In this document: positions 1 through 64,000 of the stretch, in pieces
How positions within the stretch are numbered: position 1 is the stretch's first letter
How the letters are laid out: each line of letters begins with the position of its first letter
Origin: Verpa conica
Lineage: Eukaryota > Ascomycota > Pezizomycetes > Pezizales > Morchellaceae
Assembly: GCA_033030425.1 (NCBI GenBank)
Contig: JAUFSD010000025.1
Location: 930,001 to 994,000 of the forward strand
DNA length: 64,000 bases
Reading direction: 5' to 3'
Notes under the pieces: generated by a model
What the model was told of the DNA's origin: nothing
The model's database searches: none
Seen by the model: only the letters and a program-made list of their open reading frames with translations
Made by a program: the position numbers and the translations under genes

Positions 1-716
1 TCCAAGCAGTAGTAGAGCAAGGAAACCTGGACGTTGTAGAATTCCTCTTGGATAAGGGTGCCGAAATTAATGCTCACCCAACGAGATTCGGGGGACGGAC
101 CGCCCTACAAGCGGCAGCGGAGCAAGGAAACCTTGAACTTGTGAGGTTCCTCTTGGATAAGGGCGCCGATATCGATGATGTCCCAGCAGAGTCCAATGGT
201 CGGACGGCACTTCAGGCAGCAGCAGAGAGTGGACACCTCGAAGTCGTGAGATTCCTCTTGGATAAGGGTGCCAATATCAATCATAGGGCAGGACGTTACG
301 GTGGTCGGACGGCACTTCAGGCAGCAGCAGAGAGTGGACACCTCGAAGTCGTGAGATCTCTCTTGGATAAGGGTGCCGATATCAATGCTGTCCCAGCAGA
401 GTCCAATGGTCGGACGGCACTTCAGGCAGCAGCAGATGGTGGACACCTCGAAGTCGTGAGACTCCTTGTGGAGAAGGGTGCAGATATCAATGCTAAACCA
501 GCATTTCACTCAGGCCGAACAGCGCTCCAAGCAGCAGCAGAGGGTGGACACCTCGAAGTCGTGAGATTCCTCTTGAATAACTGTGCCAACACTCGCACTA
601 GGGGGGGTAAAAACTCATTAAAGTTCTACGTACCTGAGAACCATTACGAAGAGATCCGAATGCTTTTACTCGGGGTAGGCGTAGATGCTATATATATCAT
701 TTATGACTACTACTAG
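1..716 (+). CDS. Ankyrin-repeat protein, 3' portion (5' end outside window)
   Basis: An open frame enters at the left edge and ends with TAG at 714-716. It encodes about six tandem ankyrin repeats of 35 residues (105 bp), built on the pattern GRTALQAAAE.GHLEVVR.LL.KGADIN, followed by a short non-repeat tail ending in aromatic residues (IYIIYDYY). Ankyrin repeats are protein-interaction scaffolds; no catalytic domain is visible in the part present. The first four units carry LLDKGA, while the fifth carries LLVEKGADINAKPAFHSG, the version found in the kinase-ankyrin gene 2 kb downstream, so the gene is a mosaic. The missing 5' part could hold a kinase or another effector domain as in that neighbour. 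An apparent ATG-less start near position 48 is only the first alternative start codon in a frame that is open to the edge. Confidence 0.85.
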   Translation, partial: QAVVEQGNLDVVEFLLDKGAEINAHPTRFGGRTALQAAAEQGNLELVRFLLDKGADIDDVPAESNGRTALQAAAESGHLEVVRFLLDKGANINHRAGRYGGRTALQAAAESGHLEVVRSLLDKGADINAVPAESNGRTALQAAADGGHLEVVRLLVEKGADINAKPAFHSGRTALQAAAEGGHLEVVRFLLNNCANTRTRGGKNSLKFYVPENHYEEIRMLLLGVGVDAIYIIYDYY

Positions 717-2725
717 TGTGTGATTAGTGTGGTATAATACCTCCTATATAGTTATATCGCTAGCTTTTTCATTCCCTTGGTCTTGCTGTTATTACTCTTT
801 AACACTCATACTTACCGCACTAGTAGCTACGGGTATCCTAGGAGTTTTGTTTTTCTTTTGCTATTTTTCCAGCTTTATCAGGCGTATTTTAGGTTTCTTT
901 TTCATATTTCATAATTTTATTTCTTTCCCTCAAATTTCTCACCGTATATTTAATGGGTGTAGCGGAGTTCCGGCAATGGTGGAGTCTAGATTTATTTATA
1001 AGTTATTTGTGGGGGGCTGCATTGATTGTAGTAGTTATACGTGGTTATGATGATTTACATGTTGCTGGACAATAAATTGAGTTGGAATTAAAATGTCTGT
1101 CTTATGACATATGTAGTTTAGCTCAATAAGGTTACGAGGTCAACCCGTAACTCATAGAATGTCACTCATCCTTACCTGGTCTAATTTGTCGGAGATATCC
1201 TAATAGATATTGGGCCGTGCATTAGGTATTCCGTATACAGAGACTGTGAGGGTCCCTAGCGTCGATCAGTTTCCTTTAGTGTTATATCACCAACATTCCG
1301 ATTGGGCTAAGCAAATCATGCTCCTTAATGCGACGACAGCCTTCTTGTACCACCTAATAGGGAGTTTGGGTAATTACCGGTACGAATGGCACTTGCTGGC
1401 TCAATACGGTAAGCCGGAGCTGTGCAACCGGTACCGAGCTAGTGGGTTATAGCTACAGTTAGCCGTCTGCATCATGTTATATATGCTCTATTACCTTTTG
1501 GGCTTCCTAAGCTATTGGTCAGATCTTGCACGGGTATGATACAATTCTTGAAAAGTGTTAAGTTAGCCTGTAGCGCTGGCAGCCGCCAATGGCTATCCCA
1601 GAGGGAAATACATGGTGGGTGTTGAACGCCCCAGCATGCCCGTAGACACTCTTGGTGGGCTCGGTTGCTACGATTGAGGTTAGTGCGATGAACAGTCTTT
1701 AACGTTTAGGTGGCTGCTCTTAATGGGTCATCGTGTTTTTCTGGGCAAACTTTATTTCAACCTTTCCTCACTGCATTCCCAAGCTCTGCAAGCCCTGGAA
1801 CCACCAACCACAGACCACAAACTGCATTCCACAGCCGTAGTATCTCGGAAACGCCAACCATTCGATTCTTCTAGGGAATAAAAAACTACTGAACTAAAGA
1901 TATTTGTTGTATACCATCTTCTCACGGTGTCATCTGCTACTACTTCCTGTAAAATACGTTCAAACCCCTGTCCCAATTCGATATCCTTGATCTTTAGCTA
2001 GTGGCGCACCAATGTTTGTTGGAATGAGTGACACTCTGTGAAGTTAAGTGTGGCGAATACAGGGTGTGGCAACACCGGAGGAATAGAAGTCCGGATGGTC
2101 CGGCAGGGTAACCAGACGGAGGAATAGTATAACCGACGGAAGGAAATTCTACCCGAGTATCGGGAGAATGGTATGGTAACAAGTGGGTCTTTACTTTGTA
2201 TTGGGAATACGGGATGTTTTCTATGTTGGCACATTTGTAACTATATAAGCAGGCTTCTCCTGCGTCTTTCCTTAGGTATCAATCAAGTTTGTTCTTTAGT
2301 TATATCTATCTCTAGTATACACTGAGTCTATTGTTTTTTCAATGTTAGAGATCGAATACTTTGCTTATTTACTTATGATTAATTCATTCATTCATTCAGA
2401 CCGAATACTTAGGATAAGGCTCTCACCCCGCGGTTTCGCAACCGCTGATCTCTGGGGATGCCGAGGTTGGCTTGTTGCTCCGCCCCGTTGGTTGGACGAT
2501 CTACCAATCAGAGCACGAATACTCTTCGCTACCGGGCGTATGGGTCAAACAGCCAGGTCCAATACTTGAAGAGGACTGCAGACTATGGCATTGTATAAGC
2601 AGCCCCACATACGTAGTTGGCGCCTTGTTGGGTTTGTGATGTGGAGGAGCCGATGTACGAAAGACAACACACTCCCGACAAGCGCCGCGACACGATTATC
2701 CAACTTCATCAAAATATTGTGACCC
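717..2725. other. Intergenic region without recognisable gene
   Basis: About 2 kb between two ankyrin genes. Open frames are short and show no family motif. A small perfect hairpin (GCGGTT-TCGC-AACCGC family) lies near 2431-2446. I saw no tRNA, TIR pair or long coding frame here. The last few hundred bases presumably contain the promoter of the kinase-ankyrin gene, but no convincing TATA or CAAT element stands out. Confidence 0.5.
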
Positions 2726-5496
2726 ATGGCAGCAGATAATTCAGCCTCCGATACACTTCCGTTCAAGCTCGATGTAAGATTCTACGAGAACGGTGTCGTT
2801 GCGCAGAAAAGGACCGGAGCAAGCTGGTGGCAGGCGTGGGCTAGGTGGGAGTGGGTAAAGGATCTTGGCGCGGGAGGGTTTGGAGTTGTCTACCTAGAAA
2901 GAGAGGAGGGAACAAGGAACTTAAGAGCAGTCAAGAGGATGGATGCGAGTAAACTGAGACTACAAAATATAAATGTCAAACGGGAGCTACAAACTTTGAT
3001 AGCGATGAGAAATGTGAGGACTCAGCCTTACACCTCTGTGACTAGTAACTGAACATAGAGCACTAGCATGACTTATTCGTGGAGTTTCTTGGCTGGTACC
3101 AGGACCAGAATTTTATCTACCTTGCAATGGAATATATCGAGCACGGCGACCTGGAACAGTACCTCGTTAAGCTTGGGACGAAAGCAAAGACGAGTGCGCG
3201 GGAGATTACTCGGCAAGTACTGGAAGGACTTGTTGAGTTACATAGCAAAAAGATTTGCCATCGAGACCTAAAGCCCCAGGTTTGTCCTCCCAGCCCTGTC
3301 ATCCGGAATTGGCATCCTATACTGCTGGCTAGACTCTTCATGTCAAATGTATTGTCGGTAGGTATAACCAAAGTGAGACTTCTCAGTGTAATATCTAAGG
3401 AGTGTTTAAATGATATTATTTCTTAATTAGAGATAGTATTTACTTTGGGAAGTATCCTGGGTATCACTTAGCTATGCGCTTCGTCCGTATTTGACATGAA
3501 CGGTCTAGTTAAATATTTGGAGTTACTTGAAAGTATCTAATACTGAGTAATATGCTAAAAGAAACTGTAGAACATTCTTATAGCCTCTCTGTCACCACTT
3601 CGTATCAAGCTTGCCGATTTCGGAACATCAAAATTTATCGAGGGTACAATGTTGAGAACTCGATGGGGGACCACAGGCTACCAAGCGCCAGAGCTGTTAG
3701 GACTACTACGCAACCGGGGAACAAATTATTCCAATTCTGTGGATATTTGGGCGCTAGGGTGTCTTGTATTCAAGATTTTGACTCTTGAAACGCCTTTTAT
3801 GGAAAGTAGCCTTGACACAGGCACCTCCGACTTCGAGACAGGCATAGATTGCACATCCTTCGCCCCACAGACCGATATGAAACTCCTCCAGGAATATTGC
3901 TCCGGCACGGTGGATTTTCCGATTGAAGTTCTAAGCCCCCATGTGGGCGAATGGGGTGTAGATTTTGTTAAGAGATGCTTGAACCCTGACCCAGAGCTGA
4001 GGGTAACTCCAATGGATGCGCTAAACCATGAGTGGGTAATTGGTCTTGAGACCCTTCAAAGTCAATTTGTGTCCCTTGGGGTTTTTTTGAGCCCTGAAGA
4101 GATGAGAATGTTGATTCTGAAGCGCAAGGGTACCCCTGGCGCAGAGATCTCTATATCTATTCCACCTACAAAGATCTCAGATATTCGGAGGTTGGCAGTA
4201 CCAGCCGCATCCAGTGGATATGTATTGGCTACTGAAGTAATACTTGGGATTCTAGGCACTATATTTGGGGACAGCAAGCAAATGGTTGTGAAGATGCTCC
4301 AAGCAGCAGTGGGGGGTGGTCACCTCGAGACTGTGAGACTTCTCGTGGAGAAGGGTGCAGATATCAATGCTAAACCAGCATTTCAGTCAGGCCGAACAGC
4401 GCTGCAAGCAGCAGCAGGGGGTGGACACCTCGAGATCGTGAGACTCCTTGTGGAGAAGGGTGCAGATATCAATGCTGATCCAGCATTTCACTCAGGCCGA
4501 ACAGCGCTCCAAGCAGCAGCAGGAGGTGGAAACCTCGAGATCGTGAGACTCCTTGTAGAGAAGGGTGCAGATACCAATGCTGAGCCAGCGGTTTACTCAG
4601 GCCGAACAGCACTCGAAGCAGCTGCAGAGGGTGGACACCTCGAAGTCGTGAGACTTCTCGTGGAGAAAGGTGCATATATCAATGCATATTCCTCAAGCCA
4701 AACAGCGCTTCAAGCAGCAGCAGGGGGTGGACACCTCGAAGTCGTGAGACTCCTCGTGGAGAAGGGTGCAGATATCAATGCTAAACCAGCGGTTTCCTCA
4801 GACCGAACAGCGCTCCAAGCAGCTGCAGAGGGTGGACACTTCGAAGTCGTGAGATTTCTCGTGGAGAAGGGTGCAGATATCAATGCTAAACCAGCATATT
4901 CCTCAGGCCGAACAGCGCTCCAAGCAGCTGCAGAGGGTGGACACCTCGAAGTCGTGAGACTCCTCATAAAGAAGGGTGCACGTATCAATGCTAAACCAGC
5001 ATTTCACTCGGGCCGAACAGCGCTCCAAGCAGCTGCAGAGGGTGGACACCTCGAGATCGTGAGACTCCTTGTGGAGAAGGGTGCAGATATCAATGCTGAG
5101 CCAGCGGTTTCCTCAGGCCGAACAGCGCTCCAAGCAGCAGCAGAGGGTGGGCACCTCGAAGTCGTGAGACTTCTCGTGGAGAAAGGTGCATATATCAATG
5201 CATATTCCTCAAGCCAAACAGCGCTTCAAGCAGCAGCATGGAGTGGACGCCTCGAAGTCGTGAGACTCCTCGTGGAGAAGGGTGCAGATATCAATGCTGA
5301 GCCAGCGGTTTCCTCAGGCCGAACAGCGCTCCAAGCAGCAGTATGGCGGGGACACCTCGAGATCGTAAAGTTACTTTTGGAGGGTGGTGCTGATGTGAAT
5401 GTCAGGGATCAATTTGGTGGTACCGCGTTGCAAATAGCTATCTCCAAGGGTAAAAAGGAGATCCAGAAACTCCTATCTGATGCAGGAACTAAATAA
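2726..5496 (+). CDS. Protein kinase-ankyrin repeat fusion protein (3 exons)
   Basis: Exons 2726-3013, 3067-3279 and 3571-5496, both introns phase 0, give 808 residues. The start ATG sits in a good context (ACCCATGG). Residues about 43-324 form a eukaryotic Ser/Thr-type kinase with every core motif: glycine loop LGAGGFG (47-53), VAIK-type Lys70, HRD at 161-163 followed by LKPQN, DFG at 183-185 and APE at 206-208. It is therefore predicted active. A linker of about 80 residues follows, then about 12 ankyrin units (residues ~405-808) that are almost identical except for the last two. Units 4-5 and 9-10 share a variant ending AYINAYSSS that lacks three residues. The second intron is long (291 nt) for this locus. 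The kinase would presumably be steered to substrates by the ankyrin array; the pathway is unknown. Residue identity in the motifs makes the kinase call firm; the exact splice sites are inferred from reading frame and motif continuity. Confidence 0.88.
4290..5400 (+). repeat. Near-identical 105-bp tandem ankyrin-coding repeats with a five-unit higher-order period
   Basis: About eleven units of 105 bp (two of 96 bp) follow each other with very few differences. A block of more than 70 bp around 4652-4730 recurs identically around 5168-5246, exactly 516 bp (four 35-residue units plus one 32-residue unit) later. This is what unequal crossing-over of a five-unit block would leave. Confidence 0.85.
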
Positions 5497-6024
5497 TTTT
5501 ATCTTAAGGTGTTATTAAGTGTTGTACGCAAACTTCCCTAGAATGTTATAGTGGTTTTTCCGGATTTAGACTTTTGCCCCTGTTTCTTTATTCTTCATGC
5601 TATGCTTCCTACTAGCGTACTATTGGGGCTTCTATTTCGCCTTCTACCGTTTTAAAATCTTTGATTGTATGACTACGCTTATGATCTTAGTTTCATCTAT
5701 TTATTCTATATTTTCTATGCTCTACTCTTAATTTACTCTCTCTCTATATATATATATACTCATAGGCGTTGGGAGAGTCGAGAGAGGGATAACAGATAGA
5801 CAGGCAATATGGGTGGATTGTAGAGTACTGTGAGAAGAGTGGAGTAGTAGCTGTGTTTTTTTGAGCTCAGCTGGGCTTTGTTTTTGCCTTTTGCTTTTGT
5901 GTGCTTGTTATATAAAATTATACTTTAGTCCCAGTCCCAGGACTCCATGTAATTATTCATATGTCCAAAAATTCAAACTTTAACTTCGGTAATCTCTATC
6001 AGTGCCTTTTTAAACCAGTAGTCT
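5497..6024. other. Intergenic, AT-rich; nothing recognised
   Basis: Downstream region of the kinase-ankyrin gene, containing a short TA microsatellite near 5745-5758 and T/C-rich stretches. No gene or repeat boundary was identified. Confidence 0.5.
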
Positions 6025-6026
6025 TA

Positions 6027-6694
6027 TCCCATGGTCTGTAACAACGCGTTTTTGCACGAAATTCCGTGCGAATTTTCGGGTATTTTTCTTTAAACACCCA
6101 CAACTATCTAAGAACCCCCCTCTGCCCCTACCCTGTGGTAATTTGTGAGATATTCAGGTAGTAAATAGATTTTTAGTATTTTTTATAAATCATCAATATT
6201 TTTTCCTACTGAGATAGAACTTCTAGAAGTTGACCTTTAAAGGTTGCATGACTAGATATACCCTGCAATATTGGATCTGAGAACGTAGCAACAGCTTTTC
6301 CCACAACTTAATTCTGTCTAGTTTTGGGTCTAAATAACCACTTCTAAAGACCCTACAAGCCAAAATAAGTCAATATGAATCTTTTTTTTGGCTAGAACAT
6401 CTAATCTATAGGGTCTCTTTATGATAGATACTAAATAAATGACTTTCTACTCTAGGGAAAAAATATAGTTTTCCACTTTTTGAGAAAAACGCAAAAAAAA
6501 CGCCAAGCCTGTAGTCTAGTACACACCACAAATCATCAACATAAAATATATTATATCTAAGTACATAAACATAGCTTATAGGTAGTGGTTATACCCCCTT
6601 GATTTTTCCAGATTTTAAAATCCTCTGGTGGTTGTGGTGGGTAGCTTTTAAATTCGCACGGTTTTTCGTGCGAATCTCGTTACAGACCATGGGA
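6027..6694. mobile_element. TIR transposable element (non-autonomous, 668 bp, TA target duplication)
   Basis: The left end TCCCATGGTCTGTAAC is repeated exactly in inverse orientation at the right end, and the similarity continues imperfectly for about 48 bp through a GCACGAA...CCGTGCGAATTT stretch. The element is flanked by TA at 6025-6026 and 6695-6696. No transposase frame fits inside, so it is a MITE-like element. A TA duplication is typical of the Tc1/mariner superfamily; the assignment rests on that alone. Confidence 0.75.
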
Positions 6695-6696
6695 TA

Positions 6697-7326
6697 GAGG
6701 CGTAGTAGATATTTTAGCAGACAACAAAAGCAATACACACCAGTGTTCCTGTTGGAGTATGGCCGACAGCGGTCGATCACATAGGCATGTAGGGTATAAG
6801 AGGTCGAGCTTACCCCCCTCCTCTAGGCGTATCATCGAACTATTATTCTATTGCTCGCACCCGTACTTTCACAGTTCCTAGCGGGGTAGTCTGTCCGTTC
6901 TAAGACTAAGACCGGACGCCCTATAACTATATAGTCCGTCCTGTCCTGCCCTATAAATGTCCTAGGGCCCAAAGCATGAGGACCGAGGACTAAATGGGGG
7001 CCCTACATGCCGCCAAGATAGCAGGGTTAGGGTTATATTTTATTTTAAAACTACATGTAGGCTTGGGCTTCATGAGTGAATAAATTAATTAATTATAGGT
7101 ACATCGAATTCTCGTATAGTTTTTTTACTTTGGTATAATAATTTAAGAGAAACCATAGATTCATGGTATCCTGGGTTCAAGTAATGAAAATGGTAGCAGT
7201 AGTAGAAAGTATCTCTAAGAAGGGTATCCGGAATGTTCGCTCCAAGATATTTCAATGGCGTCCTATCTCTTCTGTTTATCTATGTTACTACATAGGCTCC
7301 AAAACCACCCCAGCAGCATGCATACT
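6697..7326. other. Intergenic with decayed repeat related to the 49-kb element
   Basis: The stretch 6870-7045 shares several blocks (GCGGGGTAGTC, GGACGCCCT, CTATATAGTCCGTCC, CAGGGTTAGGGTTAT) with the element at 49031-49402 and starts with a similar CAGTTC end. It looks like an older, degraded copy. The rest shows no gene. Confidence 0.5.
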
Positions 7327-8388
7327 CTAGGAAGTATTTTCCTTAGCCCACCTCGCAAAACCATCCTCTAAAAATTCATCCCCCCAATCCGGATCCCTAA
7401 ACAACCTTCGCACCCGTTTCGTTCCGTAGTCTGCGGCGGTGGGGGAGCTGAAGGCCATATTACCCTGGTGATACACGATAATAGCTTTCCGTATCTTTGG
7501 CATTCTCGATAGGGAAAGCTTTTTGGCTTTGATGAGGTGCTCTCGTAGGATGTTGACATGGATAATGTTTTCTTGATACTCTAAAGTTGCCAAGGGAGGA
7601 ACGAACGTAGTGACTACCGTTTTCGTACATGATGTAGAAGGACACAGCTTTGGAAAGTCTTCGTCACAAAACACTGAAATACCACTTGTTAAGGAGACAG
7701 TAATATCTTCGATTCGTGAAGCTCGATCAAAGTCAAAAATGTCACAACATATAAACCGCATTCGTACCCGCAACACCCTCAACATTTTGAAACGCTTAAA
7801 TAAAGGACAGGTATGTACCGGCTTCCCGCCCTCCTCCTTAACTATTGGCAAACTCTCAACAGTATCGAATACTAATCTGGTAATTGTATCGGGAATTGCG
7901 TTTAGGATCGCTAAAACCGTAGTATAAAATAGATAATTTCTTCCCGTACGGTGAAGGTATATACGATCTTCACTTTCAATCGATAGTTGAATCTCCTCTT
8001 CAAACGTAGCCATGAACTGAAACTTCTGTAGCACAGCAAAAAGCGGCAACAACGACGCTAACCTCAGCAGTCGCGAGTTGAGCATCTCAACCTACCCCAT
8101 ATTCGTGAATGAACTGTGGCCGTATTGATCTGGCAACCAAGCTCCACCATATCCAGGCGACTCGAATGAGATAGAGCGTGTGTGCGCATACATCAAACGC
8201 AAGACATTTTCAGAGGGAATGACTTCGAGGGATTTAGGGGTGAGAGATAGCTGTGAAAATAAGATAACTCGTGCAAAGGGGTACCAATCTTTAGATATAA
8301 GTAGGAGTGAGGGATCTTTACGAAAGGAGGTCTCAAGGTGCTTGAAGATCACTAAAATGATCTCGGGGGGGAGGGATAGAAGAAGCAT
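7327..8388 (-). pseudogene. F-box domain protein with one in-frame stop
   Basis: Read on the minus strand from ATG at 8388, the frame begins MLLLSLPPEIILVIFKHL, a clear F-box (the Skp1-binding segment of SCF ubiquitin ligases), and continues in the same frame to 7327, about 353 residues in all. It is interrupted once, by TAG at 8094-8092, just before LNSRLLRLASLLPLF. Sequence on both sides keeps the look of one fungal F-box protein (scattered leucines and a conserved-looking C-terminal WGDEFLEDGFARW segment). The stop may be a disabling mutation or a sequencing error; a short intron starting at the overlapping GTAGGT is possible, but I see no convincing acceptor. F-box proteins recruit substrates for ubiquitination; the substrate here is unknown. 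The reading of a single broken gene is more likely than two genes because the frame is unchanged. Confidence 0.7.
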
Positions 8389-8767
8389 TGTGTGATAGCC
8401 TGAGGTGATGGGTGAGGAAACTTGTAAGCTGAAAGTATGTGAACAAGCGGGGTTGAGTGTTTTGTTGTGGATATCTTGGCTGCATGAAGATATTCTTCTG
8501 GACCTAAGATATCTATCATGGTGATTCATGGTGAAGCACTCGGAATGGTGGATAGCTTGGCACAAGTCTAACCAAATGCGTCAGATATGACGTTATAATT
8601 TCATCGGTAAGAAATTCTGACAGCTACCCACCTTCATCTTACACCTTACTGAGTCATCTAGGCATTAATCTACAGCATGAAACCGTCTGGGATCAGAAAT
8701 ACACAAATTTTATACACCGTCACCCAATATAATCTAAATATGATAATTGACAAATCCTTAGCATCTT

Positions 8768-8866
8768 GGCCCGGTTGGTCTAGTGGTATGATTGTCGCTT
8801 CGGGTTCCCCCGGGAATTAAATTCTCAAATGTGACAGGTCTCCGGTTCGATCCCGGAATCGGGCCT
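8768..8866 (+). tRNA. tRNA-Pro (anticodon CGG) with a 25-nt intron
   Basis: The acceptor strands GGCCCGG and TCGGGCC pair over seven positions (one G-U). The A box reads TGGTCTAGTGGTA and the B box GGTTCGATCCC. The T arm pairs perfectly (TCCGG/CCGGA), and the anticodon stem GTCGC/GTGAC closes a loop TTCGGGT with anticodon CGG at 8801-8803. An intron of about 25 nt (roughly 8805-8829) lies in the canonical place one base 3' of the anticodon. A T-rich Pol III terminator follows the gene. Confidence 0.93.
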
Positions 8867-9230
8867 TTATTTTCATCTTCATTACCTTTTTGCTGGTACT
8901 TCCTTACTGGAATTTCACCTAACGTCGTGGACCGGGAAGCGAGGCAACAAGACTGCCCAATTTGCAACATGCACAGAACATTACAAAGGTTGAAAATATT
9001 CCTATTTTAGTTTGACATAGCATCTTACTACTCTAACTAACCCCCATTTAAAATAGGACTATTGGTAAGAGTATTGTCAAAAAATAAGCTCTATACTTTA
9101 TCTATAGTAAAAGATTTTATGGGATAATATATATATTTACCTCATAAACTTAATATTATCCTTCAAAGTTACAGGGCCTGAATTTTACATAAAGTCTGAG
9201 TAGATTATACCTATACCAGTGAGGCCGCAA

Positions 9231-9308
9231 GGTATATTGGTCACGTGGTTCATCTTTGGTGGGAGGAACAGAATGGTCACAAAAGATAGATCATGTGACC
9301 AATATACT
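9231..9308. repeat. Short imperfect inverted repeat (hairpin, 78 bp)
   Basis: The left arm GGTATATTGGTCACGTGG and the inverse of the right arm (AGTATATTGGTCACATGA) match over about 25 bp with a short loop. It could be a miniature TIR element; no target duplication was recognised. Confidence 0.5.
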
Positions 9309-12300
9309 TCTCGGCATTGTTAGTACTTTAGCAAACTATTTGGATTAATCTGGTGTTGAAAGCTATAAAGATGTATTTTCGCCTCGCTTCCCTGTTCTCC
9401 TCGCTTGCCGGTCTACTACGTTATTAAATACATTATCCATGTCCCTATAGTTTGCAGCTCAAGAATAGTCTAATAGGGGAGGGTAGTCAAGAAAAAAATT
9501 GACTAGGAAATAGTACCTCTAGGATTACTTTGGACTCTGGCTACTCACTCACTCTATGCAATACACCGCTTATCTATGTGCAGCACAGCTTGATAGCTAG
9601 AAGGTAGTTTCTGAGTTAAAAAGCTTCTTCGCTGTTTTTAACTATCCCCAGTAGATGTATAGCTTGATGAAGGCTGATTCCACTACATGCGTGTACACTT
9701 ACGTACGTACTTATACATAGGGTTCAGGAATTCTGTCACATTTTGCAATCAAACTGGTTTGCCACCCTGACGCTTAGTCCAAGTTTTGTTAGCCTTATCA
9801 CCAGATGGAAGGGTAATAATGTAGGCATCTCTCTTAATGCGTCTTGCACTTATTATACGTCATAAATACCTTTTTCTTTTTCACAAACCGGTATACATAG
9901 GGATCTGTGAACAATAGTGATGACAAGTTATTGAATTATGTCTTGTGTAATCTATATATGATAGAAGTACCCTGAATATTATATGCTCTAGACTACTGCG
10001 CGTCTATAAGAAAAAAGGCCTAGAACTTATTTATTCTATTTAGTTGTAAGTCTCTAGGGGACTAGGGATATGTATCGTTAACAGATGTTCGGATCCATGA
10101 TCAACCACCGTAACCAGGAGAAAGGTTAGGGAAGGGTCCTTTTTAAGATATGGGAACCTTGCCACCGGATACCCATCCGTTTATCAGAGTGGGGAATAGC
10201 TTCCCTATGGGCTTATCCCGATTGGCAGACAGGGGGGTTTTCCCCCACTTTTTATTCTCTCATTACCACCTCTTACCCCCCATTTTGCGGTACGGGGAGC
10301 GGAGAAGGCAGACTCGCGCGATACCCTGACCAAGGAGTCCCCCAGTGGTTGAGAAAAATGTCTCGACATGTCTTGAACGCTTCGTTTGAGTAGCCGAGAC
10401 CTCATAGCTTTCTAAAGTGTCACACTTGTTTATAATTAATTACCCCCCCGCTGAAACAACGGGATGTTCTCCAGTAGGTCGGGTATAGTATACCCTACGT
10501 AGCACTGTCTTGATTAATTGGTAGATGCACGGGTGACCCACCCAAGGTCGTACATATCGGCCCGATCTCTGCGATTCCAGCGGCTATCTGCCTCGTAGCC
10601 ATGCCCGGCATTGTCTTACCTGCCGGAGCGGTTTCCTGCAGGTTATGCACAATCAGCCTTATGTTAAATACATATATTCTATCACAATTCAAATTGCTTT
10701 AGAATAGAGGTCAACAGCCGACTTAGGCAGTTTTATTGCTTGTGGTGCCACGAGACGTGGGCGGTTGCCTGAAAACCCTGCTTTAACTTTTAACTTCTAA
10801 TTTTTGCTAAGCTTAAACAGATTAGCGACTTTCCAAGAAATAGATAAATAAACAAAGTTAATAAAGGCACTAGCGTATATAGCGCGCGGGCACAATTAAT
10901 AGTCGAAATACTCATATCTGGCAATAAATATTTGAATCCTAGTATGCATCTAGGGTATACGTAGTACTTACATGCCCAGATACCCCAGGACCAGAAATTT
11001 TGCTATAGTTTTAGAGAGTTCAAATAGCAATAAGCTAGTTAGCTGTAGATTTAAATTCTCAATAATCGAACTAGTATACTGATATGCAGCTAAATACGAT
11101 TGATATATTTTTCGAGCAGGGCCACTTTGACGATCGACACGAAACTGTTATTGTTTCGATATCTAATACACATGTATACCTTATTCTCGAAATAGTCTCA
11201 GCTAGATATAGATTTTTGGGTTTATTTGAGTAACTGGGGTTAGCTTACCCCGGTTAACCAACCTATAAGTTAACTAGGATTAAAGAGAGAAAACCAGCTA
11301 AAACCAATTCCCAAACCCAATAAACATTCAGGGTCAAGGCTAGACCTTACAGCTACTACTAAGATTTATAGTGATACTGTAAAAAGATTGTTACACCATT
11401 ATTAACGATTTATGAAATTATAAGAGGCATTAAAAAACTTGTAGTGGCCGCCGGCAGACAGGTCGTCAAAGGTGTGATCTTGTTAGTAAGTAGATTGAGC
11501 CTCAGGCACGATAGGAAGAATGCTTCCTGCTCTGAATGCCACGTAACTGCTTCTGTGTACATGTAAAAACACATACCATGCGCAGTGTACACGCCTCCCA
11601 CCGTGATATTGATATAGATGGCAGATAATGCTCAGAAGACCCGGCAGTTTCATTTTTACCGATTACACACCCCCACTTCTGAAGCTGTTTGCTGCTGCCG
11701 AGTGGGGCCGGAGTTTCTCTCTGCCTTCCGTCCTCTAGCTCTGGTGTTCGGTGTAGCGATGTCCATAACATGCACCAACCTTTAAACGAGCAAGTAGTAG
11801 TCGACCGGCCAGCAAACACGAAATAACATGCAGTTAAAAGATCTCTCTGACAGCTTACTGTACAGGATAGCGAGATAAAGATTCGATCTTCTTTAGTGGA
11901 AAGCAGGCTGCTTCTGTCAACTAGGATTTCTTACCAAGACCGGGAAATTAGAAAAATCACACTAACACTCACCAAAGCTAATCTCTATATTATTAAATAC
12001 GAGGATAATGAGAATTTTTACAAGTAGAAGAGATGCATGCATAAGATAGGTATTATAACACTAGAATTCAAGTATATTTCCTCCGGGGGCTTTGGTACTA
12101 GATCTACAGCCAGCTATAATTCTGTGCGCCCGCTTGGCCTATGCATACTTTTCGCAAGAGAAACCCTAGAACACAACCCCAACAAACAGTAGCTAAATTT
12201 TGGTTAGAAATTCACATTAAGAAGCTATTATAGTCTACAAGGGGTTTAATGTGTCGATTTTTAGAAACCAGGATAGGGAGTAGGGAACTAACTTATGATG

Positions 12301-12329
12301 TAACTTAAGAAGGATCCTTCATGTCTGCC

Positions 12330-12443
12330 TACATAGCTACCCAAGGTCCTCCACGTTTGCCTACTCCCCATGTACATCTGCCTACCCAAGATCTCCACGT
12401 CTGCCTACCCAAGGTTCTCCACGTCTGCCTACCTAAAGTTTAC
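12330..12443 (+). repeat. Degenerate ~24-bp tandem repeat
   Basis: Four to five imperfect copies of a unit like CTGCCTACCCAAGGTCTCCA occur in succession. The short open frame across them is a by-product of the repeat, not a gene. Confidence 0.6.
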
Positions 12444-13461
12444 ATCAGGGCATCTCTAATCAACCAAAGGAACCGAGATATGAAGTGTTCTACGTCAATC
12501 TAGCAACTGCAGATCGCTGGTGCAAGTTGAATACCACAGTTAGAGCATTATCCCTTCATGCATCGATCGCAACTGTTACGTTTGTTTGTATATTGACACA
12601 CGCTAGCAGACTCAACCACGCATATGTGGCGACAGGCTCGGAATCGCGCCAGCGGGTTTATGCCACAACTCTACTCCCCCAAATCATTATAAAATACAGA
12701 AAATAAATAGCCAATAACTGTATATTCTACTATCCCCCTGAATCGCTACACTATGACTCGTAAATTATCGTGAAATTAGAATTTTTAAGCAGAAGGGTAG
12801 ACAAGAACCGCTAAATCCAAAACATTTACCCCTAATTGTTTGAAACTTGAGACTGCCTACAAATATTCTTAATAGTCTTCCTTAATTTCTTAATTCACTT
12901 TCACTTTTATCTCCCAACTTTCTACCGGGAATATGGAAAGAAACACCAGAGACCTCGCTCCTATCTGACTACAAAGTCATCAGCCCTTTCAGTTGAGATT
13001 TATCGACAGACTGCCTAAAACTCAATCTTACGAGTCTAGTATGTTCTAATTTTAACCAAATTTATAGATTGGTAAATTTTACTAGATACTAACCAGTACT
13101 CAAAGACTACGATTAACAACTTCTTCGACTGCTTCCTACAAGCCCCAGCTTTATCTGGGCTCATCCGACCCTTGATTAAGTTAAAGTGTGGTAGACCTCT
13201 AATTCCAGTCTAGTATATATAGTTGGTAACTTTAGCAATCTATTTCTAATCTAAAGAAAACACCTACTGATATTCTACAAGGTTTACAGACCATAGCTTT
13301 GTTTTTCTCTAGTAACAGAACGGAAGAAGTCTACCATATACATACACCCCCGCATATACCTTCACCGAGACTAGTGTATCTCACCGTACTATACCTCTCA
13401 AACACTACCCGTAAAACCCACCATAGCTCGAATATCGATCATACGAAACATCCTAGAAAAC

Positions 13462-13951
13462 ATGTCTAATGATCTAGAGCAATTCCATGACGGGCTACGT
13501 TTCAGGGCCGCTCTCAAAGCTATAGATAAGATTCATGCCATGGTTCAAGTTGCAGGGTTTACCAAAGATGTAATACAAACTACTTTCTTTTCAACTTGAG
13601 TTAAATCATACTAAAGCTTACATAAACTTCTAGGTTTTTGCCAATGTTGTGGTTCTCGAACAAGGGATTAATGAATCAGAAGTCTATCGTGCTGGAATTG
13701 GAATGAACGTAGTGGCTATATCGGAAAACCTCTGGGGGATAAAAAATAAAGACCGCTGGTATGATATCGTACCTAAAGAAACATTCCAGAGGGTACGAAA
13801 CATGAGAAATAATGTTAGTCACCATTACGGACACGCCGAAAAGATGGTCGATTGGCACGATCTGTGGGAGTATATTGCGAATGATCGCGATATTCTTATC
13901 CCACAGCTCAGAAGGGCTGTTGAACAGGCAGAAATCTCACTTAACGTATAA
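13462..13951 (+). CDS. HepT-like HEPN-domain protein (prokaryotic toxin family) with an intron
   Basis: Exons 13462-13569 and 13634-13951 (64-nt intron, phase 0, donor GTAATA, acceptor TCTAG) encode 141 residues, the usual size of HepT/DUF86 proteins. The helical layout matches that family: an N-terminal helix pair, a segment resembling the family's NLEIIGEAA region (AGIGMNVVAISENL, residues about 56-69), then RNNVSHHYG. This last segment contains the HEPN signature RX4HXY as Arg94, His99 and Tyr101. In bacteria this motif forms the RNase site, and its tyrosine is the residue modified by the MntA antitoxin. The downstream part (DLWEYIANDRDIL) also fits the family. The partner-type gene, a minimal nucleotidyltransferase, lies 4.9 kb downstream on the same strand. 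An intron and the absence of bacterial-type neighbours argue for a resident fungal gene rather than contamination. The family call rests on motif and layout; activity is inference. Confidence 0.72.
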
Positions 13952-15045
13952 CTAAGATGTTTGTCGAGGACGCGTCGTCATGGGGGTTGGGCTTTTTGTT
14001 TCTCTGTTTATTTCTTATTATTTCTTATTTTTACTATATTTTCAGAGATTGAGGCGCAGTTCTATACATAGCGTGGGATACTCTGCGCAGTCTTGTTTTT
14101 TTTTCTTTTGGGAGATCGACACCTTTGGATGTTTTTCAGGCCCTTGCAAGCTTGACATACATGCAACCTTTCAAGTCAATCATTGGGTTCTGGTTTAGGG
14201 GTGGCTTATCATGGGTTTCAGTTACTTCATTTTGTTTTCTTCCCTTATTTTAAAACTTGCATTATGAAGCAGTATACGTAAGCTTTTAATTCTATGTTCT
14301 TTGTGAAAGCACGGGCGCGAGGAACAGGGTGAATATTTGATAATATGCCTGGAGGAGGGAGGTAATCCCGACCTCATATAGATCGACCGTTATCGGCCAT
14401 ACTCAAACGGCTATTCTATTGACAGCTGTTGAAGCCCCCTCATGTAATCGTGGCGGGGTGTATGCCAGTATCTCTCCGCGTGCCTGTTACAAATGATAAC
14501 TAGTCGTAGAAGTCTTACACTAATATAACCAAAGTAAGGCACATCTCTATATAAGCCTAAGTAAGCGTATCTAATGAACCATTGATTAAGCATGAACCTT
14601 TACTTTTCATCATGATTTATGTTGATTCACAATTGCATTTACGCGATAACCACTGTACACCAGGAACCAATCGGAGTGAAGCCATTGTTCCAGCAAAACA
14701 CAACAAAACAATCATGAATAACTAGAATAAGATAGAGTTATCATTTCAGGGGTATTTCCCCATGCGATTTAAGTGTCGTGTAGGTGCATATGGTAGATGA
14801 GGTTCTAAATCAGATAGGGCTTGGTTCAAAATAGCGCCAGTTTACTAGCTAGAAACAGTCTGTATATGTCTATGTGATAATCGAAATCTTGAGCGACTAG
14901 ATCTCACTGGCCATAGTAATATGATTCGCAGTCAAAAATATTTCTAGAGTTAGCACCTGACCTTAATACATATTATCTTGGTTGTATGGACCGGAGTGAC
15001 AGCGGCTAGTCTGAGCTAGGGTTGAGACCTTAGTTACCACCTGAG

Positions 15046-15083
15046 TACTCGCGACAGGCAATATATACCCGGAAATGCAGGTC
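15046..15083 (+). repeat. Dispersed 38-bp repeat, copy 1
   Basis: Matches 17242-17279 at roughly 30 of 38 positions (TACTCGCGACAGGCAATA... against TACTCGTGGCAGGCAATA...), same orientation. Probably the remnant of a larger decayed element. Confidence 0.5.
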
Positions 15084-17241
15084 TCTGGTAGGGAATACAT
15101 ATTGGATGCGGAGACCTTTCTGTAGATATGAGCCGCCGTAAAAGGCTGGAGAATCGGGGGCTGTGGCAAAGACCGTTGACGGTACGTGGCCCAAGGGACC
15201 CCGCAACAGGCATTAAGAACCTGAACGTGCCGTTCTTATTTCCACCAATTAGTAAGGATGATTTACTCGCTAGAGGTATTGACTCCAATAGAAACCATTG
15301 TTGTGAATAATTGCATGTTCCGGTTTTTTATGCCTATCGCGGGTAGCTGCAGGATATTGCGTAAGAGGTCGATCTAGTAACATCAAGTATATAGGGATAT
15401 ACTCTATATATTACCTATCAGAAACACCCAAATTCATTGCTGAAATCTATGATAAGATCAAATACATAATGCTACCCTACAAAGGAGTCGGCCCTACATA
15501 GTAGGTGAAGTGGGGTATAGTTCAAGCCTACAAACTCCCGTTCTAACCAATGTTAGGTCATGTGAGCCTTGTTCTCGTACATAAATGGTTACATTTGAAA
15601 ATTGGCTTCCAACGCACTATATCACAAGACGGTTTTACACTCTTTTTCTCCTATCAAAGTCCGATCGCTTTGTAGGATTGACGTCGGGACTATCTTCGTC
15701 TAAAATTTTACTTACATCATACTAGTCCTCAAACCAGTGAGGCCTCGTGATATGGAAAAAAGAAACCGGTTATACATATGCAACTTGCTTTTTCGGGTCT
15801 CTGCTTTTTATTTTTACTTTTAGTATCTAGGATGCGCGGCAACCGATCACAAGTACTAATTTAAATAATATAACCCGTCACTCTAGCAAAAATACTTCGA
15901 CGCTTTAATTACGCACGTAGTTTCACACGGATATTATATATACCCTAGCATTCGAATCTAGCTATGTAGCTACTCTTTGATTTCAATTAACTGTTCTACT
16001 GGGAAAAATTAATATTTTCTATTTACGGTCAATCTCTCTCATAACAGAAATATATAAGTGTGACTAGATACACTGCTAGGTCGTATACATGTAGTACATA
16101 GATACATATATTTGTAATACCTCGCTCAATTGGGGGTCACTTTTAAATTACTTGATTGATAAATCAAATTAAACCCCCATGAAATGCCTAGACCTAGCTA
16201 GTCGTTGCCCACTGATTTATATCACAAAATGGCCTTACTAGTACAGTACAGCTATTATATGATTTCTATTTTATAGCGCGGGGGAGCACTAAAAACGCGC
16301 AAGGCTGTATGTGCACGTACGGATGCAACTGATTAATTAAATACACACCACATAAACACTCGAATTGCAAACAGGTAGTAATAATCACTAGAATTCTTGG
16401 GCCCTTAAGACTGGTTGGCTATATATCATAGGAAACTCTCAATTTTAATAATTATACAACCTTAATCGCTCCCCGGTGCGTATGTAAGTCGGGTACATCC
16501 TAAGATAATATAAGAAGCACGTAACTATTCTGCAGATATGCATAATAATGAGTGCAACTTGCCAAGAAATACCCCTAAATTAAATTTCTTTTATCACACT
16601 GCCTGATATAAAATTCCCTCGCTATAATACAGTGTTCTTATTTGGTGCTGCTTATTGGCTCTCGGGTGCTCCGAGCCTTGAGCGGAGCGGAAATCGAGTG
16701 AAAGTAAGGCGAACGACACGAACCCAATTTTATACTACCAAACTCAAGTCTTAGATATCTTCGTACTATATTAAGGCTGATGTTAAGACTACCTCTGTTA
16801 GTTCTCATATCGCTGCCTTGAAGTCATGCTTCATAGGGGGGTAAACCGCTTCTAGCCTGACATCGGTTGCCATACAGCTGCCTAGACACGCCTCCGCACC
16901 AAACCCCGAGCCAACAGATTATTCATGTTACCTTGCGCTTTAGACAAGTAGATACCCTTCTAAGTAGATATAGACCACTATACTCAGGCAAGAAGAATCT
17001 AAACATGCAAGCTGCAAGCAGGGGCTTAGTATGCAAAATTTCCACACCAGTGCATATCAGAACTAGTCTTTGCCACAGAATCTCATATCCACATTCTCCT
17101 TGCCTGGGTGAGTGCTAGATAGGCTTCGCCAAAGGATAACGATCAAACAGTATCTGGATATCTACCTCGGCCTGCAAATTTACTTCTCCGTTAGAAAATG
17201 TGTCTTCGAAACAGTGGCATGCGCTGTGTCTTTTAACTGTT

Positions 17242-17279
17242 TACTCGTGGCAGGCAATAAATACCTGGAAATACAGGTG
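17242..17279 (+). repeat. Dispersed 38-bp repeat, copy 2
   Basis: Second copy of the repeat at 15046-15083, in the same orientation, 2.2 kb downstream within the same gene-free gap. Confidence 0.5.
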
Positions 17280-18854
17280 AGTACTCTAACAAAGGGACAG
17301 ATATGCTTTGCACAGAAATGCTTTGCACAGAAAGGCCCCTGTACTTAATAGAACCTATAAATTTCCGAGTACTTATTTCTTGTCGCGAGCACTAGCTACT
17401 CATAAGATGTAATACACCTTATAGGACCTCGATTACATATACTCCAAGGACAGCTATTCGCTAGATTTCGCCCTGCAGGGGGGTAAACCAACACACTGAA
17501 TTCTGAAATTAGCTAATAGCACAGAATAAAAAGTGGTCTTGCAGGGGGAAAAATAACACTCCCTATTACGGTATCTCGGAAACTCTTGCTATGAAACCTA
17601 TAAAGCTCAGCGGTATCCGGTCCATGCTTGATTCCAACCCGCCTACAGCTCCCGGTAGAAATTTGCCGCCAGGAAAAAGCCTTTTGTTGGACTTCTTGGT
17701 TATCGGCGAGGGCCTACCAGTGCTCACCAGGTATATGTACTTTCTCGGTAGGGGTCAGCTCCAACCAAATTCCCTGCTCCAAAAGCTGCTACCGCCACAT
17801 AGGCGCTAGAGATATGCAACCATGCATGCATACCAACGGGAGTATAAGATGAAATACAGGGTCCTGCAAGGTGTTTAGCCTACACATCGAAAGACCTGCC
17901 TGAAAAAAAAGGTAGTTGAGTTCTGTTAGGATACCGTATATTCTATACCTTTTTGTAAAAACTAGAAACCGTTAAGCAGAACCGCGAGTGACCACAAGTG
18001 AATGTAGTGACATGTACGCTTAATTGGGGTGGCAATAATGCTAAATATATTCCTAAGACCAGTTGCTATCGCCACCGGTATAGGTGTAGGCAATCGAAGC
18101 GATCCTGTGTACCGTTCTTGGCCTTGCAGGCAATATTTATTAGGAAGCATATGAAATTATGTCATATTTACCCTTCTGTCATTCTTTAGGTAGATGTGGC
18201 TCTATGAGTCACAAAATAACCTTTTATTGTGTTTTCCACTCGTAGGGAGGTATCTGAATTCACAGTTAGTAGTTTAGAAGGACTGAGATTGTTGACCCGA
18301 AATAGCCTTTCTTAGCCTATTTTAATTAGAACAAAGCAACATTTAAACCCACCCAAAAACCCGACATGAAGATTTCGCCATAATATACGTAACCAGCGGA
18401 AGCTCTCGGCATTACGAGATTGGCTCATCAAACTCCTAAGTAATCAGTGGCTGTAACCAAAATCTGTCTTAGGAAATTCCTTTTTCCGGCTACTATAGCT
18501 ACATATGCAGAGTATAATATGTATGTAGGTACGCTACTCTAGCCGTCAAGCGTCTCCGGAATCCGGTGATGGGGAGCGCCATGTCTTTTCTACGAGGTCA
18601 CTTTATAGACTCGTGTAATCATGCTAATCTATCCCCGGTAGGAAAAAGATTGCTGTTCGTGATGTAAAATGTGATAATGGTGGGGGTCTCGAAGTATCGC
18701 TCGCAATCAATCAACTTCTAGTTGGTTGGATAGGATAACCGATAACGCCCCTATGCTAAGGAAATTATATAGTGCTCTCTGTCAATGCCAAAATCTGTAA
18801 ACCTGGCTTTACATCTAAGCCCACACCACCAGCTCAACAACCTTGTTATTCCTA

Positions 18855-19817
18855 ATGAACAAGATTTACACCAATCGAAGTCAGAACATTAAAGACCTTA
18901 AGATTTCCTCTGAGGAGGCTTTATCTAGGCCTGAATTCAGCAATATCCTTTGGATTGGAGTTTTCGGTTCCTTTGCTCGGAATGAACAAACAGACAAGAG
19001 CGACGTTGATATTATAGTGGTCGAAAAATCTGACGTTGAAGATGTGGACCTACCGTTGGGTTTTTGGACGCTCGAAGATTTGCTCCCACGAGTGTGGTGT
19101 AGGCCCATTGATGTTATCAGGATCCTCAAGCGCGAGCTACGCGGTTGGATCTCTGTACACGCGCTGCTGACTTCTCGCACTCTTTATGGAGACGCCCAAA
19201 GTGAAGAGGTTCTGCAGCTGCGTCTAAAGGCTAAAGAATATCTTGATTATGGTCGGAGGACCTTTGAAGAGGTGGATAAGAAGATTAGAGCGCTGAAAAC
19301 GAAGGCAGACAATATTGGAGCTCAGGTATGTCGCATGTCTTCGCCCTCCAGTTTCTCAATAAAATAAACTGATTTTTCGGGATGTTCTCCCTTTCAGAAG
19401 TTTAAAGACTCTCGATCGGATCAGGAGTCGATTCGAGAGGATCTCTTCGAACTCTTGACGTGCTTTGAGATTGAGCCCGTTTGGCACCCGATCCACGAAG
19501 GCTTTTGGTCAACTATCATCCAGGCATCGGTTGAAATCAAACGAATCGTCACCGTAGAGAACGAAAATCCCGAACGCATATGGGATATTGTCGCAAACCC
19601 CTCACCCAAAAGCATCCATAACCTTGCGGTAAGGTTGAAAAAATTCGTATTCCCGAGCTTCGAGGAAATTGAAAAACGTATAGACCTTGCAAAAAGGCTG
19701 GAAGAGCGTATAGTCCTTGCGGCAGAAACAGGCGACGATATAGGAGGGCCTCCAGTGATGGTGGAGAAGCCTTCTGGGGGGGCAGTCGCCAAGAGGATCA
19801 GATGTATCATAACATAG
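18855..19817 (+). CDS. MntA-like minimal nucleotidyltransferase with C-terminal helical domain (2 exons)
   Basis: Exons 18855-19325 and 19398-19817 (72-nt intron with GTATGT donor, CTGAT branch and TTTCAG acceptor, phase 0) encode 296 residues. The N-terminal domain carries the exact MNT signature GSX10DXD: Gly38-Ser39, then Asp50 and Asp52 in GVFGSFARNEQTDKSDVDII. A third acidic residue, Asp86 in RPIDVI, occupies the position of the remaining metal ligand in the DNA polymerase beta fold. In bacterial HepT-MntA systems this enzyme transfers AMP groups from ATP to the tyrosine of the HEPN toxin's RX4HXY motif. The MNT domain fills about residues 25-115. The remaining ~180 residues are charged and helical, unlike the short bacterial MntA, and could be a substrate-binding or HEPN-like domain; I cannot assign it. 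The upstream in-frame TTG is not a likely eukaryotic start, so the ATG at 18855 was chosen. A HepT-like gene lies upstream on the same strand. Confidence 0.78.
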
Positions 19818-22800
19818 GTGAACCTATTTTGTGCGGCTTTGTATTACGACGGTCGAAAATACGTTATAGCGGAAGTGGTACGTTAGTTTAGTATTGAATA
19901 GATTTTAAGTCTCTTTTTGTAATAGAGCTACTTGTATACGACCTTTATGGTGTAGCCGACTCTTTTAAACTCCATTTAGGTGATCCAGTATTCCAGCCTT
20001 GTCAGCGTAAAAGGTGTCATGCTGGGCAGCGGGGATTCCACTACTAGATCTGTTTCTGGAAGTGGAGAGCCTGCTCCAGAGCCTCCTTAAAGGTGTCAGC
20101 TTCAGTTTCCAGTGGCAGAAAAAGTGTCTAGAAGGGGGGGCTACAGAGCTGATATAGTCAAGTTGGTGGTACAAATCATCGGGGAGAGAGTGTCCTCCGG
20201 ATCTACCTAACGGCATCCGTAGCTGCCAAGCCCGAAGCGCTTAATTTAGGGGAGTTATTTTATAGGAGGGTGTGACCTGTCAGAATTAGTTCTCTAGGTC
20301 TGTTGATAATTATGCATTAGTTCCAGGTGATCGTGGGCTTGCGAAACGAAGTTGCTACAGTGTTTGTGCAAATGACACAACCACCAGGACGGCAAGCCAT
20401 TACCGACGAGAAAATCAACTATACTAGGTACAAGCATTTGTGTTCGCGGCGGAGAGGACTCTGTCTGGTTTAATAACTCCCATATTTGGTTACCTAACGA
20501 CTTTGGTACTAGGCATTGTTTTTAGCTATAACACAACCTCACGAACATTTGATCTATAATTAGGCAAAGGGATTTGCAAACCCTTAACTGGAGGAGGCTG
20601 ACCAGGGTTACATGATATTTGGGCATCTCCTCCACAATAAAAATTCTCTATGCACTTGACGTGTACATATATATGCACGATTGTTCGACCTTTGACTAGA
20701 CAACGCAAAACAACGCACCAAACCTTATCCACCTTGTGCGGCCCGAGAGTTTACCAAATAGCAAAAGGAAAAAGCTACATAGAGTAAATAGCTCACCTCG
20801 GTTTCTCCGCCTCCTGTCGCTCCGGGCACCATTCCCGGCCCTATTTTCACTTATCGTTTGACAAAACTACAGCATAACCTACACGTATCTCATGCCCCAC
20901 GAACAAAATAACATACATGCATATACACGTACTAATGAAAAACACTAATGGAGACCCTATGAGGTTCCTTCAGATCTCAAGAGCGGCTCACTCAAAGACA
21001 AGCAAGGACCCCTCAAAAATTCTATTGGGTCGAAGTTCGGTTGAAATAACTACTCGGCAGATTGCCGAAGGTGCCCCGCTTTTATAGATTAAATAACCTA
21101 TAAAGACCCCTGGAAGACTACTAGCCTACTAGCTAGTTTAGGACTCAGGTTTGTCGTTACATGCTAGATACAGGCGACTCTCTATGAGAATACGGTCGGA
21201 ACCGAGAATTGCAAACAATACAGTGAGAATATTCCTATAAGAAAGGTGTTCTAGCCGGATCTGGAAGTAATTATTCCAGATATAGTCTAGTGGGGCGTTT
21301 TAAGGGGCTACCTACTAAGAATATTGTTATAAATAATATTATTATAGTTGCTGTAGTCTCGACTCCAGAACCGTCATTTTAGTACTAATGCAAGAACTTT
21401 CAGCCTTCGGCCGGACTCCTCTTACTCAAAGACAGACATCCATAGTAAATACATATCTATATAGCAGCATTAGAAGAAACCTGCTCTCCCCTTCTCCTGT
21501 TTCTCATCCTTCCCTCCCTCCAATGAGCCGACCCATATTTGGGCTTTCCCGAGCTGGGCAGTAGGAAATATTTGCCCGGGCCAAATAGTTCTTCTTTGGG
21601 CTCCTATTAAATAAATTGGGGGCGGGCTAGGCTGGGCTGGACCGGGCCGGCGCCTTTTTGTCTGGGCCTGCCATTGGAAGGCCTCCCCCCTCCCTCTAGT
21701 ATCGCTCGCTAGCTAGTCAGCCGCCCCTGTCGAGCACTTATAGTAACCCCGGCATTAACCGATATCCCCAATGTCCCCCCTACTATATAAATACTCTTAT
21801 TAGTATCTTCCTTTATAGGTAGCTAGGATTAATTCCCGCTAGGTTTAGGGCTAGCTGCTTGGTCGAGGCCGAGGTCAAGGTAGAGATTAAGGTAGAGATA
21901 GAGATATATGTAGAAGGGTAGAGGTAGATGTTGAGAGTTTCCTGCTATATTTAAGGCTTATATACTGCTTTCTCAAGCCCTTATATCCTGCTGAAGCAGA
22001 TACGTCATTAGGGACCTGAATACAAATGAAGTCACTAGTGGCTCCAGAGCAGAACCTGTTTCCGTAGTGAAACAAGATCAACAAAAACCTAAAAAATACA
22101 CCAACCAAATCGCTTTAAGTACACAGTCTATATGCAAGTTATCTCTATCCCTTAAGGCGGTAAAAAATGGTAACAGCTAGCCATGTCTTTGGTCCAGTAA
22201 AGAGTGTTTTTTGGAGTAGTTTCCCCTAACCCTTCCCCTAACCCAGAAAACCGGTCAGACCCTGATTGGTAGGAGGCCAAAAACCCATACGCACTATCTA
22301 GTCTATCCTACTGACATAGCGATAATTTCAGCCTCCACAGAAATGGGGCAGCAATGACACGATATGGGATATACTTATTAGATGTGTTCCTAAGTATTGC
22401 GACATTATGGCTCAGTGACGGTTCTACCATACTTCTGAATTCATAAGAAATGACTCGATTTAAAGGGAGGGTATTGTTAGATTAGATTCTTTTTTATTTA
22501 TATCAAAACGTGCTTGAACACTCTTGCTATATACAGAAGTACCACATCGACTAACCCGCGCTTAATGCATGTACTATGATTAATATATTCATTTTTGGCC
22601 CGCGCTTAATTAACCCCCTCCCTACATAGAGTAAAGAGCCACACCTTCCTAAAACTAAAGCAAGCATCCCTATCCCCGATTAGATAAAAAACTTACAACA
22701 AATCAAACAAGCGTACTCTCCCCCTTCACGCTTTTCACTCTTGCTACTCGTTTCTCAGCTCCTCCTATATTGCCTTTCTCCCCTGTCGTTAATTTTTTCT

Positions 22801-25340
22801 ACTCCATTTACTTCCTCTTTCTTCTAGCTTAGTGATCTATACCATATCCCCAGCGATACCGTAGTAGAGGTTTTATATAGTATACAGAGTTAACATAAAC
22901 CACTAGAGGTGTATGCCTTCTCGGAGCTACCTACTCTATATATACCCTGCTCCTCGGGGTTAATTCCTCTATCAACCTTTGCATCTATACCTACTCATAT
23001 ACATGCGTAGTACCTTAGCAGGGGTGACCTTTTCAATAGAACATTTGCCGTGGAATCTATCGGCTGGTGCAGGAGGGTTTTTCATGCCAGCGTCACCTTT
23101 TGGGGGGAGTTCTGATGATGACACGCTCCCTGAAAACATATATAATTATTGGTACCATGACTTCTCTCGCCAAGAATAGACCACAATCACTGCATCACTG
23201 TTTGGTATCAGAGCTTTATTTGTAGCCTTTGTAAGTGTTTCACTTGCCAGGGTGGGTCGACTACAACTTACGAATATATGCACTAATGTGCAACGTATAG
23301 ACATAATTATTGTTCATCCCCCTAAACATACGCTTAAAAAGACAGATTCAGAAGTATTTACTAGCCCTTGGTATAGTATATGGTATCAAGTAGATTTACT
23401 AGGGGAGAGGACTCGAATGTCGATTAGCGGCATATACTTTCTGGTAACATACAAGGGTATTCGGCCGGTAGGTATCTATGGGATTAAGCATTAAGTACCT
23501 ACTAATAATATTTTATATAATCAGTCGCTACGTGTAATATGCGTATTATGGGCTCCATAGAGTCATAACATACATATACCGATCCCCAGCCCGGGAATAT
23601 TGCCATCTGATAGTATATAGAGACCGATTTAATAGACAAAGTCCCTCTAAGTATCATATCAAGTAACCAATAAATCTACTCCCACTCGCTCTCTACCTCA
23701 CAATAGCTATCTTAAGCGCGGGTTTGTATATGTTCTTCATATTTCTACATAGCTAGGATTTTACTCCTAGGTTCTTCAAAGCCGCGGCGATACGTATGTA
23801 AGCAAACATACAGTACCAAAAAGAGGGGTGGACTGTGGGGGTCAGTAGTACGGTGCTCGCGCCAATACGCTAGTGATATGGGAGGAACACGGTATTGGTA
23901 TAGTAATCAACCTCAGATACTAATCTAATTTGGTATTTGCGACTAAATCCCGTAGTGTTATGGTAGTAAATTCACCCCGTTTCTCTTATACTGTAGGTCT
24001 CCTTCTCGTGCTCACCCCAGCGTCTCCGTGACGTATATAAAACATAGGTAAACGATATTAAGGGCGGAATATTGCCTCTGGGAGTACCTTCACAGATGAG
24101 TAAAGCTACTGTAATTGGCGTCGGTTGTGCAATGCAATCATCCGAGATTAATTCCATATGGGTACGTACGTATATATCCCGTCTGATCATTTCCGCTCAA
24201 GACGCGCCTTAAGAAACTTGAGCCACGGCTAGACTTAAGAATCCAACAAAAGGGGGGGAGGGTAGAAAAAAAGATTGACCTGAGCAGACTCTCTATGAAA
24301 ATACAGCCAGGGGTAGAGGACTTCCTAGGATTAAAGGCTAGGTTTAGACACGCATCCACCAGGACTCGTTCCCTCCCTCTCCATTCAAGAACTCAAGAAC
24401 ATTCCTATAACTTGGGCTGCCTCTGCCGAGGTGGCCTTTATAAGCTATACTTGATGAGCCGAGATAGATCAACCCGTCCGGAATATGGCACACTGAGCTC
24501 AAACACCTATGATCACCTATGAACCAGTCTTGTGCGAACCCAGTCACATGAACATGAATAACCATTCACTTTATGAACTTCGGCTCGACGCCTATTCCTA
24601 ACCAAACAATACCTCTACGCGTTCGATCGCCACAAGATAACACCATAGCCAGACATCTACCAGCCGTATCGGACCCATACCGTGGTCTTTTAATCCACAA
24701 TCCAATCGGAACCAATAACCCACTTTTGCACGGATATCACGCCGATTTCGGTTTATCGGCACCACATATGAGTTTTGAGCCGGCGAGGGAGGTTAGGGTT
24801 ATCTTTCTACCAGTTCAGCTGACATGACTGGTTAATACCACATGATTTCGCACTCTTTTTCTTTCCACTTCACCTGGGGCGCTTACGCAAGCGCACAAGT
24901 GGCTGCATCGACGGAGAACCCCCTTCTGACCTTTACAGCTGTGTATGCTATATTTAGGGCCTATGAAGAGGTGTTTATCGCCCACTGAGGCGGGCGGGCG
25001 GGGGCCTTGAAACCTCCGATGCAGCATGCGGGATCAGATACCTTGGACAGCGGGTATGAACCAACGTCTTGGGTGGAAGAGGGTTAGATATAAGCCAACT
25101 CACCACTCCCCTCTCTTTCATCTCAATTCAGTTTCTTCTTTCAACTCACATTGTCGCCGGCCGGTCTGTGGGTTAATTTATTCATTCACTTTGATTGTTG
25201 CACATCTGCGGTTGCCTTCAGCTCACCGGAAAACCCTACATAAGCTATCACACACCGCACCGCACCGCACCACAACACTCCACGTATCATCGCACCCCTC
25301 TTCCTCCTCCTCCTCCTCCTCCTCCACAAACAAACACACA
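19818..25340. other. 5.5-kb gene-free region
   Basis: No frame shows a family motif or a convincing splice structure. The segments around 21170-21230 and 24280-24400 share short blocks (GACTCTCTATGA.AATAC and GA.ATTCCTATAA), suggesting two decayed copies of one repeat. CCCGCGCTTAA occurs near 22556 and 22600 and inverted near 23713. The last ~250 bases hold pyrimidine-rich and TCC-repeat DNA just upstream of the HeLo gene, typical of a fungal promoter/5' leader. Confidence 0.45.
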
Positions 25341-26318
25341 ATGTCGGACACGATGGAATTAGCACCCTACAACCCCGGCGTCGTCTCACTCTCATCCGTA
25401 CTATTCAACACCGTTCTTCTGTTCGACACAATCTCAACCTACAAGACACATAGCAAGAAGCACCAATCAGCACTTTTGAAACTATCCGTAGAACGCATCT
25501 TCCTCATCAACTGGGGCAAATCCCTCGGGTTACTTCGTGAAAAGGGGAAAAAATTCAAACCCCTCGATCATCGTCTCAACAACCTCGAGACTCGCAATGT
25601 TGTGTTGAACGCGTTGAGCCTCATGGCGACGAATTTCGAGAACAAGGATGGGAGGTTCGGATTACGCCGGGTTGATGAAGAGGAGGTCGTGGTGACTAAA
25701 GGAGGGTTCGAGTGGACTCATGCGAAGCTGAGGTGTTTGTGTAAGAAGACGCAGAAGAGGGCTGGTGTGCGTAAGAGGGTGTATTGGGTGGTTGATGATA
25801 GGGCTCGGTTCGCGGGGTTGATTTCGGAGGTCAAGGGGTTTAATGAGAGTTTGAATAGGTTGTTGACTCCGGTTGCTGGTGGGTACAGCGGCGGCGGCGG
25901 TGGGAATGAGGTTGTGGAGGTTGTGGTGTCGCATCAGAATGGTGGGGGGGTCCAGAATGGGGTTACCTATAGTGTGGGCATGAATGGCTTGTTGCCGGCG
26001 AATACTACCAGCTCGATACAGGCGTCGTTTGAGACGGTGGGCCAGCAGAATAATCAGGCGTATATCACGAATCAGCAGAATAATCAGGCGTACATCACGA
26101 ATAATAATACCCCGCTGTATATTCCGACGATTGAGCCGCCAAAGTCTCAGTATTTGCTGGAGGCTCCGCCGTCGCAGTATTATCTTGAAAACGGGTCTGC
26201 GAGTGGATATAGGATGCACGAGGGGGGTGGGAGGATCATGTTGTTGGAGGGGAATCCCTCAGATCCGGATCTTGTGCATATCGAAGAGGCAAGACATCCG
26301 TCTGAATGGCCAGCGTGA
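25341..26318 (+). CDS. HeLo-domain protein with Q/N-rich repeat tail
   Basis: A single exon of 325 residues. The ATG at 25341 was preferred to the in-frame ATG at 25026 because it follows a pyrimidine-rich leader in a good context (CACAATGTC) and because the domain starts right after it. Residues ~13-175 resemble the HeLo domain of HET-S-type prion-incompatibility proteins: SVLFNTVLLFDTISTY, the KLSVERIFLINWGKSLGL segment typical of the family, and a closing KRVYWVVDDRARFAGLI stretch. The rest is low in complexity: a Gly run (184-188), then the decapeptide QQNNQAYITN twice in tandem (235-254), then SQY-containing repeats. HeLo domains are membrane-acting cell-death effectors regulated by C-terminal amyloid motifs. 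The tail here, with its Asn/Gln repeats preceded by SFETVG, is a candidate for such a motif, but it does not match the known consensus closely. The gene converges with PSF2 (402 bp between stop codons). Confidence 0.68.
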   Translation: MSDTMELAPYNPGVVSLSSVLFNTVLLFDTISTYKTHSKKHQSALLKLSVERIFLINWGKSLGLLREKGKKFKPLDHRLNNLETRNVVLNALSLMATNFENKDGRFGLRRVDEEEVVVTKGGFEWTHAKLRCLCKKTQKRAGVRKRVYWVVDDRARFAGLISEVKGFNESLNRLLTPVAGGYSGGGGGNEVVEVVVSHQNGGGVQNGVTYSVGMNGLLPANTTSSIQASFETVGQQNNQAYITNQQNNQAYITNNNTPLYIPTIEPPKSQYLLEAPPSQYYLENGSASGYRMHEGGGRIMLLEGNPSDPDLVHIEEARHPSEWPA

Positions 26319-26720
26319 GGCAGATGGTGGGAGATGGTTTTTTGATTTAGGAGTTTTTTCGGAAAGGCAATTTCTAGCAAGTATTTTCATGTGTAGGAGT
26401 TTTTAGGTCCTGGAGTTTGAATTACCAAGTACATATCTACATATCTATAAACTTATTTTTCTCTCAAGCAATTGGCCACTAGTGGATATCCGCATCTCAT
26501 GCACCTCTGGGGCACGAGTACTGCAGTGATATAATGTGGTGATATCAGCCCAGGATAGGCCTACCAGCTATCCCCCCGGTATGTCACGATATGCAGCCTT
26601 CCCGGCGGACCGCTAATGCAGCCACAAAAAAAACATGACGAGTTGGATAATATATATAGAGGCAGGAGTAAAAAAAAACAACCATTCACAAAACAGCACA
26701 TTTATACAACCCTACCTTAC
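26319..26720. other. Convergent intergenic region between the HeLo gene and PSF2
   Basis: 402 bp serving as 3' flank for both genes. It includes A-rich tracts (around 26625-26690) of the kind used in fungal polyadenylation. No other feature is seen. Confidence 0.5.
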
Positions 26721-27444
26721 TCAAAACTCATCCTCATCCTCATCCATCCCCATACTAGTCCCACCTCTATACCTCCCGCCCTCCTCCGCCTCCTCCTCCT
26801 CCAAATGTCTCTTGACCTCCTCTCTCGAGGCCCCAATCTTCCTCAGGTTATCCACCACACCCTTCGCAAAGCCCCTCAACTCCGTAATCTCCAACAGCCC
26901 CAGGTTATTCATCTGGAGATAAGTGCTCTCCAACTGCCTTAGGCCCTCTCTGGCCTTAGTCTGCCTCACCTCCCTCAGACCCCTCAGCAGGACGCGGAGC
27001 TCCTGGCAGCCGCCGGTATCCCCGGACGAGAGGTCGTCTGGACATGCGTCGAGGAGCATCTCTGCGGTCTCTAGCCATCTGAAGGGCAGGTCGGGCGAGA
27101 ACCTAGCGTCTTCGGTCTCGGACTTGAGGACGGCTTCAAGGTGGGGGACGGTCAGCCATGCGGGGGGTATGATGTTGCATCTGCGTTGTCGTTTGAGTAG
27201 CAGGGCGAGCCATAGTGGGATTGTGGCCCGTTGGGGAGGGTGGAAGGGTGGGAGGGAGCCCTGAGGTGTGTGTATTTGTGTTAGTAAGGGGGGTTTCTAC
27301 CTGGGAGAGGGGATGTACGGCAATGAGGTCGAGACGGTCTAGGCGCTGGCGGGGAATAACGGTGATAGATTGGGACTCGCAGAGGAAGGCGACTTCGGAG
27401 GGTGTCAGTGGGCCGGTGCCAGGGAGGGGGGCGGTGTTTGCCAT
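26721..27444 (-). CDS. PSF2: GINS complex subunit Psf2 (2 exons)
   Basis: Exon 1 is 27444-27301 and exon 2 is 27260-26721; a 40-nt intron with branch TTACTAAC and a CTCAG acceptor separates them in phase 0. The 227-residue product opens with LTPSEVAFLCESQSITVIPR and, after the intron, has RATIPLWLALLLKRQRRCNI, the two hallmark segments of Psf2. A helical middle and an acidic C-terminus (DEDEDEF) follow. Psf2 is one of four GINS subunits that, with Cdc45 and MCM2-7, form the CMG replicative helicase in the nucleus. Length and motif order agree with fungal orthologues. The gene is transcribed divergently from ALG10 (about 660 bp between start codons), so they share an upstream region. Confidence 0.95.
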
Positions 27445-28102
27445 TGAGGGGAGGGGGAGGGAGAGGGAGAGAGGGAGAGGAGAGGAGGGTTACCCGGTCT
27501 ACTTTACGCGTTGGGAGGAGTAGAGTACCTATGTCTGTACTCTACAGGCCCTGTCTGGCTAGGACGTGTATGCGTGGGTTATCGCGACGCGTTTCCCTTG
27601 TATCACAACATGAAACAGAGCGTTATCTGTGCATATGTGCATTCTATCTCTGCATTCTCTCTATCTCAAGTGGAGGCGCTCCTATGGGATAAGTATCGTG
27701 TGGGTAAGGGTTACACTGTGAGGGTTAGGGCTGTCGGCCATAACTTCGGCAGCTGCGCCAAATAGAACAACTCAGCGGTGAACATTCGGGGTAAAAGAGA
27801 CATCGAATGGCCAAGTACCGTTATATATGTTATGCGTCCCCTATAACACAACTGCCGCCCTCGGTGTTGGACATAACCCCCGACTCTCCTTGATCCGCAC
27901 AATACTCTCCAGTCCATGACAATCCCGCTCCCATGCTCTCCATTCGTTATCTCCAAACTGCCGGCAGCCAATGTCGATCCCCGAGTGATCCCTCGTGAGG
28001 CGTTGAGCCCTTCCCCCCCATTGGCTGAGGCTCAACAAAACACCATCGCTCGTCCCCACAAAATCTCCTTTCCACCACCCTCAAAGGGTGCAATACTCAA
28101 CA
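27445..28102. promoter_or_regulatory. Shared 5' region between PSF2 and ALG10
   Basis: 658 bp lie between the two divergent start codons, so both promoters must be here. The side next to PSF2 is very purine-rich on the plus strand (27444-27490), giving that gene a pyrimidine-rich leader. A short frame here has no family support. Confidence 0.5.
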
Positions 28103-29961
28103 ATGCACCCTCTTGTTCCGCGCCTCGCAGTTCTCGCCGCCGTGACGGCTACCGTGAGTAGACTCATTAACAAGATAGTCCCAGAGCCCTACTTGGTATG
28201 TGTGTTGTGACAATTGTCTTCTCCCCCCCCTCACATATACTAACTTCGACACAGGATGAAGTTTTTCATATCCCCCAAGCGCAATCCTACTGTCTTGGGG
28301 ATTTTAAATACTGGGACCCTAAACTAACTACTCCTGCCGGGCTCTACCTGCTCTCCTACCCCCTTTCCCTACTCTCACCATGCACACCTGCTCTCCTCCG
28401 ATCGCTCAATGCCGTCGGCGTGGCAGTAGTCCTTCCGGTGATTGTCTACAACATCTTGCTCCTCCTTCACCCGAGTGAGCGACACCTCCCCGCAACAAGA
28501 TCAGCGGCCGCGCACACCGCGGTCAACGTGGCATTATTCCCGCTGTTGTTCTTTTTTGCAGGACTGTACTACACGGATGTGTACTCGACGGTGTTTGTCC
28601 TCGCGAGTTACATGTTCTGGCTGCAAGGCCGAACATGGCTGAGTGCTGGCGCGAGCTGGGTTGGGCTATGGTTCCGACAGACGAACGTGCTGTGGGCTGT
28701 GTTCTTACTGGCGTTGGAAGGGGTTAGGTCTCTAGAGGTATCGCAAGGCCCCGAAAAGGAGGTTGTGGAAGAGATTGCGGAGAAGGAGGTCGTGAAGGAG
28801 ATTACGCCGGTTGTATCTCCTATCGCGTCTCCGGGAGGAAAGAGGAAGAAGCGAAAGGGCAGAGCTACAGTCCCTCCACCTACACCCCCGGTTCTGAGTC
28901 GGGTTAATTCTAGACTTCAGGAAGAGGAAGTGCAGGAGGAGGTGCAAGACGGACCTTGGACAATCGATGTGAAATCAACCCAAGCACCCGGCAGCGAACT
29001 AACCAAAGCCTGGAACCGCGTCGTTGAAACCGCGCTCGGAATCCGAATCTGGAACCCAGTATTCAGCGACGAAGTCACCTCTCAAGACATACTATTCTCC
29101 ACACCGACGAGCATCCTCCTCGCAGCACTCCAGCACACACCCACCCTCCTCCTCCACACCCTCCCATACCTCCTCGTCCTCACCTCCTTCGCACTCTTCA
29201 TCCTCTGGAACGACCTCTCAATCGTCCTCGGCGACAAATCCGCCCACCAACCGACACTACACATCCCCCAACTCTACTACTTCACCCTCTTCACCGTCCT
29301 CACTTCATGGCCAATACTCCTCTCTCACACCTTCCTAACGCGGCTCTGGGCGGCTACTGTATCCGTCTACATCCGTCTCCCCCGCCGCCGCCGCAAGTCT
29401 CGAAAGCTCCCACCAGCCTTCGTCACCGCTGCCACCGCCGCCGCCGCCAACCCTCCCCCGGTATCAATCTCACTCCCCACCCTCCTCCGCACGGTATTCA
29501 CCCTCCTACTCATCCTATCAACCATCCACACAAACACCTACCTCCACCCGTACCTTCTCGCCGATAACCGCCATTTTGTGTTTTATGTCTTCCGCCGCAG
29601 TATCCTACTACACCCGGCGGTGCGGTACCTTCTTGCGCCGGTGTACTTGGCCGCGGCGTGGAGTGTCTATGAAGGCCTGAGAGCCGCGGGCGTTGTTTCT
29701 GTGGTCTGGGTCTGGGCGTGGACGGTGGCGGTTGTTGGAACACTGGTCGGCGCCGGCCTGGTTGAAGGCAGGTATTTTGTCGTGGGGTGGGTTCTGTGGA
29801 GACTTCATGTGGAGAGATTAGGCGATGATGGGTGCAGGTGGAGGAGAGTATTGGAGACACTAGGGTTTGTGGTTGTTGATGCAGCTGTGTTGTATGTGTT
29901 TTTGTCATGGGGTTTTGAGTGGGAGAGTGAGAAGGGGAAGATCCAGAGGTTCATGTGGTAA
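28103..29961 (+). CDS. ALG10: Dol-P-Glc:Glc2Man9GlcNAc2-PP-Dol alpha-1,2-glucosyltransferase (Alg10/Die2)
   Basis: Exons 28103-28195 and 28255-29961 (59-nt intron with ATACTAAC branch, phase 0) give 599 residues. The splice reconstitutes the family signature VPEPYLDEVFHIPQAQ, followed by FKYWDPKLTTPAGLY, the luminal catalytic loop after the first membrane helix. Alg10 adds the last glucose to the lipid-linked oligosaccharide in the ER lumen, using dolichyl-phosphate glucose, before N-glycan transfer. Multiple hydrophobic segments are visible, as expected for a polytopic ER enzyme, including a WFRQTNVLW motif. A charged, Glu/Lys-rich cytosolic insert with GGKRKKRKG (roughly residues 210-265) breaks the membrane part and is variable among fungi. 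Length is at the upper end for the family because of this insert. Confidence 0.95.
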
Positions 29962-30081
29962 GTGGTTATGTTAGAAAAAAGTTGATGAAATATATTATAT
30001 AGGTGGAGGTTGGGAGTAGAGGGGGTGCTGTGTTATTGTGTGTAGTATATAGGAATAAATGACTTTTGTTGGCGTATTCGG

Positions 30082-30351
30082 TACTCGCGCGTTGATTAAC
30101 TCGGTGTGGAGTTATAATCACCAAAATGAGTGGTGTAATAACAACGGGAAAGCTAGTAAGGATCAATAGTATTCTAGTTTATACTTCAAATATTAATCAG
30201 TCTTAACTACTCGCGCATTAATTAATAACTCGGAATGGGGTACGTTACAACCACCAAAATGTGTACTGGTGTAATAACAACAAAGAAAGCTAGTGAGAAT
30301 CTATAGCATTCTAATATGTACTTCAAGTAAATATTAACTAGTCTTAACTAC
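30082..30351 (+). repeat. Two direct ~126-144-bp tandem copies
   Basis: The segment beginning TACTCGCGCGTTGATTAA at 30082 recurs from 30208 (TACTCGCGCATTAATTAA) with the blocks CACCAAAATG, GGTGTAATAACAAC, AAAGCTAGT, ATTCTA and TCTTAACTAC in the same order. It is a diverged tandem duplication. Confidence 0.75.
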
Positions 30352-30450
30352 ATTTGGAACCTATTTACCAGGGGTTTTTTTTTGATTGTGTTGTGGTGTT
30401 GTGGTTATGAAAATACCGAGTTATTAACGTGTGAGTACATTTGGAGCCTA

Positions 30451-31006
30451 CCATAGTAATTGTGATAAGCGGTCGGTTACATGGGCGGTCTAAATAGACT
30501 TTGGGCGTTCTGAGGGCTTTGTGCTGGTATTAGCAGTCCTAATGGGGGTGGAACAGGGTAGTAAATAGGATATAAGTGACATGAGAAAGAAAGAAAAGGC
30601 AGTATTCAGTGTCCTAAATGAGATATCAAAGAATATCAATATTGGATGAATGAATTAATCATAAGTACATAGCGCCCAGAGCTAGAGGTTAAGGTACTCG
30701 CACCACACACTGAGGGCTAGGCCCAACCTGAGTATCAATATTGCACTGCTGATGGTGAAAAAAAAAGATCCAAAAGTAAAAGTCTTCCTCCACCAGGGAC
30801 TGTTGCTGGTACTTAGAAAGATTTTCTCTATTTTTTTTTGTTTTTTTTGTTTTTTTTTTGCTGATCACAGAGCTGTATTTTCCCTTCTTTAACTCCCTGA
30901 CGGCTGAAAGTGGCCAATGTGTTTGATTTTAAAGCTTTTCGATTTAGAACGCCCGAAGTCTATTTTGACTGTCTGTGTGACCGACCACTTATCCCAATTA
31001 CTAAGG
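30451..31006. mobile_element. TIR element (~556 bp, TA-flanked)
   Basis: The left end CCATAGTAATTGTGATAAGC and the inverse of the right end (CCTTAGTAATTGGGATAAGT) match and continue with GGTCGGT.ACA and AATAGACTT.GGGCGTTCT, giving inverted repeats of about 60 bp. TA occurs on both flanks (30449-30450, 31007-31008). There is no transposase frame. Probably a Tc1/mariner-type MITE. Confidence 0.75.
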
Positions 31007-31097
31007 TATTTACTAGGGGTTGAGTTATTGATGTGCGAGTACAGACGAGTGAAAGAACTGATACGACACCCCCGGGTTTTACACTAATATTAGAGTA

Positions 31098-31488
31098 CAG
31101 TGGAACCTCGATAGTAGCATACTCGATAGTAGCATACCTTGTTAGTATCATATGCTTTAGATTGTGGTGCCCAATATGCTTAAATTAGTACTGAGTCCAG
31201 TGCTGTAAATAATTCCCCACTCCCATATATAAATACAAGATAGGCACATTTGATAGCTGTAACTAGTTTAATCTTTTGCACATTTTTTCCATACATATTC
31301 CGATTTTTTGGGGGTTCCTGAGGCTTAATTTATAGAAGAACACCCCCCTCTGCCAGGCCATAACTAGAACTTCTTCACTAGCAAAAGGTATACTCTTGGC
31401 GCCGAGCCTACCTCATTAAAGGCATAAACCTTGATATAAGCATACAAAGCTCCGCTCCCGACCGTATGCTACTATCAAGGCTCCACTG
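31098..31488. mobile_element. Pogo/Tigger-like MITE (391 bp) nested in the outer element
   Basis: The ends CAGTGGAACCTCGATAGTAG and, inverted, CAGTGGAGCCTTGATAGTAG share 25 bp with two mismatches, and TA lies on each side (31096-31097, 31489-31490). The CAGTGGAACCTCG terminus is characteristic of pogo-type elements. It lies 56 bp inside the left end of the 31042-32002 element, so it inserted later. Confidence 0.8.
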
Positions 31489-31572
31489 TATTCCAGTTAT
31501 CCATCATACTACCCAATGCTTAGGATAAATCCTGTAACTTCAGTAGGAGGTTGTGGTACAGTCGTTCACAGC

Positions 31573-31680
31573 TAGGGTGACGGCGGACAGGGGTGTTCTA
31601 GGCTCCTTACCCGAAAAGTCATGTTTTTTTTGACTGACTAAACCCCTGTCTGCCGTGCGACCGTATCCGCAGTCACCTAG
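31573..31680. repeat. Small inverted-repeat element
   Basis: CTAGGGTGACGGCGGA at the left resembles the inverse of the right end (CTAGGTGACTGCGGA), and an inner pair GACAGGGGT/ACCCCTGTC strengthens the fold. A possible third nested MITE within the 31042-32002 element; no target duplication was confirmed. Confidence 0.45.
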
Positions 31681-32369
31681 TGCTAGACTACACTTCTAAC
31701 CTCTTTAGCTATATATTTTGCTCTACATATAGTTGTGTTGCTAAGGATTTAAAGGGTTAGTAATACCTTGAGGTTTGTTGCATAGCCAAATCCCCACCAA
31801 AATCTCACGGTTTTTACATCAACCCCACTCCTTAGGAGCTACTTTAAGAAAGTCTAAAAATTTATGGGAGAGATTTTAAGATATTTAACTTTGAGAAAGA
31901 TAGGAGGGGTTCTATGGCTCTCTATCATTAAGAATGTCACCGTAAAAAGTGCCTATTTTAGTGTAAAACCGGGGGTGTCCTATCAGTTTTTTCGCTCGTC
32001 TATACAAGCAGATTTTGGGTCTACTATGATGTAGGAGCACATATAGGAAGCATAGGAGACTCGCTGGAGTGGTTCTCCTAAGCCTTTGGCCTCTCTATTT
32101 TACTACAACTCTTTAGGTGGCTGCGAGTGAGAGGTTGTGATTCATATATGATCTTTCCCGTTTAACCAGCTAAAGTGCGTACAGCCTTGATTCCCGGTTA
32201 CAACCATATAAACACACATAACCAAACACAATAGCTCCGACCTCTCTTGTACTGTATACACCAAATATCTGTCTCATCGCAGCGCAGGGTGCATGCCCTT
32301 TTCGAACAATTCCTCCAAACTCGCAAAAGTTTCTTCCTTCCTCTCTTCCTCCCTTCCATCAAAAATGAA

Positions 32370-32470
32370 TGTCGGTGCCATGAATCGAACATGGGTCCTC
32401 TCGGAACAGATGCAAGTTATTTTGTTAACATTACCACAACGAGAAGTACTAACCACTATACTACACCGAC
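32370..32470 (-). tRNA. tRNA-His (anticodon GTG) with a 29-nt intron
   Basis: On the minus strand the acceptor strands GTCGGTG and CACCGAC pair perfectly, with discriminator A at 32370. The A box reads TAGTATAGTGGTTAGTA and the B box GTTCGATTC. The anticodon stem TCTCG/CGAGA closes on the GTG loop (anticodon 32437-32435) once an intron of about 29 nt (32433-32405) is removed at the standard place. A TTTTT terminator follows. The 5' G-1 of tRNA-His is added after transcription and is not encoded. Confidence 0.92.
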
Positions 32471-32696
32471 TGCTTGGAAGTACTATGTGGGTGGCCGTGA
32501 TAGGCCTTTAGAAGATTATCAACCCTCATCGAGAAACATCAGATTTCACTCGGTTTTATTCTTCAGCAATTATAACCGTACTGCACCCACTAGACACTAA
32601 TTTCTCCCCCCACGATTGTTGCGTCGTTCCGTTGCAGCCCTCCAATCATTCACCATCAGATCGCCCCAATACGTACACGTATTTATTGTGAGTGGT

Positions 32697-32910
32697 CACA
32701 GCGACCCGAAACCCCAGGGGTACATGACAACGTAATAACCTAAGAAATCAATAGCAACGACAGGTATAAATCTATTATTCAGAATTTCAACTTCAACTGA
32801 GGTGGAACTAGAGACATAAACCACACTTTGAGTTATTTTAAGTCAAGTTTGGTAGGGGTTTCTAGCTGGTCAAAAAATGTAGGGTACATCGGGGGTTTCG
32901 GGTCACTGCG
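32697..32910. mobile_element. MITE, 214 bp, copy 1 of a family
   Basis: The ends CACAGCGACCCGAAACCCC and, inverted, CGCAGTGACCCGAAACCCC form terminal repeats. The same element occurs in opposite orientation at 56343-56551 and keeps blocks such as CGACAGGTATAAATCTATTA. No coding capacity. Confidence 0.8.
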
Positions 32911-33146
32911 GTATCTAACAATACGACATTGATTCAGCCCGATTTCCCGCTCCTATTCCGCACCCCATATCCCACCGGAGTAGGCGTTTGCTAGAACCTC
33001 GTTAAACGGACCGACTTCTCAGAGAATTTAAAATGGCTGTACTTCACCGGCAAGTAGTTGGATCTCCTCCCTACTACCAATACATTTCTTCGCTCTTAGT
33101 CGCTTTCCTATTTCCTCTCGGTATCTTTCTCTGCTATCAATAAGAA

Positions 33147-33777
33147 ATGGCTTCCAGCAGAAGAAAATTGCATTATACCCGAGCTACTCGGGCATGTGGT
33201 AAGCTAGCCTTGTGGAAAATATTGCAACTTTGTTGTGCTAATTACTACCAAGATACCTGCAAGCGTCAGAAGAGGCGGTGTTTAAATGAGGGTTTAGTAA
33301 CAAACTCTTGCAGAAGGTGCGATCGTTTAAAGAAGGAATGCACTTATTCCAATACTCGTAGGTGTTCACTACCGGTATTAATTACAGCTATGCACTTATG
33401 CCCCCCTCACTCGGTGGTGCTTATTAAGCTTTGAGAACGGACTAGAGCAAGAGTATCTCACTACCATTGCATCGATTCACAAAATCTGCGAGATTGATAG
33501 TGACGACAACGTTCAGGCTTATCAAAAGGACTTGGGTCTTCAGACTCCTAGTTCCGTTATGCCACCTCATGGAAAGGACCCTTTCAAAACTATCTCAGAT
33601 CATACCCCCCCTGACCCCAGCAACGGCACCCTACAAAAGGTAGAGCTAGGAGCTTCTACTGGGAGTATTGTGGGGGAGTTAGATGAGGGTTACAATTGTG
33701 GATTTTGTGATGAGAAGTACACAAATCTCATGTCTCTGCTTGAGCACGATTGTGGTATTTGCTACCCTGTTTCATGA
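33147..33777 (+). CDS. Short Zn(II)2Cys6 protein with C-terminal zinc-finger-like motif
   Basis: A first exon 33147-33198 joins at 33253 (54-nt intron, CTAAT branch, phase 1) to recreate RACDTCKRQKRRC, then CRRCDRLKKEC: the complete six-cysteine fungal DNA-binding cluster (CX2CX6C...CX2CX6C). A second intron after about 33361 is needed to reach the open frame that ends at 33777; donor GTGTTC with acceptor at 33427-33428 or 33386-33387 would work, and I could not decide between them. The C-terminal part has YNCGFCDEKYTNLMSLLEH, like half of a C2H2 finger followed by two more cysteines. The product is only about 160-180 residues and lacks the usual ~80-kDa middle domain of Zn2Cys6 transcription factors, so it may be a small DNA-binding regulator or a truncated relic. 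Confidence 0.6.
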
Positions 33778-34518
33778 TCCGGCATGTATGCTAATTCTCA
33801 TGTATCTAGCCTTTCTTTCCCAATCGTTGGGCGTATTACCTAGCTAGTGTCAGGGAATTATTGGGGATCTCATTGATATTTTGGCAAAGAAACCTAGGGA
33901 CAAAAAGGAAAGAACTTGATGGATGTTTCATTTTTGAGTTGTAATCGAGAATATGAATGTAAACGCTTATCATAACATGATCGAGGGAATTAAGATAGAA
34001 TTAAGTAAATGATATAGAGCAAATTTCTCTCAAGTATATATACCCAAGTTTCTATCCTACACAGCCAAAAAATGTATTTTTTTAAAAAGAACTCAAGGTT
34101 TACTTCCTTCTCTACTACTATAAACATGGTCCGATAATGTACCGTACTGCTATTCCTGCTGCATGCTCTTTGCGTCGTCCAGGCCAAAGAAAAGGTAACA
34201 ATCATTAATCGTGACACGCTTCCCCCACAGTAAATATGTGTCACAATACCAGAAGGTATCTTGGTCTAGGAACTGGTAAGTAACCTATGTTTTCTTAGGT
34301 GCTCCGGAGCATACATTGTCGTCATAAGAGGTCCGTAGTACCAGAGAGCTTATAATCCCTTAAGTTAGTGAATTATCCAATTATTTTTTGAATTTGACAT
34401 AGTGAATACCTTATATTTTCACTTGCCAGTACATCTCTAGAGTGTTAGCCCTAGCCAAGCTTCCTTTTTAGGGGTCCTGAATCGTCTTTCATGTCTCCAA
34501 CAGCTAGTAGAAAGATTT
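33778..34518. other. Intergenic, AT-rich; nothing recognised
   Basis: About 740 bp with short frames only, between the Zn2Cys6 gene and a convergent hypothetical gene. No repeats or RNA genes were noticed. Confidence 0.5.
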
Positions 34519-35095
34519 CTACATCTTTTTAATAGAGTTATCTGTGATTTTACAAATAGTAGTAACGGAGTTTTTGCAAATATAACCGACATCCGTGTTC
34601 GTATCAAGAGTGGTATCAACGGCATTGTTAATAGTGCTATCTTTGCTTATATTAATCACCCTAGTTTCATCATGGGTTCCAGACTCTTCCTTTGAACCTG
34701 TACTAAGGAATTAGCTGACCGTGAGGTATAGGCGGAATATAGGAGAAACTCACATTCCCCAACAAGAACTGTTCCTTATTATAATAACCCTTGTGAATCT
34801 TCCTTAATCGAATATCCGAGACGGTAAGCGCAAGCTCCTTTTTGTCCTTTAGGGCGTCAACTACTTGGTGGTGGATTCCGGCCACTCGACGCTCAAGAGC
34901 CTCTAGTAAACTCGCAAGCGATTCTAGGTTCTCCAGGGATAACTCCTCTGAGACACCGGAGGGCCTGTCTTCGGTGCCGTGTTCTTCGGTGCCGGGCGAT
35001 GAGTGTCTTTCGGAGGTGGGTTTTACCGGGGGTGCTTTATCGGAGGGTGATTCTCTTGTCTTCTGTTTCTTTCCTATGGCTATAGCTGCTCCCAT
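34519..35095 (-). CDS. Hypothetical protein with coiled-coil-like segment (2 exons, tentative)
   Basis: On the minus strand, ATG at 35095 opens a frame to 34754, where a GTGAGT donor follows. An acceptor near 34690 (CTAAT branch, 64-nt intron) restores a frame to TAG at 34519, giving about 170 residues. The N-terminal part is Ser/Pro/Glu-rich; SLENLESLASLLEALERRVAGIHHQ looks amphipathic and could form a coiled coil; the C-terminal exon is Thr/Asn/Asp-rich. Another exon may lie upstream (an ATG at 35209 opens MTEPSRKKWKTRIVPK). I recognise no family. Support is limited to splice signals and composition. Confidence 0.35.
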
Positions 35096-35209
35096 AGAAC
35101 AAAGGGCTCGTCCTCAGGTGCTGAGGTGGAGGGTGAAGGAGAGTCGACTGTGGGGATTTCGCTTGGGGACGATCCGTGTTTTCCACTTCTTTCTAGAGGG
35201 CTCAGTCAT

Positions 35210-36855
35210 CATCAGCCGTGCTCGGCACGAACATAGTGCATAGATGGGAGTTTAGTGCTCGGGAGTGATAATTCGGTGACAGTGGTACCTGTGTGTCAAG
35301 AATCAACCAATACACCAGTACCAAGTTTCTGTGTGACAAAATATTGTGTTTGGTTTGGAATATTCTCTTAAGATTACTATAGTGTACTCGCTCTATAAGG
35401 GTACGGTTGGTGCACAGCTTATAAGCCGAGTATACGTGTAGAGAGATCGAGTGATATTCGATGATCCAGAAATATCGACTACATGTTGCCCTTAATTTAG
35501 TTGCATACCTGCTGTCCCTACTTTGAATTACATGGTAATCCTCCACTACCCTCTATTGTCGAGCGTTTTTATTCTCTTCACCTCCATTTACCTTCCCATC
35601 TGAACTAAAGTACTGAGAAAATCTTCATCTACAGCTTCTTTCTCTAGTTTAAATATTTCTAACTATCCTATATCTAAATTAACCATGCCCCACCTTTTTA
35701 TAAGAATAATCTAATAAGGGGTTCCAATATACTAAGAATATATATTTTTATAGAGAAATATCCTTATTTTCTCTGCAAAATACCTTGAATATTTATCTTG
35801 TATTCATATATGGCGAGTATTTTTATAGCCCAAACCCTTATAGGATGAGTGTACGTACTGTACCCGGACTTGGTCTCCACTTCTAGTTTACCAAATACTT
35901 CTATCTTTGGGGGATATGAGCGGTTCTGTGAACTCGCTTTTTATCACGATTGATGGAAAGGCCCCCTCTCTTCTGCATAGCGGGTAGTCTGGCTCTTTAT
36001 ACGACTCGGTATATTGGTCAGTGGGTGAACTATTCCTGTAAACCCGTTCAGCTTTAATTAGGCAAAATATCTTGAAGGATAAAGAGTAGTCTCAAGTAGG
36101 ATAAGTGAGTTTGGGAACTCCCGGGCAAAAAACCAGCCATTGTCCATGATATAATCTGTTGCTGAGACGATCTAGTAGGAACTTCGTGTATTTGTGCAAT
36201 CATTCTGGCACTAAAAATGCATAGCTTCAAGTTATAACAAATCCTCCGCTACTTAGTAAATGGAAGTGGTGCGGTCGATAGAGAAGTACTATGTCCCGCG
36301 TAAGTGTGACAGCTTCTACGCCTACGCACTGAATAAAACTAACCGCTAGATAACCGGAGAAGACTATATCCAGATTCTACCCTGTGCCTTAATGTTTTCT
36401 TTGATCCTTCCCCAAAGGCCCGATATTCATAGTTGAGCTCTTAGCTTTGTCCTAATTACTATATCAAAATAGTTGGTTTACCTAGAGTTCCTAGAATACC
36501 TGTAACGAAAATAGTACGCTGGTAGCCCCGCGGGTCCGCTATTGATAGCTGAGCCTTAAGGATATAGGAACTACATCACCTCACGACCTTCATGCTGGTT
36601 TCCATACTCCACATGAAGGTCGGGACTGTAAAGTAATTCCTGTATAGGTCTGTTGTTTACCTACCTGTTCAAGACTGGTCTAAATAATTACAGCACAGCA
36701 TATACGGGTCGAGAAAATGCATTCACGTAGTTGAGTGAGTAACGGCAGGAAACGCGTGTAAAAATTGATTTGCGTACGAGACAAATAGAGAGACCAGTAA
36801 AATTAATCGAAGTAAGAAATCAGCGCATAACCCTTCACGGGTCAATCACAAAATC
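35210..36855. other. Intergenic, AT-rich; nothing recognised
   Basis: About 1.6 kb with short frames. A 10-bp hairpin (CGACCTTCATG and its inverse) lies near 36583-36611. The string GGGTCGAGAAAATGCA near 36709 resembles sequence at 59033-59046, hinting at a dispersed repeat. Confidence 0.45.
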
Positions 36856-37630
36856 TTACTCATCTTCTCCCCTCCTCCCGTCCTCTTTGCCCTCCCTTTT
36901 CCTTGCCACTGCCTGACTCTTTCTTTTTTCCTTTCCTTTCGCTCCTGCCTCTAGTCTTTTCTGTAATCCTCCTCCTATAAGCACTGGCAACTTCTTCCCT
37001 CGCAGCATTTTTCCTTCCCCTTTTTCAATTTCCAGTACCACCGCACCTTTACCAGTACATTTCCCCCCTTCATGCGCCCCTTTAGTATTTGCGTACATCG
37101 TGATGTTACAAATGGAACAGGTCCACCATTGTGGTTTAAGAGATTGGCATAACTACTTTATGTTAGCCTCACTATACTTTGGAATGTGTATTCAAAGGAA
37201 ATGAGTGACGAGCCTTGAGTAGGTTATCCTTTTCTGGATCTACCCGAGGCCCTCTTTGTTTTATCTGGCGGACTGGAGACCCCTTTGAAAGGCTTAGAAC
37301 TTTCGTGTTTTTTGGCGGCGGCGCACGGCTCGGTGGTTCAAGCGGTAGGGATAATGGAGGTGAAGTTTTATGGATGACCTCCGATGTCTCCGCCATTGCT
37401 GTTGCCGCGGCAATCTTTGCGCGGTGCTTCTTCCCCGCCTCATGCGACTCTTGAGCTCCTAATGTCAGCGTGATGGTACAGACGGTGCAAGCCCATGGTT
37501 GACTCTTGACCATATTCATATGGCGCTTTGAAGCCTCATGGTGAACCTGGGACCTTGAAGCTACTGTAATGTTGCAGGTAGTACAGGTCCAATCGGAGCC
37601 GGAAGATGGAGTTTTCTGTATATACTCCAT
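36856..37630 (-). CDS. Small protein with two or three U1-type C2H2 zinc fingers
   Basis: The frame from ATG at 37630 to 37172 encodes 152 residues with two consecutive fingers of identical spacing, CX2CX11HX5H (Cys16, Cys19, His31, His37, then Cys48, Cys51, His63, His69), separated by ten residues. This is the JAZ/U1-like type that often binds double-stranded RNA. A third, altered finger (WTCSICNITMYANTKGAHE, with Cys in place of the last His) lies just downstream in another frame at about 37147-37060 and runs into a Lys/Arg/Glu-rich tail ending at 36856. It probably belongs to the same gene through a short intron with a CTAAC branch before 37147, but no good donor was found, so a frameshift is possible. 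The three fingers look like tandem duplicates. The function is not known. Confidence 0.6.
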
Positions 37631-38521
37631 TATACGCCTCTTGTTTTGCTAGGCGGATATCTTCGGGCTCTCAATTCTTAAAGAAGGGGACTCGGTCTGT
37701 CGAAATTGAATGATATAGTGTTATAGACTTCTAAGGTGTGTAGCTGCTAGAGCGGTGCAGCTGTTGATATCTGGTATTAGGCTATATACTGCACATAGAT
37801 GGAGTGGCTTGTCAAATAAGTACTGTGGAATAATAGAATCGCGGGGTAAAGAACTTCATGTAGGAGGCCTGAATAAACAGGTTGCCTAAACATCTTGGTA
37901 GCCTCCTCCGGATTTGTGGCGGATCGAGTGCAACCAACCTACTAAAGTTTACCTATAACTTGTTACTAGGTAAAGCGCTAAGCCTTTACTAGCTGGGTAT
38001 ATCCACTATAGAACTGATAGATTATAGGGTGTGTATCCCCTAGGGCCCGTATAGATCGACTAAAGTATCATGAAAGAGCGTTGAGTGACAATTATGGTTT
38101 TGATTGTTGAGTGCAAAGTGGAAGGAAGGGTATTACTGTAGGCCGGGATCTTTGGTGTTCTCGCATTAGTGGATAATTTAGGAGGTTTAGGGTGTATCTT
38201 TATACTACTAAATTCAAAGATCACTAGGTTTTATCTGCGTGGCCTTGAGCCTATCCTATAGCCCGTATCAACTTCAAAAACTTAGCTCTGATTCCTCAGT
38301 GACCTAGTACTACACCTACCACCCCACCGTTATTTTTGCTTCAAAGATCTCTAAGGTCATAGGCCGACCCCCACGTCTTATCGATAAGAACCTGAGACAT
38401 TCCCCGCATTGTCCCACATGCATAGACATCGAATGGTAGCACAAATTATTAATTGGGTAAGATTGTGGTGGAGGGAATTGTAATATATATTGACTTCATT
38501 TATACCCGGATTTTAATTTTT
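37631..38521. other. Intergenic region before the copia element
   Basis: About 890 bp without recognised genes; it ends at the 5-bp target site (ATTAG, 38522-38526) of the retrotransposon. Confidence 0.5.
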
Positions 38522-38526
38522 ATTAG

Positions 38527-38731
38527 TGTTAAATTGTACATTTGTCATGTATTAGTCATGTATTAAGATAATGGAATTATCTAGATTGTTGTGGAAGTTT
38601 ACGGAACAAGGAAGAGCATTCCGGCGAGAATGACTCATATTATTTTGTGTAACAAATATTATTGTATAAATAGGGAACAGATTTTCCCTTTGTTTAATAG
38701 AATCATCAACTTCACTTTACACTGAACTTCA
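38527..38731 (+). repeat. 5' LTR of the copia element (205 bp)
   Basis: Begins TGTTAAATTGTAC and ends CTGAACTTCA. It contains a TATA-like TGTATAAATAGGG near 38663, the likely transcription start region of the element. Confidence 0.96.
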
Positions 38732-38744
38732 GGTTATGAGCCCG
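38732..38744 (+). promoter_or_regulatory. Primer-binding site complementary to the anticodon arm of initiator tRNA-Met
   Basis: GGTTATGAGCCCG directly follows the 5' LTR. It is complementary to the CGGGCTCATAACC segment in the anticodon stem-loop of eukaryotic initiator tRNA-Met, not to a tRNA 3' end. This points to the half-tRNA priming known from Drosophila copia. Confidence 0.8.
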
Positions 38745-38811
38745 GGTTCTGCACAATAAACTCCGCTATTCTTTACCTTCTCTCACAAACACATACACCC
38801 AATATCAAACC

Positions 38812-41800
38812 ATGTCTTCAGGAGCAGCTTCTACAAGCAAGTCCGGTGATGAAACTGTAGTCCAACCTACGAGCACTGCCATCCCAAATCCTATGGGAAA
38901 TCTCATGGTCAAGACAGATAGACTTCCCGTTCTTACTGGACAGTCAAACTATCAGACCTGGGCAGGAGCCTGGAAGATTACTTTTGATTCAGTTGAATGG
39001 TGGGAAAATGTGAGTGGCGAGAAAAAAGAACCAACCGACAAAGCCTCCGAAGAACATCTGCTTTGGAAAACTGTCTCCAAGCGAGCTCTTGCACTTCTAC
39101 TCAACGGTGTATCAGAAGAACTACAAACCACAGTCGTTGCCGCCGGCAGCGCACACGGTGCCTGGAAAGCCCTTAAAGACCTTTTTGATAGGGAAACTCC
39201 AGCAACAACGATCAATATCCTCACAACGCTCCTGAACCTACGTTACCAGGACAATACCTCTCTTGCAGACCACCTAACCACCTTCCAAAATCAATGGAAT
39301 AGGTTTCAGCAACGATGCCAGGACACAACAAAAGAAGGACTATCCAAAGATTTCCACTCCGTCGCAAATTCCAACCGAGCCAAAGCAGCCTTGCTGCTTG
39401 TTTCTCTAAACTCTGCCACCTCAATGGAAAACATCATCGACAATCTCCAAACCAAGGAGAATCTTTCCTATGAAGACGTCTACAATAGACTCACCGATCT
39501 ATCCGCCAACAAAACCGGCACCTCCGAAAATACCGTCTTCAACACCAGCCACAACACAAAGAAACACTGTACCTACTGTCTGGCAAAAACAGGAAAGAAA
39601 TTCACAAATCACACCCACGATGACTGCAGAAGGCTAAAAAAGGAAAAAGAATGGAAAAAGAAAGGAGGAAAAGGAAAAGGAAAGGAGGATAACGCCTCCA
39701 CTAGCACACATAACTCGGCAACCGTCTTAATGGTACGCCATAACTCCTCGCCCTCCTCATCTTGGATATTCGACTCTGGCGCAACTGCTCACATCTCTCC
39801 CCATAAAGAACTCTTCACCACGGTTCGACCTTACGACGGAATCGTTAGAACAGCTGATGGGACCGCTCACCGAGCTCCAGGAATTGGAGATATCCTCATC
39901 GAGTGTTGGCTCCCTGACGGAGGAAGATCTTCAGTCGTTCTCACTGATGTACTCCTCGTCCCCACGTTCGGACCAGTTGGTCTCATCTCCGAGACCGTTC
40001 TTGACAAAAAGGGGTGCAGAGTTGATGCAGGAGGAGGAAATAAAATCGTTAAAAAGGGCAAAAAGGAATTACTCTGGGGAAAATTGGTAAACGGGCACTG
40101 GAATGTACAAATAGTTGAAAATGTAGCACGTCTCTCTTCTTACTCTGAATGGCATGAAGCACTCGGACATCCATCCAGTCTTCATAGCCTATATGCCGAC
40201 CGTACAAATCTCCCAAAGAAACCAAGTAACTTCCACTGCGGACCATGCGCCCTTTCAAAAAGCACTCATTCGGTCCCAAAGACAATAAGTACTCGAGCCA
40301 CACAACCCTTCGAACTAGTCCATTCAGATCTCTCTGGTAAACAAAGAGTAATGTCTCAGGACAAATGCCAGTACTACATGTCTTTCATAGACGACTACAC
40401 TCGCTATTCTTGGATTTATTTCCTAAAGAATAAAGACGATGCGTGTAAAGCCATCGAACACTTCACCAATAAAATCAAAAATCAGCATAACACCACAATA
40501 AAAAGGTTCAGAGCTGATGGTGGAGGCGAATACGTCAACAAAAACACCAAGACCTTCTTCGGAAAAGAGGGCATTATTCAAGAGACAACGCCACCATACT
40601 CCCATGAATCAAATGGGGTAGCCGAAAGATTCAACAGGACGGTAACCACAATGGTTCGATGCATGATAATGGACCATCCCAAAATCCTATGGCAAGAAGC
40701 GTACTCAACTGCTGTCTATCTCAAAAATAGACTCCTACACAGTGCTCTAAAGGATAAAACCCCATACGAAGCACTCCATGGAAAGAAACCATCAATCAAA
40801 CATGCTCACCCTTTCGGTCAAAAATGCTACATTCATATTCATAAGGAAGCCAGGCCAGCCGGAAGCAAATTAGAACCAAGAGCAGTCGAAGGAAAATTTG
40901 TTGGATACACAGACAGCGACACACAATACCGAGTTTGGATACCATCTCAACACAAGGTGGTAGTCTCCAGAGATATCACGTTCCCCCCTCCAGCTTCAGG
41001 GGAAGTATCGATTGACATCTCCTACCCCTTAATAGAAACTCCAAAACTCGAAGCGTCAGTACCAGAGTCATCTCCCAAAGGAAAAGAAGCAGTTCCTTTA
41101 GAAGACGAAGGGGAAGAAAAAGAATTTATACTTCCGCTACCAGACTCTGATGAAGAACCAGAATCAGAAACACACACACCAGGAGATTTCCCATTATCTC
41201 CACCAAAAAAGGAAACAATTGCACCAATTCCACCTCCATTCCAAACACCCAGACGGTCAACGAGAGAAAAGAAACCAGTCGAAAAAACAACTCAAATTGA
41301 ACAGGAACAAAGGGACACAGAAATACGCAGAATACAAGCCAGAATTGAGAAACTAGACAGAGATCTGAAAGATGATCTCCTAGTTATCGAGCAAAACGAA
41401 GATCCCCGAGATCACCAACGTTTAAAAGACGATTCCTTAAAAGAACATAGAACTCAAAGGAATGACCTTAGGAGACAACTTCGACAAGCCAGAGCAAACA
41501 CTGCAACTGACACTCCGGTTCACTATGCCTACGTCAGCACCGATCCAGTTACCTTTCGACAAGCCACCTCAGGGGAAGATACGGAACTTTGGAATAAAGC
41601 AATGAAGGAAGAATACGACGCACTCATTAAAAACAACACATGGGATATAGTAGAACGACCTCAAAATCGAGAAGTCGTGAAAGGAAGATGGGTATACAAA
41701 ACAAAATACAACCGAGACGGAACCATTGAACGATACAAGGCCAGATACGTCGCCAAAGGATATTCACAAATACCAGGTCTCGATTTCGATGAAACATTCT

Positions 41801-43059
41801 CACCAGTTGCCCGTTATGACTCTCTACGACTCCTACTAGCCCTTGCTGCCCATAACAACTGGATTCCCATTCAGTTAGACGTCAAAACTGCCTTCCTCCA
41901 CGGTGTCCTCAAGGAAGAGATTTATCTTGAACTTCCTGAAGGATACAAACAAGACAACAAAGTGTGTAAACTTCGCAAATGCATCTACGGATTGAAACAG
42001 TCCCCTCGAGAGTGGTATGCCTGCCTGGTCGACTCTCTCAAACTGAAAGGATTCAAGGCATCCTACTTCGATCCATGTGTGTTCATTAACTCCACAGAGC
42101 ACATCTACCTTGCCGTCTATGTCGACGACATTATGATATTTGGACCCAGCAACAAGTATCGTCAAAACATTAAACAGTCTCTCATGACAGATTTCGAATG
42201 CACAGACCTCGGGGAATCCAAATACATCCTGGGATTAGAAATTGACTGCACCTCAGATGGCATACACCTTTCTCAAAAAGGCTACATACAAAAACTCCTC
42301 GAAAAGTTCCAAATGCATGAATCTAGACCAGTTGGCACGCCACTTGAACCCAACACTCTACTCACAACAGGAACAACCGAGTCCATGATAGATAATCAAA
42401 AACTCTATCAATCCATAATCGGATCCCTTATGTATGCTAGTATCGGCACTAGACCCGATATCTCTCACACAGTCACCTTCCTCTCCCAGTTTTCCTCCTG
42501 TCCTACGGCAGAACATTTAATTGCTGCCAAACGAGTTCTCAGATATCTCAAAGGCACAAAAGACTGGACACTGTTCTACTCCAAACACTCCGACAACACA
42601 TTACATGGGTTTTCAGATAGCTCATTCGGTTCCAATGTCTCTGATCGAAAATCCTTCTCTGGATACGTCTTTCAACTTGGAAACTCAACTATTAGTTGGA
42701 GAAGTCGCAAACAAAGAGCAGTTGCTACGTCAACCACCGAAGCGGAATACATGGCTCTCAACCTAACCGCGAAGCAACTTGTATGGTTAAAATCCGGCCT
42801 AACAGAACTTGGTCAATTCTACAACTATACAATACACACTGACAACACTGGCTCCATTGAGCTGGTTCGAAATCCACGAATCCATGATAGATCCAAACAT
42901 ATCGATATTCAATACCACTCTACCCGTGAATGGTACGAATCAGGAATATTCACTCTAGAATATGTTTCCACCTCTGACAATATCGCCGACATTCTCACAA
43001 AAGGTCTACCAAAACCAGCACACCTTCAACATGCCATTTCAATACGAGGTAACAAATGA
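38812..43059 (+). CDS. Copia-type Gag-Pol polyprotein (1415 aa, intact)
   Basis: One frame from ATG 38812 to TGA 43057-43059. Domains in order: a UBN2-type Gag (about residues 30-240); a Cys/His stretch CTYCLAKTGKKFTNHTHDDC and a basic Gly/Lys tail; aspartic protease with DSGA at 321-324; integrase with an N-terminal zinc-binding part (HEALGHP, CGPC) and catalytic Asp506, Asp569 and Glu605 (35 residues between the last two); a proline/glutamate-rich linker with a coiled-coil-like segment; reverse transcriptase with YVDD at 1103-1106; RNase H with DSS and TEAEYMAL segments. All catalytic residues looked for are present and there is no frameshift between gag and pol. Such single-frame elements must make extra Gag by another route, such as splicing or proteolysis. 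Confidence 0.97.
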   Translation: MSSGAASTSKSGDETVVQPTSTAIPNPMGNLMVKTDRLPVLTGQSNYQTWAGAWKITFDSVEWWENVSGEKKEPTDKASEEHLLWKTVSKRALALLLNGVSEELQTTVVAAGSAHGAWKALKDLFDRETPATTINILTTLLNLRYQDNTSLADHLTTFQNQWNRFQQRCQDTTKEGLSKDFHSVANSNRAKAALLLVSLNSATSMENIIDNLQTKENLSYEDVYNRLTDLSANKTGTSENTVFNTSHNTKKHCTYCLAKTGKKFTNHTHDDCRRLKKEKEWKKKGGKGKGKEDNASTSTHNSATVLMVRHNSSPSSSWIFDSGATAHISPHKELFTTVRPYDGIVRTADGTAHRAPGIGDILIECWLPDGGRSSVVLTDVLLVPTFGPVGLISETVLDKKGCRVDAGGGNKIVKKGKKELLWGKLVNGHWNVQIVENVARLSSYSEWHEALGHPSSLHSLYADRTNLPKKPSNFHCGPCALSKSTHSVPKTISTRATQPFELVHSDLSGKQRVMSQDKCQYYMSFIDDYTRYSWIYFLKNKDDACKAIEHFTNKIKNQHNTTIKRFRADGGGEYVNKNTKTFFGKEGIIQETTPPYSHESNGVAERFNRTVTTMVRCMIMDHPKILWQEAYSTAVYLKNRLLHSALKDKTPYEALHGKKPSIKHAHPFGQKCYIHIHKEARPAGSKLEPRAVEGKFVGYTDSDTQYRVWIPSQHKVVVSRDITFPPPASGEVSIDISYPLIETPKLEASVPESSPKGKEAVPLEDEGEEKEFILPLPDSDEEPESETHTPGDFPLSPPKKETIAPIPPPFQTPRRSTREKKPVEKTTQIEQEQRDTEIRRIQARIEKLDRDLKDDLLVIEQNEDPRDHQRLKDDSLKEHRTQRNDLRRQLRQARANTATDTPVHYAYVSTDPVTFRQATSGEDTELWNKAMKEEYDALIKNNTWDIVERPQNREVVKGRWVYKTKYNRDGTIERYKARYVAKGYSQIPGLDFDETFSPVARYDSLRLLLALAAHNNWIPIQLDVKTAFLHGVLKEEIYLELPEGYKQDNKVCKLRKCIYGLKQSPREWYACLVDSLKLKGFKASYFDPCVFINSTEHIYLAVYVDDIMIFGPSNKYRQNIKQSLMTDFECTDLGESKYILGLEIDCTSDGIHLSQKGYIQKLLEKFQMHESRPVGTPLEPNTLLTTGTTESMIDNQKLYQSIIGSLMYASIGTRPDISHTVTFLSQFSSCPTAEHLIAAKRVLRYLKGTKDWTLFYSKHSDNTLHGFSDSSFGSNVSDRKSFSGYVFQLGNSTISWRSRKQRAVATSTTEAEYMALNLTAKQLVWLKSGLTELGQFYNYTIHTDNTGSIELVRNPRIHDRSKHIDIQYHSTREWYESGIFTLEYVSTSDNIADILTKGLPKPAHLQHAISIRGNK

Positions 43060-43066
43060 GGGGAAG
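43058..43066 (+). promoter_or_regulatory. Polypurine tract of the copia element
   Basis: The purine run GAGGGGAAG lies immediately before the 3' LTR, the expected position for plus-strand priming. It overlaps the stop codon of the polyprotein. Confidence 0.8.
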
Positions 43067-43271
43067 TGTTAAATTGTACATTTGTCATGTATTAGTCATG
43101 TATTAAGATAATGGAATTATCTAGATTGTTGTGGAAGTTTACGGAACAAGGAAGAGCATTCCGGCGAGAATGACTCATATTATTTTGTGTAACAAATATT
43201 ATTGTATAAATAGGGAACAGATTTTCCCTTTGTTTAATAGAATCATCAACTTCACTTTACACTGAACTTCA
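43067..43271 (+). repeat. 3' LTR of the copia element (205 bp)
   Basis: Same sequence as the 5' LTR by eye along its full length; followed directly by the ATTAG duplication. Confidence 0.96.
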
Positions 43272-43276
43272 ATTAG

Positions 43277-44352
43277 GAGTGAGCCAACGATGTAAACGAA
43301 GTAACCCTATAACAAGTCTTGTGGGTTAGGGTTGGTGATACTACTAATTGTGCCTAGTCTTATGTTGACGGGGGAGCCATATCCAATGCTCTAGCATTAA
43401 ATAGCTTTCTCCTGATACTTCTAATCAGGTCGGGCATCGTATACTATATTTAGTGTTATTAAGAGTAATGTCTATAGATGGAGCTAGTATCTAATTAAGT
43501 GTTGGGCGAGTGAGCTTATAGTGATGAGTTTTACAGAGTATCTTTATTGAGGGGCAATTACTATAATCACTAGAGGCCAAGAAACACGTGAAGCATAGAA
43601 TATGAGTAATGATTGAGGTAGGAAATCCCACTGAAACCACAGATCCTATCTTAGACAGACTCAATAGCATATGCTACAGTACCGTGACTTATATCAGTGG
43701 ACGCACACCAAAATCGGCCAAAATCCAGCAATCTCATGCTGTTACAAAGCGTGCATTTATGCCTCAAAATTTACAACTCAATCAGAACAGCTAGATATAC
43801 TAGTGAATACTCTATATTATAAGTGAAAGCCCTATTCATAACACATGAGATTAGTAGTATAGATTAGAAGTAGGGTAGGTTGTGAGTTTGATCGAAAAAT
43901 GCCAAGAACCCATACAAATCTTGAGTCTTGGCGCTTTTTAAAAATCACTGCACAAGAACCACTAGAGTCCACATTATAATAGGTAGTTTTTATTCATAAA
44001 ATCCCATAAAGTGACTCTCAATATGATTGTTTTCCATTATTTAAAATTATATAGTAATCTGTTTATTGTTGTACTGGTAAAATGAGTTGTAATATGGCTG
44101 ATTTTGGACATTTTTGATGTGGTTTTCGGATTCATCCACTGATATAAGTCACGGTACTGTAGCATACTCGAAATCTTCCTAATTGTACATAGATAAACGG
44201 AATAAACTTAAAGAATATTGATGAAATGAACGGAGGAAATATACTGTGACAGTGCCTTTTGAAGTAGGAGATGATCCAGGATCAGATGAAGAAATATCAT
44301 AAGAAACAAAGAAGCATGAGGATGCATTGACAACGCCGGCACTGAGTTGGTC
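43277..44352. other. Intergenic; nothing recognised
   Basis: About 1.1 kb between the copia element and the end of the zinc-finger gene. Only short frames; no repeats noticed. Confidence 0.5.
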
Positions 44353-46912
44353 TTAAAGTGTTATCTCGTCAAAGAGGCCATTGTCTACATAGTAGTCCCA
44401 ATCAGCAAGGCTACCATTTAAGAACAGTTCAAGTGGGTCTGTGATATCACTAGCACTTTCTGGAACTACCACATTGTTATTTCCTCCGCTACAACCTTGC
44501 TGCAGGTTAGACGGGAAGTTCTCTAAAAGATTAGGTGTTAGATTCGATATAAGGGTGATTTTGAGTGTAGCAACATTCGGGTCGGGCCGGGCAAAGGCGG
44601 CGGTGGGTACTGCGACTGAGTTAATACTGGGCTGTAAAGCATGATCGGGAGCCGTGGAGGGTTGGGTAGAAGTGTTGGATGGGCTATTTTGAAAAGGGTG
44701 AGAGGATATCATCGCCATCAATATTGTAGCCCCAACAGTTTCAGCGCGTGATCCTGAATCCAAAAGATGAGCCACTGTTTCTTTGAGAGAAGGGCTATTT
44801 CATTGTTCATACCTGATGTTAAATGCGCATTGCTAGCAATGATCGTTGGGTACTCAGAGCTCCCCCACCTGAGAAATGATTCCAAGATAGTTCTCCTTTC
44901 TAGCTGAGCGGCTAAGTTCTGCCCTATTTTCTCAAACGGAGGTGGAAGCTCAGAAGTCCCTTCTGCTATATCTTGGGAGTCAGAATCTTCCAGGACGTCT
45001 GTATTCCCTACATGCGCGTCTTGGTTTAGTTCTACATTCTGCAAGGAAGGCGGGAATTCATAATCAAAGTCTATGGTATATTAACTTGACTGTAGTTATC
45101 GAAAAACTGCGGCTTTACTTACATTCAGCACCCATAGAAGGCTCTGGGCAGTGATCGGGAAAGAGAAGTACAAATAGCTTGTGCCACGTCATACGCTTCT
45201 GGTTCGTAATTTCTTGATCCTTTAGTAGAGTATGGTTATCAACTTTGGTAATAGCCATTTTTTCTCTACATTCCACATCCCGCCTGTGGTCTCTGATCTC
45301 TCCATGATCTCCTCGGCGTCCACATTTTAGACATTGGGCCGGCTTTGTATGTATCCGCCGAATATGTTCCCTTCAAGATGTTAATAGTGTGTAATCAAAC
45401 CTCTCCCCTTCTCCGAGATCCCTTTGGGACGTTCTGAATATGAGTACATACTTGAGCTTATCTGTTTTTATTCCTTGGGTCCTACACTTTACAAGACACC
45501 CACCGGTTCTGAACTCAGGATCTTCCGGATCCTTACGGTAGAATGGACAGATATATAAGCGCGGTGGTTTTTGTTTTGTTAACTGCCGCTTCAACTTCGG
45601 TTGTGCTTTCGATTCATCCTCATTGGAATAATCTGGAGTCCCCTTATTGGATTCAGAACCACCAAGAGGCCTTTTGCATGGAATGGATTTGCTGTAGGAT
45701 GTTCCAGGGGTGGTTCCTGTCGAATTTCCGCCTTGACCCGCCTGCTTTTGTGCTCCTACCTGCTTCGTTCCACCTATGCTACGGATAGAAAGCCTTAGTT
45801 TCTGTTCCTCGGTACCGTGATATATGAACTCTGTAGCAATTACTTGACAGATGACCAGTATGAACAATTGACCTGAATGTTCTGGCGGCACTGTCATAGA
45901 CAGTAGTTCCTTTGGCCGTGTTGACCTCGGTTTAAGGACTATTGGCCTTTCCTCTTTCAACCGTGCTGAGTTTTTTTCAATGACAATCGGTAATTCCACC
46001 TCTAGTCGCATCGCGTCGCGTTCCATGGGAATTTGTCGTCGTCCTCTTCCTGTTTCATTGGTACTAGGGAACGGCGATGTGTCGAGGGAAAAGTATCCTC
46101 CACGTGGGACATCCTGCCCATGGCATGTCCGAAGGTGAGCTACGAGGTTTGACCTTCTACTAAATCCTCTTATACCATCACGTCTCCGCTTACAACTATC
46201 GAAACAGTCGAGTAATCCATGACTATTGCGTTGGCCGCGGTAACCTGGTAAATCAGAAAATGAGTTTCTATCAAAGTATTGATCAAAAAGGCGACTTTGC
46301 CGTGGCCCAGAAGAGTTTTCCCATCTCTCCTGAGGATCTAGAGCGTATCTCGGTTCCTTCTCGGTAGTACCATCAAAATGCATCATAGGAGGCTGTTCAT
46401 CACTCGCACCCCCTTGCGAAATTATATCCGGATTGCGGGCAGCAGGTCTCTGGGTAACCGTATGGCTAGACGCCGGAGACACCTCTCTAGTACTCTGCGT
46501 CAGGGATTCCTGCTGCGTTAGAGGTGGAATGGAATAGTATAGGCCTTTTTGTGAAACGCTACTAGAAGAATGAAGAAAACGGTAAATATTAGCAAGAGCG
46601 TTGTAGATTATCTCCGTAGTGAATGATAAATAGACCTGGAGTGCCGAAAGATCAAGGGATAATAACTTACATATGCGGTTCCAGGATATCTACTTGTCTT
46701 GGAGGCGGGAGGTATATACTTGATACTTGAGGTATGGGGGATATAGCTTGGAGAATAGTGGAGTGAGTTGGAGTTGATTTGTAGTGATGATGTAGAGGCT
46801 GAAGGGGAATAGGAAGAGGTGTATTAGAAGATGAGATCCATTGGTCGGGGGGGTTAAGAATAGAGAGCATTGACGTAGGGCTATCAGAAGAGCTGAAGAA
46901 ATGACTGGACAT
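44353..46912 (-). CDS. Fungal zinc-finger protein, C2H2-like (5 exons, 759 aa)
   Basis: Exons on the minus strand: 46912-46671, 46561-45452, 45370-45123, 45070-44813 and 44774-44353, with introns of 109, 81, 52 and 38 nt whose phases fit throughout. The N-terminus is Ser/Pro/His-rich. A finger CFDSC...HLRTCH (Cys200, Cys204, His223, His228) sits in RDGIRGFSRRSNLVAHLRTCHG, a pattern common in ascomycete proteins. A second Cys/His region begins YICPFYRKDPEDPEF (about residue 417) and, only after splicing, runs on into KLKEHIRRIHTKPAQC and CLKCGRR. This fungal class usually has a YDFEF-type acidic C-terminus; here FDYEFPPSL follows the third intron. It is likely a DNA-binding regulator, but no target or pathway is evident. 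The last intron could use an acceptor six bases earlier. Confidence 0.75.
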
Positions 46913-48917
46913 TGGCGTGACTGTCTAAAGACAGCTTTATTAAAGGTGGTTCGTGCTAATAGCTAAATATTGTGTATCGTAGATAAAGATTCGTATGGCG
47001 TGTAAGAAATATAGAGCAGGAATGGATTTGAGGCTAGAGGAGGGGGAGGAAGTGTCTGACTTGCGTAAGAACTAATTCTAGGGGGACTTTACTATATGTT
47101 GCGTACTACGTAGGATTTATAAAATAATGGAACTGGCGAGTTCCTTATCCACTATCCACTATCCACTATCCAATATCCAATATCCACTCATCCACTCATC
47201 TACTCCACTCAGTCACTGAGTCACTCAGTCGCTCATCCGCTCATCCGCTCATCCACTCATTCGCTTATGTCTCCTAATTGGGAAATCAGTACGTCAGTGG
47301 CGCTGTATTGGCAGCAGTGTCGTAAAAAGAAAAAAAACATTCGGTTGTTCTTAGCACTTTCCTACAACTGTTCGTCTTGGGGCTGTTTAGGGCGCTTCTA
47401 AACTGAACTGGATCGGGTTCAGGACCTAATTTCGAACAGAAAACCGCCCTAGGAGGGGATAACTGGCGAGGCCCCATTAAATCCCCGGCAATTAATTGGA
47501 TTGAAAGTAGGTTTGTGGGGATTTCTAAAGAGCAAATCTGCCCTGGGTAGGGGAGTGGCGTGGTTCAGGGTGGCTCTCGACACGGTTCCCCGATTCTTTT
47601 GGGGGACCGACCGACCCCCACGACAAGCGCTAGTTTTTATGGGCTATTGGGTTTCGACGTGAAGGGTTTTGCTAGATTCTTCTTATTGGCCTTTCTGTTA
47701 TGCCTGTATAACATAACGGAAATTATTAACCCCCCAAAAAGAATTAAGAGTGTAGACTGATTTGATTGGCTGAGGCTAATCGAGTATATCAAAGCGGTAG
47801 ACTTATTTCCAAGTGGCTCCGCATTAAAGTCACTAATATTTTTCATTTCTTCAACATCCACCAGCTATTCTTACACTATGTTTAGTTGGTTGTTCTTTAG
47901 ATATCTTAATGTCAAATACTAGACCACTATGTAATAACTGACTTGCATAAGATCATGTTTGCTGCCGCTATACTCTCTTACACTATGCACTAGCCCTCAG
48001 GTGATGGGTCATAGCCTGTCACTCGGCTTGCTCCTCAGCGATTATAACGCACCCTCTGTATTATCAGTCTATCAATAATTACCATACAGTACAAAGCCTA
48101 GATTTTTGCTTTTGTAGTTTCAGCGAACGGGTTATTACAGGCACTGCCACTAGAACTCTAAGCACTGCCTCCTCTCTCGAGTGTTGTAGCCATGCAATAC
48201 TACTCTTACGCATACCGACCACTATGGCCGAGAAGTATGGGGGAGCCGTATCCTCATCCCCCTTATAATTAAATATAACAGCACCTATCAAAGGTAATCT
48301 AATCTATTATTTAGGCGTGATATTCGAAAGCGTTTTTGTACTTTCTGCCCCACCTCCCAACCGACTAGTCTCGAAAATAGCCCCAAGGTACTTTGAATAT
48401 ATTAGTGTAAAATATTAGACCGCCGTACAAAATCTGTATTATGATTAATAAATCAATTAATAGCCCTAAACCTATTTCTAGTCATACTTATTCTTATGTG
48501 GGTAAATACTAAGCGCTCCTAATCGGGCGTAGCGCCGTAATTCATTGGCCCTCACTCGATTCCATTCCTCCTGACGTCCCTTCTCCTGAATGAATGAATC
48601 ATAAGTACATGGAGCCCTAAGACTAAGGTACTCTCTCCACACACTCTCTAACAATAAACGATAACAAATAAAAATAAAAATACAATGGCGCACTTCAAAA
48701 CAACAACCTGTAAAAATACCAAAAAACAAAACTTTCTTCTCTTCGCCCCCAGGCTTCTAGCTTCTTCTTCAGTTCTTCCCTAATCACTGTCCTCTGCCAC
48801 ATCTTCTTATAAGTTACCCTACCCCCACTCCCACTCCTCCTCTTGCCCCCCATCAACTCCTTCCCCCTCCGTCCTCTTGCCTCTCATCAACTCCTTCCCC
48901 CTCTTTCCTCTCTCCCA
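46913..48917. other. Intergenic with a degenerate minisatellite
   Basis: Two kilobases without a convincing gene. A run of 7-8-bp units (ATCCACT, CTCATCC, CAGTCACT variants) occupies 47149-47268. The 150 bp before 48918 are rich in CTCCTTCCCCCT, a pyrimidine leader of the small membrane-protein gene. Confidence 0.55.
47149..47268 (+). repeat. Degenerate ATCCACT/CTCATCC minisatellite
   Basis: About fifteen imperfect 7-8-bp units in tandem. It is just upstream of nothing recognisable; simple-sequence expansion is the likely origin. Confidence 0.7.
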
Positions 48918-49783
48918 ATGAATCTTCTCAATAAAATCACTATAATATTAATAGTCCTTGCCGCACCTTTGATATTCCTATCAAGAAGTAGACAGATTGA
49001 GTCATATGAAAAAATAACTATCACGAAAGTCCAGTGTTCTCAACGGGGCAGTCCGTTCGTCCTGAGGTTAGGACTAGACGCCCTGTGACTCTATAGTCCG
49101 TCCCAGCTTCTCGTCGGGGCTATCCAGGGCGTAAGGAACGGGGACTATGGACTGTGTAGGGCCCTACAGGGCGCAAAGTTTCCAGGGCTAGGGTTGTATC
49201 TGCTCAAATGGACTCTACCTACTCCTGCTTAGGCTGTGGTCGGCAGTAGATACTACATGCTTTTTCCCCAGGACAGTGCAGAAAATTACCTTGGTAAATG
49301 TCTATAGGGTCCCACAGGGCCCTACGGTCCCCGTAGCCCTGGAGAATCTCGCCCGGGGTCACTGTAGGGCCCTACCGGGGCCCGGGACGGTTGGGAACAC
49401 TGCACGAAAGTTCTGGTGGAAAGTATCAATCACCTAAAGATCCCGGCGACCGAAATCCTGGGCTTCATTCATTATGTGAGTTATGTTCTTTGCTCCACTA
49501 CACTCCATTGACTATAGTTTTAAGCTCTCATGTGTTCCCATGCTGATACCTATAGGCCAATCCCAACGACGGCCCGATCGAGAAGTTCCTCCATGTAATC
49601 AAAATATTACATGAATATAACAGCGGAGATGTCCCAAGTCTCCCAGTCGTCGGAACTTCGACTATATTTCTTCTCGAGGCCATTATCTGTTCGATGCTGT
49701 ACTATGTTGGATTGATGTATGTTTTGCGTCTGTTTTGGGAAGATAAGGGATTTCTCTGGGATAGACTGGCAAACGAGGTGTAG
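48918..49783 (+). pseudogene. Small two-TM membrane protein gene split by a TIR element
   Basis: The ATG at 48918 opens a frame with a strong N-terminal membrane segment (ITIILIVLAAPLIFLS) that reads through SYEKITIT up to 49030. There a 372-bp TIR element is inserted with a 9-bp duplication. Past the element the frame resumes at 49412, runs to a GTGAGT donor at 49476, and after an 80-nt intron (CTGAT branch, acceptor 49554-49555) continues at 49556 to TAG at 49783. The second exon holds another membrane segment (IFLLEAIICSMLYYVGLMYV). Without the element and one duplicate copy the gene would encode about 134 residues. The element carries in-frame stops (for example TGA near 49085), so the gene should be inactive unless the element is spliced out. 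I do not recognise the family. Confidence 0.7.
49031..49402. mobile_element. hAT-like MITE (372 bp) with 9-bp target duplication
   Basis: The ends CCAGTGTTCTCAAC and GTTGGGAACACTG are inverted copies (CAGTGTTCYCAAC). CACGAAAGT is present on both sides (49022-49030 and 49403-49411). The interior is GC-rich with repeated palindromic GGGCCCTAC. CAGTG-type ends suggest hAT, which usually makes 8-bp duplications; nine matching bases are seen here, so the superfamily is not certain. A decayed relative lies at 6870-7045. Confidence 0.8.
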
Positions 49784-49875
49784 TTTGGGAGTGACTATGG
49801 TGAAAAAAAGTCAAATTGGGCATGAGTGGCGCTACCAGACGTAGAGTTTTCAGATCTGTTCTTTTTTGATGATGT

Positions 49876-50345
49876 TTATATACATTTATTTACGGGGTTC
49901 GCTCTCTGATCCCCAGCGAAGAAATACAAAGCCCCACCGATGCCAAAAACTAATCCTAGGAAAATCAGACACATAAGGAAAAAGTCTAAAATACCCGAAA
50001 AATTCCCCACAAATTGTGGCTGCCTTTGTACTCTAAGATTAATGAGTATATTTGGTGCCACAGTGAAGCTTTCGAGGTTTTGGTGATTGTATAATTCATT
50101 TTTTTGGTAGATTTCTGTGTAGATGTAGGTCTCTAATTGAAAATTAGATAGCTTTAGGATAGGGTGAGTCTTAATTGAAATACAGGCTTGTCCGTTATGG
50201 CTTGGATCATTGCATTAGGCCTTTTTTCAACCGCTTCAACAACGCTATCGAGACTTAAATCCCTCAATCCTTTAGCTGACTTATGGGTGCTTAGAGCAGA
50301 CACTGTGGGAAATATACAGCTCCTGAGTGGGATATCCCACTCTTT
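49876..50345 (-). pseudogene. Small membrane-protein gene or remnant, convergent with the split gene
   Basis: On the minus strand an exon-like frame runs from 50345 (after a TATAG acceptor) to about 50184 and reads LSLDSVVEAVEKRP...AITDKP. A second frame from about 50130 to 49876 contains FNSGILDFF-like hydrophobic sequence (LDFFLMCLIFLGLVFGIGGA), a clear membrane helix, and ends with TAA/TAG at 49876. The two frames differ in phase by one base across a plausible 51-nt intron (GTATTT...TTAG), so either the junction lies elsewhere or a frameshift has occurred. No start codon was found. Family unknown; size and layout resemble the neighbouring split membrane-protein gene. Confidence 0.4.
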
Positions 50346-52522
50346 CTATATACCACAGATAGTACATGACGTATATCCAGCTTGTTTATTTGGTGTTAGC
50401 ATAATATATTAAGCTAATTTCTTTTCCGCACATATTACGTAGTCACTATGTAATGTGGTAGATAACTTTCCCAGCAGAAATAGATTCTCGGCTGAGGGCG
50501 GTACCAGAGATGAAACTCTTTGTTCGTGATAGCAGTCCTAGAATACCCCCGACATCTAGATTAGAAGCCCAGGAACAACCAGGTACATAAGAATATACCG
50601 AGTTTGAAGCGAGTATTCCGTATCAATACTAACCTAAACCACTTCGGCAAGCGGAGTCTGTAACAGCTCAAAGGCTAACTTTGCCATTAAAAAAGCTATC
50701 GAGAGGTGTCTGCTACTCCGAAAAATATAGACCGAGTAAGGGGTATTTCAAATAACCCCTAAAGTAAGACAAATAGTTGGGGTAGTATTGTTAAAAGATA
50801 TCCGGTTTTTCTTGCAAACATTATAAATGCTGTAGTGTAGCCAACTAGCTTGAGGCTTAGGGCTTACCAGCCAGGCCCCACATGTATAGCTTCATGGATC
50901 ATCACTCAATTTCATCATCATTCCGACTGTGAAAGTTATGGAGTAGAGATAGAGTAGTCAAGCAGCTTAGCAGACTAGGAGAGTCTGCAGAGAAGCGCTT
51001 CCATACCCCATATATATATATATATCTATAGACCTATTGACGATACCCTAAAACCTAATGAAACCCTATTCCAAGCCCTCCATAGGCCTACTCAATATGT
51101 AAGCGTCACCATAGCAATACCTGCTAATATACCCACGCTATACCTAATTAGGTAGCCATATCCCAACACCGACTTGTCTCGATCAACCTGCTGGTGTTAA
51201 TTGATTGTTTTTTAGTTGATGCAGCTGATAATCTGAGTTCAGCTACCGATACACGTGAGGAGGCCAGCATTTTTTGATTGTCGATAGTCCTGTATTAACA
51301 CCGTATACACTGTCCTGCCGTAAGTAGTTTGTGTCACTGTGTAGCGTTGCTAGCTCCATGTGGCTTTCATGAAGTCCGTCATCTCCCATCAACCTCAAGC
51401 TTCAGCACCTTAATTTCCTATAACACCGAAGGACCCCGATGAACAGCAGTAACCTCTAGCATGCCCGACCCTTCATCGCTTAATGATACTGTCAACGAAT
51501 TTCGAATACCTCATCGAAGTCTATCAAGAGGCGAGCCAAGGCGCTCTGAAGTTTCGCTTAACTCAACTGACTTTTTTACAGATGGAGATGGAACTAGAGT
51601 TGGACCTTCTAACCAGAACCTCAAGCTCGAAGTTTTGCCCTAGAGCCCTGCCCTGCGCACCTGAAGAGGCTCCGACCCTTTCTCTGCCTGTTCGCTTTAA
51701 GACTACTAATCCTGCGGGAATGTGGTTTTCAATGCAGTATCACTGTTCGCCCGACCACCTGTTAGCCAAAGTTCCCAAAGCCTGTAGGGATAAAATAAAA
51801 TTTTTTTATCGCTTCACATGACGTACCATGAAGTGCTGGCAGGGGGTATAGTAGAGCTGAAGAACCCATTACGTGGACGGATTTTGTTAACGGAACGATT
51901 CATAAGTCTTTACCAAACAAGTGAGTAGAGAGAGAAACTATATTTCCCGCTAAAGTCGCGGAAAAAATGATGGAGTGGCAGACCTACAAACATCGCCGGC
52001 CGTAATAAATCCCTTGTCTTTAATCCATAAATATACAAGCATTCCCTCATTTTCAATCGAGCAATTACAACCATAGAGGAGATAGCTTAAGGGCTCAATC
52101 CTCTCTCTCTACGGAGACCACATCTAGTTGTGAGTAGGTGCGGTGCGCACAGCCCCATTCGTCGACCAGTTAGCGCTGTGGAACAGTCAATAACGCCAAT
52201 ACCAAGTGACTTTCTGTGTAACTAAACCTCCTCAGCGTTATGTCGCGACCCGAGCTCCTAAAAACGAACGAGGGTACTATAAATACCGCAGCTATTAAGA
52301 TCAAATCTATTTAATAGAGAATTTTTAAGGAGAAAGCCTGCCCCGTCCGGTAATCGGGGCGGTTTCTTAGCGTAGTTCGTCGGACCGGCCGATATAACGC
52401 ACACTATCCTCTGCATCTCATTGTCTCTTACAACACAACCCTTTACCGCTGCTTTCAAAAGCTTGACTATGTACACATACTCTAGTTGCTATTATCCCGC
52501 CATATATAGCCATACCCCATAT
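50346..52522. other. Intergenic; nothing firmly recognised
   Basis: About 2.2 kb. A TA microsatellite lies at 51012-51026. An intron-like acceptor (TTTTTTACAG before 51582) flanked by short open frames near 51461-51820 may mark a gene fragment, but neither frame resembles a family I know. Confidence 0.45.
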
Positions 52523-54831
52523 CTATAATGGGTTGGTACCTTCCTGGAGTATTAAACGGGCCACCTCTTCATGGCCATTATTTGTGGCTATAGTTGCACA
52601 CCACCTCTTCTGTGATTGATCCACACATCTTCCAAGTAGAACAGAGACTGCCGCTTCATGGCCATTCTTTGCCGCCTGTTCTAGCGCTCTTCCCACCGTA
52701 AATAGATCTGACCGGTGGGTAAATGTCTGGAGTATTAAAAGTACCACAGCTTCGTGACCATTTTTTGCCCCTTCTACTAGCGCCTCCTCCACCTGCAATG
52801 AATCTGATCGGTGGATATATCTCTGGAGTATTAAACGTACAACAGCGTCGTGGCCATTCTTTGCCGCCTCTACTAGCGCCCCCCTCACCAACCACACCTC
52901 CAATAAACCTAACCGGTGGGTAAATCCCTGGAGTATTAAACGGACCACAGCTTCGTGGCCATTATTTGCCGCCCCTACTAGCGCCTCCTCCATCCACGAT
53001 AACTGGCGGGTAAATCTCTGGAGTATTGAACGTATCACAGCGTCGTGACCATTCTTTACTGCTCCTACTAGCGCCTCCTCCACCCACGATAACTGGTGGG
53101 TAGATTTCTGGAGTATTGAAAGTACCACAGCTTCGTGGCCATTCTTTGCCGCCCCTACTAGCGCCTCCTCCATCCGCGATAACTGGTAGGTATATTTCTG
53201 GAGTATTAAAGATGTCGACGCTTCATGGCAATTCTTTTCTAGTGCTACTGTCATATCCCAGCTTAATACGTCGGCCTCTCTCGCAGGTAGTACCATATCT
53301 ACCAATTCAGAATCAACTGAATAGCCGACACCTCCCCCTGGTGGTAAACTGGCTAATACTCCACTGGAATTTCCTGGCGCCCGGTGCGCCATACGGTCAT
53401 GGTTCTGCTGTGTGTGACAATTCTCGTAGTGATTTATCATCTCGGATGTTGTGTGAAAACGGTCGCCGCAGCAATCAGCTTCGAATTCGCGCTGAACCCC
53501 TGGGCAGTATGGTGAGGGGACAGAGGATGGTGTTTTGAAGGGGGACATCCCAGACATTACAACACTACACGCAGAGAGTTAAGAAATGGTCTATAGAAAA
53601 AGTTATAGAAGCGTTTTACTCACTCATTTCGTATCCAGCTCCCAATTGGACTTTTGGCTGATCCCAAGCCTATCCAGAAATCACCTGCTGGGCTGAATCC
53701 TCCCACATCATCGCTGCTGCGAATCTTGATAGGTTCATCCGGCCGCTCCGAAAAGCCAAAAGTCACATGCGAAATCCCTATCTTTGCTTTTAGAATTACC
53801 CCCACCGGAGGAAGATGAGGATAAAGAGGTGAGTCCCTAATCTTGCTGTCTCCTAGTCGGATAGGTCCCAGATGTGATTCAGTATTATTGATTGCCACAT
53901 CTCTTCCACTCTGAGAAGCTGTTTCCTCTATACTTCCCGTATCTCCAACGCTTCGGGGAATAGTTTCACTGGCATCTCTTATACCGCCGGTGCTAGGGTA
54001 CATGGCGGAATTCTCTGCATCTAATGCGGTAACTAAGGTTGAATTCCGTTAGACTTCCAGCTTCATGGGGGGGGGGGTAAATTCCAATAAACATACTTGC
54101 TGGGGAATCGGGCTCTTGGATATCCATCATCGTACCTTCACTCTCCTGGGAAACAGCTTCACCAGTACCTTCCACGTCATCATTAATTCTTGAAACAGTC
54201 CTCTCAATACTTTCCGTGTCGCCAGAGTTAGAGCCCGGTGTAAAGTACTCCACACCCGATGGTGTAACTAGGATCAAATTCTGTTAACATAAATTTTATT
54301 TGAGTAGAACGTTTTGTAAGCATACCTACTGAGCCACTGGGCTCTCTACTTGTGGCACCTACCCCATTAATAGGGGCGCGGTTTTCATCTTCAAATCTTT
54401 TGCGCGAGCGCTCTAGTTTATCTCCCCTTACTAGACGCCCTTTATAGTTGAATGTTGTCGGTTTCCCATTGATCTCCCTGTTTCGTTGAATCCCTAGCAG
54501 TGCTAATGCCGTTTTCTTGTTGAGATCCTTTCTGAGTTCCCAAGCTTTAATCTTTTTTTTGTACTGCGCTTCACTAAGTTTTACAATCAAGTTAGTTTAA
54601 AAGAAACAATCCATAGGCCGATAATTCTTCTTACTTTGCATAGAAGTTGTGTTCTTCTGCCATGATCTTCCTAACTTTTGAAAGGCTATGGCTGTCGTTG
54701 AGATAGAGTTCGGTAATTTTGTGACGTTGTTTCTCCCATTCATTCGATTTGAGCACTCGGGCCTTGAAGTTTACTTCCCAATTCTGCTGAGGAGGAGGTA
54801 GGAGGTGGGTAGTTTGCTGATGTTGATCCAT
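52523..54831 (-). CDS. Clr5-domain protein with degenerate ankyrin repeats (5 exons, 688 aa)
   Basis: Exons on the minus strand: 54831-54635, 54573-54326, 54267-54097, 54032-53624 and 53564-52523; four introns of 58-64 nt, all phase-consistent. The first splice creates the Clr5 domain (residues ~30-85): EWEKQRHKITELYLNDSHSL followed by VRKIMAEEHNFYA and QYKKKIKAWELRK. A low-complexity middle follows. Residues 373-392 form a C2H2-like CCGDRFHTTSEMINHYENCH. The C-terminal ~240 residues hold seven or eight repeats of about 33 residues (EEALVGAAKNGHEAVV.LILQ), best read as divergent ankyrin units. Clr5 is a fungal domain named from a silencing factor and is often joined to ankyrin or TPR repeats; the molecular role is unclear. 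Exons 3 and 4 start with similar intron-exon junctions, suggesting an internal duplication. Intron 3 contains an 11-base C/G homopolymer (54067-54077). Confidence 0.82.
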
Positions 54832-57375
54832 TGTGGTAAAATTGAGTGAGAGTGGATATGAGGGGGTAAGAACACTACTGCTTAATCGGTAACTTGCCCT
54901 CTTGTTGGGGATCACTAGCAGACGGGGACTCGGCTTTATAAGTTAGACGTAGAGATAGCAGCCAAGATTGTATTGGGCTGTGTCGCAATGGCGTGGATAG
55001 AGCTGCGCACGATCATATCGTGCGTCGCTACTTCTGTAACGTAAATCTTTCTGGCTGTAACTCGTACCTCACCCAGTTTAGTGGCCTGAAACAGACGTTT
55101 GGGCCAGGGTATGGAGAGCCACCTGGCGGTTTGATGCAGGTAACTTTTGTCTAGCCAATAGATAGGGACCAGCCTTGGCGCAAGCTAGATCCACGTGCTT
55201 TTGCTGCAGGAAACTTTTGCTGCAGCCAATACTAATAAGTAGTAACCACACCCCTATGCGACAGCCAAGCCACCCACCCTGCACCTAGCTCCCGTATCAA
55301 CTCCTATCGTCGTGTAGTAAGAATTGGGATGGGAGCAAGGCTACCGTACACCCAACTATTAGCCTTAGAATTTAATGCGTATATGCAAGATTCTTTTGTT
55401 TTGGCCAATAACTACCCTATAAATATGTAGAAGACCTTGCAGTCGGCAGTGCCAAGAACCCAACACCCACGCCTCATCAATTCAAGACCCTTCCTGCAAG
55501 TGTATAGGCATAGATAATAAAAGGATTATACCTGAGTTGTCCCTATTAAACTTAATTCATGACATAAAAACTTCTCTCATTTAAGGACGATAGACCTAGC
55601 ACTTTCTACACGTGCACACATATTAGTTCCTCCGTTGAATCGCCCAGCCATTCTTATGCCCTCTCAAGAAAAGTGGGCATTCAAATAACTGTGAATATAC
55701 ACATGTTCCTGTCTTGCCATAATATAAGTAGTGTTTATGCTACACGAACTATCTTCCTGACTAACATTAACCCTTTATAACTAGGTATATCGTGGTAGTA
55801 CATGAACTGTACGTTACCCAGCTTTACCCTCTACACCTTATTTCAGGGTCTGGCTTCTCGGAGGATTTCCCCCCCGCCGCTAGAACAACTCTATATCGCA
55901 CCAAAAATCACTATCTTAAACTCGGTTGCTCAGCGAGGAGCCCCCACTATTACGAACTTGGCCGGGGTCTAATGCCTGTGGGTGTATTTCCCCCCGAGTA
56001 CCACTCTAGTATTTCTGTAATGGGGGTGGATGATTTAACTTGTAGCAAATACTTAGATTCCAGGATCTTAAAGCTCTGACTGTTATAATGGTTATGGGAG
56101 ACAGAGTAATGAATGTATTTGAGTAATCACCAGAAAACCCAAAGTACAAGCAAGCAGACATTTTTTTAACTCACGATACACACCCCACTAAGCACAGTAG
56201 CACGCTCTCAAGCCCACTACATAATTTTCTCTTCCAAGATCTACCCCACTCGTACCTACGCTTCCGAAGAAAGTCTAACAATGTATCCTCCGTGATTATC
56301 CGCCTAGTAGCATAGCTCAAAACCCGGTATATTGTTAGTTGCCACAGCGACCCGAAACCCCCGACGTACCCTACATTGTTTGACTAGCTAGTAACGCCCA
56401 CCCAACTTGACCTTAAATGACTCAAGTGCGGCTTATGCCTCTATTTTCATCTCAGATGAAGTTAAAATTTTGAATAATAGATTTATACCTGTCGTGGCCA
56501 TTGATTTCTTAGTACTACGTTGTCATGTACCTCCGGGGTTTGTGTCACGTGAAGATTACAGAATGTTTTAGTCACACACTAGCTCATGATCCTCCATAAG
56601 AGGATCATACCTCTGATGGAGGATCAACAATATACATCTCTTTATCTTTTGATCTTTTTGATTGAAGATAGCAGGGAGTTAGCCTTCCAGCCGGTGAATG
56701 TGTCTCAGGGACCGTACCCAGGCGTTACATTCCGAATCGCTGTGACAACTAACAGTATAGGTAAATTAATCTCCCACAAATTGTCGCCTAGACGTAGGAG
56801 GATAAAACTCACATCTACTGAAGGGCTATATTCTTGTTTGAGTGTTTCGGGGATATGATGCATTGAGCGTTTTACGTGCTAATCACGAGGGGTGTATAAG
56901 GGCAGTATCGCGTATCCATGCAACCCTACCCAAACTCAGCTTACTTCCGAGCGACTCTTTATTGAGGCCATGTGTACCAGCTTTCTTTTTTACATCCCTA
57001 TTACCATACACACCGGCCATTCTTACACTGCACTTAGCTGCTAAATACGGCGCATGCTTCTTTGATGGCGCGTAAAGAGACCAAAAGAGTATAGTATCTA
57101 ACTCCTCCAGATAGTTCTCAGTAAAAGCTAGGCGAATATTTGGCTACTTCGAGGGAAAGAACTGCGGGAAGTACATAGGAAAGTTCCTACTGTACATATA
57201 GAATATTTTTATGAAATAAGACACTTGCTTCTATCATTACTCAAACTAAATATTGCCCCTAGAATGCCTTAGCAGGAGTTTCATAAATGCTAGAACATGT
57301 TTTTGTAATAACAAAAGCAATTGCAAACATTTGGCCTGCTTCTAGCCGGTCCTCCTCGCTTCTCGGTTAGTTAAT
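54832..57375. other. Intergenic; contains MITE copy 2
   Basis: 2.5 kb with no recognised gene. The only identifiable element is the MITE at 56343-56551. A direct short repeat TTGCTGCAG.AAACTTTT occurs near 55200-55220. Confidence 0.5.
56343..56551. mobile_element. MITE, ~209 bp, copy 2 (inverted relative to 32697-32910)
   Basis: Its left end CACAGCGACCCGAAACCCC equals an end of copy 1, and the whole sequence in inverse orientation follows copy 1 with roughly 80-85% identity by eye. The right end is more decayed (GGGGTTTGTGTCACGTG). Confidence 0.75.
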
Positions 57376-59830
57376 AGTCACCGAAACGATTACTAATCTA
57401 ATAATTTACAACAATCAAGTAGCGCAGATAACTACCGTATTAACCCGGCGAACCGGCTGCCCCCGATACCCCTGTACTTGGTATCCTCCTACCAGTAAAC
57501 GTAGGTCTCAATACCGGCCTCAGCCAAGTAGATTGAAGAAATAAAGTCTCAGATAACAGGTAACCTCTCAGGACGGGCTGGCAACACCAAAGACCTGATT
57601 AAGCTTCAAAAATCCTTTCAGGCAGTTTATTGTCCGGGCTATAAAACTGGGTCCTGGGGTATATCCGGTCAACGCGGTACAACAAGGGGAGAGGGATGAA
57701 AACTTTGCTAATAAACCTCACTATATGGGCTACAAAACTCGTACCACTAGCTACGCTACCTCACTTTGGTCTTTATACTCCTTAGATTCTAATAAAATCC
57801 TGATAGTTGAATCGTAATAATTCGAAAATCCATACAACTAAAACTATCGTGACACATCACAGAAAATAAACACAAGTAACTTGAGTACCGTCAATATATA
57901 GATAGGCAGCACTTGTTTTAGATATTTATTTGATAAGAAAAAAAACTTGAAGGCTTTCCCCCTATAACCCGGAACACAATCGAAGTAGAAGGCCCTCCCC
58001 TAGTTTCCAAGCCCGTCTTCCTTCCGTTTCCGTACGTGGAATGTATGAGGATAGTAGGCCTAAATATAGCACCTATGTCAATAATAATATTGTCTTAATA
58101 GATCAAAGGTGTACTAACTATTACACTATGCCATTGCAAATAGGGCAGGGGGCACCAATGGGGACACCAACGTCGTTGCCACACATTCCGCAGGGATCCA
58201 TTGTAGGCGTTAGTTGGATGGTAGTCTCGGTTATAGTGAGTTAGGAGGATATGATAAATGGGTATCGCAGATAGTGAATATGAAGGAGACGGTGGAGATA
58301 GCTACCTCTTATATAGATACGGTGGTGAGGGGAAGGAGCGATAACCGCCTGGCTTGTTGAGATAGACAAGAACTAAGGCATGCATGTCTCAAAAGCAGAG
58401 TATCGCACTGGTAGCTCGGTTAAGTTGGCTATCTCCAATAGTATTTCTCTACAAAAAAAGAAAGGATCTGGCGGTCTGATAACAGTCTGCCAAACAACAG
58501 CTGAATTGTATGCAGATCATCTCGCCATCAGGCCATCAAGTCTTTTAGGTGCAGGGCTAGAATCTGTATCTCTGTACCAAACAAAGTGGTGGCCTTAACA
58601 CCAAACCCAAGTTAGCGGACCAAGAATTGGGATATCAACTAAAAGATAACATAGATAAAGCTGCTTGGCAGTGCCTAAAGTTTCATTAAGCTTAAGAATT
58701 TATTTAATTGCCTTAGTGCCAGATTTTCATAGAGATAGCCAATCCGTCAAGTCGCTATCGTAGAAGTCATGATCTACAACGATATGATGCCAAGCACACA
58801 CTAGTGACATCACATTATGCGAGTCTCAGGACATGTTGAGCTGAATATGCAAGTCGTGTCTTATAAGCTTTATTCTGGTCAGGTGATAAGCACGAAAGTG
58901 CAATTGTACCCGTAAACTCATGACGTTTATAAAGAAGACCGCTATTGCATATCATACAAAGCTATGCCAAGTGTACGATTTTTGTATGATATGTAATAGA
59001 GGTCGTTTTTTATAAACGTCATGAGTTTACGAGTCGAGAAAATGCACCTACCGGTCGAGAATATTAATGTTCTTATTACACGACCCGAGTACTGGTGACA
59101 AGAATCTCTAACTCCACTGGTTTTTAGGCACTAAAAGAGTCTCCTCGAATAACGGCCCAAAAATAGCTCTAGGTTATATGATAATTCAGCCCGCGAGAAC
59201 TGCGGGGTAGAGTGTCTCACCGAGCTACAGCGACCATTGCGGTATAGCTAATTCAAAGGTTTTTAGCGGGTTCCCCCAAAGAGGCCGTAGATCGACTCCT
59301 ACATATTATAGTGCATGATTCCTCCGTATCCGGAATCGCCATACCTCCGCGAGCAACTCTGGAACGTGCGTAGGAAAGTCTGATGATAGGTAGTGTAAAA
59401 GTCGTGGCTTGTGTCTGTACTTCCCATACAAGTAAATACCAGACTTACCCTCACACCCGAGTACAGCTACTAACGGGATTGACTTAGTAAGAGCGCTGAT
59501 AAGGTTTCGGATTGAGCTATAATTGTAATGGATCAGGGGGTATAAGCCGAGTCAATTGGGTATTACAATAAAAACCCCTCCAAGCTCTTTGGCCTAATAG
59601 CTTACGGGATAATACCTGGTCCTTATACAAAGAAACGTGTTATATATTTAACTAACCAATTGCTCGCAGTTTCTGCTACTTAGTGGGCCAAAGGCTAGTG
59701 TAAACTGCACTTTGGGGTAGGCAAAAAGGGCCTGTAAGTGTGCTTTGTTGGTAACTTGTTTGACCTCGCCTAAGTGCGAATGTTAGTTCCACATCTCCAC
59801 TAGAACACTTTGGTATTCTAAGTAGTAACT
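57376..59830 (+). repeat. Large diverged direct repeat, copy A (~2.4 kb)
   Basis: Shares ordered blocks with copy B (60380-63460): CAACAATCAAGTAGCGCAGAT, AGCCAAGTAGATTGAAGAA, GATGAAAACTTTGCTAATAA, GCACTTGTTTTAGA, GGTCTGATAACAGTCTGC and ATCACATTATGCGAGT. Differences are largely transitions, compatible with RIP-like decay. No coding frame or LTR structure is recognisable. One hairpin MITE (58909-59033) is inserted here but not in copy B. Confidence 0.75.
58909..59033. mobile_element. 125-bp hairpin MITE inside copy A
   Basis: The two arms (CCGTAAACTCATGACGTTTA... and, inverted, CTCGTAAACTCATGACGTTT...) pair for about 49 bp around a short loop, with few mismatches. TA precedes the left end. The termini resemble the MITE at 62505-62718, so both belong to one superfamily. 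Confidence 0.7.
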
Positions 59831-60666
59831 GAAAGTAGATGTTTTAGCCACCGTAGTTGTCTACGCCAAAGGTCGAGGTACACGCAAAAATTGAGCCTTC
59901 GACTAGTTTAAGTTTTGGTGAGGCTATAACTACCGTATTATCTCGGCAATAACGAACAGAGCTGTGTGAGAGCCTAGAATATTACTAGTGGCCAAAGCCT
60001 ATTTGAGTTGAGCTTGGCGTATGCTTTACTGGCCATAACTGAGCCTCAATCTGTATTCAACCAATCTCAGAATTTCTTTCATCCCACAGTCGTGTTCGGT
60101 ATCGCCGAGAAAATACGGTATACCTAAGTGGTAAACAGTCAGTCAGGTCTGACAAGTAGACTACTAGCAGGTCCTACTCGGGGAAAGTGTTAGCATTCCT
60201 CAAAATGTAGCCTTGGTTAAGGGATATTTTGAATCACTCGATCCCAAGGTAAGACGGGATGTCACTCGGTTTTACAATAATCATGAGAGCATAAATGTAA
60301 GGAGGATACCCCAGAGGTAGTGGAATTGTATGAGAGAGATCTAGTAGGGGGAGTTATCTGCCTGACTTCTGGGTCTAAGTAGCACCGAAGTGATTACTAA
60401 TATAGTAATTTGCAACAATCAAGTAGCGCAGATGACTACCGTATCGACCCGGATAACTGGCCACCCCGGTACCCCTGTACCAAAGGGTGTAGTAGCAGAC
60501 GCAGGCAGGGCTTGGTACCCTTCTACCAGCAATAGTAGGTCTCAACATCCTCAGCCAAGTAGATTGAAGAAGTGAGGCTCTCAGAACAGGTTGGCAACAC
60601 AAACGGCTTGGCTAAGTCTCAGGACCGTATCTACTCGATAAACTCTCTATCTCCGGTCTCAGATAT

Positions 60667-60852
60667 GTTATATCCGGACTAGAGAGCAAGGGTCGGCGGA
60701 AGTCTAGGTTCCAGATAGGGTTGGTGTATATGGGGGAAATTGGGTTTTATGGATAGTGTCTGTCTAATTCAAGCCCCCAATGTTATGTTGTTGAGGCTTG
60801 ACTTAACCCTAACCTTCAAACCAAGCCTTACTCTCTCTAGTCCGGATTTAAC
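60667..60852. mobile_element. TIR element, 186 bp, inside copy B
   Basis: GTTATATCCGGACTAGAGAG at the left and GTTAAATCCGGACTAGAGAG (inverse of the right end) form the terminal repeats. Absent from copy A in this interval. No target duplication was identified. Confidence 0.65.
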
Positions 60853-62024
60853 ACAACTAAGACTGGGGATAGCGATTTCCTCGAGGTAATACGGTAGTTT
60901 AGTATTCTAGTGATAAACTAGATTCTAGGGATAGCCAATATATCGGGTCAATACAGTACTAGTACGTACGGGGGGAAGATGAAAACTTTGCTAATAACCC
61001 CCCCCCCACTATATGGACTACGTACTACCCAGCTCTTATTGCTAGCTACGATCCTCACTTCGATCTTTATACCCCTTAGCCTCAATCGAATAATACTCAT
61101 AGCAGTTGGACAGTCCATATTGCTAAACTATCGTGACATGTCACTATACTATAGCTTATAGTAAATGCTACATCTCCTTCCGTCTCACATGCATATATAT
61201 AGACAGTGCTTGTTTTAGACATTGATTTGGTAAAAAAGAAACTTCAAAGCTTTCCCCCCAGAATGCTTCCTGTAACACCCTCAAAATAAAAGACTCCCCC
61301 TAGTCCCCTAGTCCGTCTTCCTCGCCAGAAAAAAATCTAAATGTGGCATCTGTGTCAATAGTAATATTGTCTTGATAGATCTAAGGTGTACTAACCATGA
61401 TGGTCACTATGTTGGTCACCAGGTTCGTCACCGCACTCTTTGAAGGGAATCATTTTATGCGCTAGTTGGCTGATAATCCCGGTTATGGTGGGTAACAAGG
61501 GTATGGTAAATAGTGGATGAGGATGAGGAGGATGAGGAGGATGAGGAGGATGTAGTAGATAGTGAATACGAAGGAAATGATGGAGATAGCTACCCTTTAT
61601 ATGGATACGGTGAGGATAGGGAGGGCCAATAATTTTGTACCCAGAAACAATAAAATCACCTGATAAAAAAGAAGAGGAAGAAGGGGGGAAAGAGGGAGGG
61701 CCAATAATAGTTTCTTGGTTTTTTTTCTACTTGGTTGGTAGATAGGAGCCTGGGGTAACAAGAACTCGGAGATGCATGAATCGGTGTACATGTTTCAAAA
61801 TTGGAGTATCACATTGGTAACTCGGTTAAGTTGGCCACCTCCAATAATATTTCTCTGCAAAAAAAAAAATAAAGAACGGAGTTGACGGTCTGATAACAGT
61901 CTGCAAAGCGACAGCTGAATTCTATGTAGATCGCCATCCCGACCATCAAGTCCTTGAGGTGTAGAGCCATAATCTATATCTCTATACCAATAAAAATAGT
62001 AGTCTTAGGGTCAAATCCAAGCTA

Positions 62025-62266
62025 CCGCATGAACTAGGGAGAACGAAAATTGCACTTGAAGGTCCAAAGAAAGTGTGGCCGGAAAATCTTACTAGGAGTA
62101 GCTTAGTATCTGTAGTTTTCACTACTTGATAAGCTGAGAGGACATTTTGCTCGGTTTTCTTTGCTATATTGGGGGTAGTACCTTATATAAGTAAATGTTT
62201 GGGCTTGTTTCGCCACTTCTTATTTCAACCACTAAGTATAATTTTCGTTCTCCCCAGTTAATGCGG
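62025..62266. mobile_element. TIR element, 242 bp, inside copy B
   Basis: Terminal repeats of 27 bp start CCGCATGAACTAGGGAGAAC and, inverted, CCGCATTAACTGGGGAGAAC, continuing GAAAATT. Copy A has an uninterrupted sequence at this place (about 58608-58620). Confidence 0.72.
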
Positions 62267-62504
62267 TGGTAGACCAAGAGGTAAGATATTAACTAAATCG
62301 TAGCCTCTAGTTTAGACCTGCTTAACAGTACCCAAAGTTTAGTTGAACTTTAAAGATTTATTTGATTGCCCTGGTATCAGAATTTCATAGAGATAGCCAA
62401 TCCGCCAATCCGCCAAGTCGCTATCGTAGCAACGTCGTAGATGCTATACCCCACGGAAAATCAGAAGTCATGATCTACAATGATAGGATGCCAAGAATGC
62501 ACTA

Positions 62505-62718
62505 CTCGTAATTTCATGATGGTTTGAGAATCGACTGGGTCCGCATATAAGTGCATATGACCTGAGTATCCCTATCCCTAAGCATTTTTAGAGGTTCAGA
62601 GGAATCCATTTGGTCTCTGCGCTGTGATTCAAATAGCCAAGACGCATTGTTGTGCATCTACTGGATTTCCACCTATATGCGGACCTGGTCGATTCTCAAA
62701 ACGTCATGAAATTACGAG
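62505..62718. mobile_element. TIR element, 214 bp, inside copy B with TA duplication
   Basis: Ends CTCGTAATTTCATGA with about 40 bp of inverted similarity (GAGAATCGAC, GTCCGCATATA). TA occurs on both sides (62503-62504, 62719-62720). Copy A shows the empty site with a single TA at 58802-58803 within CACACTAGTGACATCAC. Confidence 0.85.
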
Positions 62719-63452
62719 TATTGATATCACATTATGCGAGTTTCGGGAAATTTTGAGCTAAATATGCAAGCCACGCCTTAGTTTATAAGTTTTACCCAAT
62801 GTAAGAATCTCAGCTCTACCAATCGTTAGACATCAAAAGAGTCCCCTCAAATAACGACTCACCAATAGCCCTAAGTTATATTATTCTGCTCGCGAGGACT
62901 ACGGGGTAGAGTGTTTCAAGGAGCTACACCGGCCATAGCGGTATAGTTAGTCTTCAAATTCCCTGGCGGGTTTCACAAAGAGGCTATAGATTGACTCCTA
63001 CGTATCCTAGTACACGACTCCGGAATGACCATACCTCCACGAACGATTCTAGACCACATAGCCACCCGTTGAATTGACTTAGTAGGAGCGCTGATAATGT
63101 TTCGGATTGAGTTATAATTGCAAAGGGCCAGGGGGTGTCAATTTGAGTATTGCAATAAACGGTCCCTCTCCTAATGATTATTTAGTCTTTATATCAAAGA
63201 AAAGTGTGATATATTTAAATTACCATTACTTATAGATTCTGTTACGTGGCGGGCCAAGAACTAGGGATAGACTGCACTTTGTAGTGATACTAAAGGTAGG
63301 CAAAAAGGGCCTGAAAATGTACTTCATTGGTAACTCTCTTGATCAATCTCGTAAATCTAGGACTTAATCTATGCTTTTGAGAATTGGATTTTTCAGGTTC
63401 TATTTGCCTTCTCCGGGTACGAATGCTAGCTCCATATTACTAGAATACCGTA

Positions 63453-63597
63453 GTATTTAGGAAAATTCGTTCCGCTGTAGCAGGGGTATTTTCCACTAAA
63501 ACTTGTGGAATTGACATCAAAGACACCAGAAAGGCTGCTTCCTTTGGTCAACTCAGCTGTAATCCCTGCTGTAGCGGAACGAATTTTTCCTAAATAC
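63453..63597. mobile_element. TIR element, 145 bp
   Basis: GTATTTAGGAAAATTCGTTC at the left pairs with the inverse of the right end (GTATTTAGGAAAAATTCGTT) over about 35 bp including CGCT..AGCAGGG. No coding frame. Confidence 0.7.
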
Positions 63598-63822
63598 AGC
63601 TTCTGGCAACAAAGATCGAGAAACGTGAGATTCATATTTAGAGTTTCTATTGGCTTTGCAGTATTGTGGCAAAGATTCTAGCAATTTTACTGGCTGTAGG
63701 ACCCTGCTTACTAATCCTAGTTTCTCGATCTTTCTTTCCGGAGACTGTACTATAGTACCCTAGTAGTGGATGGTATCCGGAAGGTATGTGTTGGATAGCA
63801 CGTCTACACTCACCAACGGACT

Positions 63823-63883
63823 GGTGGCCCAATGGTTAGAGCGCCTATCCCAAAATTCTAGATTCAAGTCCTAGCCTATCCAC
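63823..63883 (+). pseudogene. tRNA-like sequence (degenerate tRNA or SINE head)
   Basis: TGGCCCAATGGTTAGAG resembles an A box with D loop and GATTCAAGTCC a B box, about 30 bp apart. The length (about 60 nt) and the failed acceptor pairing rule out an intact tRNA. It may be a tRNA pseudogene or the head of a tRNA-derived SINE that continues past the window. Confidence 0.4.
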
Positions 63884-64000
63884 TTTTCTGTTTCCAATAG
63901 TATGTAGATTAGGTCGGGTACAGGTATGCATGAGAAGAATTTTCCCCCAAAATGTGATGAGAGCTCATAGCCCATCATTCACATAGGAAGTTTATGGCCT

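Follow-up and report, generated by a model that had tools for sequence, protein, structure and literature searches.

A spliced HepT-type HEPN gene neighbouring an MntA-type nucleotidyltransferase gene in the fungus Verpa conica

HepT/MntA is a bacterial toxin-antitoxin system made of a small RNA-cutting enzyme and an enzyme that switches this RNase off. In Shewanella oneidensis, where the system is SO_3166/SO_3165 and is classed as type VII, MntA is described as AMPylating Tyr104 within RX4HXY with three AMP units, with the GSX10DXD motif being essential (PMC7641770). In a 2013 survey of HEPN proteins, only Bacteria and Archaea are given for the DUF86/PF01934 family (PMC3710099), and no fungal HepT/MntA appeared among the titles and abstract openings that our open-access literature searches listed.

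We analysed a 64,000-nucleotide stretch of the Verpa conica genome (C25:930001-994000, hereafter the window; the genome comprises 45.8 Mb in 25 contigs), in which an initial annotation had recognised a HEPN gene and a minimal nucleotidyltransferase (MNT) gene on the same strand. Both genes, their exon boundaries and all of the residues named in that annotation were confirmed in the sequence. The family assignments hold and these parts are real and unexpected; the pairing is weaker than its parts, and the partnership is unproven. Elsewhere in the window are a protein kinase domain with a long array of closely similar ankyrin repeats behind it, spread over several frames with apparent introns (2723-5496), a second ankyrin-repeat ORF of 351 aa (52526-53578, minus strand), a Copia-type retrotransposon polyprotein with gag, integrase and reverse transcriptase (38740-43059, plus strand; 1439 codons stop to stop), and housekeeping genes for a DIE2/ALG10 glucosyltransferase (28171-29961, plus strand) and the GINS subunit PSF2 (26721-27296, minus strand). 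Together with the introns and with Morchella as the origin of the nearest named MNT proteins, the Copia, ALG10 and PSF2 genes point to a fungus, probably of the pezizomycetes.

The HEPN gene is encoded on the plus strand in two exons, 13462..13569 (residues 1-36) and 13634..13951 (residues 37-141 and the stop), giving a spliced product of 141 aa. The 64-nt intron between them (13570..13633, GT..AG, phase 0) has a TACTAA-like branch site before the AG. The motif RNNVSHHY (13805..13828, plus strand) provides Arg94, His99 and Tyr101 of RX4HXY; its counterpart in the alignment is the RNxxxHxY of prokaryotic HepT. By itself RX4HXY lacks significance, occurring in three ORFs of at least 60 aa in the window compared to 1.6 expected from 60 first-order Markov sequences, and the stricter RNX3HXY is rare by chance (one in the window, 0.03 expected).

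A prokaryotic HepT profile was built from 44 HepT-like HEPN neighbours of prokaryotic MNT genes. The spliced product matched this profile end to end with 28.1 bits, the homology including exon 1, where the alignment begins at residue 10, and continuing across the splice junction; exon 2 by itself scored 23.8 bits; hhalign against the profile of the same 44 proteins gave 95.2%. None of the motif-preserving shuffles (2000 and 1986 scored) reached 28.1 bits, the maxima being 22.9 and 23.6. Among 1926 ORFs of at least 50 aa from 264 kb of the genome (the window and 20 sampled 10-kb stretches), exon 2 ranked first, with the runner-up at 6.2 bits. These scores bear out the earlier placement of the product in HEPN/HepT. 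The match that had been expected to Pfam PF01934 was found only below threshold (17.5 bits, E 0.0034, cut-off 23.5), and a Foldseek search with the HEPN model returned unrelated helical proteins in its top rows (OspC, E 0.11). Codon usage gave a weak signal: the spliced frame outscores the other five, but is itself outscored by two of 45 ORFs that are apparently non-coding, and exon 1 shows no signal by itself. On the sequence evidence, the 141-aa product is very probably a HepT-type HEPN protein. It keeps an intact RNase motif and the acceptor tyrosine, and RNase activity is predicted. It should also be noted that RX4HXY is reported as an unlikely catalytic site in a Legionella protein (PMC11586414), so conservation of the motif proves neither the manner nor the fact of RNA cutting.

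No homologue of the HEPN protein was found at E<=1 among 5.8 billion proteins. Since this search depends on shared 5-residue words, the result is weak evidence of absence. Searches of the Verpa genome with PF01934 and with a bacterial HepT missed even the HEPN gene of the window; given this insensitivity, a single HEPN gene is unproven. A second HEPN-like copy is present at C1:3207993-3208196 (E 0.002, 25% identity to the window HEPN). This copy has an in-frame TAA stop and a tyrosine in place of the motif histidine, no MNT match was found near it, and it is apparently a decayed paralogue.

The MNT gene also lies on the plus strand, with exon 1 at 18855..19325 (residues 1-157; MntA-like domain at about residues 12-131) and exon 2 at 19398..19817 (residues 158-296 and the stop; a C-terminal helical extension), separated by a 72-nt phase-0 intron (19326..19397, GTATGT..CAG) whose position is apparently common to homologues. 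The spliced product is 296 aa. The GSX10DXD motif GSFARNEQTDKSDVD (18966..19010, plus strand) spans Gly38-Asp52 and includes Gly38-Ser39, Asp50 and Asp52; a third acid, Asp86, is encoded at 19110..19112 (plus strand). This motif, too, is rare by chance (one in the window, 0.05 expected). The product exceeds the Pfam cut-offs for PF18765 (31.4 bits) and, as had been anticipated, PF01909 (30.1 bits). Its best NCBIfam model is MntA_antitoxin (NF047752), at 30.7 bits and thus below the cut-off of 60, and ANT models give its sequence lower scores than MntA does. In the predicted structure (28-row alignment; pLDDT 85.9 overall, confident at about residues 11-180 and 191-270), the MntA-like domain leads into a bundle of long helices, and the leading Foldseek matches are aminoglycoside nucleotidyltransferases together with MntA/MNT chains (7bxo, 7ae9). 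By these comparisons, the product is a nucleotidyltransferase of the MntA type that keeps its catalytic residues and carries an additional helical bundle at the C-terminus. With this extension and about twice the bacterial length, it does not fit the minimal MntA size of about 80-150 aa.

Relatives of the MNT protein were readily found. Among the matches listed, the named homologues are four, all from Morchella, with 45-50% identity and annotated as hypothetical or uncharacterized; the fungal MNT family thus looks uncharacterised. The equivalent of Asp86 is Gln in two of them (P0001 and P0004) and Glu in the other two (P0002 and P0003), so that Morchella has two kinds; it is also Glu in the three fragments P0005-P0007. 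The paralogues P0001 (Gln) and P0003 (Glu) of Morchella snyderi are probably on one contig. Searching by profile with the MNT domain added 21 longer proteins to the list (P0008-P0028, E<=7e-7), and 26 of 29 MNT sequences retain the complete GSX10DXD. Exactly where exon 1 of the window gene ends in GTATGT, a by-eye reading of the translations finds Val in 16 of these 21 proteins, Ala in three, and two unaligned; P0005-P0007 have Val there in all three. This pattern, of translations that appear to read into the intron, suggests that the phase-0 intron is common to the window MNT and its fungal-type homologues, which would hence be spliced eukaryotic genes. Any transfer from bacteria would then be old, as the fungal-type family apparently shares the intron. 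A quick tree of 102 columns, with 29 fungal-type rows and 33 of the 96 listed shorter matches (P0029-P0124), left many forks unresolved but placed the fungal-type rows and one short fragment on one side of a branch (SH-aLRT 98) and the window MNT beside the Morchella group (SH-aLRT 99). On these grounds, the MNT appears not to have come from bacteria recently. As to co-occurrence of the two genes in fungi, which the initial annotation had proposed to look for, the protein database has MNT homologues from Morchella, and a search that needs shared 5-residue words found no HEPN partner for them.

The two genes are separated by a spacer of 4.9 kb (13952..18854) without a recognisable gene. As the annotation had described, nothing recognisable lies between them, and we found no stop-to-stop ORF of at least 100 aa wholly within this interval. 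The spacer contains short dispersed MITE-like repeats (at about 14301-14380, 15045-15124, 15202-15348, 16985-17107, 17242-17393 and 18522-18604), and those at 15045-15124 and 17242-17393 are copies of a palindromic MITE-like family of about 150 bases found at several genomic places. Across the 45.8-Mb genome, the searches, which are insensitive for HEPN, detected a single clear MNT gene and a single intact HEPN gene, and they are co-directional neighbours. Given one copy of each, the chance of proximity within 5 kb is, by arithmetic, about 2 in 10,000. A weak match to PF18765 (Pol-beta nucleotidyltransferase; 20.4 bits, below cut-off) was seen at C17:619094-619198 in a 417-aa open frame.

We also surveyed gene order at 80 prokaryotic MNT loci, 50 of which were informative. 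In all 50 the nearest HepT comes after MNT; its first Met lies between -82 and +102 bases from the MNT end, and in 46 this Met overlaps the MNT frame. In the window, HEPN is upstream of MNT across a 4.9-kb gap, the reverse of the prokaryotic order and not an adjacent or overlapping operon; the reversed order and the gap argue against the operon idea. Several results speak against the "exact signatures" of a toxin-antitoxin module that had been claimed for the locus: the gene order, the spacing, the length and extra helical domain of the MNT, and a protein database in which homologues were found for the MNT but not for HEPN. The claim of domestication in a eukaryote is supported by the spliceosomal introns in both genes, each GT..AG and in phase 0.

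We tentatively read the pair as a eukaryotic, domesticated derivative of a prokaryotic HepT/MntA (type VII) module with a role in RNase control, the likeliest of the readings considered although just short of probable; a functional AMPylation pair is plausible to a similar degree. The MNT would transfer AMP to Tyr101 of the HEPN protein, a step proposed because S. oneidensis MntA AMPylates Tyr104 of RX4HXY, and AMPylated Tyr101 would be an off-state that holds a general RNase inactive. Were the MNT lost or inhibited, the RNase would be released to cut cellular RNA, and the freed enzyme may act as a stress, defence or incompatibility switch. Beyond the family assignments, we infer every step of this mechanism by analogy. 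A pair still working in this way, in which a HepT RNase is silenced by an enlarged MntA and the two serve either to switch on conflict or cell death or as a selfish toxin-antidote, is possible but somewhat doubtful.

It is also possible, and likewise doubtful, that both genes are real but not partners, with an old fungal MNT acting on another protein, a small molecule or a nucleic acid through its C-terminal bundle, in a KNTase-like architecture, and HEPN nearby by coincidence. This would fit an MNT family that occurs in Morchella and other fungal-type sequences without a detected HEPN, the helical bundle and best Foldseek matches to aminoglycoside nucleotidyltransferases, the Gln or Glu at the third acid of the Morchella paralogues, and an order and spacing unlike those of prokaryotes. 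However, the intact matches found in 45.8 Mb, a single one for each gene, are nearest neighbours, and HEPN retains the acceptor tyrosine besides the RNase residues.

Two further explanations concern the fate of the HEPN gene. That it is a decaying HepT-derived relic which is not expressed or has lost its activity, next to an MNT that still functions, is unlikely: the stop and the substituted histidine in the C1 copy, the protein-database search that found no other homologue and the weak codon usage are consistent with decay, but the spliced frame of the window gene is unbroken, its motif residues are retained and its homology runs from end to end over the splice junction. A selfish toxin-antidote element that kills spores or incompatible nuclei, with HEPN as poison and MNT as antidote, is quite improbable. 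Toxin-antitoxin ancestry with intact motifs, the short repeats that scar the spacer and the decayed HEPN-like copy elsewhere would all suit such an element, but the MNT family is old and conserved, which fits a housekeeping or regulatory role equally.

If the AMPylation reading is true, control of a HEPN RNase by AMPylation would extend to eukaryotes through a spliced fungal HepT and its MntA-like neighbour, and fungal biology would gain a directly testable RNA-cleaving switch. It would come as a surprise if spliced fungal forms of both bacterial toxin-antitoxin proteins still functioned jointly.

Among known systems, the MNT resembles aminoglycoside/kanamycin nucleotidyltransferases (ANT(4'), 6un8, 1kny) in carrying a helical domain C-terminal to the Pol-beta nucleotidyltransferase domain (Foldseek against 6un8, E 4e-4), although the overall superposition is poor (rmsd 13.8). 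The HEPN product resembles HEPN-M PF08780/DUF86-PF01934, as listed in Table 1 of PMC3710099, in its collinear profile match and conserved R, H and Y, and differs in scoring below the Pfam cut-off and in being fungal, where that table row names Bacteria and Archaea only. Compared to S. oneidensis HepT/MntA as described (PMC7641770), the window pair is eukaryotic and spliced, has HEPN first with a gap of 4.9 kb, and has a predicted rather than a demonstrated activity; its MNT has 296 aa, compared to about 80-150 aa in known HepT/MntA. Like that system, it consists of neighbouring genes for a HEPN protein with RX4HXY and an MNT with GSX10DXD, both matched by profiles of their families.
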